Source of the DNA: Microbacterium ulmi
GTDB taxonomy: Bacteria > Actinomycetota > Actinomycetes > Actinomycetales > Microbacteriaceae
Assembly: GCF_011759705.1 (NCBI RefSeq)
Contig: NZ_JAAOZF010000002.1
Span: forward strand, 248,001 to 312,000
Direction: 5' to 3'
Length of the DNA: 64,000 nt
The position numbers and the translations under genes were made by a program. The notes under the pieces are model-generated. The model was given only the letters and a program-made list of their open reading frames with translations. It was not told the DNA's origin and ran no database searches. Numbering within the stretch: the first letter of the stretch is position 1; every line of letters starts with the position of its first letter. Shown here one piece after another: positions 1 through 64,000 of this stretch.

Positions 1-1328
1 AGCATGCCGAGACGGTCGGCAGGATCGGCCAGGTACCCGAGCTGCTCCATGAGCCGCTCGGCGTACAGCGCCCAGCCCTCTCCGTGGCCCGACGACCCTG
101 CGAGCAGCCGCCGCCAGGAGTTCAGCTCGGCCCTGTTGTGGACGGCCTGGGCGATCTGCAGGTGATGCCCGGGCACGCCCTCGTGGTACACGGTCGTCAG
201 CTCGCGCCACGTGTCGAACGACTCGACGCCCTCGGGCACCGACCACCACATGCGACCCGGGCGGGAGAAGTCGTCCGTCGGGCCCGTGTAGTAGATGCCG
301 CCTTCCTTCGTCGGCGCGATCATGCATTCGAGCCGCCGGATCGGCTCGGGGATGTCGAAATGCGTGCGGCCGAGCTCCTCGATCGCACGATCGCTGGTCT
401 GCTGCATCCAGCGCTGGAGCTCGTCCGTGCCGTGGAGCTTGCGGCTGTCGTCCTCCTCGAGGAAGGCGACGGCCTCCTCGACGGAGGAGCCTGGGAGGAT
501 CTCGTCCGCGACCGCCTCCTGCTCCGCGACCATGCGCGCGAGCTCCTCGATCCCCCATTCGTACGTCTCGTCGAGGTCGATCGTCGCGCCCAGGAAGCGG
601 CGCGAATGCAGTGCGTACAGCTCGCGGCCGACGGCGTCGTCCTGCGCGGCCGACGGCGCGAGGTCGGACGCGAGGAACCCCGCGAGCCGGTCGTACGCGA
701 CACGGGCCGCGTTGGCCCTGTCGGTGAGGTCACGGGCCAGGGATGCGGGCAGCTGACCGTCGGAGGGAGCCGCCTCACGGACGAACTGCGCGAAGAAGCC
801 GTTGTCGGCCGTGTACCGCGCGATCTGCGTCACGACTTCGGCGACCTGGCGGCGCGCGGGCACGATGCCGTCCGCCGCGCCCGTGCGAAGTGTCGCGATG
901 TAGCCGTCGATCGCCCTCGGCAGTGCCTTCAGGCGTTGCGAGACGACGGCCCAGTCGTCGGTCGTCGCCTTCGGCATGAGGTCGAAGACCGACCGGATGT
1001 CCTGCGCGGGCGACGCGATGACGTTGAGATCGCGCAGGTGCCAACGGGCGTCGTGCAGCTCGAGTGCGAGCCGAAGCTCGCCCGAGAGGTCGAGCTTCGT
1101 GACCTCGTCGATCGCGTCCACGGGGGACGCGGCATCCAGTGCGGCAAGCGTCGCACGTGCCTCCTCCGCGAATCGCTCGTGACCTTCGGGCGAGTGGTCG
1201 CCGAATCGGTCGTTGTACTCGAACCGGCCGATGTACGTCGCGAGCCCCGGGTCCAGCTCGGCGACGGTGTCGACCCACGCGTCGGCGATCGTGTCGATCG
1301 GCGTGGGTGTGCGTTGTGCGTCAGTCAT
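1..1328 (-). CDS. DUF885 family metallo-hydrolase, C-terminus cut by window edge
   Basis: About 443 residues are visible from the ATG at 1326-1328 and the frame stays open to base 1. Near residues 382-389 is the sequence HEGVPGHH, the HExxH-like metal site of DUF885 gluzincins, and near 414-424 is GHGEGWALYAE, which supplies the third ligand. The family usually has 550-600 residues, so roughly 100-150 residues lie outside the window. Members are predicted cytoplasmic zinc peptidases with poorly known substrates. No signal peptide is visible. It reads in the same direction as polA, 43 bases beyond the polA stop. Confidence 0.85.
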   Translation of the reverse strand, partial: MTDAQRTPTPIDTIADAWVDTVAELDPGLATYIGRFEYNDRFGDHSPEGHERFAEEARATLAALDAASPVDAIDEVTKLDLSGELRLALELHDARWHLRDLNVIASPAQDIRSVFDLMPKATTDDWAVVSQRLKALPRAIDGYIATLRTGAADGIVPARRQVAEVVTQIARYTADNGFFAQFVREAAPSDGQLPASLARDLTDRANAARVAYDRLAGFLASDLAPSAAQDDAVGRELYALHSRRFLGATIDLDETYEWGIEELARMVAEQEAVADEILPGSSVEEAVAFLEEDDSRKLHGTDELQRWMQQTSDRAIEELGRTHFDIPEPIRRLECMIAPTKEGGIYYTGPTDDFSRPGRMWWSVPEGVESFDTWRELTTVYHEGVPGHHLQIAQAVHNRAELNSWRRLLAGSSGHGEGWALYAERLMEQLGYLADPADRLGM

Positions 1329-1371
1329 GATTCGAGACTAGGCATCGCGTCCGACGCGGACCAAACGCGGA

Positions 1372-4011
1372 TCAGTGCCCCGCCTCGTTCCAGTCGCGGC
1401 CCCGGCCGATCTGCACGTCGAGCGGCACGGAGAGGCTCGCCGCATCGCCCATGCGCGCGCGGACGATGCGCTCCGCCGCGTCCCACTCCCCCGCGGCGAC
1501 CTCGACGACGAGCTCGTCGTGGATCTGCATGAGCACGCGCGAACGCAGCCCGTTCGCCGAGAAGTCGTCGTGGATGTGGAACAGCGCGATCTTCATGATG
1601 TCTGCGGCGCTGCCCTGGATCGGTGCGTTGAGAGCGGCGCGCTCGGCGTTCTCCCGGAGCACGCGGTTGGGGCTCGCCAGATCGGGGAACGGGCGCCGCC
1701 GGCCGAAGATCGTCTCGGTGTAGCCGTCGATGCGCGCCTGCTCGACCGACGAGCGCAGGTAGTCGCGCACGGCGCCGAAACGGCGGAAGTACTCCGTCAT
1801 GAGCTCCTTCGCCTCGGACTGGTCGATCCGCAGCTGCTTCGACAGGCCGAAGGCGGACAGCCCGTAGACGAGGCCGTACGACATGGCCTTGACCTTCGTG
1901 CGCATCTGCGAGTCGACGTCCTGGGGCGCGACGCCGAAGACGCGTGCGCCGACGAAGCGGTGCGTGTCCTCCCCCGAGTTGAACGCCTCGATGAGACCGG
2001 GGTCCTCCGACAGATGCGCCATGATGCGCATTTCGATCTGCGAGTAGTCGGCCGTCAGGAGCGTGTCGTACCCATCGCCCACTTCGAACGCCGCGCGGAT
2101 GCGTCGGCTCTCCTCCGTGCGCACCGGGATGTTCTGCAGGTTCGGGTCGGTGCTCGAGAGGCGACCCGTCTGGCTCCCCGTCTGCACATAGGTCGTGCGG
2201 ATGCGGCCGTCCTGCGCGATCGCGGTGTCGAGCGACTCTATGATCTGCCGGAGCTTCGTCGCCTCACGGTGCTGGAGGAGCAGATCGAGGAACGGATGCG
2301 GAGCCGTCTCCTGCAGATCGGCGAGGACCGCGGCATCCGTCGAGTAGCCCGTCTTCGTCTTGCGGGTCTTCGGCAGCTGCAGCTCGTCGAACAGGACTTC
2401 CTGCAGCTGCTTCGGCGAGCCGAGGTTGACCTCGCGTCCGATGGCGGCGTATGCCTGCAGCGCGATCGCATCGGCACGCTCCCCGAGTTCGCCCGAGAAC
2501 GCCGAGAGCTTCGCGTGCGAGACGGCGACGCCCGCGAGCTCCATGTCGGCGAGGGTCAGGAGCGTCGGCAGCTCGATCTCGGAGAGCACCGTCGCGACGC
2601 TCTCGGGAAGCTCGGCGCGCAGGGCGTCGGCCACCCGCAGCGTGTACCACGACAGCTGCGCCGGCGTCGCGCCCTCGGTCTCGGGGACGAGCTGGGTCGG
2701 GTCGGCCTCGGGCAGCTTCTCGTCGAGATACCTGTCGACGAGGTCCGCGAGCGTCTTGTCGGGGAAGCTCGGACGCAGCAGCCATCCGGCGACGATCGTG
2801 TCGAACGCGAGGCCGCCCACGCGCACTCCCGCCCGCCGCAGCGCCTTGATCTGCGGCTTCGCGTCGCTGAGCACCTTGGGCGCGTCGGACCCGAGCCATG
2901 CTGCGAGGGATGCCGCGACCTCGTCGCTCCACATCGCCTCCACCGCCGAGTCGGAGGTCGCGAGCCCGATGCGGCGGGGCGACCCGCCCTCCATCGTCAC
3001 GGTGACGCCGACCTCGCCCGTCGCGTCGGCGGCCCAGGCGGCGAGCGGTGCCGCCTCCAGCTCGGTCGGCACGGGGGCGAGCGCGGCCGCCGCCGAGGTC
3101 ACGGCGGCCATCTGCTGCTCGATGCCCGCGAGTTCGGCGACGCGCGGGATGAGCGTCTTGAACTCGAGCCGCGCGAAGATGTCGCGCACGGCCTGCGCGT
3201 CGATCGGCTGGACCTCCAGATCGGCGGGACCGACGGGAAGCTCGACGTCTCGCAGGAGCTGGTTGAGCGCGCGGTTGCGGCGGACGTCGTCGAGGTGCGC
3301 CCGCAGGTTGCCGCCCACGACGCCCGTCACCTTGTCGGCGTTGTCGAGCAGCTCGTCGAGCGACCCGAACTGCGTGAGCCACTTGACGGCGGTCTTCTCC
3401 CCGACCTTCGGGACGCCGGGAAGGTTGTCGCTGGTCTCTCCGACGAGCGCGGCGATGTCGGGATACTGCTCCGGCAGGACCCCATACCGCTCGACGACGG
3501 CGTCGCGGTCATAGCGCTTGAGCTGAGAGACCCCCTGCACGTTCGGATAGAGCAGCGTGACGTCGTCGTTCACGAGCTGGATCGTGTCGCGGTCTCCCGA
3601 GCACACGAGCACATCGAACCCCTGCTCCGCGCCCTGCGTCGCAAGCGTCGCGAGGATGTCGTCCGCTTCGATGTCCTCCTTCTGCAGCACCGTGATGCTC
3701 ATGGCGGACAGGCAGTCCTGCAGGAGCGGGATCTGGCCCCTGAACTCGGCGGGCGTCTCGGAGCGGTTCGCCTTGTACTCGGCGTACTCGCGCGTGCGGA
3801 AGGACTGCCGCGACGTGTCGAATGCGACGGCGAGATGGGTGGGACGCTCCGCCTTGATGAGGTTGATGAGCATCGCGAGGAACCCGTAGATGCCGTTCGT
3901 GTGCTGCCCGTCCTTGGTCGTGAAGTTGTCGACAGGCAGGGCGTAGAACGCCCGATAGGCGAGCGAATGGCCGTCGACGACCAGGAGGGTAGGCTTTGCG
4001 GAGTCCGTCAC
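1372..4011 (-). CDS. polA: DNA polymerase I
   Basis: The 879-residue product is full length for PolA, which fills gaps in excision repair and removes Okazaki primers. The N-terminal third carries a 5' nuclease domain (VVDGHSLAYRAFYAL, then acidic clusters and a helix-hairpin-helix near LPGVPKVGEKTA). The C-terminal half has polymerase motif A (DYSQIEMRI), motif B (RTKVKAMSYGLVYG) and motif C (MQIHDELVVEV). The middle domain occupies the place of the 3'-5' exonuclease, but the metal-binding DxE at its start reads VTVTMEG, so proofreading is probably lost, as in other actinobacterial PolA proteins. It has its own short upstream gap facing the divergent thioesterase gene. Confidence 0.97.
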   Translation of the reverse strand: MTDSAKPTLLVVDGHSLAYRAFYALPVDNFTTKDGQHTNGIYGFLAMLINLIKAERPTHLAVAFDTSRQSFRTREYAEYKANRSETPAEFRGQIPLLQDCLSAMSITVLQKEDIEADDILATLATQGAEQGFDVLVCSGDRDTIQLVNDDVTLLYPNVQGVSQLKRYDRDAVVERYGVLPEQYPDIAALVGETSDNLPGVPKVGEKTAVKWLTQFGSLDELLDNADKVTGVVGGNLRAHLDDVRRNRALNQLLRDVELPVGPADLEVQPIDAQAVRDIFARLEFKTLIPRVAELAGIEQQMAAVTSAAAALAPVPTELEAAPLAAWAADATGEVGVTVTMEGGSPRRIGLATSDSAVEAMWSDEVAASLAAWLGSDAPKVLSDAKPQIKALRRAGVRVGGLAFDTIVAGWLLRPSFPDKTLADLVDRYLDEKLPEADPTQLVPETEGATPAQLSWYTLRVADALRAELPESVATVLSEIELPTLLTLADMELAGVAVSHAKLSAFSGELGERADAIALQAYAAIGREVNLGSPKQLQEVLFDELQLPKTRKTKTGYSTDAAVLADLQETAPHPFLDLLLQHREATKLRQIIESLDTAIAQDGRIRTTYVQTGSQTGRLSSTDPNLQNIPVRTEESRRIRAAFEVGDGYDTLLTADYSQIEMRIMAHLSEDPGLIEAFNSGEDTHRFVGARVFGVAPQDVDSQMRTKVKAMSYGLVYGLSAFGLSKQLRIDQSEAKELMTEYFRRFGAVRDYLRSSVEQARIDGYTETIFGRRRPFPDLASPNRVLRENAERAALNAPIQGSAADIMKIALFHIHDDFSANGLRSRVLMQIHDELVVEVAAGEWDAAERIVRARMGDAASLSVPLDVQIGRGRDWNEAGH

Positions 4012-4070
4012 CCTGACAGCCTAGCCAGGGCTTCGGACGCACCATCCGACCGCACTCCCGAAGGCACGAC

Positions 4071-4505
4071 ATGACCGACCACGCCGCCGCAGACGTCAAC
4101 GGACTCGAGTGGGCCACGCGTCGCGGCATGGGTGCTCTCGCCGAGAAGATGGGAATGGAGTTCTCCGAGTTCTCCATCGAGCGCTGCGTCGCGACGATGC
4201 CCGTCGAGGGCAACACGCAGCCCGTCGGACTCATGCACGGCGGCGCGTACGTCGTCCTCGGCGAATCGCTCGGCTCGATGGCGGCGAACCTGCACGCAGG
4301 CCCCGGGAGGCTCGCGGTGGGCGTCGACATCAACGCGACGCACACGCGATCCGCCACGTCCGGCGTCGTGACGGGCGTCTGCACGCCGATCCATCTGGGC
4401 CGGTCGATGACGGTGCACGAGATCGTCGTGACCGACGATCACGGCCGCCGCTGCTCGACGATCCGCATCACGAACATGATCAAGGATCTGCCGGCGCGCT
4501 CATGA
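4071..4505 (+). CDS. PaaI/YdiI-type hotdog thioesterase
   Basis: This 144-residue protein has the hotdog thioesterase pattern: a loop reading NTQPVGLMHGG, followed by a helix with a glutamate (VLGESLGSMAA) that serves as the catalytic acid in the family. Members hydrolyse acyl-CoA thioesters such as aromatic, 1,4-dihydroxy-2-naphthoyl or phenylacetyl-type CoAs in the cytoplasm; which one cannot be told here. It is divergent from polA (59-base gap) and convergent with the ANTAR regulator gene, with a hairpin between the two stops. The pairing with polA on opposite strands is common in this family of organisms. Confidence 0.85.
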   Translation: MTDHAAADVNGLEWATRRGMGALAEKMGMEFSEFSIERCVATMPVEGNTQPVGLMHGGAYVVLGESLGSMAANLHAGPGRLAVGVDINATHTRSATSGVVTGVCTPIHLGRSMTVHEIVVTDDHGRRCSTIRITNMIKDLPARS

Positions 4506-4506
4506 G

Positions 4507-4530
4507 AGGGGGATGCCGCGGCGTCCCCCT
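4507..4530. terminator. Hairpin between convergent genes
   Basis: The arms AGGGGGATGCC and GGCGTCCCCCT pair over 11 positions with one G-U, leaving almost no loop, so the innermost pairs are likely open. It starts just after the thioesterase stop and lies before the ANTAR gene stop, so it could end transcripts from both sides. There is no strong T-run, as is usual in high-GC actinobacteria. Confidence 0.5.
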
Positions 4531-4546
4531 GCGTCGCGTGCCGGCG

Positions 4547-5167
4547 TCAGGCCTTCTTGGGCGCCAGCTGCTCGATGATGGCCTTCGCGACATCCTGCAT
4601 CGTGAGGCGGCGGTCCATCGACGCCTTCTGGATCCAGCGGAACGCCTCGGGCTCGGACAGCCCCATCTTCTCGTTGAGCAGGCCCTTCGCGCGGTCGACG
4701 AGCTTGCGCGTCTCGAAGCGCTCGACCATGTCGGCGACCTCGGCCTCGAGCGTGATGATCTGCTCGTAGCGGGCGAGGGCGATCTCGATCGCGGGGAGCA
4801 GGTCGTTGGGCGTGAAGGGCTTCACGACGTACGCGAGGGCTCCGGCCTCGCTCGCGCGCTCGACGAGCTCCTTCTGGCTGAAGGCGGTCAGCAGCACGAC
4901 GGGCGCGATGTGGTTCTTGCTCAGACGCTCTGCCGCCGAGATGCCGTCGAGCTGCGGCATCTTGACGTCCATGATCACGAGGTCGGGGCGCAACTCGGTC
5001 GCGAGCTGCACGGCGGTCTCGCCGTCTCCCGCCTCGCCGACGACGTCGTACCCGTTGTCGCGGAGGATCTCGACGATGTCGAGCCGGATGAGCGACTCGT
5101 CCTCAGCGACGACGACGCGACGCGGTGCGGATGCTGCGGACCCGGTGCTCTGTTCCTGCTCAGTCAC
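4547..5167 (-). CDS. pdtaR: ANTAR-domain response regulator (PdtaR type)
   Basis: The 206-residue protein has an N-terminal receiver domain with acidic pocket (ED at 22-23), phospho-acceptor Asp67 (VIMDVKMP), Thr94 and Lys116 (VVKPF). A coiled linker follows, then a C-terminal ANTAR RNA-binding domain (about 145-200, RAKGLLNEKMGLSEPEAFRWIQ). ANTAR proteins bind dual hexaloop RNA hairpins and cause antitermination or affect translation. The cognate kinase PdtaS is not nearby, as is usual. The start is GTG at 5165-5167. A TAGGAT -10-like hexamer at 5174-5179 (minus strand) would put the transcript start at or next to this GTG, suggesting a leaderless mRNA. Confidence 0.93.
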   Translation of the reverse strand: MTEQEQSTGSAASAPRRVVVAEDESLIRLDIVEILRDNGYDVVGEAGDGETAVQLATELRPDLVIMDVKMPQLDGISAAERLSKNHIAPVVLLTAFSQKELVERASEAGALAYVVKPFTPNDLLPAIEIALARYEQIITLEAEVADMVERFETRKLVDRAKGLLNEKMGLSEPEAFRWIQKASMDRRLTMQDVAKAIIEQLAPKKA

Positions 5168-5173
5168 CTTTGA

Positions 5174-5179
5174 ATCCTA
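5174..5179 (-). promoter_or_regulatory. Candidate -10 element of the ANTAR regulator gene
   Basis: The minus strand reads TAGGAT six bases upstream of the GTG start, with no convincing Shine-Dalgarno between them. A 10-base palindrome GTTCGCGAAC at 5190-5199 lies just upstream, where it could act as an operator. The -35 region is weak. This is inferred from spacing only. Confidence 0.4.
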
Positions 5180-5311
5180 CGGTATGGCCGTTCGCGAACA
5201 CGCTGGGAGAATCGCTCCCGCGCCGGTGTGGCCGCAATGGCGGACGGACGCGCAGCGTCGGAGCCGATCGGGCGTGAGATAGTGGATGGCGACCCGACGA
5301 CGGAGTCGCCG

Positions 5312-5394
5312 GCCGGTGTGGCGGAATGGCAGACGCGACCGACTCAAACTCGGTTGCCCGCAAGGGCGTGTGGGTTCGACTCCCACCACCGGCA
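5312..5394 (+). tRNA. tRNA-Leu, anticodon CAA (reads UUG)
   Basis: The acceptor arms GCCGGTG (5312-5318) and CACCGGC (5387-5393) pair fully, with discriminator A at 5394. The anticodon stem CCGA/TCGG encloses the loop CTCAAAC, giving anticodon CAA at 5345-5347. A long variable arm (around TTGCCCGCAAGGGCG) marks a class II tRNA, and the T arm GTGGG-TTCGACT-CCCAC is intact. No 3' CCA is encoded. No integrase or duplicated tRNA end is seen nearby. Confidence 0.96.
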
Positions 5395-5444
5395 CGACAT
5401 GGCATCCGGATGCCGGGGGCCGCGGCATCCGTCGACTCGCGCGT

Positions 5445-5660
5445 CTACGCCCCGAAGTACTGGTTGCCGAGAGCCTTGCTCTTGAGCGCGTCGAACTCGC
5501 CCTGGGAGATCGTTCCTGCATCCAGCAGCGTCTTCGCGCGAGCGATGTCCTCTGCGGGGCTCGACGACGCCACAGGCCGGTAGGAGTCCTCCTCCGGTGC
5601 CCTCGCCCGCGACGCGTTGGAGGGCGCCGCGATGCCGCTCCTGCGCGCGATGAGGTACAC
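5445..5660 (-). pseudogene. SHOCT-domain membrane protein, N-terminus missing
   Basis: The C-terminal SHOCT motif is intact (SPAEDIARAKTLLDAGTISQGEFD, written here as its flanks SPAEDIARAK and TISQGEFD), a short helical domain often found after membrane anchors. Intact actinobacterial relatives are 110-140 residues with two N-terminal membrane segments ending in FLIFVPFLTALVYLIAR. Here the second segment is present upstream of the GTG at 5658-5660 (frame reads SLFLIFVPFLTALVYLIAR), but a stop precedes it and no start codon serves it. The first segment is gone, and its place is taken by the terminator-like hairpin and the end of pyk. It is either a remnant or a much shortened soluble form begun at the GTG. 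Confidence 0.6.
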
Positions 5661-5702
5661 GAGCGCCGTCAGGAAGGGAACGAAGATCAGGAAGAGAGAC
5701 GG

Positions 5703-5739
5703 CGAACGGTCGCGCTCAGTCTAGGAGCGCGACCGTTCG
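5703..5739 (-). terminator. Hairpin after pyk
   Basis: A perfect 15-base inverted repeat (arms CGAACGGTCGCGCTC at 5703-5717 and GAGCGCGACCGTTCG at 5725-5739) encloses a 7-base loop that contains an in-frame stop for the SHOCT frame. It begins 17 bases after the pyk stop, as expected for a pyk terminator. Confidence 0.75.
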
Positions 5740-5755
5740 GGCGACAGGGCCCCCG

Positions 5756-7198
5756 CTACTGGCGGTAGATGGGCGCCGCGCCGTGCACGGCGTCTCCCAC
5801 CTTGTGGATGCGGATGTCGTTCGTCGAGCCGATGATTCCGGGAGGCGACCCCGAGATGACGACGACCTTGTCGCCGACCTTCGCGAGGTCGTTCGACAGG
5901 AGATAGTCGTCCACCTGGATGAACATGCGGTCCGTGTGCTCGACATGCTCGACGAGCGTGGACTGCACACCCCACGTGATCGCCATGCGACGACGGATCG
6001 CGGGCTCCGCCGCGAAGGCGAGCATGGGGATGCGGGGACGCAGGCGCGACATCCGCCGTGCCGTGTCACCCGACTCGGTGAAGATGCACAGGAGCTTGGC
6101 ATCGACGAAGTCTGCGACCTCCATGGCGGCCAGCGTGATGGCGCCGCCCTGCGTGCGGGGCTTCGTCGTGAGCGGCGCGATGCGCTCGAGGCCGTGGTCC
6201 TCCGTCGACTCGATGATGCGGGCCATCGTCGAGACGACGCCGACGGGGTACTTGCCGACGCTGGTCTCGCCCGAGAGCATGACGGCGTCCGCGCCGTCGA
6301 GGACCGCGTTCGCGACGTCCGACGTCTCTGCACGCGTCGGGACGGGGTTCTCGATCATCGACTCGAGCATCTGCGTCGCGACGATGACGGGCTTGGCCAT
6401 GCGACGGCACAGCTCGACGGCGCGCTTCTGCACGATCGGGACGGCCTCGAGCGGCAGCTCGACCCCGAGGTCGCCGCGGGCGACCATGATCCCGTCGAAC
6501 GCGTCGATGATCTCTTCGAGGTTGTCGACGGCCTGCGGCTTCTCGATCTTGGCGATGACGGGGACGCGGCGTCCCTCCTCCGCCATGATGACGTGAACGC
6601 GCTGGACATCCTTCGCGTCGCGGACGAACGACAGCGCGATGAGGTCGGCGCCTGCGCGCAGACCCCAGCGGAGGTCGGCCTCGTCCTTGTCCGACAGCGC
6701 CGGGACGCTCACCGCGACGCCGGGCAGGTTGATGCCCTTGTTGTTCGACACGGGTCCGCCGACGACGACCTCGGTCGTCACGACGACGCCGTCGGTCTCG
6801 AGGACCTTGACGCGCACCTTGCCGTCGTCGATGAGGAGGTGGTCCCCCGCCTTGACGTCGGCAGGCAGGCCTTTGAAGGTCGTCGAGACGATCTCCTTCG
6901 TCCCCGGAATGTCTTCGATCGTGATCTTGAAGATGTCGCCGACGGCGAGATCGTGGGGGCCCGCGGCGAACTTGCCGAGGCGGATCTTCGGACCCTGCAG
7001 GTCGACGAGGATCGCGACGGCCCGCCCTGCGTCGTCAGCGGCCTTCCGCACGTTCGCAAAGCGCTGCTCGTGCTCCGAGTAGTCGCCGTGGCTGAGGTTG
7101 AAGCGGGTGACGTCGACTCCCGCGTCGATGATCGCGCGGATCATCTCGTAGTCGTCGGTTGCCGGGCCGAGTGTGGCCACGATCTTGGCGCGTCTCAT
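5756..7198 (-). CDS. pyk: Pyruvate kinase
   Basis: The 480-residue protein makes pyruvate and ATP from phosphoenolpyruvate and ADP, the last step of glycolysis. Visible are the N-terminal MRRAKIVATLGPA start, the substrate-binding TRFNLSHGDY, a lid domain from about residue 70 to 165, and the signature block with catalytic lysine and metal-binding acids (VIAKIEKPQAVDNLEEI and MVARGDLGVELP). The C-terminal allosteric domain holds LCIFTESGDTARRMS, the phosphate-binding loop of effector sites. Length and order are those of a normal type II enzyme. The gene lies alone, with a hairpin after it and gltD upstream. Confidence 0.97.
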   Translation of the reverse strand: MRRAKIVATLGPATDDYEMIRAIIDAGVDVTRFNLSHGDYSEHEQRFANVRKAADDAGRAVAILVDLQGPKIRLGKFAAGPHDLAVGDIFKITIEDIPGTKEIVSTTFKGLPADVKAGDHLLIDDGKVRVKVLETDGVVVTTEVVVGGPVSNNKGINLPGVAVSVPALSDKDEADLRWGLRAGADLIALSFVRDAKDVQRVHVIMAEEGRRVPVIAKIEKPQAVDNLEEIIDAFDGIMVARGDLGVELPLEAVPIVQKRAVELCRRMAKPVIVATQMLESMIENPVPTRAETSDVANAVLDGADAVMLSGETSVGKYPVGVVSTMARIIESTEDHGLERIAPLTTKPRTQGGAITLAAMEVADFVDAKLLCIFTESGDTARRMSRLRPRIPMLAFAAEPAIRRRMAITWGVQSTLVEHVEHTDRMFIQVDDYLLSNDLAKVGDKVVVISGSPPGIIGSTNDIRIHKVGDAVHGAAPIYRQ

Positions 7199-7296
7199 CC
7201 GTGTCTGCTGCTCTCTTGGGTTTCGGGTTGTCGAATCTGAGCCTCGTCAAGCCTACGCGGGGCCGTCTGAGAAGCGGGGGTGTGCCGTTGTCGAGC

Positions 7297-8746
7297 CTAG
7301 AGGCCGATCGCGACGTCTGTGGGGCGCACGGGTGCCGGCAGCGACGTCTCGCCCATGAGGTAGGCGTCGACGCTCGCGGCCGCCGCGCGGCCCTCGGCGA
7401 TGGCCCACACGATGAGCGACTGGCCTCGGCCCGCGTCGCCGGCGACGAACACGCCGGGCGCCGTGGACTGCCACTCGTCGTCGCGCTCGACGGCGCCGCG
7501 CCCCGTGAACTGGGCGCCCAGCTGCTCCTCGAGGTGCTCCCGCTCGGGGCCGGTGAAGCCCATCGCGATGAGGACGAGGTCCGCGGGGATGTCGCGCTCG
7601 GTGCCGCTCTTGGGCACGCGCCTGCCGTCGACGAACTCCGTCTCGGCGATGCGCAGCGAGCGCACCTCGCCGGCCTCGTTGCCGATGAACTCGACGGTGG
7701 AGGCCAGATACGCCCGCTCGCCGCCCTCTTCGTGCGCGGACTGCACCTCGAACACCGTCGGCGTCATCGGCCAGGGCTGGTGCTCCGGGCGCTCGCCCGG
7801 AGGGCGACGGCCGATCGCGAGGTTCGTGACGCTCAGAGCACCCTGCCGGTGCGCCGTGCCGATGCAGTCGGCGCCCGTGTCGCCGCCGCCGATCACGATG
7901 ACGTGCTTGCCCTCGGCGGTGATCTGGTGCGGGACGGCGTCGCCCGCCGTCGCCCGGTTCGACTCCACGAGGTACTCCATCGCGAAGTGGACGCCCGCGA
8001 GGTCGCGCCCCGGCAGAGGAAGATCGCGCGGCATCGTGGCGCCGGTCGCGACGACGACCGCGTCGTAGCGGGCGCGCAGCTCGCTCCACGAGATGTCCTT
8101 GCCGATCTCGACGCCCGCGCGGAAGCGCGTGCCTTCGTCCTGCATCTGGCGGATGCGCGACTCGATGTGGCGCTTCTCCATCTTGAAGTCCGGGATGCCG
8201 TACCGCAGCAGTCCGCCGATGCGGTCGTCGCGCTCGAAGACCGCGACGGTGTGACCCGCGCGGGTCAGCTGCTGCGCCGCCGCGAGCCCGGCGGGGCCCG
8301 ATCCGACGATCGCGACCGTCTTGCCCGTCAGCCGTCCGGGGGGCTCGGCCTCGACCCAGCCGTTGCCGAAGGCCTCGTCGATGATCGAGACCTCGACCTG
8401 CTTGATCGTGACGGCGGGCTGGTTGATGCCGAGGACGCACGCGCTCTCGCACGGAGCGGGACACAGGCGTCCCGTGAACTCGGGGAAGTTGTTCGTCGCG
8501 TGCAGACGCTCGATCGCCGCGCGGCCCTCGCCGCGCCACGTGAGGTCGTTCCACTCGGGGATCAGGTTGCCGAGCGGACACCCCTTGTGACAGAACGGGA
8601 TGCCGCAGTCCATGCAGCGCCCTGCCTGGCGGCGGAGCACGGCCGAGTCGCCCGGCTCGTACACCTCTTTCCAGTCGAGGATGCGGACGGGCACAGGGCG
8701 CCGAGCGGGAAGCTCGCGCTCCGTGACTTTGAGAAAGCCCTTCGGG

Positions 8747-8754
<8 letters not shown>
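7297..8754 (-). CDS. gltD: Glutamate synthase, small subunit
   Basis: The 485-residue flavoprotein passes electrons from NADPH to the large subunit in the GOGAT reaction. It has the N-terminal cysteine clusters for Fe-S centres ([17 protein letters not shown] and [13 protein letters not shown]), an FAD-binding loop [17 protein letters not shown], and an NADPH-binding loop [13 protein letters not shown]. The C-terminal FAD contact reads [19 protein letters not shown]. It overlaps the end of gltB by 8 bases, so translation is probably coupled and the 1:1 alpha-beta complex is made from one transcript. Confidence 0.96.
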
Positions 8755-13336
<4,582 letters not shown>

Positions 13337-13409
13337 ACCAACCGTCCTCACATTGATGCTCAAGATGGGACGACGTCGGCCCGGGGGAATGCGGAGAGCG
13401 AACTCTGCC

Positions 13410-14405
13410 TTACTTCGTGGCGACTGTGCTTGTGGCGGCGGCCTCGATGACTTCGCTGCTCGGGTCGCTGAGATCGACGAAGTCGTTCGTGTTCTGCGAT
13501 TGTACAGCGCCCTCGGGAGCCCACTCACGGCCTGGCACGTACGGCGAGGGCTCGAGGCCCGTGTGGCGGCGCTTCTGCACGAACATGATGACCAGACCCA
13601 GCACGACGCCGACGATCGCGGCCCACACGTTCGTGCGCAGACCGAGGATGATGTCGCTGGGATCGATGCGGATCGACTCCCACACGATGCGTCCCGCGCT
13701 GTACCAGACGAGGTACAGGCCGAACAGGCGCCCCCACTGGAGCTTGAAGCGCCTGCCCGCCCACAGGAGGACGACGACGCCCAGCAGGTTCCAGATGACC
13801 TCGTAGAGGAACGTGGGGTGGAACAGGGTCCCCTGGGGCAGCCCGACGGGCCACGCGGGGTTCGGGTATGCGATCTCCAGGCCCCACGGCACGTCGGTCG
13901 GCAGGCCGAACAGCTCCTGGTTGAACCAGTTGCCGAAGCGTCCGACCGCCTGCGCGAGCAGGAGGCCGGGCGCGAGCGCGTCGGCGAAGGTCCAGAAGCG
14001 GATGCCGGTCCAGCGGCATCCGAGCCACGCGCCGATCGCGCCGCCGATGAGCGACCCGTAGATCGCGATCCCGCCCTCCCAGATGAACAGCGCCGACCAC
14101 GGGTTGGCGCCCTCTCCGAAGTAGAACCCCCAGTGCGTCAGGACGTGGTAGATCCGTGCGCCGATGATCGCGATCGGGACGGCGAGCAGAGAGATGTCGA
14201 CGACGACCCACGGCTCCGCGCCGCGCTTGGTCAGGCGGTGGTTCGTGAGCAGCACGGCGAGGATGATCCCCGCGATGATGCACAGCGCGTAGAAGTGGAT
14301 CGTGGGGTGCCATCCGAAGATGTCGAACGTGAAGGAGCTCACGGGCGGACTCGGGATGCTCGCAACCACGCCCTGGGTCGGGATGCTCTGCGCGGCGTTG
14401 ATCAT
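13410..14405 (-). CDS. lgt: Prolipoprotein diacylglyceryl transferase
   Basis: The 331-residue polytopic membrane enzyme moves diacylglycerol from phosphatidylglycerol to the lipobox cysteine of prelipoproteins. The Lgt signature is clear ([13 protein letters not shown]), as is the conserved H-x-x-x-Y region ([12 protein letters not shown]) and about seven hydrophobic segments. The last 40 residues are polar, acidic and alanine-rich, a tail common in actinobacterial forms. It sits between trpA and gltB, the usual place in this group, 54 bases after trpA reads out. Confidence 0.95.
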
Positions 14406-14459
14406 GGGGCGTACGTCCTTGCTGAGGGGGATTCCGGCGAGCGGCCGGCCGGGGAAAGT

Positions 14460-15257
14460 CTAAGCGGCGTCAGGCGCGAGCACCGTGCCGGACGCGAGCT
14501 TCCGCGCCGTCTCGGCGAGCCCGTCCAGCCCGCCGTCCCGGAGGGCCCGCACGAGCGCCGTGCCGACGATCGCGCCGTCCGCGTAGTCGAGCACGCCCGC
14601 CACCTGCGCGGCGTTCGAGATGCCGATCCCGACGCACGCGCGCTCGCAGCCGTGGGCGCGCAGTCGCTCGACGAGGGTGCGGGCCGCGGCATCGAGCTGC
14701 GCCCTCTCCCCCGTGATGCCCATCGTCGACACCGTGTACACGAAGCCCGTCGAGCTCTCGACGATGAGGTCGAGGCGCTCGTCGGTCGAGGTCGGCGCGG
14801 CGAGGAAGACGCGATCGAGGCCCGTTCGCTCGCTCGCGGCGATCCACTCGGGAGCCGCCTCCGGCGTGATGTCGGGCGTGATGAGGCCCGCTCCGCCCGC
14901 GGCGAGCAGGTCGTCGGCGTACCGGTCGACGCCGTACTGGAGCACCGGGTTCCAGTAGGTCATGACGAGCACGGGCACGTCGACGCGCCGGGTGATCTCG
15001 CGGACGGCCGTGAACGTGTCGCGGAGGCGGAATCCGCCCGCGAGGGCCGCCTGGGTCGCCTCCTGGATGACGGTCCCGTCCATGACGGGGTCGGAATAGG
15101 GAGGGCCGAGCTCGAGGACGTCCGCGCCGTTCTCGGCGACGGCGACGGCCGCGTCGATGCTCGTCTGGAGATCGGGAAAGCCGAGCGGCAGGTATCCGAC
15201 GAACGCGCCCCTTCCCTGCGAGCGCGCCGCGTCGATCGCGGAGGCGACCCGGCTCAC
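14460..15257 (-). CDS. trpA: Tryptophan synthase alpha chain
   Basis: The 265-residue TIM barrel cleaves indole-3-glycerol phosphate to indole and glyceraldehyde 3-phosphate. The N-terminal substrate region is [11 protein letters not shown] and the catalytic glutamate lies in [15 protein letters not shown] (the usual sequence is LELGIPFSDP). The phosphate site appears as [14 protein letters not shown]. The start is the GTG at 15255-15257, which overlaps the trpB stop by four bases (GTGA), giving translational coupling that suits the fixed alpha-beta stoichiometry. Confidence 0.95.
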
Positions 15258-16462
15258 GACACCGCTCCGGCATCGTACAGGCCGAAGTAGCGTGCGGCCG
15301 TGTCCATGTCCTTGTCTCCACGCCCGCTCAGGCACACCGCGAGGACGGCGTCTGGGCCGAGCTCGCGGCCCATGCGAAGCGCGCCTGCGAGGGCGTGGGC
15401 GGACTCGATCGCGGGGATGATGCCCTCCGTCCGCGACAGGAGCCGCAGAGCCTGCATGGCCTCGTCGTCGGTCGCGGGGATGTACTCGGCCCGGCCGATC
15501 GAGGCGAGCCACGCGTGCTCCGGGCCGACGCCCGGGTAGTCGAGCCCGGCCGAGATGGAGTGCGACTCGATCGTCTGGCCGTCCTCGTCCTGCAGGACGT
15601 AGGTCTTCGCCCCGTGCAGCACGCCCGGTCGGCCGCGCTCGATCGAGGCGGCGTGGCGCGGCGTGTCGACGCCGTCGCCGGCGGCCTCGACGCCGTAGAG
15701 CCTGACGTGCTCGTCGTCGAGGAACGCGTCGAACATGCCGATCGCGTTCGAACCGCCGCCCACGCAGGCGAGGACGGCGTCGGGGAGACGGCCGAGCTCG
15801 TCGAGGAGCTGGCGCCTGGCCTCTTCGCCGATGATCTTCTGGAAGTCGCGCACCATGGCGGGGAACGGATGCGGCCCCGCCGCCGTGCCGAAGATGTAGT
15901 TCGTCGTCTCGACGCTCGCGACCCAGTCGCGGTAGGCATCGTTGATGGCGTCCTTGAGCGTGCGGGACCCCGTCGTGACCGGGATCACCTCGGCGCCCAG
16001 GAGCCGCATGCGAGCGACGTTGAGGGCCTGGCGCTGCGTGTCGACCTCGCCCATGTAGATCGTGCAGTCGAAGCCGAACAGCGCCGCCGCCGTCGCCGTC
16101 GCGACGCCGTGCTGGCCCGCGCCCGTCTCGGCGATGACGCGCGTCTTGCCGAGGCGCTTCGTGAGCAGCGCCTGGCCGAGCACGTTGTTGATCTTGTGCG
16201 AGCCCGTGTGGTTGAGGTCTTCGCGCTTGAGGAAGACGCGCGCGCCCCCCGCGTGCGCGCCGAACCGCGGCACCTCCGTGAGCGCGGAAGGGCGGCCGGC
16301 GTACGAGTGCAGGAGCCGCGCGAACTCGGCCTGGAACCCGGGGTCGGTCTTGGTGGCCTCGTACTCGGCCGTCAGCTCGTCGATGGCGGCGACGAGCGAC
16401 TCGGGCATGTAGCGCCCGCCGAACTCGCCGAAGAAGGGCCCCGTTGCCGCGCGCAGGCTCAC
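15254..16462 (-). CDS. trpB: Tryptophan synthase beta chain
   Basis: The 402-residue PLP enzyme condenses indole with serine. The lysine that binds PLP is in [14 protein letters not shown], the phosphate-binding loop is [11 protein letters not shown], and the N-terminus has the usual [16 protein letters not shown]. The length is normal. It overlaps trpC at ATGA (16459-16462) and trpA at GTGA, so trpC-trpB-trpA form one coupled unit. Confidence 0.97.
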
Positions 16463-17235
16463 GATCCCGCCTCCAGGAACGCTCCGAGCGTCGCGACGGG
16501 GTCGCCGGTCACGAGGGCCTCCCCCACGAGCACGACATCGGCGCCCGCGGCACGATAGTGCGCGACGTCGGCGGGGGCGAGCACGGCCGACTCGGCGATC
16601 TTCACGGCGCCGGCGGGGATCTGCTCTGCAAGCCGCCCGAAGAGGTCGCGGTCGAGGTGGAAGGTCGACAGATCGCGCGCGTTGACGCCCACGAGCCTCG
16701 CGCCGACATCGGCGGCGCGAGCGACCTCGGTCGCGGAGTGGGTCTCGACGAGTGGTGTCATGCCGAGCTCGAGCGTCAGCGCGTGCAGGCGCGCGAGGAC
16801 GTCCTGCTCGAGGGCCGCGACGATCAGGAGCACGAGGTCCGCGCCCGACGCGCGCGCCTCGAGCACCTGGTACTCGGTCGCGATGAAGTCCTTGCGCAGC
16901 ACGGGCAGGCCGACGGCGGACTTGACGGCCTCGAGGTCGGCCAGGCTGCCCTTGAAGCGCCGGGCCTCGGTAAGGACGGAGATCGCCGAGGCGCCGCCCC
17001 GCTCATAGAGCCCCGCCTGCAGCGCGGGGTCGGGGATGGCGGCCAGGTCTCCGCGCGACGGGCTCGCACGCTTGACTTCGGCGATGATCTTGACGCGGTC
17101 GGCGGGGGCGAGCGCGGCGAGGGCGTCGCGTGCCGGCGCCTGCGCGAGCGCTGCCCCCTCAACGGCCGCAAGCGGCCGCTCTGAGGCGCGAGCCTCGGCA
17201 TCCTGAACCGCGCCGGCCGTGAGGTCGGCGAGCAT
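16459..17235 (-). CDS. trpC: Indole-3-glycerol phosphate synthase
   Basis: The 258-residue TIM barrel closes the ring of carboxyphenylamino-deoxyribulose phosphate. It has the [13 protein letters not shown] start of the barrel with the catalytic lysine, VLRKDFI with the second lysine, and [14 protein letters not shown] and [16 protein letters not shown] at the phosphate end. The ATG at 17233-17235 is the first in frame that gives the family N-terminus ([17 protein letters not shown]). It starts two bases after the stop of the upstream small membrane gene. Confidence 0.96.
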
Positions 17236-17237
17236 GC

Positions 17238-17468
17238 TCAATGCTCTTTCGGCGCGTACTTCGGACCGTTGACGCCGTAGCCCGCCCTGGCCAGACCCCA
17301 GCCCACGATGAGCCCGACGACGAGAAGAGCGACCGACGCCCAGACGAGCACCGGCAGGTCGAAGAAGAAGAAGACCGTGCCGAGCGTCACGGCGACCAGC
17401 ATGATGACGACAGCCGTCCACGCGGCCGGCGAATGTCCGTGGCCAGGGTCGCCGATGGGGTTGCTCAT
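17238..17468 (-). CDS. HGxxPAAW-motif small membrane protein
   Basis: This 76-residue protein has the N-terminal motif HGHSPAAW (residues about 10-17) typical of the HGxxPAAW family found beside trpC in actinobacteria, and two hydrophobic segments (about 18-34 and 41-59) separated by a short phenylalanine-rich turn. Its function is unknown. The fixed position in the trp cluster suggests a link with tryptophan synthesis or simply co-expression. Confidence 0.85.
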
Positions 17469-17511
17469 GGATGTCCTCCGGGGTAAGGCGGGTTCCGTCA
17501 GTCTAGCGGGG

Positions 17512-18105
17512 TCAGGCGGTCGGATCAGCGCCGCGCGACAGGTCGTCCCAGTCGTCGATCGCGTCGTGGGGGCGGGATGCCGCGGGGGCAGCGGCTGTCG
17601 CATCGCCGGGGCGGTACCGGCGGCCGCTGCCGCGCCACGCGTGCGCCGTCGAGAGCGTCAGCACCCCCGCGGCGAAGAGCACGATCCAGCCCGCGAGCGT
17701 CACGAAGGGCCACGGAGTGCTCGCCGTCGACGTGATGAGCGCCGACACGGCGGCCTCCCCCGTGAGCCCCGTCGCCTCTGTGACGGTCGATGCGACGGCG
17801 GATGCCGGGCGCTGCATCGCCACGGTCCCCGTGAGGGCGGTCAGGGCGACCGCGATCGTCACCGTGAGCGCGCCGAAGACGTACCGCAGGGCCGGTCCGA
17901 CGATCGTCAGCGCGAGGCCCAGGGCGAGGAGGGCCAGGCTCAGCGGTGCGAGGACGGGGATCGCGGAGGCGCCGGGGACCGCGAGCTCGCGGTGGGCGCC
18001 GTCGGCGAGAGCCACCGTGAGCCACGTCTGCGTCGACGAGACGACGCCGAGGGCCCCCGTCGCGACGATCGCGATCACCGCGAGGAGTCGCGCGCGGGCG
18101 ATCAT
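17512..18105 (-). CDS. Trp biosynthesis-associated membrane protein
   Basis: The 197-residue protein has about four membrane segments (near residues 5-23, 45-70, 73-93 and 125-150) and an acidic cytoplasmic tail. The start [20 protein letters not shown] and the motif STQTWLTV fit the actinobacterial Trp-region conserved membrane protein. Function is unknown. Its ATG overlaps the hisI stop (ATGA at 18102-18105). In related genomes trpE usually lies between hisI and this gene; here nothing does. Confidence 0.8.
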
Positions 18106-18473
18106 GACGCGTCGACGGGATCGGGCCCGACGACGGGGTCGAGGTCGTCCGCGTCGAAGCACGTCCGCGTGCCCGTGTGGCACGCCGGCCCGACCTGCTC
18201 CACCTGCAGCAGGACGGCGTCGCCGTCGCAGTCGAGGCGCGCGCCGCGCACGACCTGGATGTGGCCCGACGTGTCGCCCTTGCGCCAGTACTCCTGCCTC
18301 GACCGCGACCAGAAGGTCACACGACCCGAGGTGAGCGTGCGGCGGAGGGCCTCGGCATCCATCCAGCCGAGCATGAGGACCTCGCGCGTGTCCCATTGCT
18401 GCACGATCGCCGCGACGAGGCCCTTGTCGTCGAACGTCACGCGCGCGATGCGCTCTTCGATGGTCTCGGTCAT
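18102..18473 (-). CDS. hisI: Phosphoribosyl-AMP cyclohydrolase
   Basis: The 123-residue protein opens the purine ring of phosphoribosyl-AMP in the third step of histidine synthesis. The family signature is present, including [21 protein letters not shown] and the metal cysteines in [10 protein letters not shown] and [11 protein letters not shown]. It is the short single-domain form, and the separate hisE gene lies 1.7 kb away. It overlaps hisF by four bases (18470-18473). Confidence 0.95.
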
Positions 18474-19246
18474 CGTGTCTCGATCCCCTCGGCTCCCAGC
18501 GCCGCTTTCACGTCGCCGACGGTCAGCTGGCCCGAGTGGAAGACGGATGCCGCGAGCACGGCGTCGGCACCCGCGTGGATCGCGGGTGCGAAGTCCTCGG
18601 CGCGTCCTGCGCCGCCGGAGGCGATGACCGGCACGCTCGAGATCTCGCGCATGAGCGAGACGAGCTCGAGGTCGAAGCCCTCCTTCGTGCCGTCGGCGTC
18701 GATGGAGTTGACCAGGAGCTCGCCCGCGCCGCGCTGGGTCGCCTCGCGGGCCCATTCGAGCGCGTCGAGCGAGGTCTCCGTCCGGCCGCCGTGGGTCGTC
18801 ACGACGAACCCCGAGGGGATCCGGTCGATGACCCCGGCCGAGGCGCGCTTGACGTCGAGCGACAGGACGAGCACCTGCGCGCCGAACCGGTCGGCGATCT
18901 CGTCGATCAGACCGGGGCGTGCGATGGCGGCGGAGTTGACGCCGATCTTGTCGGCGCCGACGGACAGCAGCCGTGCGACGTCCTCGGTCGATCGCACTCC
19001 CCCGCCGACCGTCAGCGGGATGAAGACCTCCTCGGCCGTGCGGCGCACGACGTCGTAGGTCGTGGCGCGCTCGTCGACCGTCGCGGTCACGTCGAGGAAG
19101 GTGATCTCGTCCGCGCCCTGCAGGAAGTACGCGCGCGCGAGCTCGACGGGATCGCCCATGTCGCGCAGGTTCTCGAAGTTGACGCCCTTGACGACCCGGC
19201 CGCCGGCGACGTCGAGACAGGGGATGACGCGGCAGACGAGCGCCAT
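18470..19246 (-). CDS. hisF: Imidazole glycerol phosphate synthase, cyclase subunit
   Basis: The 258-residue TIM barrel makes imidazole glycerol phosphate and AICAR using ammonia from HisH. The start reads [18 protein letters not shown], with the first catalytic aspartate in CLD, and the two phosphate sites appear as VGGGVRS and ASGGAG. The second catalytic aspartate is in [12 protein letters not shown]. The ATG at 19244-19246 overlaps the hisG stop by one base. HisH, HisA, HisB, HisC and HisD are not in the window. Confidence 0.96.
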
Positions 19247-20088
19247 CAGAGCCTCGCTGCGTGGATCTCGGTCACGAGGATCGCGCGCGCGCCGATCGCG
19301 TAGAGGGCGTCCATGACCTGGTTGACGCCCTTGCGCGGGCTCATGACGCGCACGGCGACCCACTCGGGGTCGCGCAGCGGCGACACGGTCGGCGACTCGA
19401 TCCCGGGGGCGACGGCGACCGCCTGGTCGAGCAGGTGCACGGGCAGGTCGTAGTCGATGAGCACGTACCTGCGCGCGACCATGACGCCGCGCAGCCGCCG
19501 CAGCAGCGTCTCCGTGCCGTCGACCTTCACGGCGGGGCCGATCAGGACGGCCTCCGACTCGAGAAGCACGGGGCCGAAGATCTCGAGGCCGGCCTGCCGC
19601 AGCGTCGTTCCCGTCGACACGACGTCGGCGACGGCGTCCGCGACGCCGAGCTCGACGGCGGACTCGACGGCGCCGTCGAGGGGCACGAGGTCGACCGCGA
19701 TGTCCCGCGCGTCGAGGAACGCGTCCACGAGGCCGGGATACGCGGTCGCGACACGCACGCCGTCGAGGTCTTCGAGCCGGGTGAAGCGTCCAGGGGGCCC
19801 CGCGAACCGGAACGTCGAGTCGCCGAAGCCGAGCGCCTCGATCTCGCGCGCCCCCGGCATCCGGGCGTCGAAGAGGAGGTCGCGGCCCGTGATCCCGACG
19901 TCGAGCGCGCCCGACCCGACGTAGGTCGCGATGTCCTTGGGGCGCAGGTAGAAGAACTCGACGTCGTTCTGGGGGTCGATGACGTGCAGGTCTTTCGGGT
20001 CGCGCCGGCCGACGTATCCGGCCTCGTGGAGCATCTCGGAGGCGGTGTCGGCGAGGGAGCCCTTGTTCGGCACGGCGATTCGCAGCAT
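19246..20088 (-). CDS. hisG: ATP phosphoribosyltransferase, long form
   Basis: The 280-residue enzyme starts histidine synthesis from ATP and PRPP. The N-terminus [11 protein letters not shown] and the PRPP loop ([13 protein letters not shown]) are clear. The last 75 residues form the ACT-like regulatory domain of the long hexameric form, which binds histidine for feedback inhibition ([20 protein letters not shown]). No HisZ is needed for this form. The hisE gene lies 43 bases upstream on the same strand. Confidence 0.96.
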
Positions 20089-20131
20089 GGGGGCGTGGCT
20101 TTCGGGGTCGGAGCGGATGTCGGGCGGACGC

Positions 20132-20395
20132 TCAGAGATGTCGGTAGACGTCCTCGAGCGTGAGGCCCTTCGCGAGCATCAGCACCTGGAGGTGGTACAG
20201 CAGCTGTGAGATCTCCTCGGCTGCGGCATCCGTCGGCTCGTACTCTGCGGCCATCCAGACCTCTGCCGCCTCTTCGACGATCTTCTTGCCGATGGCGTGC
20301 ACGCCGGCGTCGAGCTCGGAGACGGTGCGGGACCCTTCGGGGCGCTCCACCGCCTTCGCGGTGAGCTCAGCGAACAGGGCGTCGAACGTCTTCAC
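20132..20395 (-). CDS. hisE: Phosphoribosyl-ATP pyrophosphatase
   Basis: The 87-residue all-alpha protein removes pyrophosphate from phosphoribosyl-ATP. It shows the MazG-like metal site with its acidic residues in [15 protein letters not shown] and the C-terminal [15 protein letters not shown]. Length is normal for the stand-alone actinobacterial enzyme. The order hisE-hisG-hisF-hisI suggests one transcript that enters the trp genes. Confidence 0.95.
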
Positions 20396-20436
20396 CGTCC
20401 AAGGTTACCGAACAGGGGGGACGCCGCGGTGCGCCG

Positions 20437-21120
20437 TCAGCGCCGATGGGAGTGCGCGGAGGCCCGCAGAGCCGCGATCGCGGCATCCGGATCGTCCGCG
20501 CCGAAGACGGCAGACCCCGCCACGAAGGTGTCGGCGCCCGCCTCGGCGGCCTGCTCGATGGTGCCGGGCGCGATGCCGCCGTCGACCTGCAGCCAGACCC
20601 CGGACCCGCGGCGCCGGGCCTCGTCCGAGAGGAGCCGGAGCTTGGGCATCATGTCGGCCATGAACGACTGACCGCCGAACCCCGGCTCGACCGTCATGAC
20701 GAGGATCTGGTCGAACTCGTCGAGCACGTCGAAGAGCGGCTCGACGCCCGTGGCCGGCTTGACGGCGACGCCCGCGCGCGCGCCGATCCCCCGAAGCGTG
20801 CGCGCGAGCGCGACGGGATCGGCAGCGGCCTCGAGGTGGAAGGTGACGGATGCCGCGCCGAGCTCGGCGTAGCCGGGCGCCCAGCGGTCGGGGTCGTCGA
20901 TCATGAGGTGCACGTCGAGGGGCACGGGGCTCGTCGCCTGGATGCGCTCGACCATCTGCGGGCCGAAGGTGAGGTTGGGCACGAAGTGGTTGTCCATGAC
21001 GTCGACGTGCACGAAGTCGGCCGTCGCGATGCGTGCGAGCTCGGCCCGCATGTTCACGAAGTCGGCCGCCAGGATGCTCGGATTGATGCGGATGCCGCTG
21101 CTGTCAGACACGACTCCCAT
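20437..21120 (-). CDS. rpe: Ribulose-phosphate 3-epimerase
   Basis: The 227-residue TIM barrel interconverts ribulose 5-phosphate and xylulose 5-phosphate in the pentose phosphate pathway. Metal and catalytic residues are visible in INPSILAADF, HVDVMDNHFVPN, DVHLMIDDP and QVDGGI, and the phosphate site in VAGSAVFG. It is the first gene of the minus-strand run toward hisE. Its ATG is divergent from the CHAT gene, with 83 bases between. In related genomes rsmB or fmt lies directly upstream. Confidence 0.96.
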   Translation of the reverse strand: MGVVSDSSGIRINPSILAADFVNMRAELARIATADFVHVDVMDNHFVPNLTFGPQMVERIQATSPVPLDVHLMIDDPDRWAPGYAELGAASVTFHLEAAADPVALARTLRGIGARAGVAVKPATGVEPLFDVLDEFDQILVMTVEPGFGGQSFMADMMPKLRLLSDEARRRGSGVWLQVDGGIAPGTIEQAAEAGADTFVAGSAVFGADDPDAAIAALRASAHSHRR

Positions 21121-21203
21121 TATGGGCGGGCGATCCGACGGGCCGTCGATGTATCGAGACGGACGCCAGACGCCTCTTCTTCGACGAACCCTCGGAGGTC
21201 TCC

Positions 21204-23051
21204 ATGGCAGCGGTGGTGGAACTCGAAGTCGGCGGCGGGGACGTCCCCGGCGCCTGGATCGTCCGGGTGCTTCGGTCGGCCGGGACCGGCGGCGGGCGCG
21301 GCGTCTTCGAGGTCGACGTCGACGCTCTGCTCGGCCGCCTCCGATCGCTCGAGGAGACGGTGCTCGCGTCCTCTGTCGTGGCGCGGCGGGTTCTCACTCC
21401 GGGCGAGTCGGATATCCAGCGCATCGGGACCGAGCTGTTCGACGGGCTGTTCCGCGATGATGTCGAGGCGGCGTATCGCACGAGTCGCGCGGTCGCCCTG
21501 TCGCGGGGTGAGACGGTGCAGCTGCGGCTGCGCCTCACCGACCCGAGGCTCGCGGCCCTTCCGTGGGAGACCCTCTACGACCGGACGAATCACGCCTATG
21601 TCTGTCGCAAGGACTCGCTGATCCGCCAGATCCCCTCCCCCGACTCGCTCCTGCCTCCGCAGCGCACGCTGCCGCTGAGGATCCTCGCGATGGTGTCGTC
21701 CCCCCGCCGGCTGGATCCGATCGACGCAGAGGGCGAGCGGGCGCGCCTCGAGGACGCGCTCGCCGCTCAGACGCAGGCCGGACTCGTTCAGCTCGAATGG
21801 CTCGAGGACGTCACGTGGGAGAGTCTGCACACGTCCCTGCTCGCCGGCGAGTGGCACGTCCTGCACTTCATCGGACACAGCCGGTATGACGTCGAGACCG
21901 ATCAGGGCGAGCTCGCCTTCAGCGCCTCCGGAGGACGCACCGACTGGGTCGGAGCCGACTCGCTCGCGGACCTCATCGCGGAGGCCGAGCCGGCGCCGCG
22001 CCTCGTCGTGCTCAACTCGTGCCTGTCCGGTGCGACGGGGTTCACCGAGCTGTACTCGGGCACGGCTTCCGCGCTCGTGCGCAACGGCGTCGATGCCGTC
22101 GTCGCGATGCAGTTCTCGATCACAGACGATGCGGCCCTCGCGTTCGCCCGCGGCTTCTACGGCGCGCTCGCGCACGGTCGCACGATCGACGACGCCACGC
22201 GCAGCGGAAGGATCGCGATCCTCGGGATGGGCCGCGACACGCTCGAGTGGGTGACGCCCGTGCTGTGCCTCCGCGGCGAGGACACGCGCCTGTTCGAGGC
22301 GAGGGCCTCGGCTGCCGAGCGGCCGCAGCCGGCCGCGCCGTCAGAGCCCGTGCGGGCGCAGGCGCAGCGGGATGCGGGTGAGGTCCCGCGGACGGCCGAT
22401 GCGGATGCCGTCCCCGACGAGCCGCCTGCTCCGGCGGCGAAGGAGGACGGCAGGGCTGAGGCTTCCGCCGCTGAGGACGACGATCTCGACCGCGCGCCGG
22501 CCCACGCCGATGCGCCGGATCCGCCGCGGACGCGCGTCTCGCGAGGTCGGCGATGGGCGGTGGTCGCCGTTCTGGCGATCGGCGTGCTGGCCGCGGCGGC
22601 GTTCGCGGTGTCGATGTGGCTGCAGCAGGCAGGCGACGACCAGAGCACCGAGACGACCCCTCCCGCAGCGTCGACGCCGCCGACTCCCGCGATCGCGACG
22701 ACCGTGGTCGAGGTGCCGGGGGCCCAGCTGTGGAAGCAGACGGGGATCGAATGCCGGACGGGAGCGCCGCTGCTCATCCGCGCGAGCGGAACAGTGCAGC
22801 ACGGGCCGACCGTCGATCGGACGTCCGGACCGGACGGGATGCCGGGCGAACGTCTCGACACGAACGTGATCTCCGACGCGAACCACGCCGCGCTCATCGC
22901 CCGCATCGGCGAGTTCGGGACCGCGTTCGTGGTCGGCTCGGCGCTGGACACCGTGTGCGACGCCGACGGGGAGCTGTTCCTCGGCATCAACGACGAAGGC
23001 TTCGTGGGGAACACCGGGCAGTACCTGGCGTCGGTCCGCTACGAACAGTGA
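21204..23051 (+). CDS. CHAT protease with one membrane segment and PA-IL-like lectin domain
   Basis: Three parts are visible in 615 residues. Residues about 150-360 are a CHAT (caspase-like) domain with the His in LHFIGHS (His225, where most family members have HG) and the Cys in VVLNSC (Cys273). A low-complexity acidic, Ala/Pro-rich linker (365-445) leads to an RGRR stop-transfer flank and one membrane segment (451-473). A Thr/Pro linker precedes a C-terminal domain (about 501-613) resembling galactose-binding PA-IL/LecA lectins (ALIARIGEFGTAFVVGS, LFLGINDEGF, GNTGQYLASV). No signal peptide is seen, so the protease should face the cytoplasm and the lectin the outside. A GGAGG ribosome site (21194-21198) supports the ATG. 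TCGATGTATCGA (21146-21157) in the divergent gap is a possible operator. No substrate gene is adjacent. Confidence 0.85.
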   Translation: MAAVVELEVGGGDVPGAWIVRVLRSAGTGGGRGVFEVDVDALLGRLRSLEETVLASSVVARRVLTPGESDIQRIGTELFDGLFRDDVEAAYRTSRAVALSRGETVQLRLRLTDPRLAALPWETLYDRTNHAYVCRKDSLIRQIPSPDSLLPPQRTLPLRILAMVSSPRRLDPIDAEGERARLEDALAAQTQAGLVQLEWLEDVTWESLHTSLLAGEWHVLHFIGHSRYDVETDQGELAFSASGGRTDWVGADSLADLIAEAEPAPRLVVLNSCLSGATGFTELYSGTASALVRNGVDAVVAMQFSITDDAALAFARGFYGALAHGRTIDDATRSGRIAILGMGRDTLEWVTPVLCLRGEDTRLFEARASAAERPQPAAPSEPVRAQAQRDAGEVPRTADADAVPDEPPAPAAKEDGRAEASAAEDDDLDRAPAHADAPDPPRTRVSRGRRWAVVAVLAIGVLAAAAFAVSMWLQQAGDDQSTETTPPAASTPPTPAIATTVVEVPGAQLWKQTGIECRTGAPLLIRASGTVQHGPTVDRTSGPDGMPGERLDTNVISDANHAALIARIGEFGTAFVVGSALDTVCDADGELFLGINDEGFVGNTGQYLASVRYEQ

Positions 23052-23123
23052 CCGTGGCCACGTCGTGCACCGGCATCCCTATCAGATCGCGAGCGGGGAC
23101 CTCTCTCCCCACAGTCGTCGTGA

Positions 23124-23257
23124 GGCGGCTTCCTGAGCGGGCACCGCTGCTTCCTCCACCACGTCGAGCAGAAGGTGCAGGGCTGTGTGCGCGGCGTCGT
23201 GATCCCCTACTGGGACTGGGCCGACCCCGCGCTGCTCATGACGGAGACCTTCGGGTG
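23124..23257 (+). pseudogene. Tyrosinase gene fragment
   Basis: Between the CHAT gene and rsmB one frame reads GHRCFLHHVEQ, a short spacer and VVIPYWDWADP, which match the end of the first copper site and the PYWDW block of bacterial tyrosinases. The frame is bounded upstream by a stop at 23121-23123, and the rest of the family (the HxxxH copper B site) is absent because the rsmB stop follows. About 35-45 residues remain of a usual 270 or more, so this is a dead remnant. A start at the in-frame ATG near 23238 would give nothing recognisable. Confidence 0.65.
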
Positions 23258-24625
23258 TCAGACCCTCCGCAGGAGCGAGATCGACATCGCGTCCGTGTTG
23301 TGGCGGTGGGGCCACAGCTGCGCGCGTCCCGATCCGTCGACCTGGTCGGGCAGCTCGGGGGCCGACACCGAGAGGCCCCGGAGCACGGCGCGCGCGTCGA
23401 GCTCTTCGACGGCCTCGCCGAACTCGCGCCGGATCTCGGCGACGACGCCCGCTGTCTCGGCGAGGTGCGGCGAGCAGGTCACGTAGGCGACGATGCCGCC
23501 CGGCTTGAGGGCGACGATCGCGGCCTCGAGCAGATCGCGCTGCAGCGCCGACAGCTCGGGCACGTCGGACGGCGCCTTCCGCCACCGGGCCTCGGGGCGG
23601 CGACGGAGGGCGCCGAGTCCCGTGCAGGGCGCATCGACGAGGATCCGGTCGTACGTCGCGGGCGACTCCGAGGCGCGGACGCGGCCGTCCAGCTCCGACA
23701 CGGAGACCTCGAGCGGCACGCCCGCGACGGCAGCCCGCACGAGTCCTGCCCGAGCCGGGGAGATCTCGTTCGCCTCGAGCGTCGCGCCGCCCGCGAGGGC
23801 CTCGGCGGCGAGGATCGCGGTCTTGCCGCCCGGACCCGCGCACAGGTCGAGCCAGCGCTCCCCCGCACGGACGGGCTCGGCACGGGTGAGCGCGAGCGCC
23901 GCGAGCTGCGATCCCTCGTCCTGAACGCGCACACGGCCGTCCGATCCGCGCACGGTCTCGTCGGGATCCCCGCCCGCGAGCCGGAACCCGAACGGCGAGT
24001 ACGGCGTCCGGCGGACGTCGGGGGGCACGTCCGCGAGACCGGGCAGCGCCGCCATCGTCACCTTGGGCGACGCGTTGTCGGCCGTCAGGAGCGCCTCCAG
24101 CTCGTGCGCGCGGCCCTCGGCGGCGAGCGCCCGTCGGAAGGCGCGCACGATCCACACGGGGTGCGAGAGCACGAGGCCCAGCCGTTCGTCGTCGGAGCGC
24201 GCGCGGTCTTCGACCTGGGCCATCCAGTCGCCGGGCGTGTCGCGGGACACGCGTCGCAGGACGGCGTTGACGAATCCGGCGGCTCCGCGGCCCGCGCCCT
24301 CGCGGGCCAGCTCGACCGACTCGTTGACCGCTGCGTGCGACGCGACGCGCGTCGAGAGGAGCTGGTGGACGCCGAGACGGAGCGCGTCGAGCGCGGCGGG
24401 GTCGATGTCGTGCGTGGGGCGGTCTGCGGCGATCGCGATGACCGCGTCGTACGTGCCCTGGCGGCGCAGCGTCCCGTACGTCAGCTCGGTCGCGAGCGCG
24501 GCATCCGCCGTCGCGAGTCGCGCGCGCTCGAGGGCGCGAGGCAGCAGCAGGTTGGCATACGCGTCCGACTCGTGGACGGCGCGCACGACCTCGTAGGCGA
24601 CGCGCCGGGACTCCGCGGCGCTCAT
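23258..24625 (-). CDS. rsmB: 16S rRNA m5C967 methyltransferase
   Basis: The 455-residue protein has an N-terminal NusB-like RNA-binding domain (about 1-140) and a C-terminal SAM-dependent methyltransferase domain. The SAM site is LDLCAGPGGKTA, and the two catalytic cysteines lie in DAPCTGLGALRRRPEARW and VTCSPH. The ATG at 24623-24625 overlaps the fmt stop (ATGA). Fmt and RsmB genes are neighbours in most bacteria, and rpe normally follows; here the accessory insert takes that position. Confidence 0.95.
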   Translation of the reverse strand: MSAAESRRVAYEVVRAVHESDAYANLLLPRALERARLATADAALATELTYGTLRRQGTYDAVIAIAADRPTHDIDPAALDALRLGVHQLLSTRVASHAAVNESVELAREGAGRGAAGFVNAVLRRVSRDTPGDWMAQVEDRARSDDERLGLVLSHPVWIVRAFRRALAAEGRAHELEALLTADNASPKVTMAALPGLADVPPDVRRTPYSPFGFRLAGGDPDETVRGSDGRVRVQDEGSQLAALALTRAEPVRAGERWLDLCAGPGGKTAILAAEALAGGATLEANEISPARAGLVRAAVAGVPLEVSVSELDGRVRASESPATYDRILVDAPCTGLGALRRRPEARWRKAPSDVPELSALQRDLLEAAIVALKPGGIVAYVTCSPHLAETAGVVAEIRREFGEAVEELDARAVLRGLSVSAPELPDQVDGSGRAQLWPHRHNTDAMSISLLRRV

Positions 24626-25545
24626 CGGCCCGCCACAGGGTCGACGAGACGCGCGCCGCGCCACCAGTCGCCGGCCGCCATCGCGCCCCTGCCCGCGGGC
24701 TGGACCGCCACGAGCTCGATCGGGTCGGATCCGGTGCCGGCCAGAACCGCCCTGCCGTGCGCCGCGAGGGCCCCCGCGGCGAGTCGAGGGGCGCCGGCAG
24801 GGGCCGCGGTCGCGGCGAGCACCTTGAGGCGCGAGCCGTCGAGCGTCGTATGGGCGCCGGGCTCGGGCGTGACGCCGCGAAGGCGCGCGAGGACGCCCTC
24901 CCGCGGCTCTTCCCATCGGATGAGCCCGTCGTCGAGCGTGAGCTTCGGTGCGATCGTGACCTCGCCCTCCTGCGGGGCGGCGACGGCCGTTCCGTCGGCG
25001 ATCGCGTCCACGACGCAGGCGAGAAGCCCGGCGCCGGAGTCTGCGAGCTCCGCGAGCAGGTCGCCCGCCGTCGCGGCGGGGTCGATCTCGTGGCGCAGCA
25101 CGCCGAAGACGTCGCCGGCGTCGAGCTCGGGCACGAGCTGGAAGACGGCCGCGCCGGTGACGGCATCCCCCGCCATGAGGGCGCGCTGCACGGGAGCGGC
25201 GCCCCGCCAGCGCGGCAGGAGCGAGAAGTGCAGATTGATCCAGCCGTGCGCGGGGGCGGACAGGAGAGGCTCGCGGACGAGGCCGCCGTAGGCGACGATG
25301 ACGCCGAGCTCCGGCTCGAACCCCGTGATGCGCGCCGTCGCCGCGTCGTCGAGGCGATCGGCCTTGACGGTCTCGATGCCGAGCTCGGCGGCCGCCAGCG
25401 CGACGGGAGACGGCGTCAGGACGCGCTTGCGCCCGAGCGGCGCGTCCGTGCGGGTGACGACGGCGGCGAGGTCGTGACGGGATGCCGCGAGCCGCCGCAA
25501 CGACGGCACGGCCGCCTCGGGAGTCCCGGCGAAGACGATGCGCAT
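24622..25545 (-). CDS. fmt: Methionyl-tRNA formyltransferase
   Basis: The 307-residue enzyme formylates initiator Met-tRNA with 10-formyltetrahydrofolate. The start MRIVFAGTPEAAVPSL and the catalytic Asn-His-Asp set in GWINLHFSLLPRWRGAAP and the ELDAGDVF region are visible. The C-terminal OB-like domain (about 205-307) binds tRNA. The frame stays open far upstream, through an antisense-like stretch of priA, but only this ATG gives the family N-terminus. It overlaps rsmB and lies 20 bases after the priA stop. Confidence 0.96.
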   Translation of the reverse strand: MRIVFAGTPEAAVPSLRRLAASRHDLAAVVTRTDAPLGRKRVLTPSPVALAAAELGIETVKADRLDDAATARITGFEPELGVIVAYGGLVREPLLSAPAHGWINLHFSLLPRWRGAAPVQRALMAGDAVTGAAVFQLVPELDAGDVFGVLRHEIDPAATAGDLLAELADSGAGLLACVVDAIADGTAVAAPQEGEVTIAPKLTLDDGLIRWEEPREGVLARLRGVTPEPGAHTTLDGSRLKVLAATAAPAGAPRLAAGALAAHGRAVLAGTGSDPIELVAVQPAGRGAMAAGDWWRGARLVDPVAGR

Positions 25546-25565
25546 GGGCTCCTCGCGAATCCGTG

Positions 25566-27545
25566 TCAGAGGTCGAGATCGGGCACGTCGACCCGCACTC
25601 TGAGTGTATTGCGCGGGCCGGGAGGTCTGCCCTTGGCAGGACGGCGCGTGCGGAGCGCTTCGCTCACGACCGCCGCGCGAAGGGATGCCGCGACCCGAGC
25701 GCCCTGCGCGTAGTCGAAGCGGATGAGGGCGCGCGACGCACCATCGCCCGACGGCACGGGGCCGAGGACGGACTCGTCGTCGAGCGCGGGCACGGCGCCG
25801 CGCACGGCGTCGAGAGCAGCGGAGACGGCGGCCGTGCTGCCGTCCACGGACGCGACCCGGACTGCGGGCGGCATCCGCAGCGGAGCGCGCTGGGCGAGCT
25901 CCGCGCGGGCGTACGCGGGGTGGGTCCACGTGGCGAGAGCGCGCGCGACGGCTCCCGCGACGCCCACGAGGTGCACGGGGGCGCCGGATGCCGCGAGCGC
26001 CGCCGCGTTGGACCACCACCGCAGGCACGACTCGGCGATGCGCAGGTCCTCGGACTGCAGCATCCGGTCGCCGTCGAGCAGGATGACGGCGCGGTAGCCG
26101 CCCTCGGCGATCGGCTCGGCGCCGCGCGTCGCGACGACGAGCGCCGGTCGCGCGTCGACGCGCAGGACGGGGTGATCGCCGTCGGCGACGACGACACGGA
26201 CGCCGGGAAAGGCGCGGCCGAGCTCGTCGGCGGTGCGCTCGCTGCCCGAGGACGCCATCCGCACACGCGTCGAGGCGCAGTGCGGACACGTCCACGCGGT
26301 CGCCGCGCGTCCGCACCACCCGCACTCGGGCACCGCCCCCGGCCGTGCCGCATGCAGCGGTCCTGCGCAGTGGAGGCACCGCGCGGGGCGCCGGCAGTCC
26401 GCGCACACGAGCGCGGGCGCATACCCGGGACGCGCGACCTGCACGAGCACCGGGCCGTCGCGCAGCGCCTCGCGCGCCGCCGCGAAGGCGGCGGACGGCA
26501 CGCGCGAGCCGCGGGACTCGCCCTCCCTCGTCGCGCTGAGCACGACGCGCGGGGACGCACGCCGCCCGGCTGGGACGTCGCGCAGCCAGCTCAGCGAGAC
26601 GAGGCGCTCGACGTCGGTCGTGCGCGTGTGCCCCGCGAACAGCAGAGCGCACCCGTCGAGCTCCTGGCGGACGAGGGCGGCGTCGCGCGCGTGCACCCCG
26701 GGGCTCAGCGGCTCGGCGAGAAGGGGATCGCCGTCGTCCCACACGACGAGGAGCCCGACGTCGTGGGCGGGGGCGTAGACGGCCGAGCGATTTCCGATCA
26801 CGACGCACGGCTCATCCGAGAGCACACGGAGATAGCCGGCATACCGCGCAGGCGACGACTGCCGCGCATCGTCGCGCACGAGCGCGCCGTCGGGCACGCG
26901 CCCCGCGAGAGCCGCTGCCAGCTGGTCCTGATCGCGATGGTCGGGGACGACGACGACGGCGCTGCGCCCCGCCGCCAGCGTGCGGACGGCTGCTGCCGCG
27001 AGCAGCTCCGCCCACCCGCCGACCGTCGTGCCGTCCGCGAGGGCGACGGGGTGCGGCGGCGCGTCCAGCGCGAGTCGCTCGCCTGCCGTCATCGCGTCGG
27101 CAAGGCCCGGGAAGGCGCCGATCACGGCGCTCGCCCAGGCCGCCGACTCGGCTTCGACGGTCGCGACGGCGGGCGCTCCCGCCGCGAGCACCGCCTTCTC
27201 GGCCCGGACCATCCGCTTGGGGATCACGAGCCGCAGGACATCGGATGCCGAGCCGGCCGCGCGATCGGCGACGCGCCGCGCGAGCGCGTAGAGCCGCGCG
27301 GGGAGCACGGCCACCGGCGAGACGACGGACTCGAGCTCGGACAGCGGCCGAGGAGTCGGCTCGGACTCGCCCAGCTCGACGAGGAAGCCGTCGACGACAC
27401 GGCCCGCCGTGCGCAGGGGGACGCGGACGCGGACGCCCGGGATCGCGTCGGCTTCGAGCTTGGGCGGGATCGCGTAGTCGAAGAGCCGGTCGAGCTGGGG
27501 CAGCGGCGAGTCGATGAGCACTCGCGCGACGCGCCGCGCGGTCAT
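25566..27545 (-). CDS. priA: Primosomal protein PriA, helicase-degenerate actinobacterial form
   Basis: The 659-residue protein keeps the N-terminal DNA-binding region (RRVARVLIDSPLPQLDRLFDY split as RRVARVLID and LPQLDRLFDY) and the central zinc-binding cysteines (CADCRRPARCLHCAGPL and CGWCGRA...CPHC). The helicase core is decayed: where Walker A is expected the sequence reads VGGWAELLAAAAV with no GKT, and the DEAH box reads VVWDDGD. Actinobacterial PriA proteins are generally annotated as probable and non-helicase for this reason. A role in loading the replisome at stalled forks remains possible. It lies between metK and fmt, the normal site. Confidence 0.92.
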   Translation of the reverse strand: MTARRVARVLIDSPLPQLDRLFDYAIPPKLEADAIPGVRVRVPLRTAGRVVDGFLVELGESEPTPRPLSELESVVSPVAVLPARLYALARRVADRAAGSASDVLRLVIPKRMVRAEKAVLAAGAPAVATVEAESAAWASAVIGAFPGLADAMTAGERLALDAPPHPVALADGTTVGGWAELLAAAAVRTLAAGRSAVVVVPDHRDQDQLAAALAGRVPDGALVRDDARQSSPARYAGYLRVLSDEPCVVIGNRSAVYAPAHDVGLLVVWDDGDPLLAEPLSPGVHARDAALVRQELDGCALLFAGHTRTTDVERLVSLSWLRDVPAGRRASPRVVLSATREGESRGSRVPSAAFAAAREALRDGPVLVQVARPGYAPALVCADCRRPARCLHCAGPLHAARPGAVPECGWCGRAATAWTCPHCASTRVRMASSGSERTADELGRAFPGVRVVVADGDHPVLRVDARPALVVATRGAEPIAEGGYRAVILLDGDRMLQSEDLRIAESCLRWWSNAAALAASGAPVHLVGVAGAVARALATWTHPAYARAELAQRAPLRMPPAVRVASVDGSTAAVSAALDAVRGAVPALDDESVLGPVPSGDGASRALIRFDYAQGARVAASLRAAVVSEALRTRRPAKGRPPGPRNTLRVRVDVPDLDL

Positions 27546-27576
27546 GCGCGGCCTCGGCGCACGCCCGCGGGCACGG

Positions 27577-28770
27577 TCAGAGCCCGGCGGCCGCGCGGAG
27601 GTCGTCGACGCGGTCGGTGCGCTCCCACGTGAAGTCGGGCAGCTCGCGCCCGAAGTGGCCGTACGCGGCCGTCTGCGCGTAGATGGGCCGCAGGAGGTCG
27701 AGCTCGCCGATGATGGCCTTGGGGCGCAGGTCGAACACGTCGCGGATCGCTCTCGCGATGACCTCGTCCGACACGACGCCCGTGCCGAACGACTCGACGT
27801 ACAGGCCGACGGGCTTGGCCTTGCCGATCGCATACGCCACCTGCACCTCGAGCCGGTCGGCCAGGCCCGCGGCGACCGCGTTCTTCGCGACCCAGCGCAT
27901 CGCGTACGCCGCAGACCGGTCGACCTTCGACGGGTCTTTGCCGCTGAAGGCGCCGCCTCCGTGGCGCGATGCGCCGCCGTACGTGTCGATGATGATCTTG
28001 CGGCCCGTCAGACCCGCGTCGCCCTTGGGTCCGCCGATGACGAACTTGCCTGCGGGGTTGACGTAGTACGTGACGTCGGGCAGGTCGAGGCCCGTCGACT
28101 CGAGCACGGGATCGATGACGATCTCCCGGACGGCCGCGCGGAGGTCGGAGAGATCGATGTCGTCGTTGTGCTGCGTCGACAGCACGACGGCCTGGACGGT
28201 CTTGGGGGTCTGGCCGTCGTAGCCGAGCGTCACCTGCGTCTTGCCGTCGGGGCGGAGGAACGGCAGCTGGCCCGACCGGCGGACGTCGGCGAGGCGCTCG
28301 GCCATGCGGTGCGCCGTCCATGCCGCCATCGGCATGAGCTGAGGCGTCTCGTTCGTCGCGTAGCCGAACATGATGCCCTGGTCGCCGGCGCCCTGGAAGT
28401 CGTGCGGGTCTTCGGAACCGTCCTCGCGGCGCTCGAACGCCTTGTCGACGCCCGCGGCGATGTCGGACGACTGGGCGCCGATCGACACGCTGACGCCGCA
28501 CGAGTTGCCGTCGAAGCCCGTCTCGCTCGAGGTGTACCCGATGCGGTTGACGACACCGCGCACGATCGCGGGGATCTCGACGTAGGCGCTCGTCGACACC
28601 TCGCCGGCGACGTGGACGAGACCCGTCGTGACGAGCGTCTCGACCGCGACGCGCCCGTCGGGGTCCTCGGCCAGGATCGCGTCGAGGATCGAGTCCGAGA
28701 TCTGGTCGCAGATCTTGTCGGGGTGCCCTTCCGTGACGGACTCGGACGTGAACAGACGCAGCTCGGTCAT
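27577..28770 (-). CDS. metK: S-adenosylmethionine synthetase
   Basis: The 397-residue enzyme makes SAM from ATP and methionine. Motifs visible are [16 protein letters not shown], the ATP-binding hexapeptide GAGDQG, the P-loop-like [16 protein letters not shown] and C-terminal [13 protein letters not shown]. The length is normal. No SAM riboswitch-like fold is apparent in the 126 bases before it. In related genomes coaBC lies between rpoZ and metK; it is missing here. Confidence 0.97.
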
Positions 28771-28896
28771 CGGGGCTCCCGATCGAAGACGGTGGAGGTG
28801 GGGATGGCGCGGTCCAGTATGCCCACAACGGCCGACACCGCTGCGGGCGACGCCTCGTGGCGTCATCCGACGGCGGGCCGGCCGTGGGAGGGGCGA
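28771..28896. other. Short gap where coaBC is usually found
   Basis: These 126 bases separate rpoZ and metK. No frame shows the flavoprotein or CTP-binding motifs of CoaBC. A small inverted repeat, GACGCC-TCGT-GGCGTC (28849-28864), may be a weak terminator for rpoZ. A TATGCCCACAACGG stretch is the only locally AT-richer sequence and could belong to a metK promoter. Confidence 0.5.
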
Positions 28897-29151
28897 CTAC
28901 TCGACGTGGCGCAGTCGGAGCTTGTCCTCGTGGATCTCGTGCATCGCGATCGTGAGGGGCTTGTCCTCGACCGTCGAGTCGACGAGCGGGCCGACGTTGT
29001 CGAAGAGGTTCCCCTCGTGCAGGTCCGAGTAGTAGTCGTTGATCTGGCGCGCGCGCTTGGATGCGTAGATGACCAGCTGGTACTTCGAGTCGACCTTCTC
29101 GAGCAGGCTGTCGATGGGGGGCTCGATGATGCCCTGGTTGGTTCCTGCCAT
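28897..29151 (-). CDS. rpoZ: RNA polymerase omega subunit
   Basis: The 84-residue protein matches actinobacterial omega: [20 protein letters not shown] followed by KRARQIN, the helix that clasps the beta-prime C-terminus, and an acidic loop ahead of the C-terminal [10 protein letters not shown] segment. Omega aids assembly and stability of RNA polymerase. The gmk-rpoZ-metK order is conserved, with one hypothetical gene inserted between gmk and rpoZ here. A TAGAAT -10-like hexamer lies about 70 bases upstream. Confidence 0.96.
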
Positions 29152-29220
29152 GGCGGAATCTCCTCAATCGGACGGATGTCGGGGTGCGGCGCGGAGTGCG
29201 CGCGCAGACGCATCCGATCA

Positions 29221-29226
29221 TTCTAC
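29221..29226 (-). promoter_or_regulatory. Candidate -10 element of rpoZ
   Basis: The minus strand reads TAGAAT about 70 bases upstream of the rpoZ ATG, in the 107-base gap after the hypothetical gene. The -35 region is poor. Only the hexamer match and the position support it. Confidence 0.35.
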
Positions 29227-29258
29227 CGCGAGACTTCCGGATGCCGGGGCCCGCGCGT

Positions 29259-29906
29259 TCAGGCGAACCGCGCCAGCGCCGCGCGGTATCGATCGGGGTC
29301 CGCTCTCGTCGCGTCGGCGACGAGCAGCGCGTGGGCTCCGATGACCCTCGTGTGCTCCCCCGCGCACGGGATCGTGACGATCTTCGTGAGGCCCGCGCGC
29401 CACGCCGGGACGAGCGCGTCGAGCGCGATCCGCTCGGGCTGCTCCTCCAGGCCCCGCACGGCGCGCATGCGGCCGACCTGCTCCTCGGAGCGACGGGCGT
29501 TCCACGCCGACCAGCCGTCGGTGAGCGCGTCGTCGCCGAACCGGTCGCGCCACGTCGGCCCGATCATGCGGCCGAGCAGTTCGCGACGCTCCGGCGAGCC
29601 GTCGGCCGTGCGCTGCAGCGCCGGGAAGAGGTCGCGATCGACGGGCGCGGCCGCATGGGCGACCGCGGCGGTCCAGATCGCGAGCCACTCGCGCGACCAC
29701 GCCTCCGGTGCCGCCTCGGCATCCGGCTCCCGACGAGGGCTGACGGCGAGCAGCGGCGGCGCATCGCCGTCACCGGGGCTCAGCGCCCACGCCTCCCGCA
29801 CCCAGAGGAGCTCCAGCAGCGGGTGCGCGGCATCCTGCACCTCGATGACCATGTCGTGCGGCCAGGGGCTTGAGGGGATCGGCCGGCTCGAGCGCATGCC
29901 CTCCAC
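29259..29906 (-). CDS. Hypothetical protein between gmk and rpoZ
   Basis: I do not recognise this 215-residue protein. It is soluble, rich in tryptophan, arginine and alanine, with no signal or membrane segment. Phrases such as WLAIWTAAVAHA, LLGRMIGPTWRDRFGDDAL and LVPAWRAGLTKIVTIPCAG suggest a mostly helical fold. Two in-frame methionines (29906 and 29897) and a third near residue 19 (MVIEVQDAAHP) are all possible starts. It begins 15 bases after the gmk stop and reads in the same direction, so it probably belongs to the gmk-rpoZ transcript. Confidence 0.7.
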   Translation of the reverse strand: MEGMRSSRPIPSSPWPHDMVIEVQDAAHPLLELLWVREAWALSPGDGDAPPLLAVSPRREPDAEAAPEAWSREWLAIWTAAVAHAAAPVDRDLFPALQRTADGSPERRELLGRMIGPTWRDRFGDDALTDGWSAWNARRSEEQVGRMRAVRGLEEQPERIALDALVPAWRAGLTKIVTIPCAGEHTRVIGAHALLVADATRADPDRYRAALARFA

Positions 29907-29921
29907 TCTGGCACGTGCGGG

Positions 29922-30863
29922 TCATCGCGTCAGAGCGACGACCTCTTCCGCCGCTCGTTCGACGTCGTCGTTCACGACGCGGAAGTCGAACTCGTTCTGG
30001 GCGGCCAGCTCCACCTTGGCCGTGCGCAGGCGTCGCGCCCGCTCCTCCGGACCCTCCGTGCCGCGGCCGACGAGCCGGTGCACGAGCTCGTCCCAGCTGG
30101 GCGGCAGGAGGAAGACGAGCGTCGCGGAGGGCTCGGCATCCCGAACCTGACGGGCGCCCTGCAGATCGATCTCGAGGAGCACCGTCCTGCCCTCCGACAG
30201 CGCCTTCTCGATCGGCGCGCGCGGCGTGCCGTAGCGATGCCGGTTGTGCACCGTCGCGTGCTCGAGCAGCTCGCCGTCGTGGACGAGCCTGTCGAACTCG
30301 TCGTCGTCGACGAAGAAGTAGTGCTCGCCGTCGACCTCGCCGGGGCGAGGCGCGCGCGTCGTGGCAGAGACGGAGAGGTGGATCTCGGGGTGGTGGTCTC
30401 TGATGTACCCCGCGACCGTGCCCTTGCCCACCGCCGTGGGCCCCGCGAGCACGACGAGCCTGCTGCGGCCGCCGCGGGGGGCGAGCTCGGGCCAGCGCTC
30501 GTCGAGGTAGTCCTGCAGCGCTGCGCGCTGCCGCGTGCCGAGACCGCCGAGGCGCTTGACCGGCGAGATCCCGAGCTGTGCGAGGATGCGGTCGCGCTTG
30601 CCCTCGCCGATCGCGGGAATGCTCGTGAGGAACTCCGTGACCCGCATCGCGCCCGCGGGCGCCTCGGGATCGGCGAGTCCGCGCCGCAGCAGCTCCTGGG
30701 GGGTGATGACGCGCATGGCGACATCCTTCTTCAGCGCGGCGCGGGCGCGGCGCGCGGCGACGGCTCGACGGGATGCCGCGACGCGGTCGACATCGGGGGG
30801 TCGCGTCTGCGCGCCGGGGGTGTGGGGCGGAGCCTCATCGAGAGGGGTGCGAGCGTCAGTCAC
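29922..30863 (-). CDS. gmk: Fusion of actinobacterial integration host factor (MihF) with guanylate kinase
   Basis: From the GTG at 30861-30863 the product has 313 residues. Residues about 28-122 match MihF: the basic helix [15 protein letters not shown], then [20 protein letters not shown] and the helix-two-turn-helix [18 protein letters not shown], which bind DNA without sequence preference. Residues about 134-313 are guanylate kinase with P-loop GPTAVGKGT (141-149), the GMP site ([16 protein letters not shown]) and [10 protein letters not shown]. Elsewhere mihF and gmk are adjacent separate genes. An ATG at 30893 is an alternative start; the GTG overlaps pyrF by only 8 bases and is preferred. 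Confidence 0.92.
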
Positions 30864-31724
30864 GGGCCCGCCTGTATTCGTCGGCACGAGCATCGATGGT
30901 AGCCGCCAGCGCCCGGGGTCCCACGCTCAGGATGCTGCGGCTCTCGCTCGCGACGACGTTCGGGGTGAGACCGCCGAAGAGGCGCAGGAGATCGGCGGGC
31001 GCGGCGCCCTGCGCGCCGAAGCCGGGAGCGAGGATCGGCGCGGCCGGGACGATCTCGCGAGGAAGACCGTAGTCGTCCCAGTCGACGGTCGCGCCGATGA
31101 CGAACCCGATCGACGCGATGTCCCCGTCGCCCGTGGATCCGCGGCTCCACGACGACACCTCGTCGATGACGTGGTTCGAGACGGTGCCGGCGGAGCGGGC
31201 CGAGTCGCCCGCGAGGACGCCGGCCCGGGGAAGGGCGCGCTGGACGACGTCGCCCTCGGGGTTGCTCGTCGCGGCCAGCACGAACACGCCCTTGCCGTTG
31301 CCGACGGCGTAGGCGAACGTCTCGGTGAGCGTTCCGACGCCGAGGTAGGGGCTCACCGTGAGCGCGTCCGCCTCCAGCGGAGACCCGGGCGTGAGCCAGG
31401 CGCGGGCGTACGCGTCCATCGTCGTGCCGATGTCTCCGCGCTTCGCATCGGCGATCACGAGCAGGCCCGCCGCACGGGCTGAGGCGAGCACGTCCTCGAG
31501 GGCCGTGAACCCCGCAGAGCCCCAGCGCTCGAAGAACGACACCTGCGGCTTCACGACTCCGGCCCGCCCCGCGGCGGCCTCCACGACCCGCAGGCCGAAC
31601 TCGCGCACGCCGGCGGCCGAGGCATCCATCCCCCACTCCTCGAGCAGGCGCTCGTGGGGGTCTATGCCGACGCACAGGGGCCCGCGCGCGTCGAGCGCGG
31701 CCCGCAGGCGGGCGCCGAACGACG

Positions 31725-31728
<4 letters not shown>
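30856..31728 (-). CDS. pyrF: Orotidine 5'-phosphate decarboxylase, type 2
   Basis: The 290-residue enzyme forms UMP. It is the long actinobacterial type 2 form, marked by [16 protein letters not shown] and the active-site block [13 protein letters not shown], whose Lys and two Asp residues do the chemistry. The ATG at 31726-31728 overlaps the carB stop by four bases. The reading frame is open far upstream across carB, but only this ATG gives the family start. Confidence 0.96.
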
Positions 31729-35004
<3,276 letters not shown>

Positions 35005-35012
<8 letters not shown>

Positions 35013-36159
35013 TCTTGTCCTTCAGGTCGGCGACGACGAGGTCCCGGAAGCGGTCGAAGAGGTAGTTGGCGTCGTGCGGCCCGGCGGCCGCCTCGGGGTG
35101 GTACTGCACCGAGAACGCGGGGATGTCGAGGGCGCGCAGACCCTCGACGACGTCGTCGTTGAGCCCCACGTGGCTCACCTCGACGCGGCCGTACCCGTGG
35201 GGGCTGTCGAACTCCCCGTCGATGGGCGCGTCGACGGCGAACCCGTGGTTGTGCGCCGTGATCTCGACGCGGCCCGTCGCCTTGTCGAGGACGGGCTGGT
35301 TGATGCCGCGGTGGCCGAAGGGCAGCTTGTACGTGCCGAGGCCGAGGGCCCGGCCGAGGAGCTGGTTGCCGAAGCAGATGCCGAAGAAGGGCAGGCGGTC
35401 GTCGAGGACGGCGCGCAGCAGCTCGACGTGGTCGCCGGATGCCGCGGGGTCGCCAGGGCCGTTCGAGTAGAACACGGCGACCGGATCGATGGCACGGATG
35501 CCGTCGATCGTGACGTCCTGCGGAAGGACGTGCACGTCGAAGCCGCGGGCTGCGAGATTGTCGATCGTGCGCTGCTTGACACCGAGGTCGAGCACCGCGA
35601 GACTGCCGATCCTCTCGACGCCCCCGTGTGCCGGCGTGACCTCGGCGCTGGCGACCGACACGGCGGCGGACAGGTTCTGCCCGGCCATCTGCGGGGCGTC
35701 CGTGACGAGGCGCAGCTGCTCCTCGGGGGTCAGGCCCGCGGCCTCGCCCGAGAAGATCCCCCCGCGCATGGAGCCGGCGGAGCGGATGTGCCGCGTCACG
35801 GCGCGCGTGTCGATGCCGCTGATGCCGACGATGCCGTCGGTCACGAGGGCGTCGTCGAGCGACTCGTCGGCGCGCCAGTTCGACACGACGCGCGAGGGGT
35901 CGCGCACGATGTAGCCCGAGACCCAGATGCGGCGCGACTCCGGGTCTTCGTCGTTCATGCCGGTGTTGCCGATGTGCGGCGCGGTCTGCAGGACGATCTG
36001 CCCCGCGTACGACGGGTCGGTGAGCGTCTCCTGGTAGCCGGTCATGCCGGTGGTGAAGACGACTTCGCCGAGCGTCGTGCCGCGGGCTCCATAGGCGCGG
36101 CCGACGTGACGGGTGCCGTCTTCGAGCACGAGGACGGCGGGATCGGTGGTGAATGTCAT
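35005..36159 (-). CDS. carA: Carbamoyl-phosphate synthase, small subunit
   Basis: The 384-residue glutaminase supplies ammonia to CarB. The class I glutaminase triad is visible: Cys in [13 protein letters not shown], and His/Glu in [11 protein letters not shown]. The N-terminal half has [19 protein letters not shown] and [13 protein letters not shown]. The ATG at 36157-36159 overlaps the stop of the membrane gene upstream. No carA-specific leader is seen; expression probably depends on the pyrR promoter. Confidence 0.97.
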
Positions 36160-36662
36160 GCGTCGGATCCTGTCGGGGTCGAGAGGAGGGGGCGGACGGC
36201 GTCGGCGAGCGACCTCGCCGAGGCATCCTGAGGTCGGAGGTAGGTGTCGACGAGGTCGCCCGTGAGCGCGCGCCAGGTGAGCCGGACGAGTCCGCCCTTC
36301 TCGACGACGCGGTCGATCGCGACGGTGGACAGCGCGACGTCGGCGAGGCGGTCGGTGGTCAGCACGATGCGGTCCTGGCCGGTGAGGTCGAGCACGACGC
36401 CCATGTCGGCCACGGTGACGATCGCACGGGAGCGGAAGCCGAGGCCCGGCGCGTTGACGCGCTCGAGCGGCTCGCCATGCTTCGTCGTCGCGACGTAGAA
36501 GCCGTCGAACGTCGCGCGCACGGTCGCCTCGACGGGCAGGTCGCCGAACGGCGCGAGGGGCGCGGCATCCCGCCTCGTGCGTCGTCGCCATCCCCACACG
36601 CCCAGTCCGATGAGCACCAGCGTCACACCGATGATCAGCAGCAGCGCGCCTTCGCGGCTCAT
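36156..36662 (-). CDS. One-pass membrane protein of the pyr operon
   Basis: The 168-residue protein has a single N-terminal membrane segment (about 6-25, [18 protein letters not shown]) followed by an RRRTRR stop-transfer patch and a 135-residue cytoplasmic beta-rich domain ([40 protein letters not shown]). This layout fits the PH-like domain protein often found between pyrC and carA in Microbacteriaceae. Function is unknown. It overlaps both neighbours by four bases (ATGA), so it is strictly co-translated with pyrimidine enzymes. Confidence 0.8.
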
Positions 36663-37969
36663 GCGCGCACCCCCGGCCGCTCGAGGAGGGCGCCGTCGAC
36701 GAGGGTCGGGATGCCGCCGTTCAGCGTCCAGCGGACCTCGCCGGGGAGCTCCCGCCCGACGTACGGCGAGTTGAGGCTGCGGCCGCGCAGATCTCCGGCG
36801 GTGAACGTGCGGACGGGTGCGGGGTCGTAGAGCGTCACCGAGGCGGGCTGCCCCGGGAGGAGGTGCGTCCCGTGGCCCTCGAGCCGCCCGATCCGCGCAG
36901 GCGTGCGCGACATGACGCGCGCGACGTCGGCCCACACGAGCAGGCCCGTGTCGATCATCGCCTCCTGCACGACGCGCAGCGCGCTCTCCAGGCCCACCAT
37001 GCCGTTCGCGGCGGCCTGCCACTCGCACGACTTCGCCTCGGCGGGGTGCGGTGCGTGGTCGGTCGCGACGATGTCGATCGTGCCGTCCGCGAGCCCTTCG
37101 CGCACGGCGAGCACATCCTCCTCGCGCCGAAGCGGAGGGTTGACCTTGAAGCGGGGGTCGTAGCCGCGGGCGAGCTCGTCCGTGAGGAGCAGGTGGTGCG
37201 GCGTCACCTCGGCCGTGACGTCCACGCCGCGGCGCTTGGCCCAGCGGATGATCTCGACCGACCCCGCCGTCGAGAGGTGGCACACGTGCAGGCGCGAGCC
37301 GACATGCTCGGCGAGGAGGACGTCGCGCGCGATGATCGACTCCTCCGCGACGGCGGGCCAGCCGGCGAGGCCGAGCTCGGCCGAGACGGAGCCCTCGTTG
37401 AGCTGTGCGCCCTCCGTGAGCCGGGGGTCCTGCGCGTGCTGGGCGATCACGCCGTCGAAGGCCTTCACGTACTCGAGCGCACGGCGCATGATGAGCGGGT
37501 CCCACACGCAGAAGCCGTCGTCGCTGAAGACGCGGACGCGGGCGCGGGAGTCGGCCATCGCGCCGAGCTCGGCGAGGCGCTCGCCCTTCTGCCCGACCGT
37601 GACGGCGCCGATCGGCTGCACCGTGACGTAGCCGGCGGCTTCGCCGAGGGCGAGCTCCTGCTCGACGACACCAGCCGTGTCGGCGACGGGCGACGTGTTC
37701 GGCATCGCGAAGACGGTCGTGTAGCCGCCTGCGGCCGCCGCGCGCGAGCCGGTGAGGATCGTCTCGGATGCCTCGTACCCGGGCTCGCGCAGGTGCGTGT
37801 GCAGGTCGACGAGACCCGGCAGGGCGATGAGCCCGTCGGCGTCGACGACGGTCGCGCCCGCTCGGCTGAGCCCCGTCCCGATCTCGGCGATGACGCCGTC
37901 GTCGACGATCAGGTCAGCGGCGTCGCCGCCTTCCAGGCGCGCGCCCCGGAACAGGAGGACTTCGCTCAC
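36659..37969 (-). CDS. pyrC: Dihydroorotase
   Basis: The 436-residue amidohydrolase closes carbamoyl-aspartate to dihydroorotate. The metal-binding [12 protein letters not shown] is at about residue 57, the substrate-contacting MPNTSPV near 92, further metal histidines in VIAQHAQD and [11 protein letters not shown], and the catalytic Asp in IVATDHAPH. It is the type I (long) form. It overlaps pyrB by four bases and the membrane gene by four. Confidence 0.97.
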
Positions 37970-38928
37970 CGTCCGTCCTCACTCTCTCCGGCCGAGCCCG
38001 CGAGAAGCAGGTACAGCACCGCCATTCGCACCGACACGCCGTTGGTCACCTGCTCGAGCACAGTGGATCGTGCCGAGTCGGCCGCCTCCGCCGAGATCTC
38101 CAGTCCTCGGTTCATGGGGCCGGGGTGCATGACAATGCTATCCGCCCCCAGGCTGGAAAGCCGCCCCGCGTCGAGTCCCCAGCGCCGCGAATATTCCCGT
38201 TCAGTGGGGAAATACGCGGCATTCATGCGCTCCAGCTGGATGCGCAGCATCATGAGCGCGTCCGGTGCCGCGGCGACCGCCTCGTCGAGGTCGAAGAGCA
38301 CGCGCGCGGGCCAGAGCGAGACGTCCTGCGGCACGAGCGTGGGGGGCGCGACGAGCGTCACCTCGGCGCCCAGGGTGTGCAGCAGCCACACGTTGGAGCG
38401 GGCGACGCGCGAGTGCAGGATGTCGCCGACGATCGTCACCCGCACCCCTGCGAGGTCGCGGCCGCGGCTGTCGGGCCCGAAGCGGCGCTTGCGGATCGTG
38501 TAGGCGTCGAGGAGCGCCTGCGTGGGGTGCTCGTGGGTGCCGTCGCCCGCGTTGACGACGCCGGCCGAGATCCACCCGCTCGTCGCGAGGGTGCGGGGTG
38601 CCCCTGAGGCGCCGTGACGGATGACGACGGCATCCGCCCCCATCGCCTGCAGCGTCTGGGCGGTGTCCTGCAGCGACTCGCCCTTCGAGACGCTGGAGCC
38701 CTTCGCGGAGAAGTTGATGACGTCGGCGGAGAGGCGCTTCGCGGCGGCCTCGAACGAGATGCGGGTGCGCGTCGAGTCCTCGAAGAAGAGGTTGACGACG
38801 GTCTTGCCGCGCAGCGTCGGCAGCTTCTTGACTTCGCGCTGCTGGGTGCCTGCCATGTCCTCCGCGACGTCGAGGATGCGGAGGGCGTCTGCGTGCGAGA
38901 GCGTCTTGGTGTCGAGCAGGTGCCTCAT
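37966..38928 (-). CDS. pyrB: Aspartate carbamoyltransferase, catalytic subunit
   Basis: The 320-residue enzyme condenses carbamoyl phosphate with aspartate. The phosphate site [13 protein letters not shown], the SKGES loop, and [12 protein letters not shown] are present. There is no pyrI gene, so control is at the RNA level by PyrR. The ATG at 38926-38928 overlaps the pyrR stop. Most codons match its neighbours. Confidence 0.97.
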
Positions 38929-39455
38929 GACTCGATCGTCACCTCCTCGATGCCGTCGATCTCGGCGAGCCGCACGTTGACGCGCTCGTCCCGCGCGCTC
39001 GGGAGGTTCCTGCCGACGAAGTCCGGACGGATCGGGAGGTCGCGGTGGCCGCGGTCGACGAGCGTCGCGAGCCGCACGGCGGCCGGGCGACCGATGTCCT
39101 GCAGGGCGTCGAGGGCGGCGCGGATGCTGCGGCCCGAGAAGAGCACATCGTCGACGAGGACGACCGTCTTGCCGTCGATGCCGCCCGCGGGGATCTGCGT
39201 GGGCCGGGGCGCGCGTGTCGGGTTGCGGTGCAGATCGTCGCGGTACATCGTCACGTCGAGCGACCCGACGGGGACCGGCGCGCCGCCGAACTCGCCGACG
39301 AGCGCGGCGATGCGGTCGGCGAGCGGGACTCCGCGGGTGGGGATGCCGAGGATGACGAGACCCTCGGGGCCCTTGTTGGACTCGAGGATCTCGTGGGAGA
39401 TCCGAGTCAGGGCCCGGGCGATGTCGGCCGCATGCAGCACGGTGCGCGTGCTCAT
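38925..39455 (-). CDS. pyrR: PyrR: pyr mRNA-binding regulator and uracil phosphoribosyltransferase
   Basis: The 176-residue protein has the PRPP-binding loop [18 protein letters not shown] and the N-terminal [13 protein letters not shown] region of PyrR. With UMP bound it binds a conserved RNA hairpin in pyr mRNA and lowers expression. As first gene it heads the coupled run pyrR-pyrB-pyrC-membrane gene-carA-carB-pyrF-gmk, all with start-stop overlaps. Its own leader carries a match to the PyrR box 17 bases before the ATG. Confidence 0.95.
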
Positions 39456-39472
39456 CCGCCGCTCCCTTCTCC

Positions 39473-39484
39473 GCCTCTCTGGAC
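39473..39484 (-). promoter_or_regulatory. PyrR-binding RNA box in the pyrR leader
   Basis: The minus strand reads GTCCAGAGAGGC, matching the conserved core of PyrR-binding RNA (UCCAGAGAGG). CCCC before it and GGG after it (GGAGAAGGGAG) can form the lower stem, which would include the ribosome site of pyrR. In mycobacteria PyrR is known to block translation this way rather than by a terminator, and no terminator is seen here. Confidence 0.75.
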
Positions 39485-39533
39485 GGGGTTAAAGGTTGCT
39501 GTGGTGACTCCATCGTAGTGGGATCATGAGCAG

Positions 39534-40268
39534 ATGACCGATCGCGGTGAGTCCGCGTCGGGGCCGGATGCCGGGAAGCGTGGAGCTCATCGCGCCGGCG
39601 ACTTCGCCTCGACGACGTCGTTCGTGTTCGGTCGCCAGGTCTCGTTCTTCGACGCGGTGTACGGATTCGCGGCGACGCTGCTCATCTCGAACGTCGACGC
39701 TCCCCCCGCATCGGCGTGGCGGTCGCTCGACGCGCTGATCGCTTCGGGCGCCGGCACTCAGCTGGTCGGCTTCATCCTGAGCTTCACCGTGATCGTCGTG
39801 CTGTGGCGGGTCAACGTGCGCCTCACGCGGAGACTGCGCGGACTCGACGGGGTCACGGTCGTCGCGAACCTCGTGGCGGCGGCGAGCGTCGTGCTCATCG
39901 CGTTCACGACGCAGGGCGTGAGCGATCCCGCGTCCGCCGACCTCCCGCTGCCGACTGCGCTGTACGCGGCCAACATCGCGCTCGCGGCGCTGTGCCAGTC
40001 CGCGTTCTACCAGGTCGGGCGCGCTCGGGGGCTGGAGCGACGCAGCACCGACGCGCGATCGAACCTGTGGGAGCTCGTCGGTGCGGCCGTGACGCCCGTC
40101 GTCTTCCTGATCTCCATCCCCGTCGCGTTCTCCGTCGGGACGACGGCGGCCAAGCTCACGTGGGCGAGTCTGCTCGTGCTCTCCCCCATCGCGGGGACGA
40201 TCGCGCTGCGGGCGGTCGAGCGGCGAGCAGGCGGCGACCCGGATGCCGATCCCGACGACGATGCTTGA
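39534..40268 (+). CDS. TMEM175/DUF1211-like membrane protein
   Basis: The 244-residue protein has five or six membrane segments. Its first one reads [18 protein letters not shown], close to the FSDGVFAIAITLL pore helix of TMEM175-type potassium channels, though the FSD triad is changed to FFD and an arginine lies before it (GRQVSF). Bacterial relatives form tetrameric K+ channels; the altered signature makes conduction uncertain. It starts divergently from pyrR with 78 bases between, and padR follows after 33 bases on the same strand. Confidence 0.7.
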
Positions 40269-40301
40269 CACCTAGCGTGACGAGGCCTAGCCTCACTAGG
40301 C
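40265..40301 (+). promoter_or_regulatory. Candidate padR promoter and autoregulatory operator
   Basis: A TTGACA -35-like hexamer begins at 40265 inside the end of the TMEM175-like gene, and CTAG-containing elements (CACCTAGCG, GGCCTAGCC and CACTAGGC) repeat at 10-14 base intervals up to the padR ATG. PadR proteins usually bind ATGT-ACAT-like palindromes, so this is only a pattern-based guess. GGCCTAGCC is a short palindrome-like core. Confidence 0.4.
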
Positions 40302-40640
40302 ATGAACGCTGAATCGCTCAAGGGACACCTGGACCTGCTGGTGCTCGCCGTCATCTCGGCGGGCCCCATCCACGGCTACGGGGTCATCGAGCGCTTGCGC
40401 GATCGCAGCGAGGGGTCGTTCGATCTCGCGGAAGGCACGGTCTATCCCGTGCTGCATCGGCTCGAGCGGGCGGGCCTGCTCGAGCACGAATGGTCGGACG
40501 CGTCCGGCCGCCGCCGGAAGCTCTACCGGCTCACACAGACAGGCGCTGCCCGGCTCGTCGAGCAGCACGCAGGATGGCGCGAGTTCGTCGACGCCGTCGA
40601 ATCCGTCCTCAGGAGGAACCCGTGGCCGCAGACGGCTTGA
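40302..40640 (+). CDS. PadR family transcriptional regulator
   Basis: The 112-residue protein is a short PadR: a winged helix domain (LDLLVLAVISAGPIHGYGVI and GTVYPVLHRLERAGLLEHEW, each 20 residues) with a short C-terminal helix for dimer formation. The upstream bases TTGACACCTAGCGTGACGAGGCCTAGCCTCACTAGG (40265-40300) contain CCTAGCGTGACG and CCTCACTAGG, near-inverted CTAG-containing half-sites that could be its own operator. It overlaps the following HAAS membrane gene by 19 bases. Confidence 0.9.
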   Translation: MNAESLKGHLDLLVLAVISAGPIHGYGVIERLRDRSEGSFDLAEGTVYPVLHRLERAGLLEHEWSDASGRRRKLYRLTQTGAARLVEQHAGWREFVDAVESVLRRNPWPQTA

Positions 40641-41440
40641 TCGATCAGTACGTCGAGTCCTTCCGTCGTCGGGTGCGCTCGCGGCGCGACCGCGACGACC
40701 TCGCCGACGAAGTGCGCGATCACCTGCTCACCGCCCGAGAGCGCTTCGAGGCGCTCGGCGTCGAGCCGCACGTCGCCGAGCGGCGCGCGCTCGCGCGGCT
40801 GGGCGATCCGACGCTCGTGGCGTCCCTCCTGACCGAAGTCCCTTCGAAAGGAAGCCTCATGTCCCTTTTCCTCTCCCGCCACCTCCCCGCCATGTCGGTC
40901 GCGGCGGCCGCCGCGTGGATCGCGGCGATCGTCGTCGCCGTCTACGGGCAGACCGGCATGGTCGTGCCCTGGACGCAGGAGGCCTATCTCGTGTCGTCGG
41001 CCGTCATCGGGCTCGCGTGCCTGCTGACGACGGCGGTCCTCGTGGGCCTCAACGTGCGCGCGACGGGTGAGCTCGACACGACGACGGTCGTCATCGCGGC
41101 GGTCGGCGCCCTCGCCACCGTCGCGGCCGCCCTGCTGTCGTGGTTCATCGCGATCTGGCTGCCGCTGCTGGCGATCGCGGTCGTGTGGACGCTCGTACGG
41201 GCCTGGGCCACGCACGCGGGGTCGCGCCCCTTCACGGTCGTCATGCTCGCGCTCATGCCGCTGCTGGCGGTGGGCGCGATCGTCGCCACGGTCCTCGGCC
41301 AGACGATGCCGGTCGACACCGAGCTGCTGAGCTGGTCGATCCTCGCCGGCCTCGCGGCCGTCGTCGCGGCGTCGCTCGTCGACGTCGCGGTGCGCGTCGG
41401 CCGGCGCACGGCACGCGCGGCAGTCGCCGTCGCGAGCTGA
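40622..41440 (+). CDS. HAAS-domain membrane protein, PadR partner
   Basis: The 272-residue protein starts at GTG 40622, eight bases after a strong AGGAGG (40611-40616) that lies within padR. Residues about 5-70 form the helical HAAS domain (LIDQYVESFRRRVRSRRDRD, ADEVRDHLL, RALARLGDP), and about six membrane segments follow. PadR-HAAS pairs are taken to be a regulator with its membrane-bound partner. A second possible ribosome site (AAAGGAAG) precedes an in-frame ATG at 40859, so a short form lacking HAAS may be made. Confidence 0.8.
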   Translation: MAADGLIDQYVESFRRRVRSRRDRDDLADEVRDHLLTARERFEALGVEPHVAERRALARLGDPTLVASLLTEVPSKGSLMSLFLSRHLPAMSVAAAAAWIAAIVVAVYGQTGMVVPWTQEAYLVSSAVIGLACLLTTAVLVGLNVRATGELDTTTVVIAAVGALATVAAALLSWFIAIWLPLLAIAVVWTLVRAWATHAGSRPFTVVMLALMPLLAVGAIVATVLGQTMPVDTELLSWSILAGLAAVVAASLVDVAVRVGRRTARAAVAVAS

Positions 41441-41449
41441 CCCGCTGCA

Positions 41450-41490
41450 CGCAGAAGGCCGGTGGCTCGGGGGCGCACCGGCCTTCTGCG
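41450..41490. terminator. Bidirectional hairpin between convergent genes
   Basis: A perfect 15-base inverted repeat (CGCAGAAGGCCGGTG and CACCGGCCTTCTGCG) encloses an 11-base loop. It sits 9 bases after the HAAS gene stop and 10 bases before the MBL-Rieske gene stop, so it can end both transcripts. Confidence 0.8.
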
Positions 41491-41500
41491 GAACCCGACG

Positions 41501-43075
41501 CTACGCGGCCGGCTGCGCCGCAGAACGGTGCAGGTCGTCCTCCGCCTGGCGTGCGCGGATGGGGTGACCCTGCGTCGTGAGGCAGCGACCGGAGGCGAGG
41601 TCCCACTTCCAGTCGTGCAGCGAGCAGGTGAGCACGCCGTCTTCGATCTTGCCGGTCTTCGACAGGTCGGCGCGCAGATGCGGGCACCTGCGCTGCACGA
41701 CCCAGTCCTCGAGCTGGACGTCCTCCGAGACGTCCGACTGCTCGGCGTACCAGTTCTCGACATACTCGATGCGATCGCGCGAGAGGCACTTGAAGAACGT
41801 GTAGATGAACTCGTTGAACTTGCCGATCCGCCCCGCCTGGAACTGCATCGAGAGGAAGATCGAGTTCGACCAGTCGATCTCGTGATCGCGGATGTTGGTC
41901 GAGACGAGGTCGGCGGGGATCGTGAACCAGTAGCTGGTCTCCTCCCCCGCGTACTCGCGCACCTTGGCCCTCGGGAAGTCGACGCACAGGTCGAGGTCGC
42001 CGATCGTCATGCGCACGGGCCCGCCGACGCCCTCGCGGAAGATGCGGCCGCGGCGCAGCAGCGGCTCCCACCACTCCTTGAGGGCGGCGAGCATCTCGTC
42101 CGGCGGCAGGATCGCGGCGCGGGATGCCTCCTCGGCGCGCAGCTCGTCCTGTCGGGAATCGCGCTGCTCGGCCAGATAGGCCCACTTGTCCTCGAAGACC
42201 CGCTCGATCTCGGCATCCGTGTAGAGGGTCTGCGTGACCGAGAGCTCACCATGATCGAGCTCGACCACGGTCCCGGGGAGGAACTCGTAGCCCTTCTGCT
42301 CGGGACGGAGCTCCGCCATGTGCGCGAGGAACTGCCGCTGGTCGGTGAAGATCGCGTCGTTCTCGAGCCCGAACCCGTTGTACCTGAAGAGCTCGTCGCG
42401 CAGGAACATGGGTGGGCCAGCCATGGGGAAGACGTGCTCGGCGTCGACCTTCTCGATGTAGTACATGGCGCGCTTGTTCTGCGCGTCGCGCTTGAGCTTG
42501 GCGAAGTTCTGCTTGGCGTCCTGAGGAAGGTCGTAGACCATCGGCCACCAGATCGCGCCCGAGACCTGCGTGAAGTACGCGTCGGGCTTCGAGAAGGCCA
42601 TCAGCCTGTCGAGGTCGAGCGGGTGCGAGTCGTTCTGGTTGAGGATGCTCGCCGTGCCGTCGTCGACGCTCAGCGAGGAGTCGCCGATGGGCCCGTCCGA
42701 CGGGGCTCGCAGCGGCGTGATCATGAGCGTGAGGTCGCCGAACTCGAGGGGCACCCCCGCCTGCGTGTAGACGATGTTGTCGTAGCCGAGCTTCAGCAGA
42801 TCCTGCTCGAGGTCGTCCGTCGGGTAGTCCGGCAGGAGGACCGTGATGCCCTTCGGGATGTATCGGCGCATGAGCGCAGGGTCGAAGTGATCGCGATGCC
42901 TGTGCGAGATGTAGAGGAAGTCGGCCTTGCCGAATCGCTCCCAGTCGAGGCCGCGATTGTCGGGGAACGGGAACCATGAGCCGAAGAAGGTGGGCCCGAT
43001 GACGGGGTCGCACAGGATGCTGCCGCCGAGCGTCTCGATGAACATGCCGGCGTGGCCGAGACCCGTGATGCGCAT
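41501..43075 (-). CDS. Metallo-beta-lactamase-fold protein with C-terminal Rieske [2Fe-2S] domain
   Basis: The 524-residue protein has an UlaG-like metallo-beta-lactamase domain (about 1-260) with the metal motif HRHRDH (58-63) and MRITGLGHAGMFIET at the N-terminus. A middle region of about 180 residues of unknown fold follows (DDLEQDLLKL earlier, EWWEPLLRRGRIFREGVGG later). The C-terminus is a Rieske domain, Cys464-x-His466 and Cys484-x2-His487 (CPHLRADL and CSLHDWKWDLASGRC). CMP-Neu5Ac hydroxylase combines the same two domains in the reverse order. It is thus probably an oxygenase or oxidoreductase of unknown substrate. It stands alone on its strand beside snf2. Confidence 0.88.
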   Translation of the reverse strand: MRITGLGHAGMFIETLGGSILCDPVIGPTFFGSWFPFPDNRGLDWERFGKADFLYISHRHRDHFDPALMRRYIPKGITVLLPDYPTDDLEQDLLKLGYDNIVYTQAGVPLEFGDLTLMITPLRAPSDGPIGDSSLSVDDGTASILNQNDSHPLDLDRLMAFSKPDAYFTQVSGAIWWPMVYDLPQDAKQNFAKLKRDAQNKRAMYYIEKVDAEHVFPMAGPPMFLRDELFRYNGFGLENDAIFTDQRQFLAHMAELRPEQKGYEFLPGTVVELDHGELSVTQTLYTDAEIERVFEDKWAYLAEQRDSRQDELRAEEASRAAILPPDEMLAALKEWWEPLLRRGRIFREGVGGPVRMTIGDLDLCVDFPRAKVREYAGEETSYWFTIPADLVSTNIRDHEIDWSNSIFLSMQFQAGRIGKFNEFIYTFFKCLSRDRIEYVENWYAEQSDVSEDVQLEDWVVQRRCPHLRADLSKTGKIEDGVLTCSLHDWKWDLASGRCLTTQGHPIRARQAEDDLHRSAAQPAA

Positions 43076-43214
43076 GGAACCCTCCTGAATCGAACAGCTA
43101 TCGAGTCTACGGGAGGGGCCGGATCGCGCTCGCGGGACGGGCCGATCGCGCAGAGCGGCGCCCGCCGCATCGGTGGTCTCCCGAGGGTGGCGGGCGAGTG
43201 CGCCGCGGCGGGTC

Positions 43215-46200
43215 TCAGCGCTCGAGCAGGCCCCGGATGTCGGCGGCGCTGAGCGCCTGGCCGAAGAGCGCGTCGTCGTCCATGACGGAGCGGAACAGTC
43301 GCGCCTTGCGCTGCTGCAGCGCCATCACCTTCTCCTCGATGGTGCCGTTGGCGATGAGCCGATAGACCATGACGCTGCGCGTCTGGCCGATCCGGTGCGC
43401 GCGATCGACGGCCTGCGCCTCGGCCGCCGGGTTCCACCACGGGTCGAGCAGGAACACGTAGTCGGCCTCGGTCAGCGTCAGACCGAATCCGCCCGCCTTG
43501 AGGCTTATGAGGAAGACGGGTGCGTCGCCGCGGCGGAACGCGTCGATCGCGGCATCCCGATCGCGGGTCGAGCCGTCGAGGTACGCGTACGCGATGCCGC
43601 GCGCGTCGAGCTGCGCCGCGACGAGCTGGAGGAACGACGTGAACTGACTGAAGACGAGCGTGCGGTGGCCCTCGGCGACGATCTCGTCGAGCTGCTCGAA
43701 GAGCGCCGTGAGCTTGCTCGGGGCGATGTGGGCGTGCTCCGGGTCGACGAGCTCGGGCGCGAGGCTCAGCATCCGCAGCAGCGTGAGCGAGCGGAACACG
43801 ATGAACCGATTGCGGTCGAGGTCGTCGAGAAGGCCCAGCACCTTCTGGCGCTCGCGCTGCAGCACGGCGTCGTACAGGGCTCTGTGGGCCGCGCCCAGCT
43901 CGACGCGCACCTCCTGCTCCTGCTTGGGCGGGAGGTCGGCCGCGACCGCCTCCTTGGTGCGCCGCAGCACGAGAGGGCGGATGCGGCGACGCAGTCGCGC
44001 GAGCCGCGCGGCGCGGTACGGCCCGGACTCCCGGTTCTCGGGGACCCTCCCCTTCTCGATGGGCTGCACGTACTCCTCACGGAATCGGCGCGCCGACGGG
44101 AAGAGCCCCGGGGCCGTGAGCGACAGCAGCGCCCACAGCTCCGCGAGGCCGTTCTCCAGCGGCGTCCCCGTGATCGCGAAGGCGACGTCCGCACGCAGGT
44201 CTCGGACGGCGCGGAACGCCTTCGTCTGCGGATTCTTCACGAACTGCGCCTCGTCTAGCACGACTCCGGCCCACTCCAGGGCGTGGAACTGCGACGCGTC
44301 GAGCCGGAGCAGCGTGTACGACGTGACGACGACGTCGACGGATGCCGCGGCATCCGCCAGGGGCTCACGGCGCGTGGCGCCGGTCGTGTCCAGCACGCGC
44401 ACACGCAGGCCGGGCACGAACCGCGCGGCCTCTGCGCGCCAGGTCGACAGCACCGAGGTCGGCGCGACCACGAGGAACGGACGCCGCTCCCCCTCGGCGA
44501 CGGCATGCTGCAGGAGCGCGAGCATCTGCAGCGTCTTGCCGAGCCCCATGTCGTCGGCGAGGATCCCGCCCAGCCGGTGGCGCCAGAGGAACGCGAGCCA
44601 GTCGAAGCCGGCCTGCTGGTACGGGCGCAGCCGGGCGCGCAGCCCGTCGGGTGCGCGCGTCGGCTCGATGCCGTCGACGTCGCGCAGCGCCTCGACCGTC
44701 GCACGCCACGACACGGCGGGCAGCGCCTCGTCTGCGACATCCTCGAAGTCGGCCCACAGATCGGTCTGGCGGCGGCTGATCCGCGTCGTGCCCGCTTCCC
44801 ACTCGGCGAGGTCGGCGGCCTCGTCGATGAGCTCGCGCAGCCGCTGCAGCGCAGGGTGCGACAGCGAGAAGAACCCGCCGTCCGCGAGGAGGAGCTTCTT
44901 CCGTCCCCGCGACAGGGCCGTGAACAGGGGCGTGAAGGGGATGCGCCGTCCGTCGATGGTCACGACGACCCCGAGATCGAACCAGTCCGCGTCGTCCGTC
45001 TCCACCGTCGACACCGTCACGCGCGGGTCGGCCGTGAGCTCGCGATAGGCCGGTCGCGTGCCGCGCAGCTCGACCACGACGTCCTCGAGCGCCTCGAGCG
45101 CCGGCAGGGCGTGCGCCGTGAACTCCGCGGCCTCGACGCCCGCGAGGGTGCCCGACGACGCGAACGGCACGTCGACGGCGTCGCGCCACACGGCCTCGAG
45201 ACGACGGCGGATCTCGTCCTCTGCCGCTGCATCGCGCTCCGCGTCGGGCGGCGTGCCCTCCGCGACCGGCGGCGCGCCCGGGTAGCGCCACGTCAGCGCG
45301 AACTGCAGGCGGTGCGACGGCTCGAATCCCACCGACACCGCCAGTCGCGGCCGCGCGGAGTCGGGAACCTCGATTCCCGGGCCTGCCGTGAGCGTCGTGA
45401 GGCGCGCGAGATGCGGGAGATGGTCGCGGATGAACTCGGCCGCGTCGGAAGGCGGGACCACGACGGGCGCTGACGCTCTCAGCGCGGCGTACTCGGCGGC
45501 CGAGAGCGCCACGGGCGCGAGCGACGCGCGGAGCGTCTCGCCGACGGCCGAGACGGCGTAGACCCCGACATGCCCGATCGTCCGGACGATCGGGCCCTCC
45601 ACCGGATCGCCGTCGATCATGACGTGCGGGGAGATCACGATCCCCCGGGCATCGTGCTCCGCGTGCAGGCCGACGGCCGCTGCGCGCGCGAGCGACACGC
45701 TCTGCCGCCGCCTCGTGGCGACGATCGGGATGCCTCGCCCTTCCGCCCCCGCGAGCTGCGTCCACAGGAGCGACGACTCGACGTCGTCGAGGGTGAGCCA
45801 CTCGGAGCCGTCGGGCATCGTCCCGAGCAGACGCGCGTCGCGCGCGATGCTGAAGAGCTCGACGAACCAGCGCGCCTGCGCGTGGTCCCAGGGATGCCCC
45901 GCTCGGCGCAGGGCGTCCCACGAGACGACCCCCTTGATCCAGGTGTCGTCGCGGGCTCCGGTCTCCAGCGGCCGGAGAGCCACGCTGAGCTCATGGCCGT
46001 GCTCGTGCAGTCCTCGCGGCGTCGCAGGTTCGGTCCGCGGGGGCGCCCACGGCGAGCCTCCGCGGCGGACGCGCTGGCGCAGCTCGACACCGAGCGCGAG
46101 CCGCCGGGCGGCCGCGCGCGGGGCCGGAGGCAGGAGCGAGCGCCACTCGGCCGGCGCGGGCTCGGGCGTCGGCGTCGCGCCGGTCTCGCGCGAGTCGGGC

Positions 46201-46535
46201 GGCGTGGCGCCGGTCTCGCGCGAGTCGAGCGGCGTGGCGGCCCGCGCGACGCGGTTGCTCTCGAGCAGCGTCGCGACGACGTGCTTGCAGTCGTACGCCA
46301 TGGGGCACGTGCAGGACGTCGAGACGATCGGGCGCGCGGCGCGGGGCTCCACGACGATCGTGCAGCGGTACGGGCTCGGCCGGCTGCCCGCCACGACGGA
46401 GCGCAGAGTGCGGGCGTCCTCGTCCCAGACCAGTCGGCGCACCGCCCCGCTGCGGAAGCACGTCACGCCACGCGAGTACCCGCCCGCGTCGGACTGCTGA
46501 CGCACGACGGGATCGGCGAACAGCGGCGGGTGCAC
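43215..46535 (-). CDS. SWIM zinc finger / SNF2 family DNA helicase-like ATPase
   Basis: From the GTG at 46533-46535 the product has 1106 residues. A SWIM zinc finger lies at Cys75-x-Cys77 and Cys83-x-His85 (CTCPMAYDCKHV). A long middle region without known motifs follows. The C-terminal half is a complete SNF2 engine: Walker A in ADDMGLGKTLQ, DEAQ box (VVLDEAQFVKN), TGTPLENGL, and motif VI QAVDRAHRIGQTR. Such bacterial proteins move along double-stranded DNA and may help displace proteins or respond to damage. The frame is open further upstream through nusB but has no start with family similarity there. Confidence 0.88.
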   Translation of the reverse strand: MHPPLFADPVVRQQSDAGGYSRGVTCFRSGAVRRLVWDEDARTLRSVVAGSRPSPYRCTIVVEPRAARPIVSTSCTCPMAYDCKHVVATLLESNRVARAATPLDSRETGATPPDSRETGATPTPEPAPAEWRSLLPPAPRAAARRLALGVELRQRVRRGGSPWAPPRTEPATPRGLHEHGHELSVALRPLETGARDDTWIKGVVSWDALRRAGHPWDHAQARWFVELFSIARDARLLGTMPDGSEWLTLDDVESSLLWTQLAGAEGRGIPIVATRRRQSVSLARAAAVGLHAEHDARGIVISPHVMIDGDPVEGPIVRTIGHVGVYAVSAVGETLRASLAPVALSAAEYAALRASAPVVVPPSDAAEFIRDHLPHLARLTTLTAGPGIEVPDSARPRLAVSVGFEPSHRLQFALTWRYPGAPPVAEGTPPDAERDAAAEDEIRRRLEAVWRDAVDVPFASSGTLAGVEAAEFTAHALPALEALEDVVVELRGTRPAYRELTADPRVTVSTVETDDADWFDLGVVVTIDGRRIPFTPLFTALSRGRKKLLLADGGFFSLSHPALQRLRELIDEAADLAEWEAGTTRISRRQTDLWADFEDVADEALPAVSWRATVEALRDVDGIEPTRAPDGLRARLRPYQQAGFDWLAFLWRHRLGGILADDMGLGKTLQMLALLQHAVAEGERRPFLVVAPTSVLSTWRAEAARFVPGLRVRVLDTTGATRREPLADAAASVDVVVTSYTLLRLDASQFHALEWAGVVLDEAQFVKNPQTKAFRAVRDLRADVAFAITGTPLENGLAELWALLSLTAPGLFPSARRFREEYVQPIEKGRVPENRESGPYRAARLARLRRRIRPLVLRRTKEAVAADLPPKQEQEVRVELGAAHRALYDAVLQRERQKVLGLLDDLDRNRFIVFRSLTLLRMLSLAPELVDPEHAHIAPSKLTALFEQLDEIVAEGHRTLVFSQFTSFLQLVAAQLDARGIAYAYLDGSTRDRDAAIDAFRRGDAPVFLISLKAGGFGLTLTEADYVFLLDPWWNPAAEAQAVDRAHRIGQTRSVMVYRLIANGTIEEKVMALQQRKARLFRSVMDDDALFGQALSAADIRGLLER
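46171..46240 (-). repeat. 30-bp tandem repeat in the snf2 gene
   Basis: A 30-base unit beginning GGCGTCGCGCCGGTCTCGCG (plus strand) is present twice in tandem with a third partial copy. It encodes repeats of DSRETGATPP in the linker after the SWIM finger. A multiple of three bases keeps the frame open, so copy number may vary between strains. Confidence 0.8.
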
Positions 46536-46587
46536 GCGTCCATTCTCGCAAGCACCGTCGACACCGGCGCCACCGTGCGGCTTCGGG

Positions 46588-46998
46588 TCAGGACGACCGG
46601 GCGATGCGGGCGAGCACTCCGTGGACGAACGAGCCGGAGTCGTCGGTCGAGAACTCCTTCGCGAGCTCGACCGCCTCGTCGATCGCGACGGCCGTCGGCA
46701 CCTCGTCGTTGTAGAGGAGCTCCCACACGGCCAGGCGCAGCACGGCGCGGTCCACGGCGGGCATGCGGGCGAGCGACCAGTCCTTCGCGAACGTCGTGAT
46801 CTGCTCGTCGATGGCGTCGCGGTTGTCGATGACGCCGTCGACGATCTCGCGCGCATACAGCCAGGACGCTTCTCGAGCGGGCTCGCTCGCAGCGCGCTTG
46901 GCCTCGGCGGCGAGGGTGGTCGCGACGTCGTCACCGCGCACGTCGGCCTGGAAGAGGATGTCGAGCGCGCGTTTGCGCGCCTTCGTACGGGCGCTCAC
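46588..46998 (-). CDS. nusB: Transcription antitermination factor NusB
   Basis: The 136-residue all-alpha protein pairs with NusE (S10) on boxA RNA during rRNA transcription. It begins SARTKARKRALDILFQADVRG, of which KARKRALDILF is the RNA-binding helix, and ends with the helices AVLRLAVWELLYNDEVPTAV and AIDEAVELAKEFSTDDSGSF. It follows efp with a 3-base gap, the classic efp-nusB pair, and in many actinobacteria pyrR comes next; here 7 kb of accessory genes intervene. Confidence 0.96.
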   Translation of the reverse strand: MSARTKARKRALDILFQADVRGDDVATTLAAEAKRAASEPAREASWLYAREIVDGVIDNRDAIDEQITTFAKDWSLARMPAVDRAVLRLAVWELLYNDEVPTAVAIDEAVELAKEFSTDDSGSFVHGVLARIARSS

Positions 46999-47001
46999 GT
47001 G

Positions 47002-47562
47002 CTAGTTGACCCGGCCGAGGTAGTCGCCCGTGCGGGTGTCGACCTTGACCTTCGTGCCGGTCTCGACGAACAGCGGCACCTGGATTTCGTAGCCGGTCTC
47101 GACGGTCGCGGGCTTCGTGCCCGCGGACGAGCGGTCGCCCTGCAGGCCCGGCTCGGTGTAGGTGATCTCGAGGACGACGGATGCCGGCAGCTCGACGTAG
47201 AGGGGGTTGCCGTTGTTCAGCGCGATCTGCACCTGCTGATTCTCGAGCAGGAAGTTGGCGGCCTCGCCGACCGTCGTGGCCGGGACGGTGAGCTGATCGT
47301 AGTCGGCGACGTCCATGAAGACGAAGCCCTCGCCGTCGTTGTAGAGGTACGTGAAGTCGCGGCGGTCGACGTTCTCGATGTCGATCTTGGCGCCGGCGTT
47401 GTACGTGCGGTCGACGACCTTGCCCGAGACGACGTTCTTGAGCTTCGTGCGCACGAACGCGCCGCCCTTGCCGGGCTTGACGTGCTGGAACTCGATGACG
47501 TTCCAGAGCTGGCCGTCGATGCTGAGGACGACGCCGTTCTTGATGTCTGCGGTGGATGCCAT
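47002..47562 (-). CDS. efp: Elongation factor P
   Basis: The 186-residue three-domain protein rescues ribosomes stalled on polyproline. Lys32 in [17 protein letters not shown] is the residue that in other bacteria is modified. The second and third OB domains carry [14 protein letters not shown] and the end is [13 protein letters not shown]. There is no EpmA or other modifier gene nearby. A TAGAAT-like hexamer at about 47636-47641 on the minus strand could be its -10, about 75 bases upstream. Confidence 0.97.
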
Positions 47563-47692
47563 GAGCGTGGGTGGTCCGTTCGTGTGGAGGAGGGAGGGCC
47601 GGTCGCCGAGCGTTCCGGAACGCGGCCGACATCCGATTCTACGGGGTGCCCCGATGCGAACGCTGGGCGCGCGCCGCGAACCGCCCTCGCGG

Positions 47693-48307
47693 TCACGCGC
47701 AGCCGGGCTCCGTCGGGGTCGGTCGGACCAGTGGCAGGAAGATCTCGTCGACGATGCCCACGATGTCGTCGTCGGGCATCGGCGTGAGGTTGAGGAGCAG
47801 GTGATGCCGGAAGAGGTCGAAGGCGACCGTCCGCACGCGCGGCGTGAGCCGGGCCGGGTCGATCTCGCCGCGCGCGGCGGCCCGGTCGATCACGTCGTCG
47901 AGCGCACCGCGCGTCCTCGTGCCGATCATCTGCCGGCGCAGATCCGCGAAGCTGCCCCCCGACTCGGAGAAGTGCGATCCGATGAGCACGCTCATGAGCG
48001 GAGCCAGCGGTGCGCGCGCCTCGTTCGAGCGGTGCAGCAGCTCGATCATGTCTCCACGCAGACTTCCCGTGTCGGGCGCCTCGACCATGCCTTGGCGCAG
48101 CCCGTGCGCGAGGGCGGCCTCGAGCAGGGCCTCGCGATCGTCCCATCGCCGGTAGACGACGGAGCGGCTCGTCCCCGCGCGCTCGGCGACGGCGTCGATC
48201 GTGAAGCTTCCGTACCCGCCGTCCAGCAGCTGCTGCCAGCCGGCGTCCAGGATGGCGACTTCGAGCTCCTGTCCCCGCCGGCGCTTCGCCGTCTGCTCAA
48301 GATCCAT
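47693..48307 (-). CDS. TetR family transcriptional regulator
   Basis: The 204-residue protein has a typical N-terminal helix-turn-helix ([21 protein letters not shown] is the recognition region, about 33-53) and a ligand-binding domain of helices. It is divergent from a DHA2-type exporter gene across 68 bases that hold an inverted repeat. The layout predicts a repressor of the exporter, released by a drug or a metabolite. Confidence 0.92.
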
Positions 48308-48310
48308 TTG

Positions 48311-48351
48311 TGTATCTTATCCCGCCGGCGTACGATTCCCCATTAGATACA
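48311..48351. promoter_or_regulatory. Inverted repeat between tetR and the exporter gene
   Basis: TGTATCT (48311-48317) and AGATACA (48345-48351) are exact inverted copies 27 bases apart. The first touches the TetR start codon, the second lies near the exporter start, so two bound dimers or one looped site could shut both promoters. The 27-base spacing is larger than that of a single TetR operator. Confidence 0.5.
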
Positions 48352-48375
48352 GTCATGTTTCTTACGAAGGAAGCC

Positions 48376-49863
48376 ATGTCAACAGCTCAGGCCCCCGCGC
48401 CGGCACTCCCCCGCAGCGCCATCGTTACCGCACTCGTCCTCGTCGTCGGCGGGCTCGCGGTGATCTTCGACAGCACGATCATGAGCATCGCGCTCAAGAC
48501 CCTCGCAACAGAGCTCCAGGTCCCCGTCAGTACGATCCAGTGGGTCACGACGGCCTATCTCCTCGCTCTCGGCGTCGCCATTCCCGTGGTCGGCTGGGCG
48601 CAGGCGCGCATCGGCGGCAAGAGGCTGTGGATGATCGCGCTCACGATCTTCCTCGTCGCCTCGATCGCGTGCAGTCTCGCGTGGGATGCGCCGAGCCTCA
48701 TCGCATTCCGCGTCGTGCAGGGCATCGGCGGGGGCCTCATGATGCCGCTCATGGCGACGCTCGCGATCCAGCAGGTGCCTGCGGGCGTCGGCCTCGGCAA
48801 GCTCATGGCGGCGGTCAGCCTGCCCGCCGCGCTCGGCCCCATCCTCGGCCCCACGATCGGCGGCGTCATCATCAACTCGCTCGACTGGCGCTGGCTGTTC
48901 TGGGTCAACGTGCCGTTCTGCCTCGTCGGGCTGGCCCTCGCCTGGCGCTTCATCCCCGCCGACGCTCCGCGCGGCAGGCCGGCGCTCGACTGGGTGGGGC
49001 TCGTCCTCGTGTCGCCGTCGCTCGTCGGCATCCTCTACGGTCTGTCGAACGTGAGCCGGGACGGCGGGTTCTCGCGCGTGGACGTCTGGCTCCCGCTCCT
49101 CGTCGGCGCCCTGCTGCTCGTCGCGTTCGTGCTTTCGCAGCTCCGCCGGCCGAGCAGAGCCCTCGTCGACATCGGCCTCCTGCGACGTCGCTCGGTCGCC
49201 TCCTCGTCCGCCGTGCTGTTCCTCTCCGGCGCGTCTCTGTACGGCGCGATGCTCCTGCTGCCGCTGTTCTTCCAGATCGTCCACGGGACCGATGCCCTCG
49301 CGGCCGCGCTGCTGCTCATCCCCCAGGGCGTCGGCGCGCTCCTCAGCCGCACGCTCGCCGGGCGGCTGACCGACTCCATCGGCGCCCGCACCGTCGCTAT
49401 CGGCGGTTTCGTCCTGATGGGCCTTGCGACGGTCCCGTTCGCCTTCGCGAACGCGGGCACGAGCCAGTGGCTGCTCATGGCGGTGCTGCTCGTGCGCGGG
49501 TTCGGCATGGGAGCGGTCATGATCCCCGTCATGTCGGTGGGCTTCGTGGGCCTCGATCGCGACGAGGTGCCGCACGCGAGCATCATCACCCGGCTCGCCC
49601 AGCAGCTCGGCGGCGCCTTCGGCACCGCGATCCTCGCCGTGATCCTCGAGTCGGCGACCGGTGGTGCGACAGACCTCGCGGGCCTCGCACACGGTTTCGA
49701 CGCCGCGTTCTGGTGGGCGGTCGGCTTCACCGTGGTCGCGATCGGCATCTGCTTCGCACTGCCCGCCAAGCGCGCCGCGGCGCCCGTGCCCGCACGTCCG
49801 CTCCAGGGCGTAGCGAAGGATGCGGCGCCCGCCCATGCGGCGGAGGCCGCCGACGCCGCCTGA
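48376..49863 (+). CDS. MFS transporter, DHA2 family (14 membrane segments) drug exporter
   Basis: From the ATG at 48376 the product has 495 residues. The first segment ends with VIFDSTIMSIALKTLATELQ, close to the D1 motif of DHA2 exporters, and motif A-like (GGKRLWMIAL) and motif C-like (LPAALGPILGPTIGGVII) stretches follow. About 14 hydrophobic segments are expected. A GAAGGA ribosome site (48366-48371) supports this start; an in-frame ATG at 48355 would add seven residues. The substrate cannot be deduced. Confidence 0.92.
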   Translation: MSTAQAPAPALPRSAIVTALVLVVGGLAVIFDSTIMSIALKTLATELQVPVSTIQWVTTAYLLALGVAIPVVGWAQARIGGKRLWMIALTIFLVASIACSLAWDAPSLIAFRVVQGIGGGLMMPLMATLAIQQVPAGVGLGKLMAAVSLPAALGPILGPTIGGVIINSLDWRWLFWVNVPFCLVGLALAWRFIPADAPRGRPALDWVGLVLVSPSLVGILYGLSNVSRDGGFSRVDVWLPLLVGALLLVAFVLSQLRRPSRALVDIGLLRRRSVASSSAVLFLSGASLYGAMLLLPLFFQIVHGTDALAAALLLIPQGVGALLSRTLAGRLTDSIGARTVAIGGFVLMGLATVPFAFANAGTSQWLLMAVLLVRGFGMGAVMIPVMSVGFVGLDRDEVPHASIITRLAQQLGGAFGTAILAVILESATGGATDLAGLAHGFDAAFWWAVGFTVVAIGICFALPAKRAAAPVPARPLQGVAKDAAPAHAAEAADAA

Positions 49864-49871
49864 TCATCCCA

Positions 49872-49902
49872 GCGCACTCGGCGGACGATCCGCCGAGTGC
49901 GC
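49872..49902. terminator. Bidirectional hairpin between the exporter gene and aroQ
   Basis: A perfect 14-base inverted repeat, arms GCGCACTCGGCGGA and TCCGCCGAGTGCGC, has a 3-base loop. It lies 8 bases after the exporter stop and 17 bases before the aroQ stop. Confidence 0.8.
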
Positions 49903-49919
49903 CCGGCGCATCGTGCAGG

Positions 49920-50378
49920 TCAGCCCTCGGCGTGACCCGTCAGGACGTCGATGAGGCGCCGCGTCGCGGACGCGTAGCCGGCCACGCCCTCCCCCACGAC
50001 ATGCACGATCGCGACGTCGGCGACGTACGAGTGCTGGCGGAAGGGCTCGCGGTGCGAGACGTCGGAGATGTGCACCTCGGCGACGGGCAGCGCCACGGCG
50101 GAGAGCGCGTCGCGGAGCACGACCGAGGTGTGCGTGAGGCCGGCCGGATTGATGACGATGCCGGCGCAGTCCTCCCGGGCGGCGTGGATCGCGTCGACGA
50201 GCACGCCCTCGTGATTGCTCTGGACGGCCCGCACCTCGAAGCCCAGGGATGCCGCGGCGTCCGTCGTGATGCGCTCGACGTCGGCGAGCGTCGACGTGCC
50301 GTACACGTCGGGCTCTCGCGTGCCGAGAAGGTTGAGATTGGGGCCGTTGACCAGGAGCAGCCGGCGTGGGGGCGTCAT
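49920..50378 (-). CDS. aroQ: 3-dehydroquinate dehydratase, type II
   Basis: The 152-residue dodecameric enzyme makes 3-dehydroshikimate. The start LLLVNGPNLNLLGTREPDVYG includes the flexible lid with the catalytic Arg and Tyr, followed by VQSNHEGVLVD, INPAGLTHTSV and VEVHIS-type end (VAEVHISDVSHREPFR). The ATG at 50376-50378 gives the family N-terminus. It stands between the acetyltransferase gene and the TetR/exporter insert. Confidence 0.96.
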   Translation of the reverse strand: MTPPRRLLLVNGPNLNLLGTREPDVYGTSTLADVERITTDAAASLGFEVRAVQSNHEGVLVDAIHAAREDCAGIVINPAGLTHTSVVLRDALSAVALPVAEVHISDVSHREPFRQHSYVADVAIVHVVGEGVAGYASATRRLIDVLTGHAEG

Positions 50379-50435
50379 GCCCCCGAACCTAGCGCAGGCC
50401 GCTCGCGCGCTCCGCACCCGGCCCCGCACGCCGGG

Positions 50436-50969
50436 TCAGACCGGGCGGCGCATCACGAGCTCGGGCCCGATCGTGCTCGCGAGCGTCTCGCCGGTCGGAA
50501 GGAAGCCCGTCTTGCGATACGCGGCCTGGGCGCGTGCGTTGTGCGCGTGCACGTCGAGCGTCAGAGCGTCGACGTCGCGGGCGCGGGCCCAGTCTGCGAT
50601 CGCGTCGAACAGCAGGGCGAGGATGCCGGAGCCTCGGTGCCGTGGCGCGACGTACACGCCGACGACATCGGCACGCCGGTGCGCGACGTCGCGGTCGAGA
50701 TGATCCTGCTCTCCAGGCGCACGCACCAGCACTGTCGCGGTTCCGACCCACGTGTCGTCGACGATCGCGACGAACTGGGCGGCCGCATCGCTGAGTGCGG
50801 CCCCCGCCGTGCGCTCCTGCCAGAACGCCGCATCGCGAGCCTGCTCGTCGGCGGCGGTCGAGAGGAACGCGATCGCCGCGTCGGGGTCGCTGACGGCCTC
50901 GACGCGGAGACGGCGCACCTCGCGCCACTCCTCGAGGCGGACGCGACGCACGGTGACGGCATCCGTCAT
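50436..50969 (-). CDS. GNAT family N-acetyltransferase
   Basis: The 177-residue protein shows the GNAT core: [20 protein letters not shown] with the acetyl-CoA loop (R/Q-x-x-G-x-G/A form RHRGSG), and the C-terminal [19 protein letters not shown] typical of the family's end. The substrate is unknown. Its ATG (50967-50969) overlaps the aroB stop (ATGA), so it is translated with the shikimate genes. This gene is not part of the standard aro set. Confidence 0.9.
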
Positions 50970-52042
50970 CCCGCGACCTCCTGGTAGGCGGCGAACAGCA
51001 GCGACTCGTCGGGCGCCTGCAGCACCGTGGGGCGTGCGAGGTCGTCGAGCACGATGAATCGCAGCATCCCTGCGCGGCTCTTCTTGTCGCGCTGCATCGT
51101 CGCGAGCAGCTGCGGCCACGCCCCGGCGCGATAGCTCGTGGGAAGACCCAGGAGGTCGAGGATGTCGCGATGGCGCTGGGCCGCGGCATCCGGCAGACGC
51201 CCCGCGAGGCGCGACAGCTCGGCGGCGAAGACCATGCCGACAGAGATCGCGGCGCCGTGGCGCCACCGGTACCGCTCGGCGTGCTCGATCGCGTGACCGA
51301 GCGTGTGGCCGTAGTTGAGGATCTCCCGCAGCCCCGCCTCCCGGAAGTCCTCGCTCACGACGCGCGCCTTCATGTCGATCGCGAGCTCGATCGTGCGCCG
51401 GAACTCCGCGCTGTGCGGATCGACCGCCCTGAGCGGGTCGGCCTCGACGAGGTCGAGGATCTCGGGCGCCCAGATGAATCCGGCCTTGACGACCTCCGCG
51501 TACCCCGCGACCCGCTCATTGGCCGAGAGCGTGTCGAGCAGGTCGAGGTCGCACAGCACGGCGGCGGGCGGCCAGAACGCGCCGACGAGGTTCTTGCCCT
51601 CCGCCGTGTTCACCCCCGTCTTTCCGCCAACGGCCGCATCGACCATGCCGAGCACCGTCGTCGGCACCTGCACGACGGCGACGCCGCGCAGCCACGTCGC
51701 GGCCACGAAGCCCGCGACATCGGTGACGGCTCCGCCGCCGAAGCCGACGACGGCGTCCGTGCGCGTGAAGTCGGCCTTGCCCATGACCTGCCAGCAGAAC
51801 GCGGCGACCTCGATGCGCTTGCCCGCCTCGGCATCCGGGATCTCGGCGAGGAGCACCTCGCGATCGCGTCTCAGCGCGTCGCGCAGCGCCTCGGCCTTCG
51901 CGGCGAGGGTAGGCGGGTGGATCACGAGGACCTTGCGCGCGGCCGCGGGGAGGACCGTGCCGAGGGACGACAGGATGCCGTGCCCCACCGTGATCTCGTA
52001 GGGGGACGCGCCCGTCACGCCGATCGTCGTGGCATCCGTCAT
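50966..52042 (-). CDS. aroB: 3-dehydroquinate synthase
   Basis: The 358-residue NAD- and zinc-dependent enzyme starts the shikimate ring. NAD and metal sites are visible in [51 protein letters not shown], and [12 protein letters not shown]. The ATG (52040-52042) overlaps the aroK stop by four bases. Length and order are normal. Confidence 0.97.
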
Positions 52043-52551
52043 TGCGGGTCCTCCTGGTTCTCGCGCGCCCACGCGGCGACCGCGTCGACGACGTCCTGCA
52101 GCGGTCCGCTCGACGTGTCGAAGACGACATCGGCGAGCTCCTGGTAGAGCGGGCGGCGGGCGTCGTAGATCTCGGTCCACCGCGCGAGGGCGTCCTCGCC
52201 CTGCAGAAGGGGGCGGGTCGAGTCCTTGACGCGGGATGCGACGACGCGCGGCTCGACCGTCAGCAGCACGACGCGGTGCGCCGCGAGATCCGCCCGCGTG
52301 CCGGGGTGCAGGACGGCGCCCCCGCCGAGCGACACCACGCCGCCTCCCTCCAGCCCGGTGCGGACCGCCTCGCGCTCGAGCATGCGGAAGCGCTCCTCGC
52401 CCTGCTCGGCGAAGATCGTCTCGACAGGCCCGTGCGCCCGCACGATCGCGATGTCGGAGTCGTAGAAGGGCACCCCGAGCGCCTTGGCGACACGTCGGCC
52501 GATGCTCGTCTTGCCGGCACCCATGGGGCCGATCAGGACGAGGGCCGTCAT
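52039..52551 (-). CDS. aroK: Shikimate kinase
   Basis: The 170-residue P-loop kinase phosphorylates shikimate. Walker A is [12 protein letters not shown], the DSD in FYDSDIAIV binds substrate and Mg, [10 protein letters not shown] is the shikimate loop, and DSTRPLL is the lid arginine region. The ATG (52549-52551) overlaps the aroC stop. Confidence 0.96.
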
Positions 52552-53789
52552 GCGTCGGCGAGGGCGGTGCCGGCCGCGGCGCCGAGCGCCGGGTCGCTGG
52601 CGGCGCTCGTCCGCAGCGTCTCGGGGATCGCGGCCAGGTAGCCCTCGAGGTTGCGTCGCGTCTCGCCGACGCTGTCGCCGCCGAACTTCTCGAGCACCGC
52701 CTCTGCCAGGACGATCGCGACCATCGCCTCGGCGACGACGCCCGCCGCGGGGACGGCGCACACGTCGGAGCGCTGGTGGTGGGCGGACGCCGTGTCGCCC
52801 GTTGCGACGTCGACGGTGCGCAGCGAGTGCGGGACCGTCGCGATCGGCTTCATGCCGGCGCGGACGCGCAGCACCGTGCCCGTCGACATGCCGCCCTCCG
52901 TGCCGCCCGCCTTGTCCGACGAGCGCGTGATGCCGTCGCCCCTCGCGAAGAGCTCGTCGTGCGCCTGCGAGCCGCGGCGGCGGGTGGTCTCGAAGCCGTC
53001 GCCCACCTCGACGCCCTTGATCGCCTGCACGCTCATGAGCGCCTGCGCGAGCTTCGCATCGAGGCGGCGGTCCCACTGCACGTGCGAGCCGAGCCCCGGC
53101 GGGACACCGTACGCGAGCACCTCGACGACGCCGCCGAGCGTGTCGCCCTCCTTGCGCGCGTCATCCACCTCCGCGACCATCGCCTCGCTCGTGGCTGGGT
53201 CGAAGCACCGCAGGGGATCGGCGTCGAGCGCGTCGACGTCGCCGAGAGTCGGCAGAGCCGCGCCCTCCGGCACGCGGACGGGCCCGATCGAGAGCGTGTG
53301 CGACACGAGGCCGATGCCGAGCTCGCCGAGGAATCCGCGAGCGACCGCGCCCAGCGCCACGCGGGCCGCCGTCTCGCGCGCGCTCGCCCGCTCGAGGATC
53401 GGTCTCGCCTCGTCGAAGTCGTACTTCTGCATCCCGACGAGATCGGCGTGTCCCGGGCGAGGGCGCGTGAGCGCCGCCCCGCGTCCGCGGGACTTGTCGG
53501 TGAGCTCGACGGGCTCGGCGCTCATGACCTCGACCCACTTGGGCCATTCGGTGTTGCCGATGCGCAGCGCGATGGGACTGCCGAGCGAGAGCCCGTGACG
53601 GACGCCGCTCGAGATCGTGAGCTCGTCCTCCTCGAACTTCATGCGCGAGCCGCGCCCGTAGCCGAGCTTGCGGCGGGCGAGGTCGGCCTGGATCGCGGCG
53701 CGCGTGACGGGCACGCCGGCGGGGAGGCCCTCCATGATGGCGACGAGTTCGGGGCCGTGCGATTCGCCGGCCGTGAGCACGCGGAGCAT
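52548..53789 (-). CDS. aroC: Chorismate synthase
   Basis: The 413-residue FMN-dependent enzyme removes phosphate from EPSP to form chorismate. Family blocks are present: [19 protein letters not shown], the FMN site [47 protein letters not shown], and [18 protein letters not shown]. It lies between aroE and aroK with an ATGA overlap toward aroK. The enzyme aroA (EPSP synthase) is not in the window. Confidence 0.97.
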
Positions 53790-53830
53790 TGACCCATCCT
53801 CCCACGTGCGCGACGCCGATCGCGCTCGCG

Positions 53831-54685
53831 CTAGCCGTCTGTGACGCTCGGCCCGCCGGTCACGCCGGCATGCATCGCCGCGATGACGGCGTCCTCGTCG
53901 GAGAGCGGGGCCTCGACGTCGCCCGTCGTGAAGATCCTGATCTGCAGGACGGCCTGGTGCAGCAGCATCCCGAGTCCGTCGATCGCCCGTCCGCCTGCGC
54001 GCTCCCACGCCGATGCGAGTGCCGTGGGCCAGTGTCCATAGACGACGTCGAGCAGCAGACCGCCGCGCGCGGCGAGCGCGTCGGCTGCGGCATCCGGGAC
54101 CGCGGCGTCCCCCGGAAGCGTCGCGATCGTGACGTCGACGTCGTCGTGGCCGGATGCCGCGAACGGCACGCCGACGACCTCGACGTCGAGCCGCTCCCCG
54201 AGAGCGGCGAGCGGATCGACGGCAGCGGGGCGGCGCGCGACGACGTCGACGCGCCGCGCGCCGAGTTCGGCCAGCGCGACGAGTGCGGAGGTCGCGGTCG
54301 CTCCGGCCCCGACGACGCGCGCCGCTTCGACGTGCGCGATGCCTGCCTCCCGCAGCGTGCGCACGACGCCCCCGACATCCGTGTTGAACCCGCGCGGGCC
54401 CCCGGGGTCGAGCAGGAGCGTGTTGACGGCGCCCGTCATCTCCGCGCGGCGGTCTCGCGTCGCGGCCGCGGCGAACGCGACGCCCTTGAGCGGCATCGTG
54501 AGCGACAGGCCGCGCCACGACTCGTCGAGAGCCGCGAGCGCCGTGCCGAACCCGGCCTCGGAGAGGCGACGGCGCTCGTACGTCCAGTCGAGGCCCAGCG
54601 CACGATACGCGGCGGTGTGAAGCTGCGGCGACCGGCTGTGCGCGATGGGATCGCCCCACACGGCGAGGCGGGTCCGCTCCGTCAC
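53831..54685 (-). CDS. aroE: Shikimate dehydrogenase
   Basis: From the GTG at 54683-54685 the product has 284 residues. Substrate-binding residues are in [20 protein letters not shown], the catalytic Lys in [10 protein letters not shown], Asn in MTGAVNTLL and Asp in [10 protein letters not shown]. The nucleotide loop [13 protein letters not shown] matches the GAGGAA type. The GTG begins 5 bases after the mltG stop, giving close coupling. There is no RxK/R clamp to decide NADP against NAD at this level. Confidence 0.93.
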
Positions 54686-54689
54686 GGGG

Positions 54690-56402
54690 TCAGCACCCGG
54701 AGTCGGGGTTCGCCTTGCACCAGTCCTGCCACTGCGCGACGGCGCGGTTGTGGTCGGCCAGGTTCGACGTGAACACCGTCTCACCGGTCTCGAGGTTCAC
54801 CGTGACGAAGTAGAGCCAGTCGCCGTCGGCGGGGTGCATCGCAGCGTCGATCGCGACGTCGCCGGGGTTCGCGATGGGCCCGATGGGCAGCCCGGGATGC
54901 ACATAGGTGTTCCACGGGTTGGGATCGTCGAGCGCCTCCTGCGACGAGCTCACGGTGCCGTCGTGCATCTCGCCGAACCCGTACTGCGCCGTCGAGTCCA
55001 TCTGCAGGAGCCCGAAGGTCTCCTGGTTGCCCGGATCGAGTCGGTTCTGTATGACGCGGGACACCTTGTAGAAGTCGTCCTCGAACCTGGCCTCGCGCTG
55101 GATGATCGACGCGATCGTGAGGATCCGCTGACGGTCGTCGACAGGCACGCTCGCGGCGTCGAGCGACTTCACGGTGCGATCCACGAGGGTCTGCACGACC
55201 TGCTGCGCCGTCACGCCCGGATCGAACGTGTAGGTCGCAGGGAAGAGCCACCCCTCCAGCGGCTGCCCGCCGGCAGCGACGATCGCGGGGTCGACCGGCA
55301 CGCCGAACTGCGCGGGGTCGGCGATGGCGGCTTCGAAGTCGGCCAGCGGGATGCCGAGGCTCTCGGAGAGGATGCCGAGCGAGTCCGCGACCGTGAGCCC
55401 TTCGCGCAGCTGCGCCGTGTGCTCCTGCTTGTTGGCGGGATCCATGATGGCCGCGAGCGCGGCCTCCGAGGTCATTCGCTTCTGCAGCTTGAAGACGCCG
55501 GGGACGAAGGGGGGGTTCTGAGCCGTGTCGACGAGGTAGTCGTAGAACGCCGACGACGTCTTCGTGACGCCCGCCTCGTACAGGGACGTCGAGATCGTGC
55601 GGCCCGTGTCGCCCGAGACGATCGTGACGAACACTTCGCCGTTCGCGAGTCCGTCCTCGTAGTCCTTCGGCTCCTCCCAGCCCATGAACGCGCGGATCTG
55701 GCTCTCGTACGTCGTCCATACGTACCAGCCGCCGGCCGTGACGCCGCCGAGGAGCACGAGCACGATCCCCAGCGCGATCCAGCCGCCGATGCGACGCTTG
55801 CGCTTGTCGGGCGGCGGAGGCGGTGCGCCGACGGCGTCGGTCGAGGCGCGACCCGCGAACAGGTCGTCGAGGCTCGTCGTCGGAACGGGATGCGTCGCCC
55901 TGCGCTGCTCGCCCTCCACCCCGCCACCGGGTTGCGGCGTCGCGGCGGCATCGGGGAGGCGGATGCCCCCTGTGCGGGCATAGGGCAGGGCGGGCGCGGG
56001 CGCCTCGGGGTCGAATGCGGGCTCCGGATCGGGGTCGAGGTCTGGCTCGTGCGGCGGCTCGGGCGCCGACTCGGGCTGCACGGGGGTCGCCCACGCGCGC
56101 ACGGGCGGCTGGATGGGTGCGGACTCGGCCGACTCATGAGCGGGAGCGCCGTGCACGGGGGTCGCCCCCGTCGCGGCTGCGGCCGCCTCGCGGGCGGCAC
56201 GTCGCGAGAGGGGTACGGCCGGGGTCGGATTCGGAGCCGCGTCCGCGGCCGTCGAGCCGTCGCGTGCCGCCGGCTCCTCCGGGCGGTGGCCGCTCGACGC
56301 AGCGCGCAGTCCCGAGTGCACGGCCGTGCGGGCGCTCGGGTCGGGGAGCTTGCTGAAGAGATCTGCGAACGGATCGTCCTGCGACGGCGTCGGTTCGGGC
56401 AT
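54690..56402 (-). CDS. mltG: Endolytic murein transglycosylase MltG
   Basis: The 570-residue protein cleaves nascent glycan strands and may stop chain elongation. It has an unusually long, Pro/Ala/Asp-rich cytoplasmic N-terminus (about 1-205), a membrane segment (206-228), and an extracellular domain with LysM-like fold followed by the YceG catalytic core (TIASIIQREARFEDDFYKVS with the catalytic Glu, then LLQMDSTAQYGFG and GLPIGPIANPG). Many actinobacteria share such long N-tails, which may bind other division proteins. Start ATG 56400-56402 is one base away from the ruvX stop. Confidence 0.95.
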   Translation of the reverse strand: MPEPTPSQDDPFADLFSKLPDPSARTAVHSGLRAASSGHRPEEPAARDGSTAADAAPNPTPAVPLSRRAAREAAAAATGATPVHGAPAHESAESAPIQPPVRAWATPVQPESAPEPPHEPDLDPDPEPAFDPEAPAPALPYARTGGIRLPDAAATPQPGGGVEGEQRRATHPVPTTSLDDLFAGRASTDAVGAPPPPPDKRKRRIGGWIALGIVLVLLGGVTAGGWYVWTTYESQIRAFMGWEEPKDYEDGLANGEVFVTIVSGDTGRTISTSLYEAGVTKTSSAFYDYLVDTAQNPPFVPGVFKLQKRMTSEAALAAIMDPANKQEHTAQLREGLTVADSLGILSESLGIPLADFEAAIADPAQFGVPVDPAIVAAGGQPLEGWLFPATYTFDPGVTAQQVVQTLVDRTVKSLDAASVPVDDRQRILTIASIIQREARFEDDFYKVSRVIQNRLDPGNQETFGLLQMDSTAQYGFGEMHDGTVSSSQEALDDPNPWNTYVHPGLPIGPIANPGDVAIDAAMHPADGDWLYFVTVNLETGETVFTSNLADHNRAVAQWQDWCKANPDSGC

Positions 56403-56403
56403 G

Positions 56404-56877
56404 TCAGGTGGGCTCCTGCTCCGCGAGGACGGCGGATCCGGGTGGCCGTCCTTGGTTCTTCTCGAGGTCGAGCGCCTGCTGCAGCAGCACCACGGCGGCG
56501 ACCTGATCCACAATGCTACGAGAAGAACGCTGAGATCGCCCCGACTGACGCAGAGCGGCGTGTGCCGAGACCGTGGACAGACGTTCGTCGACGAGCCGGA
56601 CCGCGAGCCCGGATGCCGCGGCCAGCGCCGCAGCGAACTCTCGCGCGTCGACTGTCGAGGCCGTGTCCTCGCCGCGGAGGTTCAGCGGAAGCCCCACGAG
56701 CAGCTCGAAGGCGCCGTGCTCCTGCGCGAGGGCGACGACCCGCCCGACCGAGGCGTCGTCGCGCGCGACGGTCTCCACGGGAGTCGCGAGGAGGCCGTCG
56801 GGGTCGCATCGGGCCACCCCGACGCGTGCGCGGCCGACGTCGACGCCCAGGCGCACTCCCCTGCGGAAACCTGTCAC
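56404..56877 (-). CDS. ruvX: Holliday junction resolvase RuvX (YqgF)
   Basis: The 157-residue RNase H-fold protein has the first acidic site in LGVDVGRARVGVA, LVGLPLNLRGEDT, VRLVDERLSTVSAH and a C-terminal IVDQVAAVVLLQQAL with the last catalytic Asp. It is thought to process 16S rRNA ends or resolve Holliday junctions. The alaS-ruvX-mltG order is conserved in this phylum. Confidence 0.95.
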   Translation of the reverse strand: MTGFRRGVRLGVDVGRARVGVARCDPDGLLATPVETVARDDASVGRVVALAQEHGAFELLVGLPLNLRGEDTASTVDAREFAAALAAASGLAVRLVDERLSTVSAHAALRQSGRSQRSSRSIVDQVAAVVLLQQALDLEKNQGRPPGSAVLAEQEPT

Positions 56878-56887
56878 GACGAACCCG

Positions 56888-59548
56888 TCACGCGCCGCCG
56901 AGCGCGGCGGTCACCGCGGCGAGGGCCGCGGGAAGGGCCGCGGCATCCGTCCCGCCGCCCTGAGCGACGTCGTCGCGACCGCCTCCGCCTCCGCCGAGGG
57001 CTGCGGCAGCGGCCTTCGCGAGGACGCCCGCCTTCGCACCGGCAGCTCGGGCCGCGTCGTTGGTCGCCACGACGACGACGGGACGCTCCCCCACGACCGC
57101 GCCGAGCGCCACGACCGCGGCATCGGACCCGAGCCGATCGCGCGCCTGGAGCGCGAGCGAGCGGACGTCGTCGGCGGAGGCGGCGGCGCCCAGGGACTCC
57201 GCGATGACACGGTGCGAGCCCACGGTCGCCGCGGACCCGACGAGGGCGGGGAGCCGGTCCCCGAGCGATTTCGCCTCGAACGACGCGATCTTCTTCTCGG
57301 CGGCCTTGAGCTGGGCCTGCAGGTCCGCGATGCGGGCCGCGAGCTGGTCGCGCGGCGTCTTGAGACTCGACGTGAGCTGCGAGACGATCGCGCGCTCGGC
57401 CGCGAGCGAGCGGAAGGCGTCGAGGCCGACGAGCGCTTCGACGCGGCGGTTCGACGCGCCGACCGACGACTCGCCGACGAGGCTGATGAGGCCGATCTCA
57501 GCGCTCGTGGAGACATGCGTCCCGGCGCACAGCTCGCGCGACCACGGGCCGCCGATGTCGACCATCCGCACCGTGCTGCCGTACTTCTCGCCGAACAGGG
57601 CCATCGCCCCCGCGGCCTTCGCCTCGTCGAGCGGGAGGACGCGCGTCGTCACCTCCAGGTTGTCGCGCACGGCGTTGTTCGCGATCTCCTCGATCTCGGA
57701 CTTCGTCGCATCCGACAGGGCCTGGCCCCAGGAGAAGTCGAAGCGCATGTAGCCGGCGCGATTGAGCGAGCCCGCCTGCGTCGCGGTCTTCCCGAGCGTG
57801 TCGCGCAGCGCCGCATGTACGAGGTGCGTCGCAGAGTGCGCCTGGCGCGCGGCCCGGCGGTTCGCGGCATCCACGACCGTCGTCGCCGGCTGCCCGACGC
57901 CGACCTCTCCCGAGGTCACCTCGACGGTGTGGCTCACAAGACCCGGGACGGGCTTCTGCACGTCCAGCACGTCGAGCTCGTAGCCCGGGCCGACGATGAC
58001 GCCCTTGTCGGCGACCTGGCCACCCGACTCGGCGTACAGCGCGGTCTCTGCGAGGATCACCTCGGCGATCTGACCCCCCGACGCGCGATCCACCGACACG
58101 CCGTCGACGAGGATGCCGAGCACTGTCGACTCCGTCTCGAGATCGGAGTAGCCCGTGAAGATCGTCTCGCCCTGCGCACGATAGCGGCTGTACACGCTCA
58201 GGTCGGCGATCGCGCGCTTGCGCGACTTCGCGTCGGCCTTCGCGCGAGCCCGCTGCTCGTGCATGAGCCGGTCGAACGCGGCGCGGTCGACCGTGAGGCC
58301 GGCCTCCTCGGCCACCTCGAGCGTGAGGTCGATCGGGAAGCCGTACGTGTCGTGAAGGAGGAACGCCTCCTCGCCCGCGATCGACGAGCCCCCGGCATCC
58401 TTCGTCTGCGAGACGGCGAGATCGAGGATCGTCGAGCCCGAGGCGAGCGTGCGCAGGAACGTCTCCTCCTCCGCGATCGCGTACTGCGAGATGCGCGACC
58501 AGTCCGTCTCGACGACGGGGTACGCGTCCTTCATGGCGTCGCGCGACGCCGTGAACAGGTCGGGGAACGTCGGACCGTCCACGCCGAGCAGGCGCATGGC
58601 GCGGATCGAGCGTCGCATGAGACGGCGCAGGATGTAGCCGCGCCCCTCGTTCGACGGCGTGACGCCGTCCGAGAGCAGCATGAGCGACGAGCGGACGTGG
58701 TCGGCGATGACCCGGAAGCGGACGTCGTCCTCGTGCACGGCACCATAGGTCCGGCCAGACAGCTCGACGGCGCGGTCGAGCACGGGGCGCACCTGGTCGG
58801 TCTCGTACATGTTGTCGACGCCCTGCTTGATGAAGGCGACGCGCTCCAGACCCATGCCCGTGTCGATGTTCTTGTTGGGCAGCTCGCCGACGATGTCGAA
58901 GTCGATCTTCGAGCGCACGTTCGTGATCGCGTACTGCATGAACACGAGGTTCCAGATCTCGGTGAACCTGCTGTCGTCGACGGCGGGGCCGCCCTCGCGG
59001 CCGTAGGCGGGTCCGCGGTCGAAGTAGATCTCGGAGCAGGGGCCCGCGGGTCCCGGCTGGCCCGTGGACCAGTAGTTGTCCTCGCGGCCGAGGCGCTGGA
59101 TGCGCTCGACGGGCAGCCCCGCGATCCTCTGCCAGAGACCAGCGGCCTCGTCGTCGTCCTCGTAGACGGTGACCCACAGGTCGCGCTCGGCGAAGCCGAG
59201 GCCGCCGTCTGCCTCGCTCGAGGTGAGCAGCTCCCACGCGTACGAGATCGCGCCTTCCTTGAAGTAGTCGCCGAACGACCAGTTGCCCAGCATCTGGAAG
59301 AACGTGCCGTGGCGCGCCGTCTTGCCGACCTCTTCGATGTCGTTCGTGCGGATGCACTTCTGCACGTCGGCGGCACGCCGATACGGCGGCGGGACCGTGC
59401 CATTGAGGTACGGGATGAACGGCACCATGCCCGCGACCGTGAAAAGCAGCGACGGATCGTCGCTCACGAGCGAGGCGGAGGGGACGATGACGTGGTCGTT
59501 CTTCTCGAAGAAGTCGAGGTAGCGCTGCGCGATCTCAGCGGTCTTCAT
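56888..59548 (-). CDS. alaS: Alanyl-tRNA synthetase
   Basis: The 886-residue enzyme has the class II core (motif 1 to 3) with HGTFFQMLGNWSFGDYFKEG split as HGTFFQMLGNWSFGDYF and KEG, the tRNA recognition region near the middle, the editing domain with HSATHLVHAAL and CAGTHVS giving the zinc/edit residues, and the C-terminal C-Ala domain ending in GGGGGGRDDVAQGGG. The ATG is at 59546-59548. Length is normal for actinobacteria. Confidence 0.98.
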   Translation of the reverse strand: MKTAEIAQRYLDFFEKNDHVIVPSASLVSDDPSLLFTVAGMVPFIPYLNGTVPPPYRRAADVQKCIRTNDIEEVGKTARHGTFFQMLGNWSFGDYFKEGAISYAWELLTSSEADGGLGFAERDLWVTVYEDDDEAAGLWQRIAGLPVERIQRLGREDNYWSTGQPGPAGPCSEIYFDRGPAYGREGGPAVDDSRFTEIWNLVFMQYAITNVRSKIDFDIVGELPNKNIDTGMGLERVAFIKQGVDNMYETDQVRPVLDRAVELSGRTYGAVHEDDVRFRVIADHVRSSLMLLSDGVTPSNEGRGYILRRLMRRSIRAMRLLGVDGPTFPDLFTASRDAMKDAYPVVETDWSRISQYAIAEEETFLRTLASGSTILDLAVSQTKDAGGSSIAGEEAFLLHDTYGFPIDLTLEVAEEAGLTVDRAAFDRLMHEQRARAKADAKSRKRAIADLSVYSRYRAQGETIFTGYSDLETESTVLGILVDGVSVDRASGGQIAEVILAETALYAESGGQVADKGVIVGPGYELDVLDVQKPVPGLVSHTVEVTSGEVGVGQPATTVVDAANRRAARQAHSATHLVHAALRDTLGKTATQAGSLNRAGYMRFDFSWGQALSDATKSEIEEIANNAVRDNLEVTTRVLPLDEAKAAGAMALFGEKYGSTVRMVDIGGPWSRELCAGTHVSTSAEIGLISLVGESSVGASNRRVEALVGLDAFRSLAAERAIVSQLTSSLKTPRDQLAARIADLQAQLKAAEKKIASFEAKSLGDRLPALVGSAATVGSHRVIAESLGAAASADDVRSLALQARDRLGSDAAVVALGAVVGERPVVVVATNDAARAAGAKAGVLAKAAAAALGGGGGGRDDVAQGGGTDAAALPAALAAVTAALGGA

Positions 59549-59625
59549 GCGTATGGTTCCTCGGGTGGGCGAGCGGATCCGACCCCGCAGGCGGGGTCGG
59601 CACGTCGGAGGTGTGAGTCGGAGAG

Positions 59626-59898
59626 CTAGTTCGCGGCGCCCTCGGCGGCGTGGGCGACATCGGATGCGGCATCCTTCGCGGCGTCCACGACGTCGCCGGC
59701 AGCATCCTTGGCGGCGTCGACGATGCCGGAGAAGCGGGCCTCCTGCTCGCGGTACGCGTCGCCGATGCGGTCGGTGAACTCGCTGATGCGCGCGTCGACC
59801 TCGGCGAGGAGCTCGTGGCCGCGGGGGTCCTTGTCGAGCAGGTGGGCGGCGATGAAGCCGCCCGCGATGCCGAGCACGAACCACACCAGATTCTTCAT
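59626..59898 (-). CDS. Small membrane-anchored helical protein downstream of rpsD
   Basis: The 90-residue protein has an N-terminal hydrophobic segment (NLVWFVLGIAGGFIAAHLL, residues about 3-21), a charged helix (about 30-60) and repeats of DAAKDAAGDVVDAAKDAASD-like amphipathic helix that resemble LEA/YtxH-type proteins. Function is unknown; related small proteins sit between rpsD and alaS in this group. The ATG is at 59896-59898, with a plausible GGAG ribosome site upstream (AGGAGTGGGTGAC). Confidence 0.8.
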   Translation of the reverse strand: MKNLVWFVLGIAGGFIAAHLLDKDPRGHELLAEVDARISEFTDRIGDAYREQEARFSGIVDAAKDAAGDVVDAAKDAASDVAHAAEGAAN

Positions 59899-59952
59899 GT
59901 CACCCACTCCTCGCCGCGGACGCGGCATCCCACCATCGTAATCGGATACGAC

Positions 59953-59984
59953 GAAGGGCGCCGGGGATGATCCCGGCGCCCTTC
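59953..59984. terminator. Hairpin downstream of rpsD and repeats
   Basis: A perfect 13-base inverted repeat (GAAGGGCGCCGGG and CCCGGCGCCCTTC) encloses a 6-base loop GATGAT. It is the strongest terminator candidate in the rpsD-alaS gap and lies between the small membrane gene and the tandem repeats. Confidence 0.8.
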
Positions 59985-60038
59985 GGCTCCCGTCGCTGAG
60001 CTTCTCGAAGCGTCGAACGACCATCGCACTGTGCTTGT
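59985..60038. other. Intergenic stretch with a GCTGAGCTTCTCGAAGCGTCGAAC word
   Basis: This stretch includes the sequence TCGCTGAGCTTCTCGAAGCG. Words of the type GAGCTTGTCGAAG are found as repeated intergenic elements in many actinobacterial genomes; only one copy is in the window, so I mark it only as a possible member of that family. Confidence 0.3.
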
Positions 60039-60209
60039 TTCGGTCGCGGCGCTCACGCGCCGCGGCCTGCGCAGCGCGTTACCGCGCTGTACTAGTCGAG
60101 GCGCGGCGCTGACGCGCCGTTCCTCGCGCAGCGCGTTACCGCGCTGTACTTGTCGAGGCGCGGCGCTGACGCGCCGTTCCTCGCGCAGCGCGTTACCGCG
60201 CTGCGTAGT
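60039..60209. repeat. 57-bp tandem repeat, three units, last one covering the rpsD stop
   Basis: Units start at 60039, 60096 and 60153. The second and third are nearly identical (each begins TCGAGGCGCGGCGCTGACGC) and the first is diverged at its start. The third unit includes the last codons and stop of rpsD. Each unit holds two hairpins: GGCGCG-loop-CGCGCC and CAGCGCG-TTAC-CGCGCTG. In the rpsD copy the second hairpin extends to 9 pairs (60184-60192 with 60197-60205) and the rpsD stop codon lies in its loop. Confidence 0.9.
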
Positions 60210-60822
60210 ACTCGACGACCAGCTGGACGTCGCAGACCACGGGGACCTCGGCGCGCTTGGGGCGACGCACGAGGCGGGACTGCAGCTTGTCGAGCTCGAC
60301 CTCGAGGTAGCCCGGCACCGGGGGCAGGACGTCGGCGTGACCGCCGGCGGCTGCGACCTGGAAGGGCTCGGTGCCCTCGGACTTAGCCTTGACGTGGATG
60401 AGCTGACCCGGCTTCACGCGGAAGGACGGGCGGTCGACCGTCTGGCCGTCGACGAGGATGTGACGGTGCACGACGAGCTGGCGCGCCTGCGCCGTCGTGC
60501 GGGCGAAGCCCGAACGCAGCACGAGCGCGTCCAGACGCATCTCGAGCAGCTCGACGAGGTTCTCACCCGTCAGGCCGTCCTTGCGGCGGGCCTCGTTGAA
60601 CGTGTTGCGCATCTGCTTCTCGCGGATGCCGTACTGCTCGCGCAGACGCTGCTTCTCGCGAAGGCGGACGGCGTAGTCGCTGTCCTGCTTGCGCTTGGTG
60701 CGGCCGTGCTCGCCCGGAGCGTAGGGACGCTTCTCGAGGTAGCGGGCGGCCTTCGGGGTCAGCGCGACGCCGAGCGCGCGCGACAGGCGGACCTTGCGGC
60801 GGTCCTGGGACTTCGTTGCCAC
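60193..60822 (-). CDS. rpsD: 30S ribosomal protein S4
   Basis: The 209-residue protein binds 16S rRNA early in 30S assembly. The S4 RNA-binding domain is visible (RLDALVLRSGFARTTAQARQ and LVVHRHILVDGQTVDRPS). The N-terminus MATKSQDRRKVRLSRALG has none of the zinc cysteines seen in the C+ paralogue. It is a single gene here, not next to other ribosomal protein genes. Its stop lies in the loop of a hairpin shared with the tandem repeat. Confidence 0.97.
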   Translation of the reverse strand: MATKSQDRRKVRLSRALGVALTPKAARYLEKRPYAPGEHGRTKRKQDSDYAVRLREKQRLREQYGIREKQMRNTFNEARRKDGLTGENLVELLEMRLDALVLRSGFARTTAQARQLVVHRHILVDGQTVDRPSFRVKPGQLIHVKAKSEGTEPFQVAAAGGHADVLPPVPGYLEVELDKLQSRLVRRPKRAEVPVVCDVQLVVEYYAAR

Positions 60823-61125
60823 GAAGTGTTCCTTCCGATGACGTGGACGTGTCTTTCACGCCTCACGGACGTATCGCCGTCTCTTCGCCCTTTCCGGACT
60901 GCACGCCGGGGCATGCCGGAAGGTAGGTGAGGAAGAGAGGGGATGCCCGAAAACTCGGTTTCGAGCCGGTCAAGTCTATCAGAACGGGATGCCGCGCCCG
61001 GGAAGGTGCGCGATCCGGATCGGGGACACGAAGGCGTGCAGCCCGACGCGGCCATGTGTTTCGAGTGTGTAAAAGGTCTCGCCTCGGATCTCGACACCGG
61101 CGCATGTATGTTGTAGACAATCGAC
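60823..61125. other. Intergenic region between divergent rpsD and GntR genes
   Basis: These 303 bases lie between two divergent starts. A TTGACC -35-like hexamer (60969-60974) and a TAGACT -10-like hexamer (60974-60979), both on the minus strand, overlap, so the rpsD promoter cannot be fixed. Near the GntR gene lies a TTGTAGACAA palindrome. I see no open reading frame with recognisable product and no clear structured RNA. Confidence 0.5.
61111..61120. promoter_or_regulatory. GntR-type operator over its own promoter
   Basis: TTGTAGACAA is a 10-base palindrome of the form TTGTNNACAA, close to TNGTNNNACNA sites bound by FadR/GntR proteins. It lies five bases before the ATG and next to a TATGTT -10-like hexamer (61108-61113), so binding would block transcription start. 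Confidence 0.6.
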
Positions 61126-61839
61126 ATGGTCCAAAGTCGCCTCGCCCGAGTCTCCCGCCAGTCCATGCAACAGGAGGTCGTGAAGGCGATCCGGGATGCC
61201 ATCAGCTCCGGTCAGTACTCCCCCGGCGACCGCCTCATCGAGCAGGAGCTCTCGGAGCAGCTCGGCGTCAGCCGCGCTCCCGTGCGAGAGGCTCTCCGGC
61301 AGCTGGTGGGCGAGGGCCTCGTGGAGGCGGAGACCCATCGGGGCACGACCGTCGTCAGCGTCACGACCGCCGACCTCGAGGAGATCGCGCGCCTGCGCGC
61401 GGCGCTCGAGCCCGTCGCGATCGAGCGGCTGATCGAGCTGGGCGACCCGCAGCACCTCGTGATCCTCCGCGGCATCGTCTCCGAGATCCGCGCCGCGCTG
61501 CCGCGCCGCGACCCGGTCCTCATCTCGCACCTGGACATGCGGTTCCACGAGACCATGTGCGAGCTCAGCGGCTACCCGCGGCTGCTGAGCGCCTGGCGCG
61601 TGCTGGGCATCCAGCTGCGCAGCTACTTCGCCGTCGCGCAGTACTTCTTCGACGACGAGAGCATCGCGGGAAACCACGAGCGTCTCATCGACGTGATCGA
61701 GCGCGGCGACGTGTCCGCCGCCCGCGAGGAGCTGTACGAGCACATCGTCGGCCCCGAGGGATGGCAGCTCTACCGCCACGGCGGCGCACCCGAGGCGCAG
61801 CAAGAACCCGCTCCATCCGACACCCACGAGAAGGACTGA
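61126..61839 (+). CDS. GntR family regulator, FadR (FCD) subfamily
   Basis: The 237-residue protein has the winged helix-turn-helix (YSPGDRLIEQELSEQLGVSR followed by APVREALRQL, about 30-62) and an FCD ligand domain with its metal site residues (LISHLDMRFHETMCELSG: Asp and two His patterns, and ENH-type GNHERLIDVIERGD). FCD regulators sense organic acids. It precedes ECF transporter genes by 5 bases, so it most likely controls them by sensing the imported compound or a product. Confidence 0.92.
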   Translation: MVQSRLARVSRQSMQQEVVKAIRDAISSGQYSPGDRLIEQELSEQLGVSRAPVREALRQLVGEGLVEAETHRGTTVVSVTTADLEEIARLRAALEPVAIERLIELGDPQHLVILRGIVSEIRAALPRRDPVLISHLDMRFHETMCELSGYPRLLSAWRVLGIQLRSYFAVAQYFFDDESIAGNHERLIDVIERGDVSAAREELYEHIVGPEGWQLYRHGGAPEAQQEPAPSDTHEKD

Positions 61840-61844
61840 CCCCC

Positions 61845-62477
61845 ATGTCGAACACCTCCCGCGCTCGCGCGACGGCGGCCCCCACCGCCGCGCGGGGCAT
61901 GAACGTCAAGAAGGCCATCTGGACGGCGCTGCTCGGCGCCCTCGGCTGCATCCTCACGATGCTCGCCATCCCGATCGGTCCCAACATCAGCATCAACCTC
62001 TACGTGATCTCCGGCATCCTCGTGGGCGCCACGTGCGGCGCGCTGCTGGGCGCGCTCGGCGGGTTCCTCGGCGCGCTGTACACCCCCGTCCTGTGGGGCT
62101 GGTTCGGGGCGCTCCCCTACAACGCGATCCTCGGCTTCGGTGCGGGACTGGCCACGCGGTTCGGGCTGCGCCCGTCGGTGGGCGTCGTCCTCGCCTACAT
62201 CGTGGCCCAGCCCATCGAGATGTGGATGGCATACCAGTTCCTCGGGATGCCGTGGGCCGTGCAGCTCCTGGGCGTCGGATCGACGATCCTGCAGGCCGCC
62301 GTCGCGGTCGTCATCACCGAGGCGATCATCAGCGTTCCGCAGCTGCGCAAGCGCCTCCCGCGCACGGGGCGGATGACCGTTCCCGCATGGGTCGATCGGG
62401 TGCCGTTCCTGCGCCACCCGTGGGCTGACGACTACCGCATCACACCGGTCGCCGCGGCATCCGCCGGCGCGGCCTGA
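61845..62477 (+). CDS. ECF transporter substrate-binding (S) component
   Basis: The 210-residue integral membrane protein has about six hydrophobic segments. The N-terminal MNVKKAIWTALLGALGCILT and AIPIGPNISINLYVISGILV resemble S components of group II energy-coupling factor transporters. The cytoplasmic Ala-rich motif typical of the T-contact is present near the N-terminus (KAIWTALLGALG). Substrate cannot be told from sequence. It begins 5 bases after the GntR stop, and the ATPase gene follows. Confidence 0.8.
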   Translation: MSNTSRARATAAPTAARGMNVKKAIWTALLGALGCILTMLAIPIGPNISINLYVISGILVGATCGALLGALGGFLGALYTPVLWGWFGALPYNAILGFGAGLATRFGLRPSVGVVLAYIVAQPIEMWMAYQFLGMPWAVQLLGVGSTILQAAVAVVITEAIISVPQLRKRLPRTGRMTVPAWVDRVPFLRHPWADDYRITPVAAASAGAA

Positions 62478-62501
62478 GCGGCGGACGGGAGAGGCGCCGA
62501 A

Positions 62502-64000
62502 TGATCCGGTTCGAGGGCTTCGGCTTCCGCTACGAGGGCACGGACGACTGGGTCGTCGACGGCGTAGACCTCGAGATCCCCGAGGGCAGCATCGTGCTGC
62601 TGACGGGGCCGAGCGGATCGGGGAAGTCCACGCTCGCACTCGCTCTGAACGGCGTCGTGCCCCAGCTCATCGCGGGAGAGACGCGAGGCTCGCTCACGGT
62701 CGGGGAGCTCCCGTCTCTGACCACGCCCGTCGCGCAGATGGCCGACCAGGTCGCCGTCGTCTTCCAGGATCCCGAGGTGCAGCTGTTCACTCTCACCGTC
62801 GAGGACGAGGTGGCCATGTCGCTCGAGGCGGCCCGAGTGCCGCGCGACGAGATGCAGCGACGCGTGCAGAGCGCCATCGACGAGTGCGGTCTGAGCGGAC
62901 TCGAGCTCGCCTCCCCCGCGCGGCTCAGCGGCGGCCAGAAGCAGCGCGTCGCGATCGCAGCGGCGCTGGCCCGCGAGCCCAGCGTGCTCGTGTTCGACGA
63001 CCCCACGGCCAACCTCGACCCCGAGGGCACGCAGCACGTATACGAGACGATCGCCGCCGTCGCCGCCCGGCGTGGACGCACGATCTTCATCATCGGCCGG
63101 GAGCTCGACGCCCTCGCGGGTCTCGTGGACCGCGTCGTGGCGCTCGAGGGCGGGCGCGTCGTGTACGACGGCGCGCCGCGGGGGCTGCTCGAGCAGGCGG
63201 AGCTCGTCGAGCGCCTCGGCATCCGGCCTCCCCTCGCCACTGAGGTCGCGCATCGGCTGGCGTCGATCTCGGCGGGCAGGTGGCACTGGGGCGGACAGGT
63301 GCCGGTCGACGAGGCCGGCCTCCTCCGCGAGATCCCGCCCGCGGCGACGACGCTCTCGATCGTGCCGGCCGAGCCTCCGCCCCCGAGCCAGACCTCGTCG
63401 GTGCTGCGATTCGACGACGTCGCCTTCTCCTACACGCGCCGCGGCCGCGTCGTGCTCGACGGCGTCACGTTCGATGTCTCGGCCGGCGAGTTCGTCGTGC
63501 TGGCCGGCCGAAACGGGGCGGGCAAGTCGACTCTCCTCGGTCAGATCAGCGGACTTCTGCGACCCCGCAGCGGCCGTGTCCTGCTGGGAGGACGGGATGT
63601 CGCGGCGCTCACGGTCGCGCAGATCGCCCAGACCGTCGGCTTCATCTTCCAGAACCCCAACCACCAGCTCTTCCGCGACACCGTCGAGGCGGAGGTGGCG
63701 TTCGGCCCGCACTGCATGGGATGGGACGCCGACCGCACGCGCGCTGCCGTCGACTCCGCGCTTGCTCGCACGGGCCTCGTCGGCATGCGCCACCGCGATC
63801 CCGACCTCCTGAGCATGGGCTATCGCCAGCGCGTGGCGGTCGCCGCCGTCCTCGCCCTCGATCCGCAGCTGCTGCTGCTCGACGAGCCCACGACCGGCCA
63901 GGACGAGCACGGCCTGGCCGAGCTCATGCGGCTGGTGGGCGAGCTCAACGCGTCGGGGGTCACGGTCGTCATGATCACCCACGACATGTCGGTCGCGCTC
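62502..64000 (+). CDS. ECF-type double ATPase (two ABC domains fused), 3' end beyond window
   Basis: At least 499 residues are visible, open at the window end. First ABC domain: Walker A GPSGSGKS (36-43), signature LSGGQKQR, Walker B LVFDDPTANLD. Second domain: Walker A GRNGAGKS (about 335-342), a variant signature LSMGYRQR, Walker B LLLDEPTTGQD and switch ITHDM. The fused EcfA-EcfA' arrangement is common in ECF transporters for vitamins and related compounds. A T component gene is expected downstream, outside the window. Start ATG 62502 follows a GGGAGAGG ribosome site. Confidence 0.92.

What the first reader, a model, noticed from the sequence alone, without database searches (positions are those of the whole stretch)
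21204..23051. Inside-out CHAT protease receptor with an external PA-IL-like lectin domain
The protein joins a CHAT caspase-like protease (His225, Cys273), a single membrane segment and a LecA-type sugar-binding domain. With no signal peptide, the protease should be cytoplasmic and the lectin outside, a plan for a one-component receptor that turns sugar or surface contact into proteolysis. CHAT proteases are known in bacterial conflict and cell-death systems with nearby substrates; here none is adjacent, so either the substrate is elsewhere or the protein acts on itself or a core target. HG is changed to HS at the active site, which may tune or weaken activity.
Basis: partly seen in the sequence, partly recalled or inferred. 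Interest (0 to 1): 0.8.

Follow-up and report, generated by a model that had tools for sequence, protein, structure and literature searches.

The report
Membrane CHAT protease with diversifying lectin
A bacterial gene encodes a one-piece membrane protein that appears to put a sugar-binding-like domain outside the cell and a caspase-like protease inside; in relatives the inside is kept nearly constant while the outside diversifies, and a small partner gene often sits next door but was not found in this genome.

Summary
In detail: window 21204-23051 (+) is one 615-aa ORF with a good ribosome-binding site, an N-terminal CHAT domain with His225/Cys273 intact, a linker, one transmembrane helix and a C-terminal LecA/PllA-fold domain. 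AlphaFold2, structure comparison and a profile search support both halves. No signal peptide is visible, positive charges precede the helix and the outer domain has an invariant Cys pair, so protease-in, lectin-out is likely. Trypco1 carries an invariant Arg-Gly in a variable, low-confidence loop, doubled in four of five Agromyces copies: a candidate docking or cleavage motif. Among lectin-type relatives the protease is conserved (mean 68.6% identity) while the lectin diverges (41.6%; extreme pair 92% against 30%), and related proteases carry PASTA, beta-propellers or other domains instead. Best reading: a conflict-type receptor-protease family with interchangeable ectodomains; the window copy is an intact member without the usual partner. 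Ligand, substrate and outcome are inferred. HS instead of HG occurs in 4 of 89 and is no sign of decay. New variant of a known kind.

The parts
21204..23051 (+). CHAT-TM-LecA-fold protein, 615 aa, single ORF
21194..21198 (+). GGAGG, ribosome-binding site 5 nt before the ATG
   Evidence: sequence
21204..22301 (+). residues 1-366: separase/Craspase-like N-terminal part plus catalytic CHAT domain
   Evidence: VIA-align rows span model 1-366; Pfam CHAT 73-344
21876..21881 (+). catalytic His225 and Ser226 (HS in place of HG)
   Evidence: H in 88 of 89, S in 4 of 89 aligned domains
22020..22022 (+). catalytic Cys273
   Evidence: C in 89 of 89
22302..22559 (+). disordered Pro/Ala-rich linker, basic just before the membrane
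   Evidence: low pLDDT; 5 K/R against 1 D/E in the 15 residues before the helix
22560..22616 (+). transmembrane segment, residues 453-471
   Evidence: hydropathy 2.59; helix 450-475 in the model
22689..23048 (+). residues 496-615: LecA/PllA-fold domain
22752..22754 (+). Cys517, half of an invariant Cys pair
   Evidence: A3 invariant column C27
22956..22958 (+). Cys585, other half of the pair
   Evidence: A3 invariant column C95
22989..23018 (+). N596-G605, counterpart of the LecA calcium loop (N596, D597, N603, G605 invariant in 29 domains)
20437..21120 (-). flanking core gene rpe, not part of the system
23258..24625 (-). flanking core gene rsmB, not part of the system

Best explanation
It is a one-component membrane receptor-protease of a conflict (defence, competition or self/non-self) kind. 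Shown by computation: a CHAT protease with an intact His/Cys dyad, a linker, one membrane helix and a LecA-fold domain. Strongly inferred: protease in the cytoplasm, lectin-fold domain outside. Inferred: an outside ligand, probably a glycan or cell-surface feature, changes the association of, or pull on, the LecA-fold domain, and this switches on the CHAT domain across the membrane. In relatives the activated protease works with the neighbouring small protein Trypco1, most likely by cutting or docking on its invariant Arg-Gly loop. The outcome (dormancy, death or a transcriptional switch) is unknown. In this genome Trypco1 was not found, so the window copy either uses another target, possibly itself, or is an uncoupled survivor whose reading frame and active site are still intact.
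For: CHAT: Pfam 98.4 bits; the model matches SAVED-CHAT Z 20.6, Craspase TPR-CHAT Z 19.7, separase Z 18.9; dyad in 88 and 89 of 89. Lectin fold. Topology: 27 of 27 listed lectin-type rows (3 of them duplicate a species) have more K/R in the 15 residues before than after the helix, and 2 or 4 Cys after it. Partner: Trypco1 by Pfam in 3 of 3 tested neighbours; within 300 bp of 29 of 89 CHATs, 13 of 24 with the lectin; in 5 of the 7 same-genus genomes with the full plan it is 7-43 bp away, although only 15 of 198 genus genomes have any Trypco1. Invariant R33-G34 in 20 of 20 aligned Trypco1, in a pLDDT<50 loop; RG in 29 of 29 full-length copies in CHAT loci, doubled in 4 of 5 Agromyces copies. Sensor logic: ectodomain less conserved than CHAT in 187 of 190 pairs; step at the end of CHAT, dN/dS 0.08-0.25 in CHAT against 0.53-1.11 in the lectin for 8 of 10 chosen pairs; PASTA, beta-propellers and TIR C-terminal to CHAT in relatives.
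Against: No ligand, cleavage or phenotype is shown. Trypco1 is absent here and in G010 and not within 300 bp of 60 of 89 CHATs. The gene is patchy: 22 of 198 genus genomes match at E<=0.001, 3 of 299 family genomes at E<=1e-20, the window's included. In two of the ten chosen pairs (L030/L031, L055/L059) the lectin is clearly constrained (dN/dS 0.18, 0.17), so divergence is between types, not everywhere. The residue that reads P1-Arg in separase (D2151, PMC9729208) seems by hand alignment to fall near S305 here, acidic in 16 of 89, which weakens cutting after Arg. The Trypco1 model is poor (pLDDT 66.5). By eye the window neighbours are core genes, no defence island.
Confidence: 0.5

Rival explanations
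1. The LecA-fold domain is not a sensor but an anchor or adhesin: it tethers the protein to the envelope and positions a membrane-bound CHAT protease that is switched on from the cytoplasm.
For: [quoted passage not shown] one relative, L035, carries PASTA, a cell-wall-type domain, after its TM.
Against: Ectodomains diverge far more than the protease, in tandem paralogues too (28-44% against 73-81%), more than an anchor to a constant wall should need.
Confidence: 0.17
2. Autoproteolytic release: on activation CHAT cuts its own linker or membrane-proximal stretch, freeing protease or ectodomain, as proposed for the caspases with variable C-terminal domains of EACC1 systems.
For: Kaur et al. propose this for caspase proteins with a variable C-terminus, some with TM and an extracellular PBP domain (PMC7159879 section 33); long disordered linker; no Trypco1 here.
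Against: Linkers share only 30-50% identity in ten pairs, so no shared cut site is visible; the EACC1-caspase profile scores 15.5 bits against cut-off 140.
Confidence: 0.15
3. Regulator of a sigma factor or other transcription switch rather than of cell death.
For: The model's CHAT part matches a region of the transmembrane anti-sigma factor DdvA, Z 16.7 (title only); in Craspase the cut protein Csx30 binds RpoE (PMC9729208, passages).
Against: No sigma factor was recognised by eye beside the gene (not checked by profile); the DdvA match covers CHAT only.
Confidence: 0.08
4. In this genome the gene is an orphan on its way out: partner lost, active-site glycine changed.
For: Trypco1 not found in 3 contigs, 99.99% complete.
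Against: Full-length frame and ribosome-binding site, catalytic pair and the invariant lectin residues kept; HS also in L028, which keeps Trypco1.
Confidence: 0.1

Closest known systems
HetF (cyanobacteria)
   Same: CHAT domain, one TM segment and a further domain; window residues 73-360 match the HetF profile, E 7e-26
   Different: 90.8 bits against the equivalog cut-off 1200; TPR instead of a LecA-fold domain
TPR-CHAT/Csx29 (Craspase) and SAVED-CHAT
   Same: CHAT protease fold, Z 19.7 and 20.6, His/Cys dyad
   Different: Craspase is switched on by non-self RNA, SAVED-CHAT by a nucleotide signal (recalled); no TM or lectin (recalled)
EACC1-caspase two-gene systems (Kaur et al. 2020, System 4)
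   Same: small constant partner plus a caspase-superfamily N-terminus with variable C-terminal domains, some with TM and an extracellular domain
   Different: not the EACC1 caspase family (15.5 against 140 bits); the partner in relatives is Trypco1
Trypco1/Trypco2 conflict systems and DGR-diversified sensors (Kaur 2020; PNAS 2024)
   Same: peptidase with a Trypco neighbour; one DGR-diversified target contains CHAT and TIR, at a locus with Trypco2
   Different: there typically trypsin, MoxR and vWA, and DGR mutation; here CHAT and a LecA-fold domain, and no such neighbours recognised by eye in the window
LecA/PA-IL, PllA, EclA lectins
   Same: fold, Z 14.7-15.8, and part of the calcium loop
   Different: fused to a membrane protease; invariant Cys pair; galactose-contact residues (recalled) not kept by alignment
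DdvA transmembrane anti-sigma factor
   Same: membrane protein with a CHAT-like fold region, Z 16.7
   Different: match covers only model 1-356; only the PDB title was seen

Membership tests
CHAT (PF12770) | profile match over the curated cut-off | tested here: met
   98.4 against 24 bits
CHAT (PF12770) | His/Cys catalytic dyad | tested here: met
   H225 and C273 align with His in 88 and Cys in 89 of 89
CHAT (PF12770) | caspase/separase-like fold | tested here: met
   Z 20.6 SAVED-CHAT, 18.9 separase
CHAT (PF12770) | protease activity | not testable with these tools
   needs an assay
PA-IL/LecA-like (PF07828) | profile match over the curated cut-off | tested here: met
   23.3 and 27.9 against 22.5 bits; but only 6 of 29 related domains match at E<=0.1
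PA-IL/LecA-like (PF07828) | LecA fold | tested here: met
   rmsd 1.8 over 106 residues, Z 15.8
PA-IL/LecA-like (PF07828) | calcium-site residues | tested here: inconclusive
   counterparts of D100 and N108 invariant, that of N107 is Gly602 here (LecA roles recalled)
PA-IL/LecA-like (PF07828) | galactose-contact side chains H50 and Q53 (recalled) | tested here: inconclusive
   not retained in the alignment, but that loop aligns uncertainly
HetF equivalog (NF045509) | score over the equivalog cut-off | tested here: not met
   90.8 against 1200 bits
EACC1-type caspase (NF047832) | score over the cut-off | tested here: not met
   15.5 against 140 bits
Trypco1-linked peptidase system | Trypco1 gene next to the peptidase | tested here: not met
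   none found in the window's genome, though adjacent in 5 of 7 same-genus genomes with the plan
VMAP ternary system | MoxR, vWA and VMAP genes | not tested
   not scanned by profile; neighbours look like core genes by eye

The most novel reading that the evidence does not exclude
A family of bacterial single-protein pattern-recognition or allorecognition receptors: a near-constant cytoplasmic CHAT protease coupled through the membrane to lectin-fold ectodomains that diversify and duplicate in tandem (four genes around one Trypco1 in Agromyces ramosus), with Trypco1 as the cleavable relay through its Arg-Gly loop. It would be a one-polypeptide analogue of receptor plus caspase.
Probability: 0.3. 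Interest if true: 0.85.

Novelty: new variant of a known kind. Interest (0 to 1): 0.6.

Why it matters
As far as I recall, the well-studied bacterial CHAT proteases (Craspase, SAVED-CHAT) are switched on from inside the cell. A CHAT protease tied to a diversifying lectin-fold ectodomain would let a surface signal trigger proteolysis directly, in one protein. The comparison also gives Trypco1, called an adapter of conflict systems in the papers seen, a testable motif and a minimal two-gene setting (CHAT plus Trypco1) far simpler than the multi-gene systems in which it was described.

Tried and rejected
Degraded Trypco1 beside the gene: tblastn of 20 Trypco1 proteins on 18001-28000 gave only weak hits, the two lowest E 0.016 (at 27243-27407) and 0.026 (at 22969-23064, across the end of the CHAT gene), not accepted with 20 queries. 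Pfam PF07828 as a search key in the genus: 0 of 198 genomes (the window's own among them) and 0 of 14 controls, so uninformative. Fold of Trypco1: no PDB match at E<=0.001, from a poor model; sequence-profile hits were mainly designed helical proteins (best E 6.2e-6), taken as chance. Signal peptide: the 39 upstream in-frame codons hold no obvious one by eye, and the ribosome-binding site supports the ATG. Foreign origin by base composition: GC 0.718 against 0.710 for the window, no signal. Arg-specific S1 pocket: considered from D174, E178 and D308 but not provable without coordinates. In-cis Arg-Gly site in the window linker as a substitute for Trypco1: not pursued, since by eye L032, which also lacks Trypco1, shows none. 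PADLOC gave one match, SAVED_CHAT, over residues 133-378.

Literature: 'CHAT domain' with 'PA-IL' and 'caspase' 0 papers; 'Trypco1' 2 papers; any two of PA-IL-like, LecA-like, CHAT domain, Trypco, bacterial caspase 2 papers, neither describing this fusion in what I saw (one only as a listing). DdvA: 1 paper, listing only. Listings gave the papers named or nothing of use; one search was swamped by unrelated uses of 'chat', by gasdermin papers. Preprints are not held and most subscription papers are missing from that library.

Rows dropped before counts: L045, L047, L050 (same species as L029, L032, L030) and L115; CHAT hits under 60 bits; CHAT domains aligned over under 280 residues. The weaker genus hits (L009-L022, L026, L036) were not put into the tree. 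Pair identities used 20 proteins with a single lectin domain and a long CHAT match. 'noTM' includes proteins whose helix fell just under the hydropathy cut or that are cut by a contig end (for example L042). The 300 bp count rests on ORF ends taken from the first start codon: for L060 the Trypco1 domain itself is 568 bp away, and in L060, L074 and L094 it lies on the other strand.

Full report
What is there. Window 21204-23051 (+) is a 615-aa ORF with GGAGG 5 nt before the ATG. The genus is Microbacterium by inference: same-genus handles G155, G061 and G010 have contigs of the same lengths as named Microbacterium records. The gene lies in a core-gene stretch, on its own between rpe (20437-21120, -) and rsmB (23258-24625, -). 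Of 11 same-genus relatives examined, 8 have rpe and rsmB within about 160 bp of each other (aligned ends), one (L148) about 440 bp, and two (L146, L150) 1.2-1.4 kb apart; G118 has its copy of the gene between hisE and rpe. The place is thus open to small insertions. Pfam finds CHAT at 73-344 and, just above cut-off, PA-IL at 511-611. The genome has this CHAT gene plus two other CHAT-bearing places.

Structure. An AlphaFold2 model from 46 sequences has mean pLDDT 83.0; most ten-residue blocks of 1-366 and 496-615 are at 82-98, with dips at 61-70, 271-280 (just after Cys273) and 551-560. By VIA-align, a second look at Foldseek's matches, the first part matches SAVED-CHAT (Z 20.6), Craspase TPR-CHAT (19.7), separase (18.9) and gingipains (15.7 and below); residues 496-615 match EclA, PllA and LecA (Z 15.8-14.7, rmsd 1.8-3.3) (Foldseek). 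A profile of 29 C-terminal domains hits five solved sequences, all LecA/PllA type, best E 2.4e-7. His225 and Cys273 align with His in 88 and Cys in 89 of 89 domains; Ser226 is shared by three others, among them the nearest relative L028.

Topology. No signal peptide is seen; the 15 residues before the helix hold 5 K/R and 1 D/E, those after it 0 and 3; all 27 listed lectin-type rows lean the same way. Two Cys are invariant in 29 ectodomains, as expected of a disulphide outside the cell. This is inference, but of the ordinary reliable kind.

Relatives. In 198 genus genomes 22 match at E<=0.001; seven, the window's included, carry the full plan, G109 with two lectin domains. In 299 family genomes 3 match at E<=1e-20, the window's included. 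A GTDB scan gave 78 loci. A tree of 89 CHAT domains puts 23 of 24 lectin-type proteins in one 29-row group (support 100/97), and one, L098, elsewhere, so the fusion may have arisen twice (L098 has a long branch). Other relatives carry PASTA (L035), WD40, NHL-like or PQQ propellers, TIR plus receiver, or several helices after CHAT.

The partner. Next to many relatives' genes, mostly directly downstream, lies a gene of about 110-140 codons for Trypco1 (PF19493; E 1.2e-23 to 3.5e-19 in 3 of 3 tested). It is within 300 bp of 29 of 89 CHATs and of 13 of 24 lectin-type ones, and 7-43 bp away in 5 of the 7 same-genus genomes with the full plan; only 15 of 198 genus genomes hold any Trypco1 at E<=0.001, six of them next to this CHAT family. 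The window's genome and G010 have none by two profiles. Two other genus Trypco1 genes sit by proteins with a trypsin-like N-terminus (L135, L137; read by eye), the setting in which Trypco1 was named (PMC7159879, passages and section 33 seen). Its Arg-Gly is invariant in 20 of 20 aligned and RG is present in 29 of 29 full-length copies in CHAT loci (two short fragments lack it), inside a loop of very variable length predicted below pLDDT 50 (model weak). In four of five Agromyces copies (L039, L043, L049, L051, not L054) the motif is repeated ten residues on. An invariant pair in a floppy loop suggests a docking or cleavage motif. Against cleavage after Arg: the separase P1-reading residue D2151 is Lys in TPR-CHAT (PMC9729208, passages), and its likely counterpart here, S305 by hand alignment, is acidic in 16 of 89.

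Constant inside, variable outside. Over 190 pairs of 20 lectin-type proteins the CHAT domain averages 68.6% identity and the lectin 41.6%, lower in 187 pairs. L039_8633 and L043 share 92% of CHAT but 30% of the lectin; the four neighbouring Agromyces ramosus paralogues share 73-81% and 28-44%. Identity falls sharply at the end of CHAT, and dN/dS rises from 0.08-0.25 to 0.53-1.11 in eight of ten chosen pairs; in the other two (L030/L031, L055/L059) the lectin stays constrained at 0.18 and 0.17. The pairs were picked by high CHAT identity or as paralogues, and dS on 30% identical proteins is rough, so exchange by recombination and fast divergence are not separated.

Reading. Conserved protease, diversifying ectodomain, tandem copies and a conflict-system neighbour fit a receptor-protease of a conflict type. 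HetF shows that CHAT plus one helix is a known plan (PMC8406250, passages); a DGR-diversified target with CHAT and TIR, at a locus with Trypco2, shows CHAT in a proposed antigen-sensor setting (PMC10907252, passages and section 13). New here, as far as the searches reach, are the LecA-fold ectodomain on a CHAT protease, its divergence against a fixed protease, and the CHAT-Trypco1 pair with its Arg-Gly loop. The window copy is an intact member without the partner. Ligand, substrate and outcome remain untested.

Noticed in passing
L039 4552-12496: Agromyces ramosus holds four neighbouring CHAT-TM-lectin genes with a single Trypco1 gene (8159-8587) between the second and third.
   Followed up: partly
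L035 7554-9233: CHAT-TM-PASTA protein in G061: the same plan with a cell-wall-type outside domain.
   Followed up: partly
L043 5549-5974, L051 7981-8382, L049 2240-2626, L039 8159-8587: Agromyces Trypco1 loops carry the Arg-Gly motif twice, ten residues apart, mostly as RGIP.
   Followed up: partly
L140 3734-6199 and L141 4112-6403: Two further CHAT-bearing ORFs in the window's own genome, neither with an evident lectin domain by eye.
   Followed up: no
L098 4818-7130: An Actinomycetales MAG has CHAT-TM-lectin outside the main clade, next to Trypco1: a possible second fusion.
   Followed up: partly
L064 1693-4086: Rhodococcus CHAT protein with TIR and response-regulator receiver domains; the only aligned row without His at the catalytic position, Tyr instead.
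   Followed up: no
window 20396-23257; L028, L146, L150: The hisE-rpe-rsmB stretch takes small insertions at different points in the genus.
   Followed up: partly
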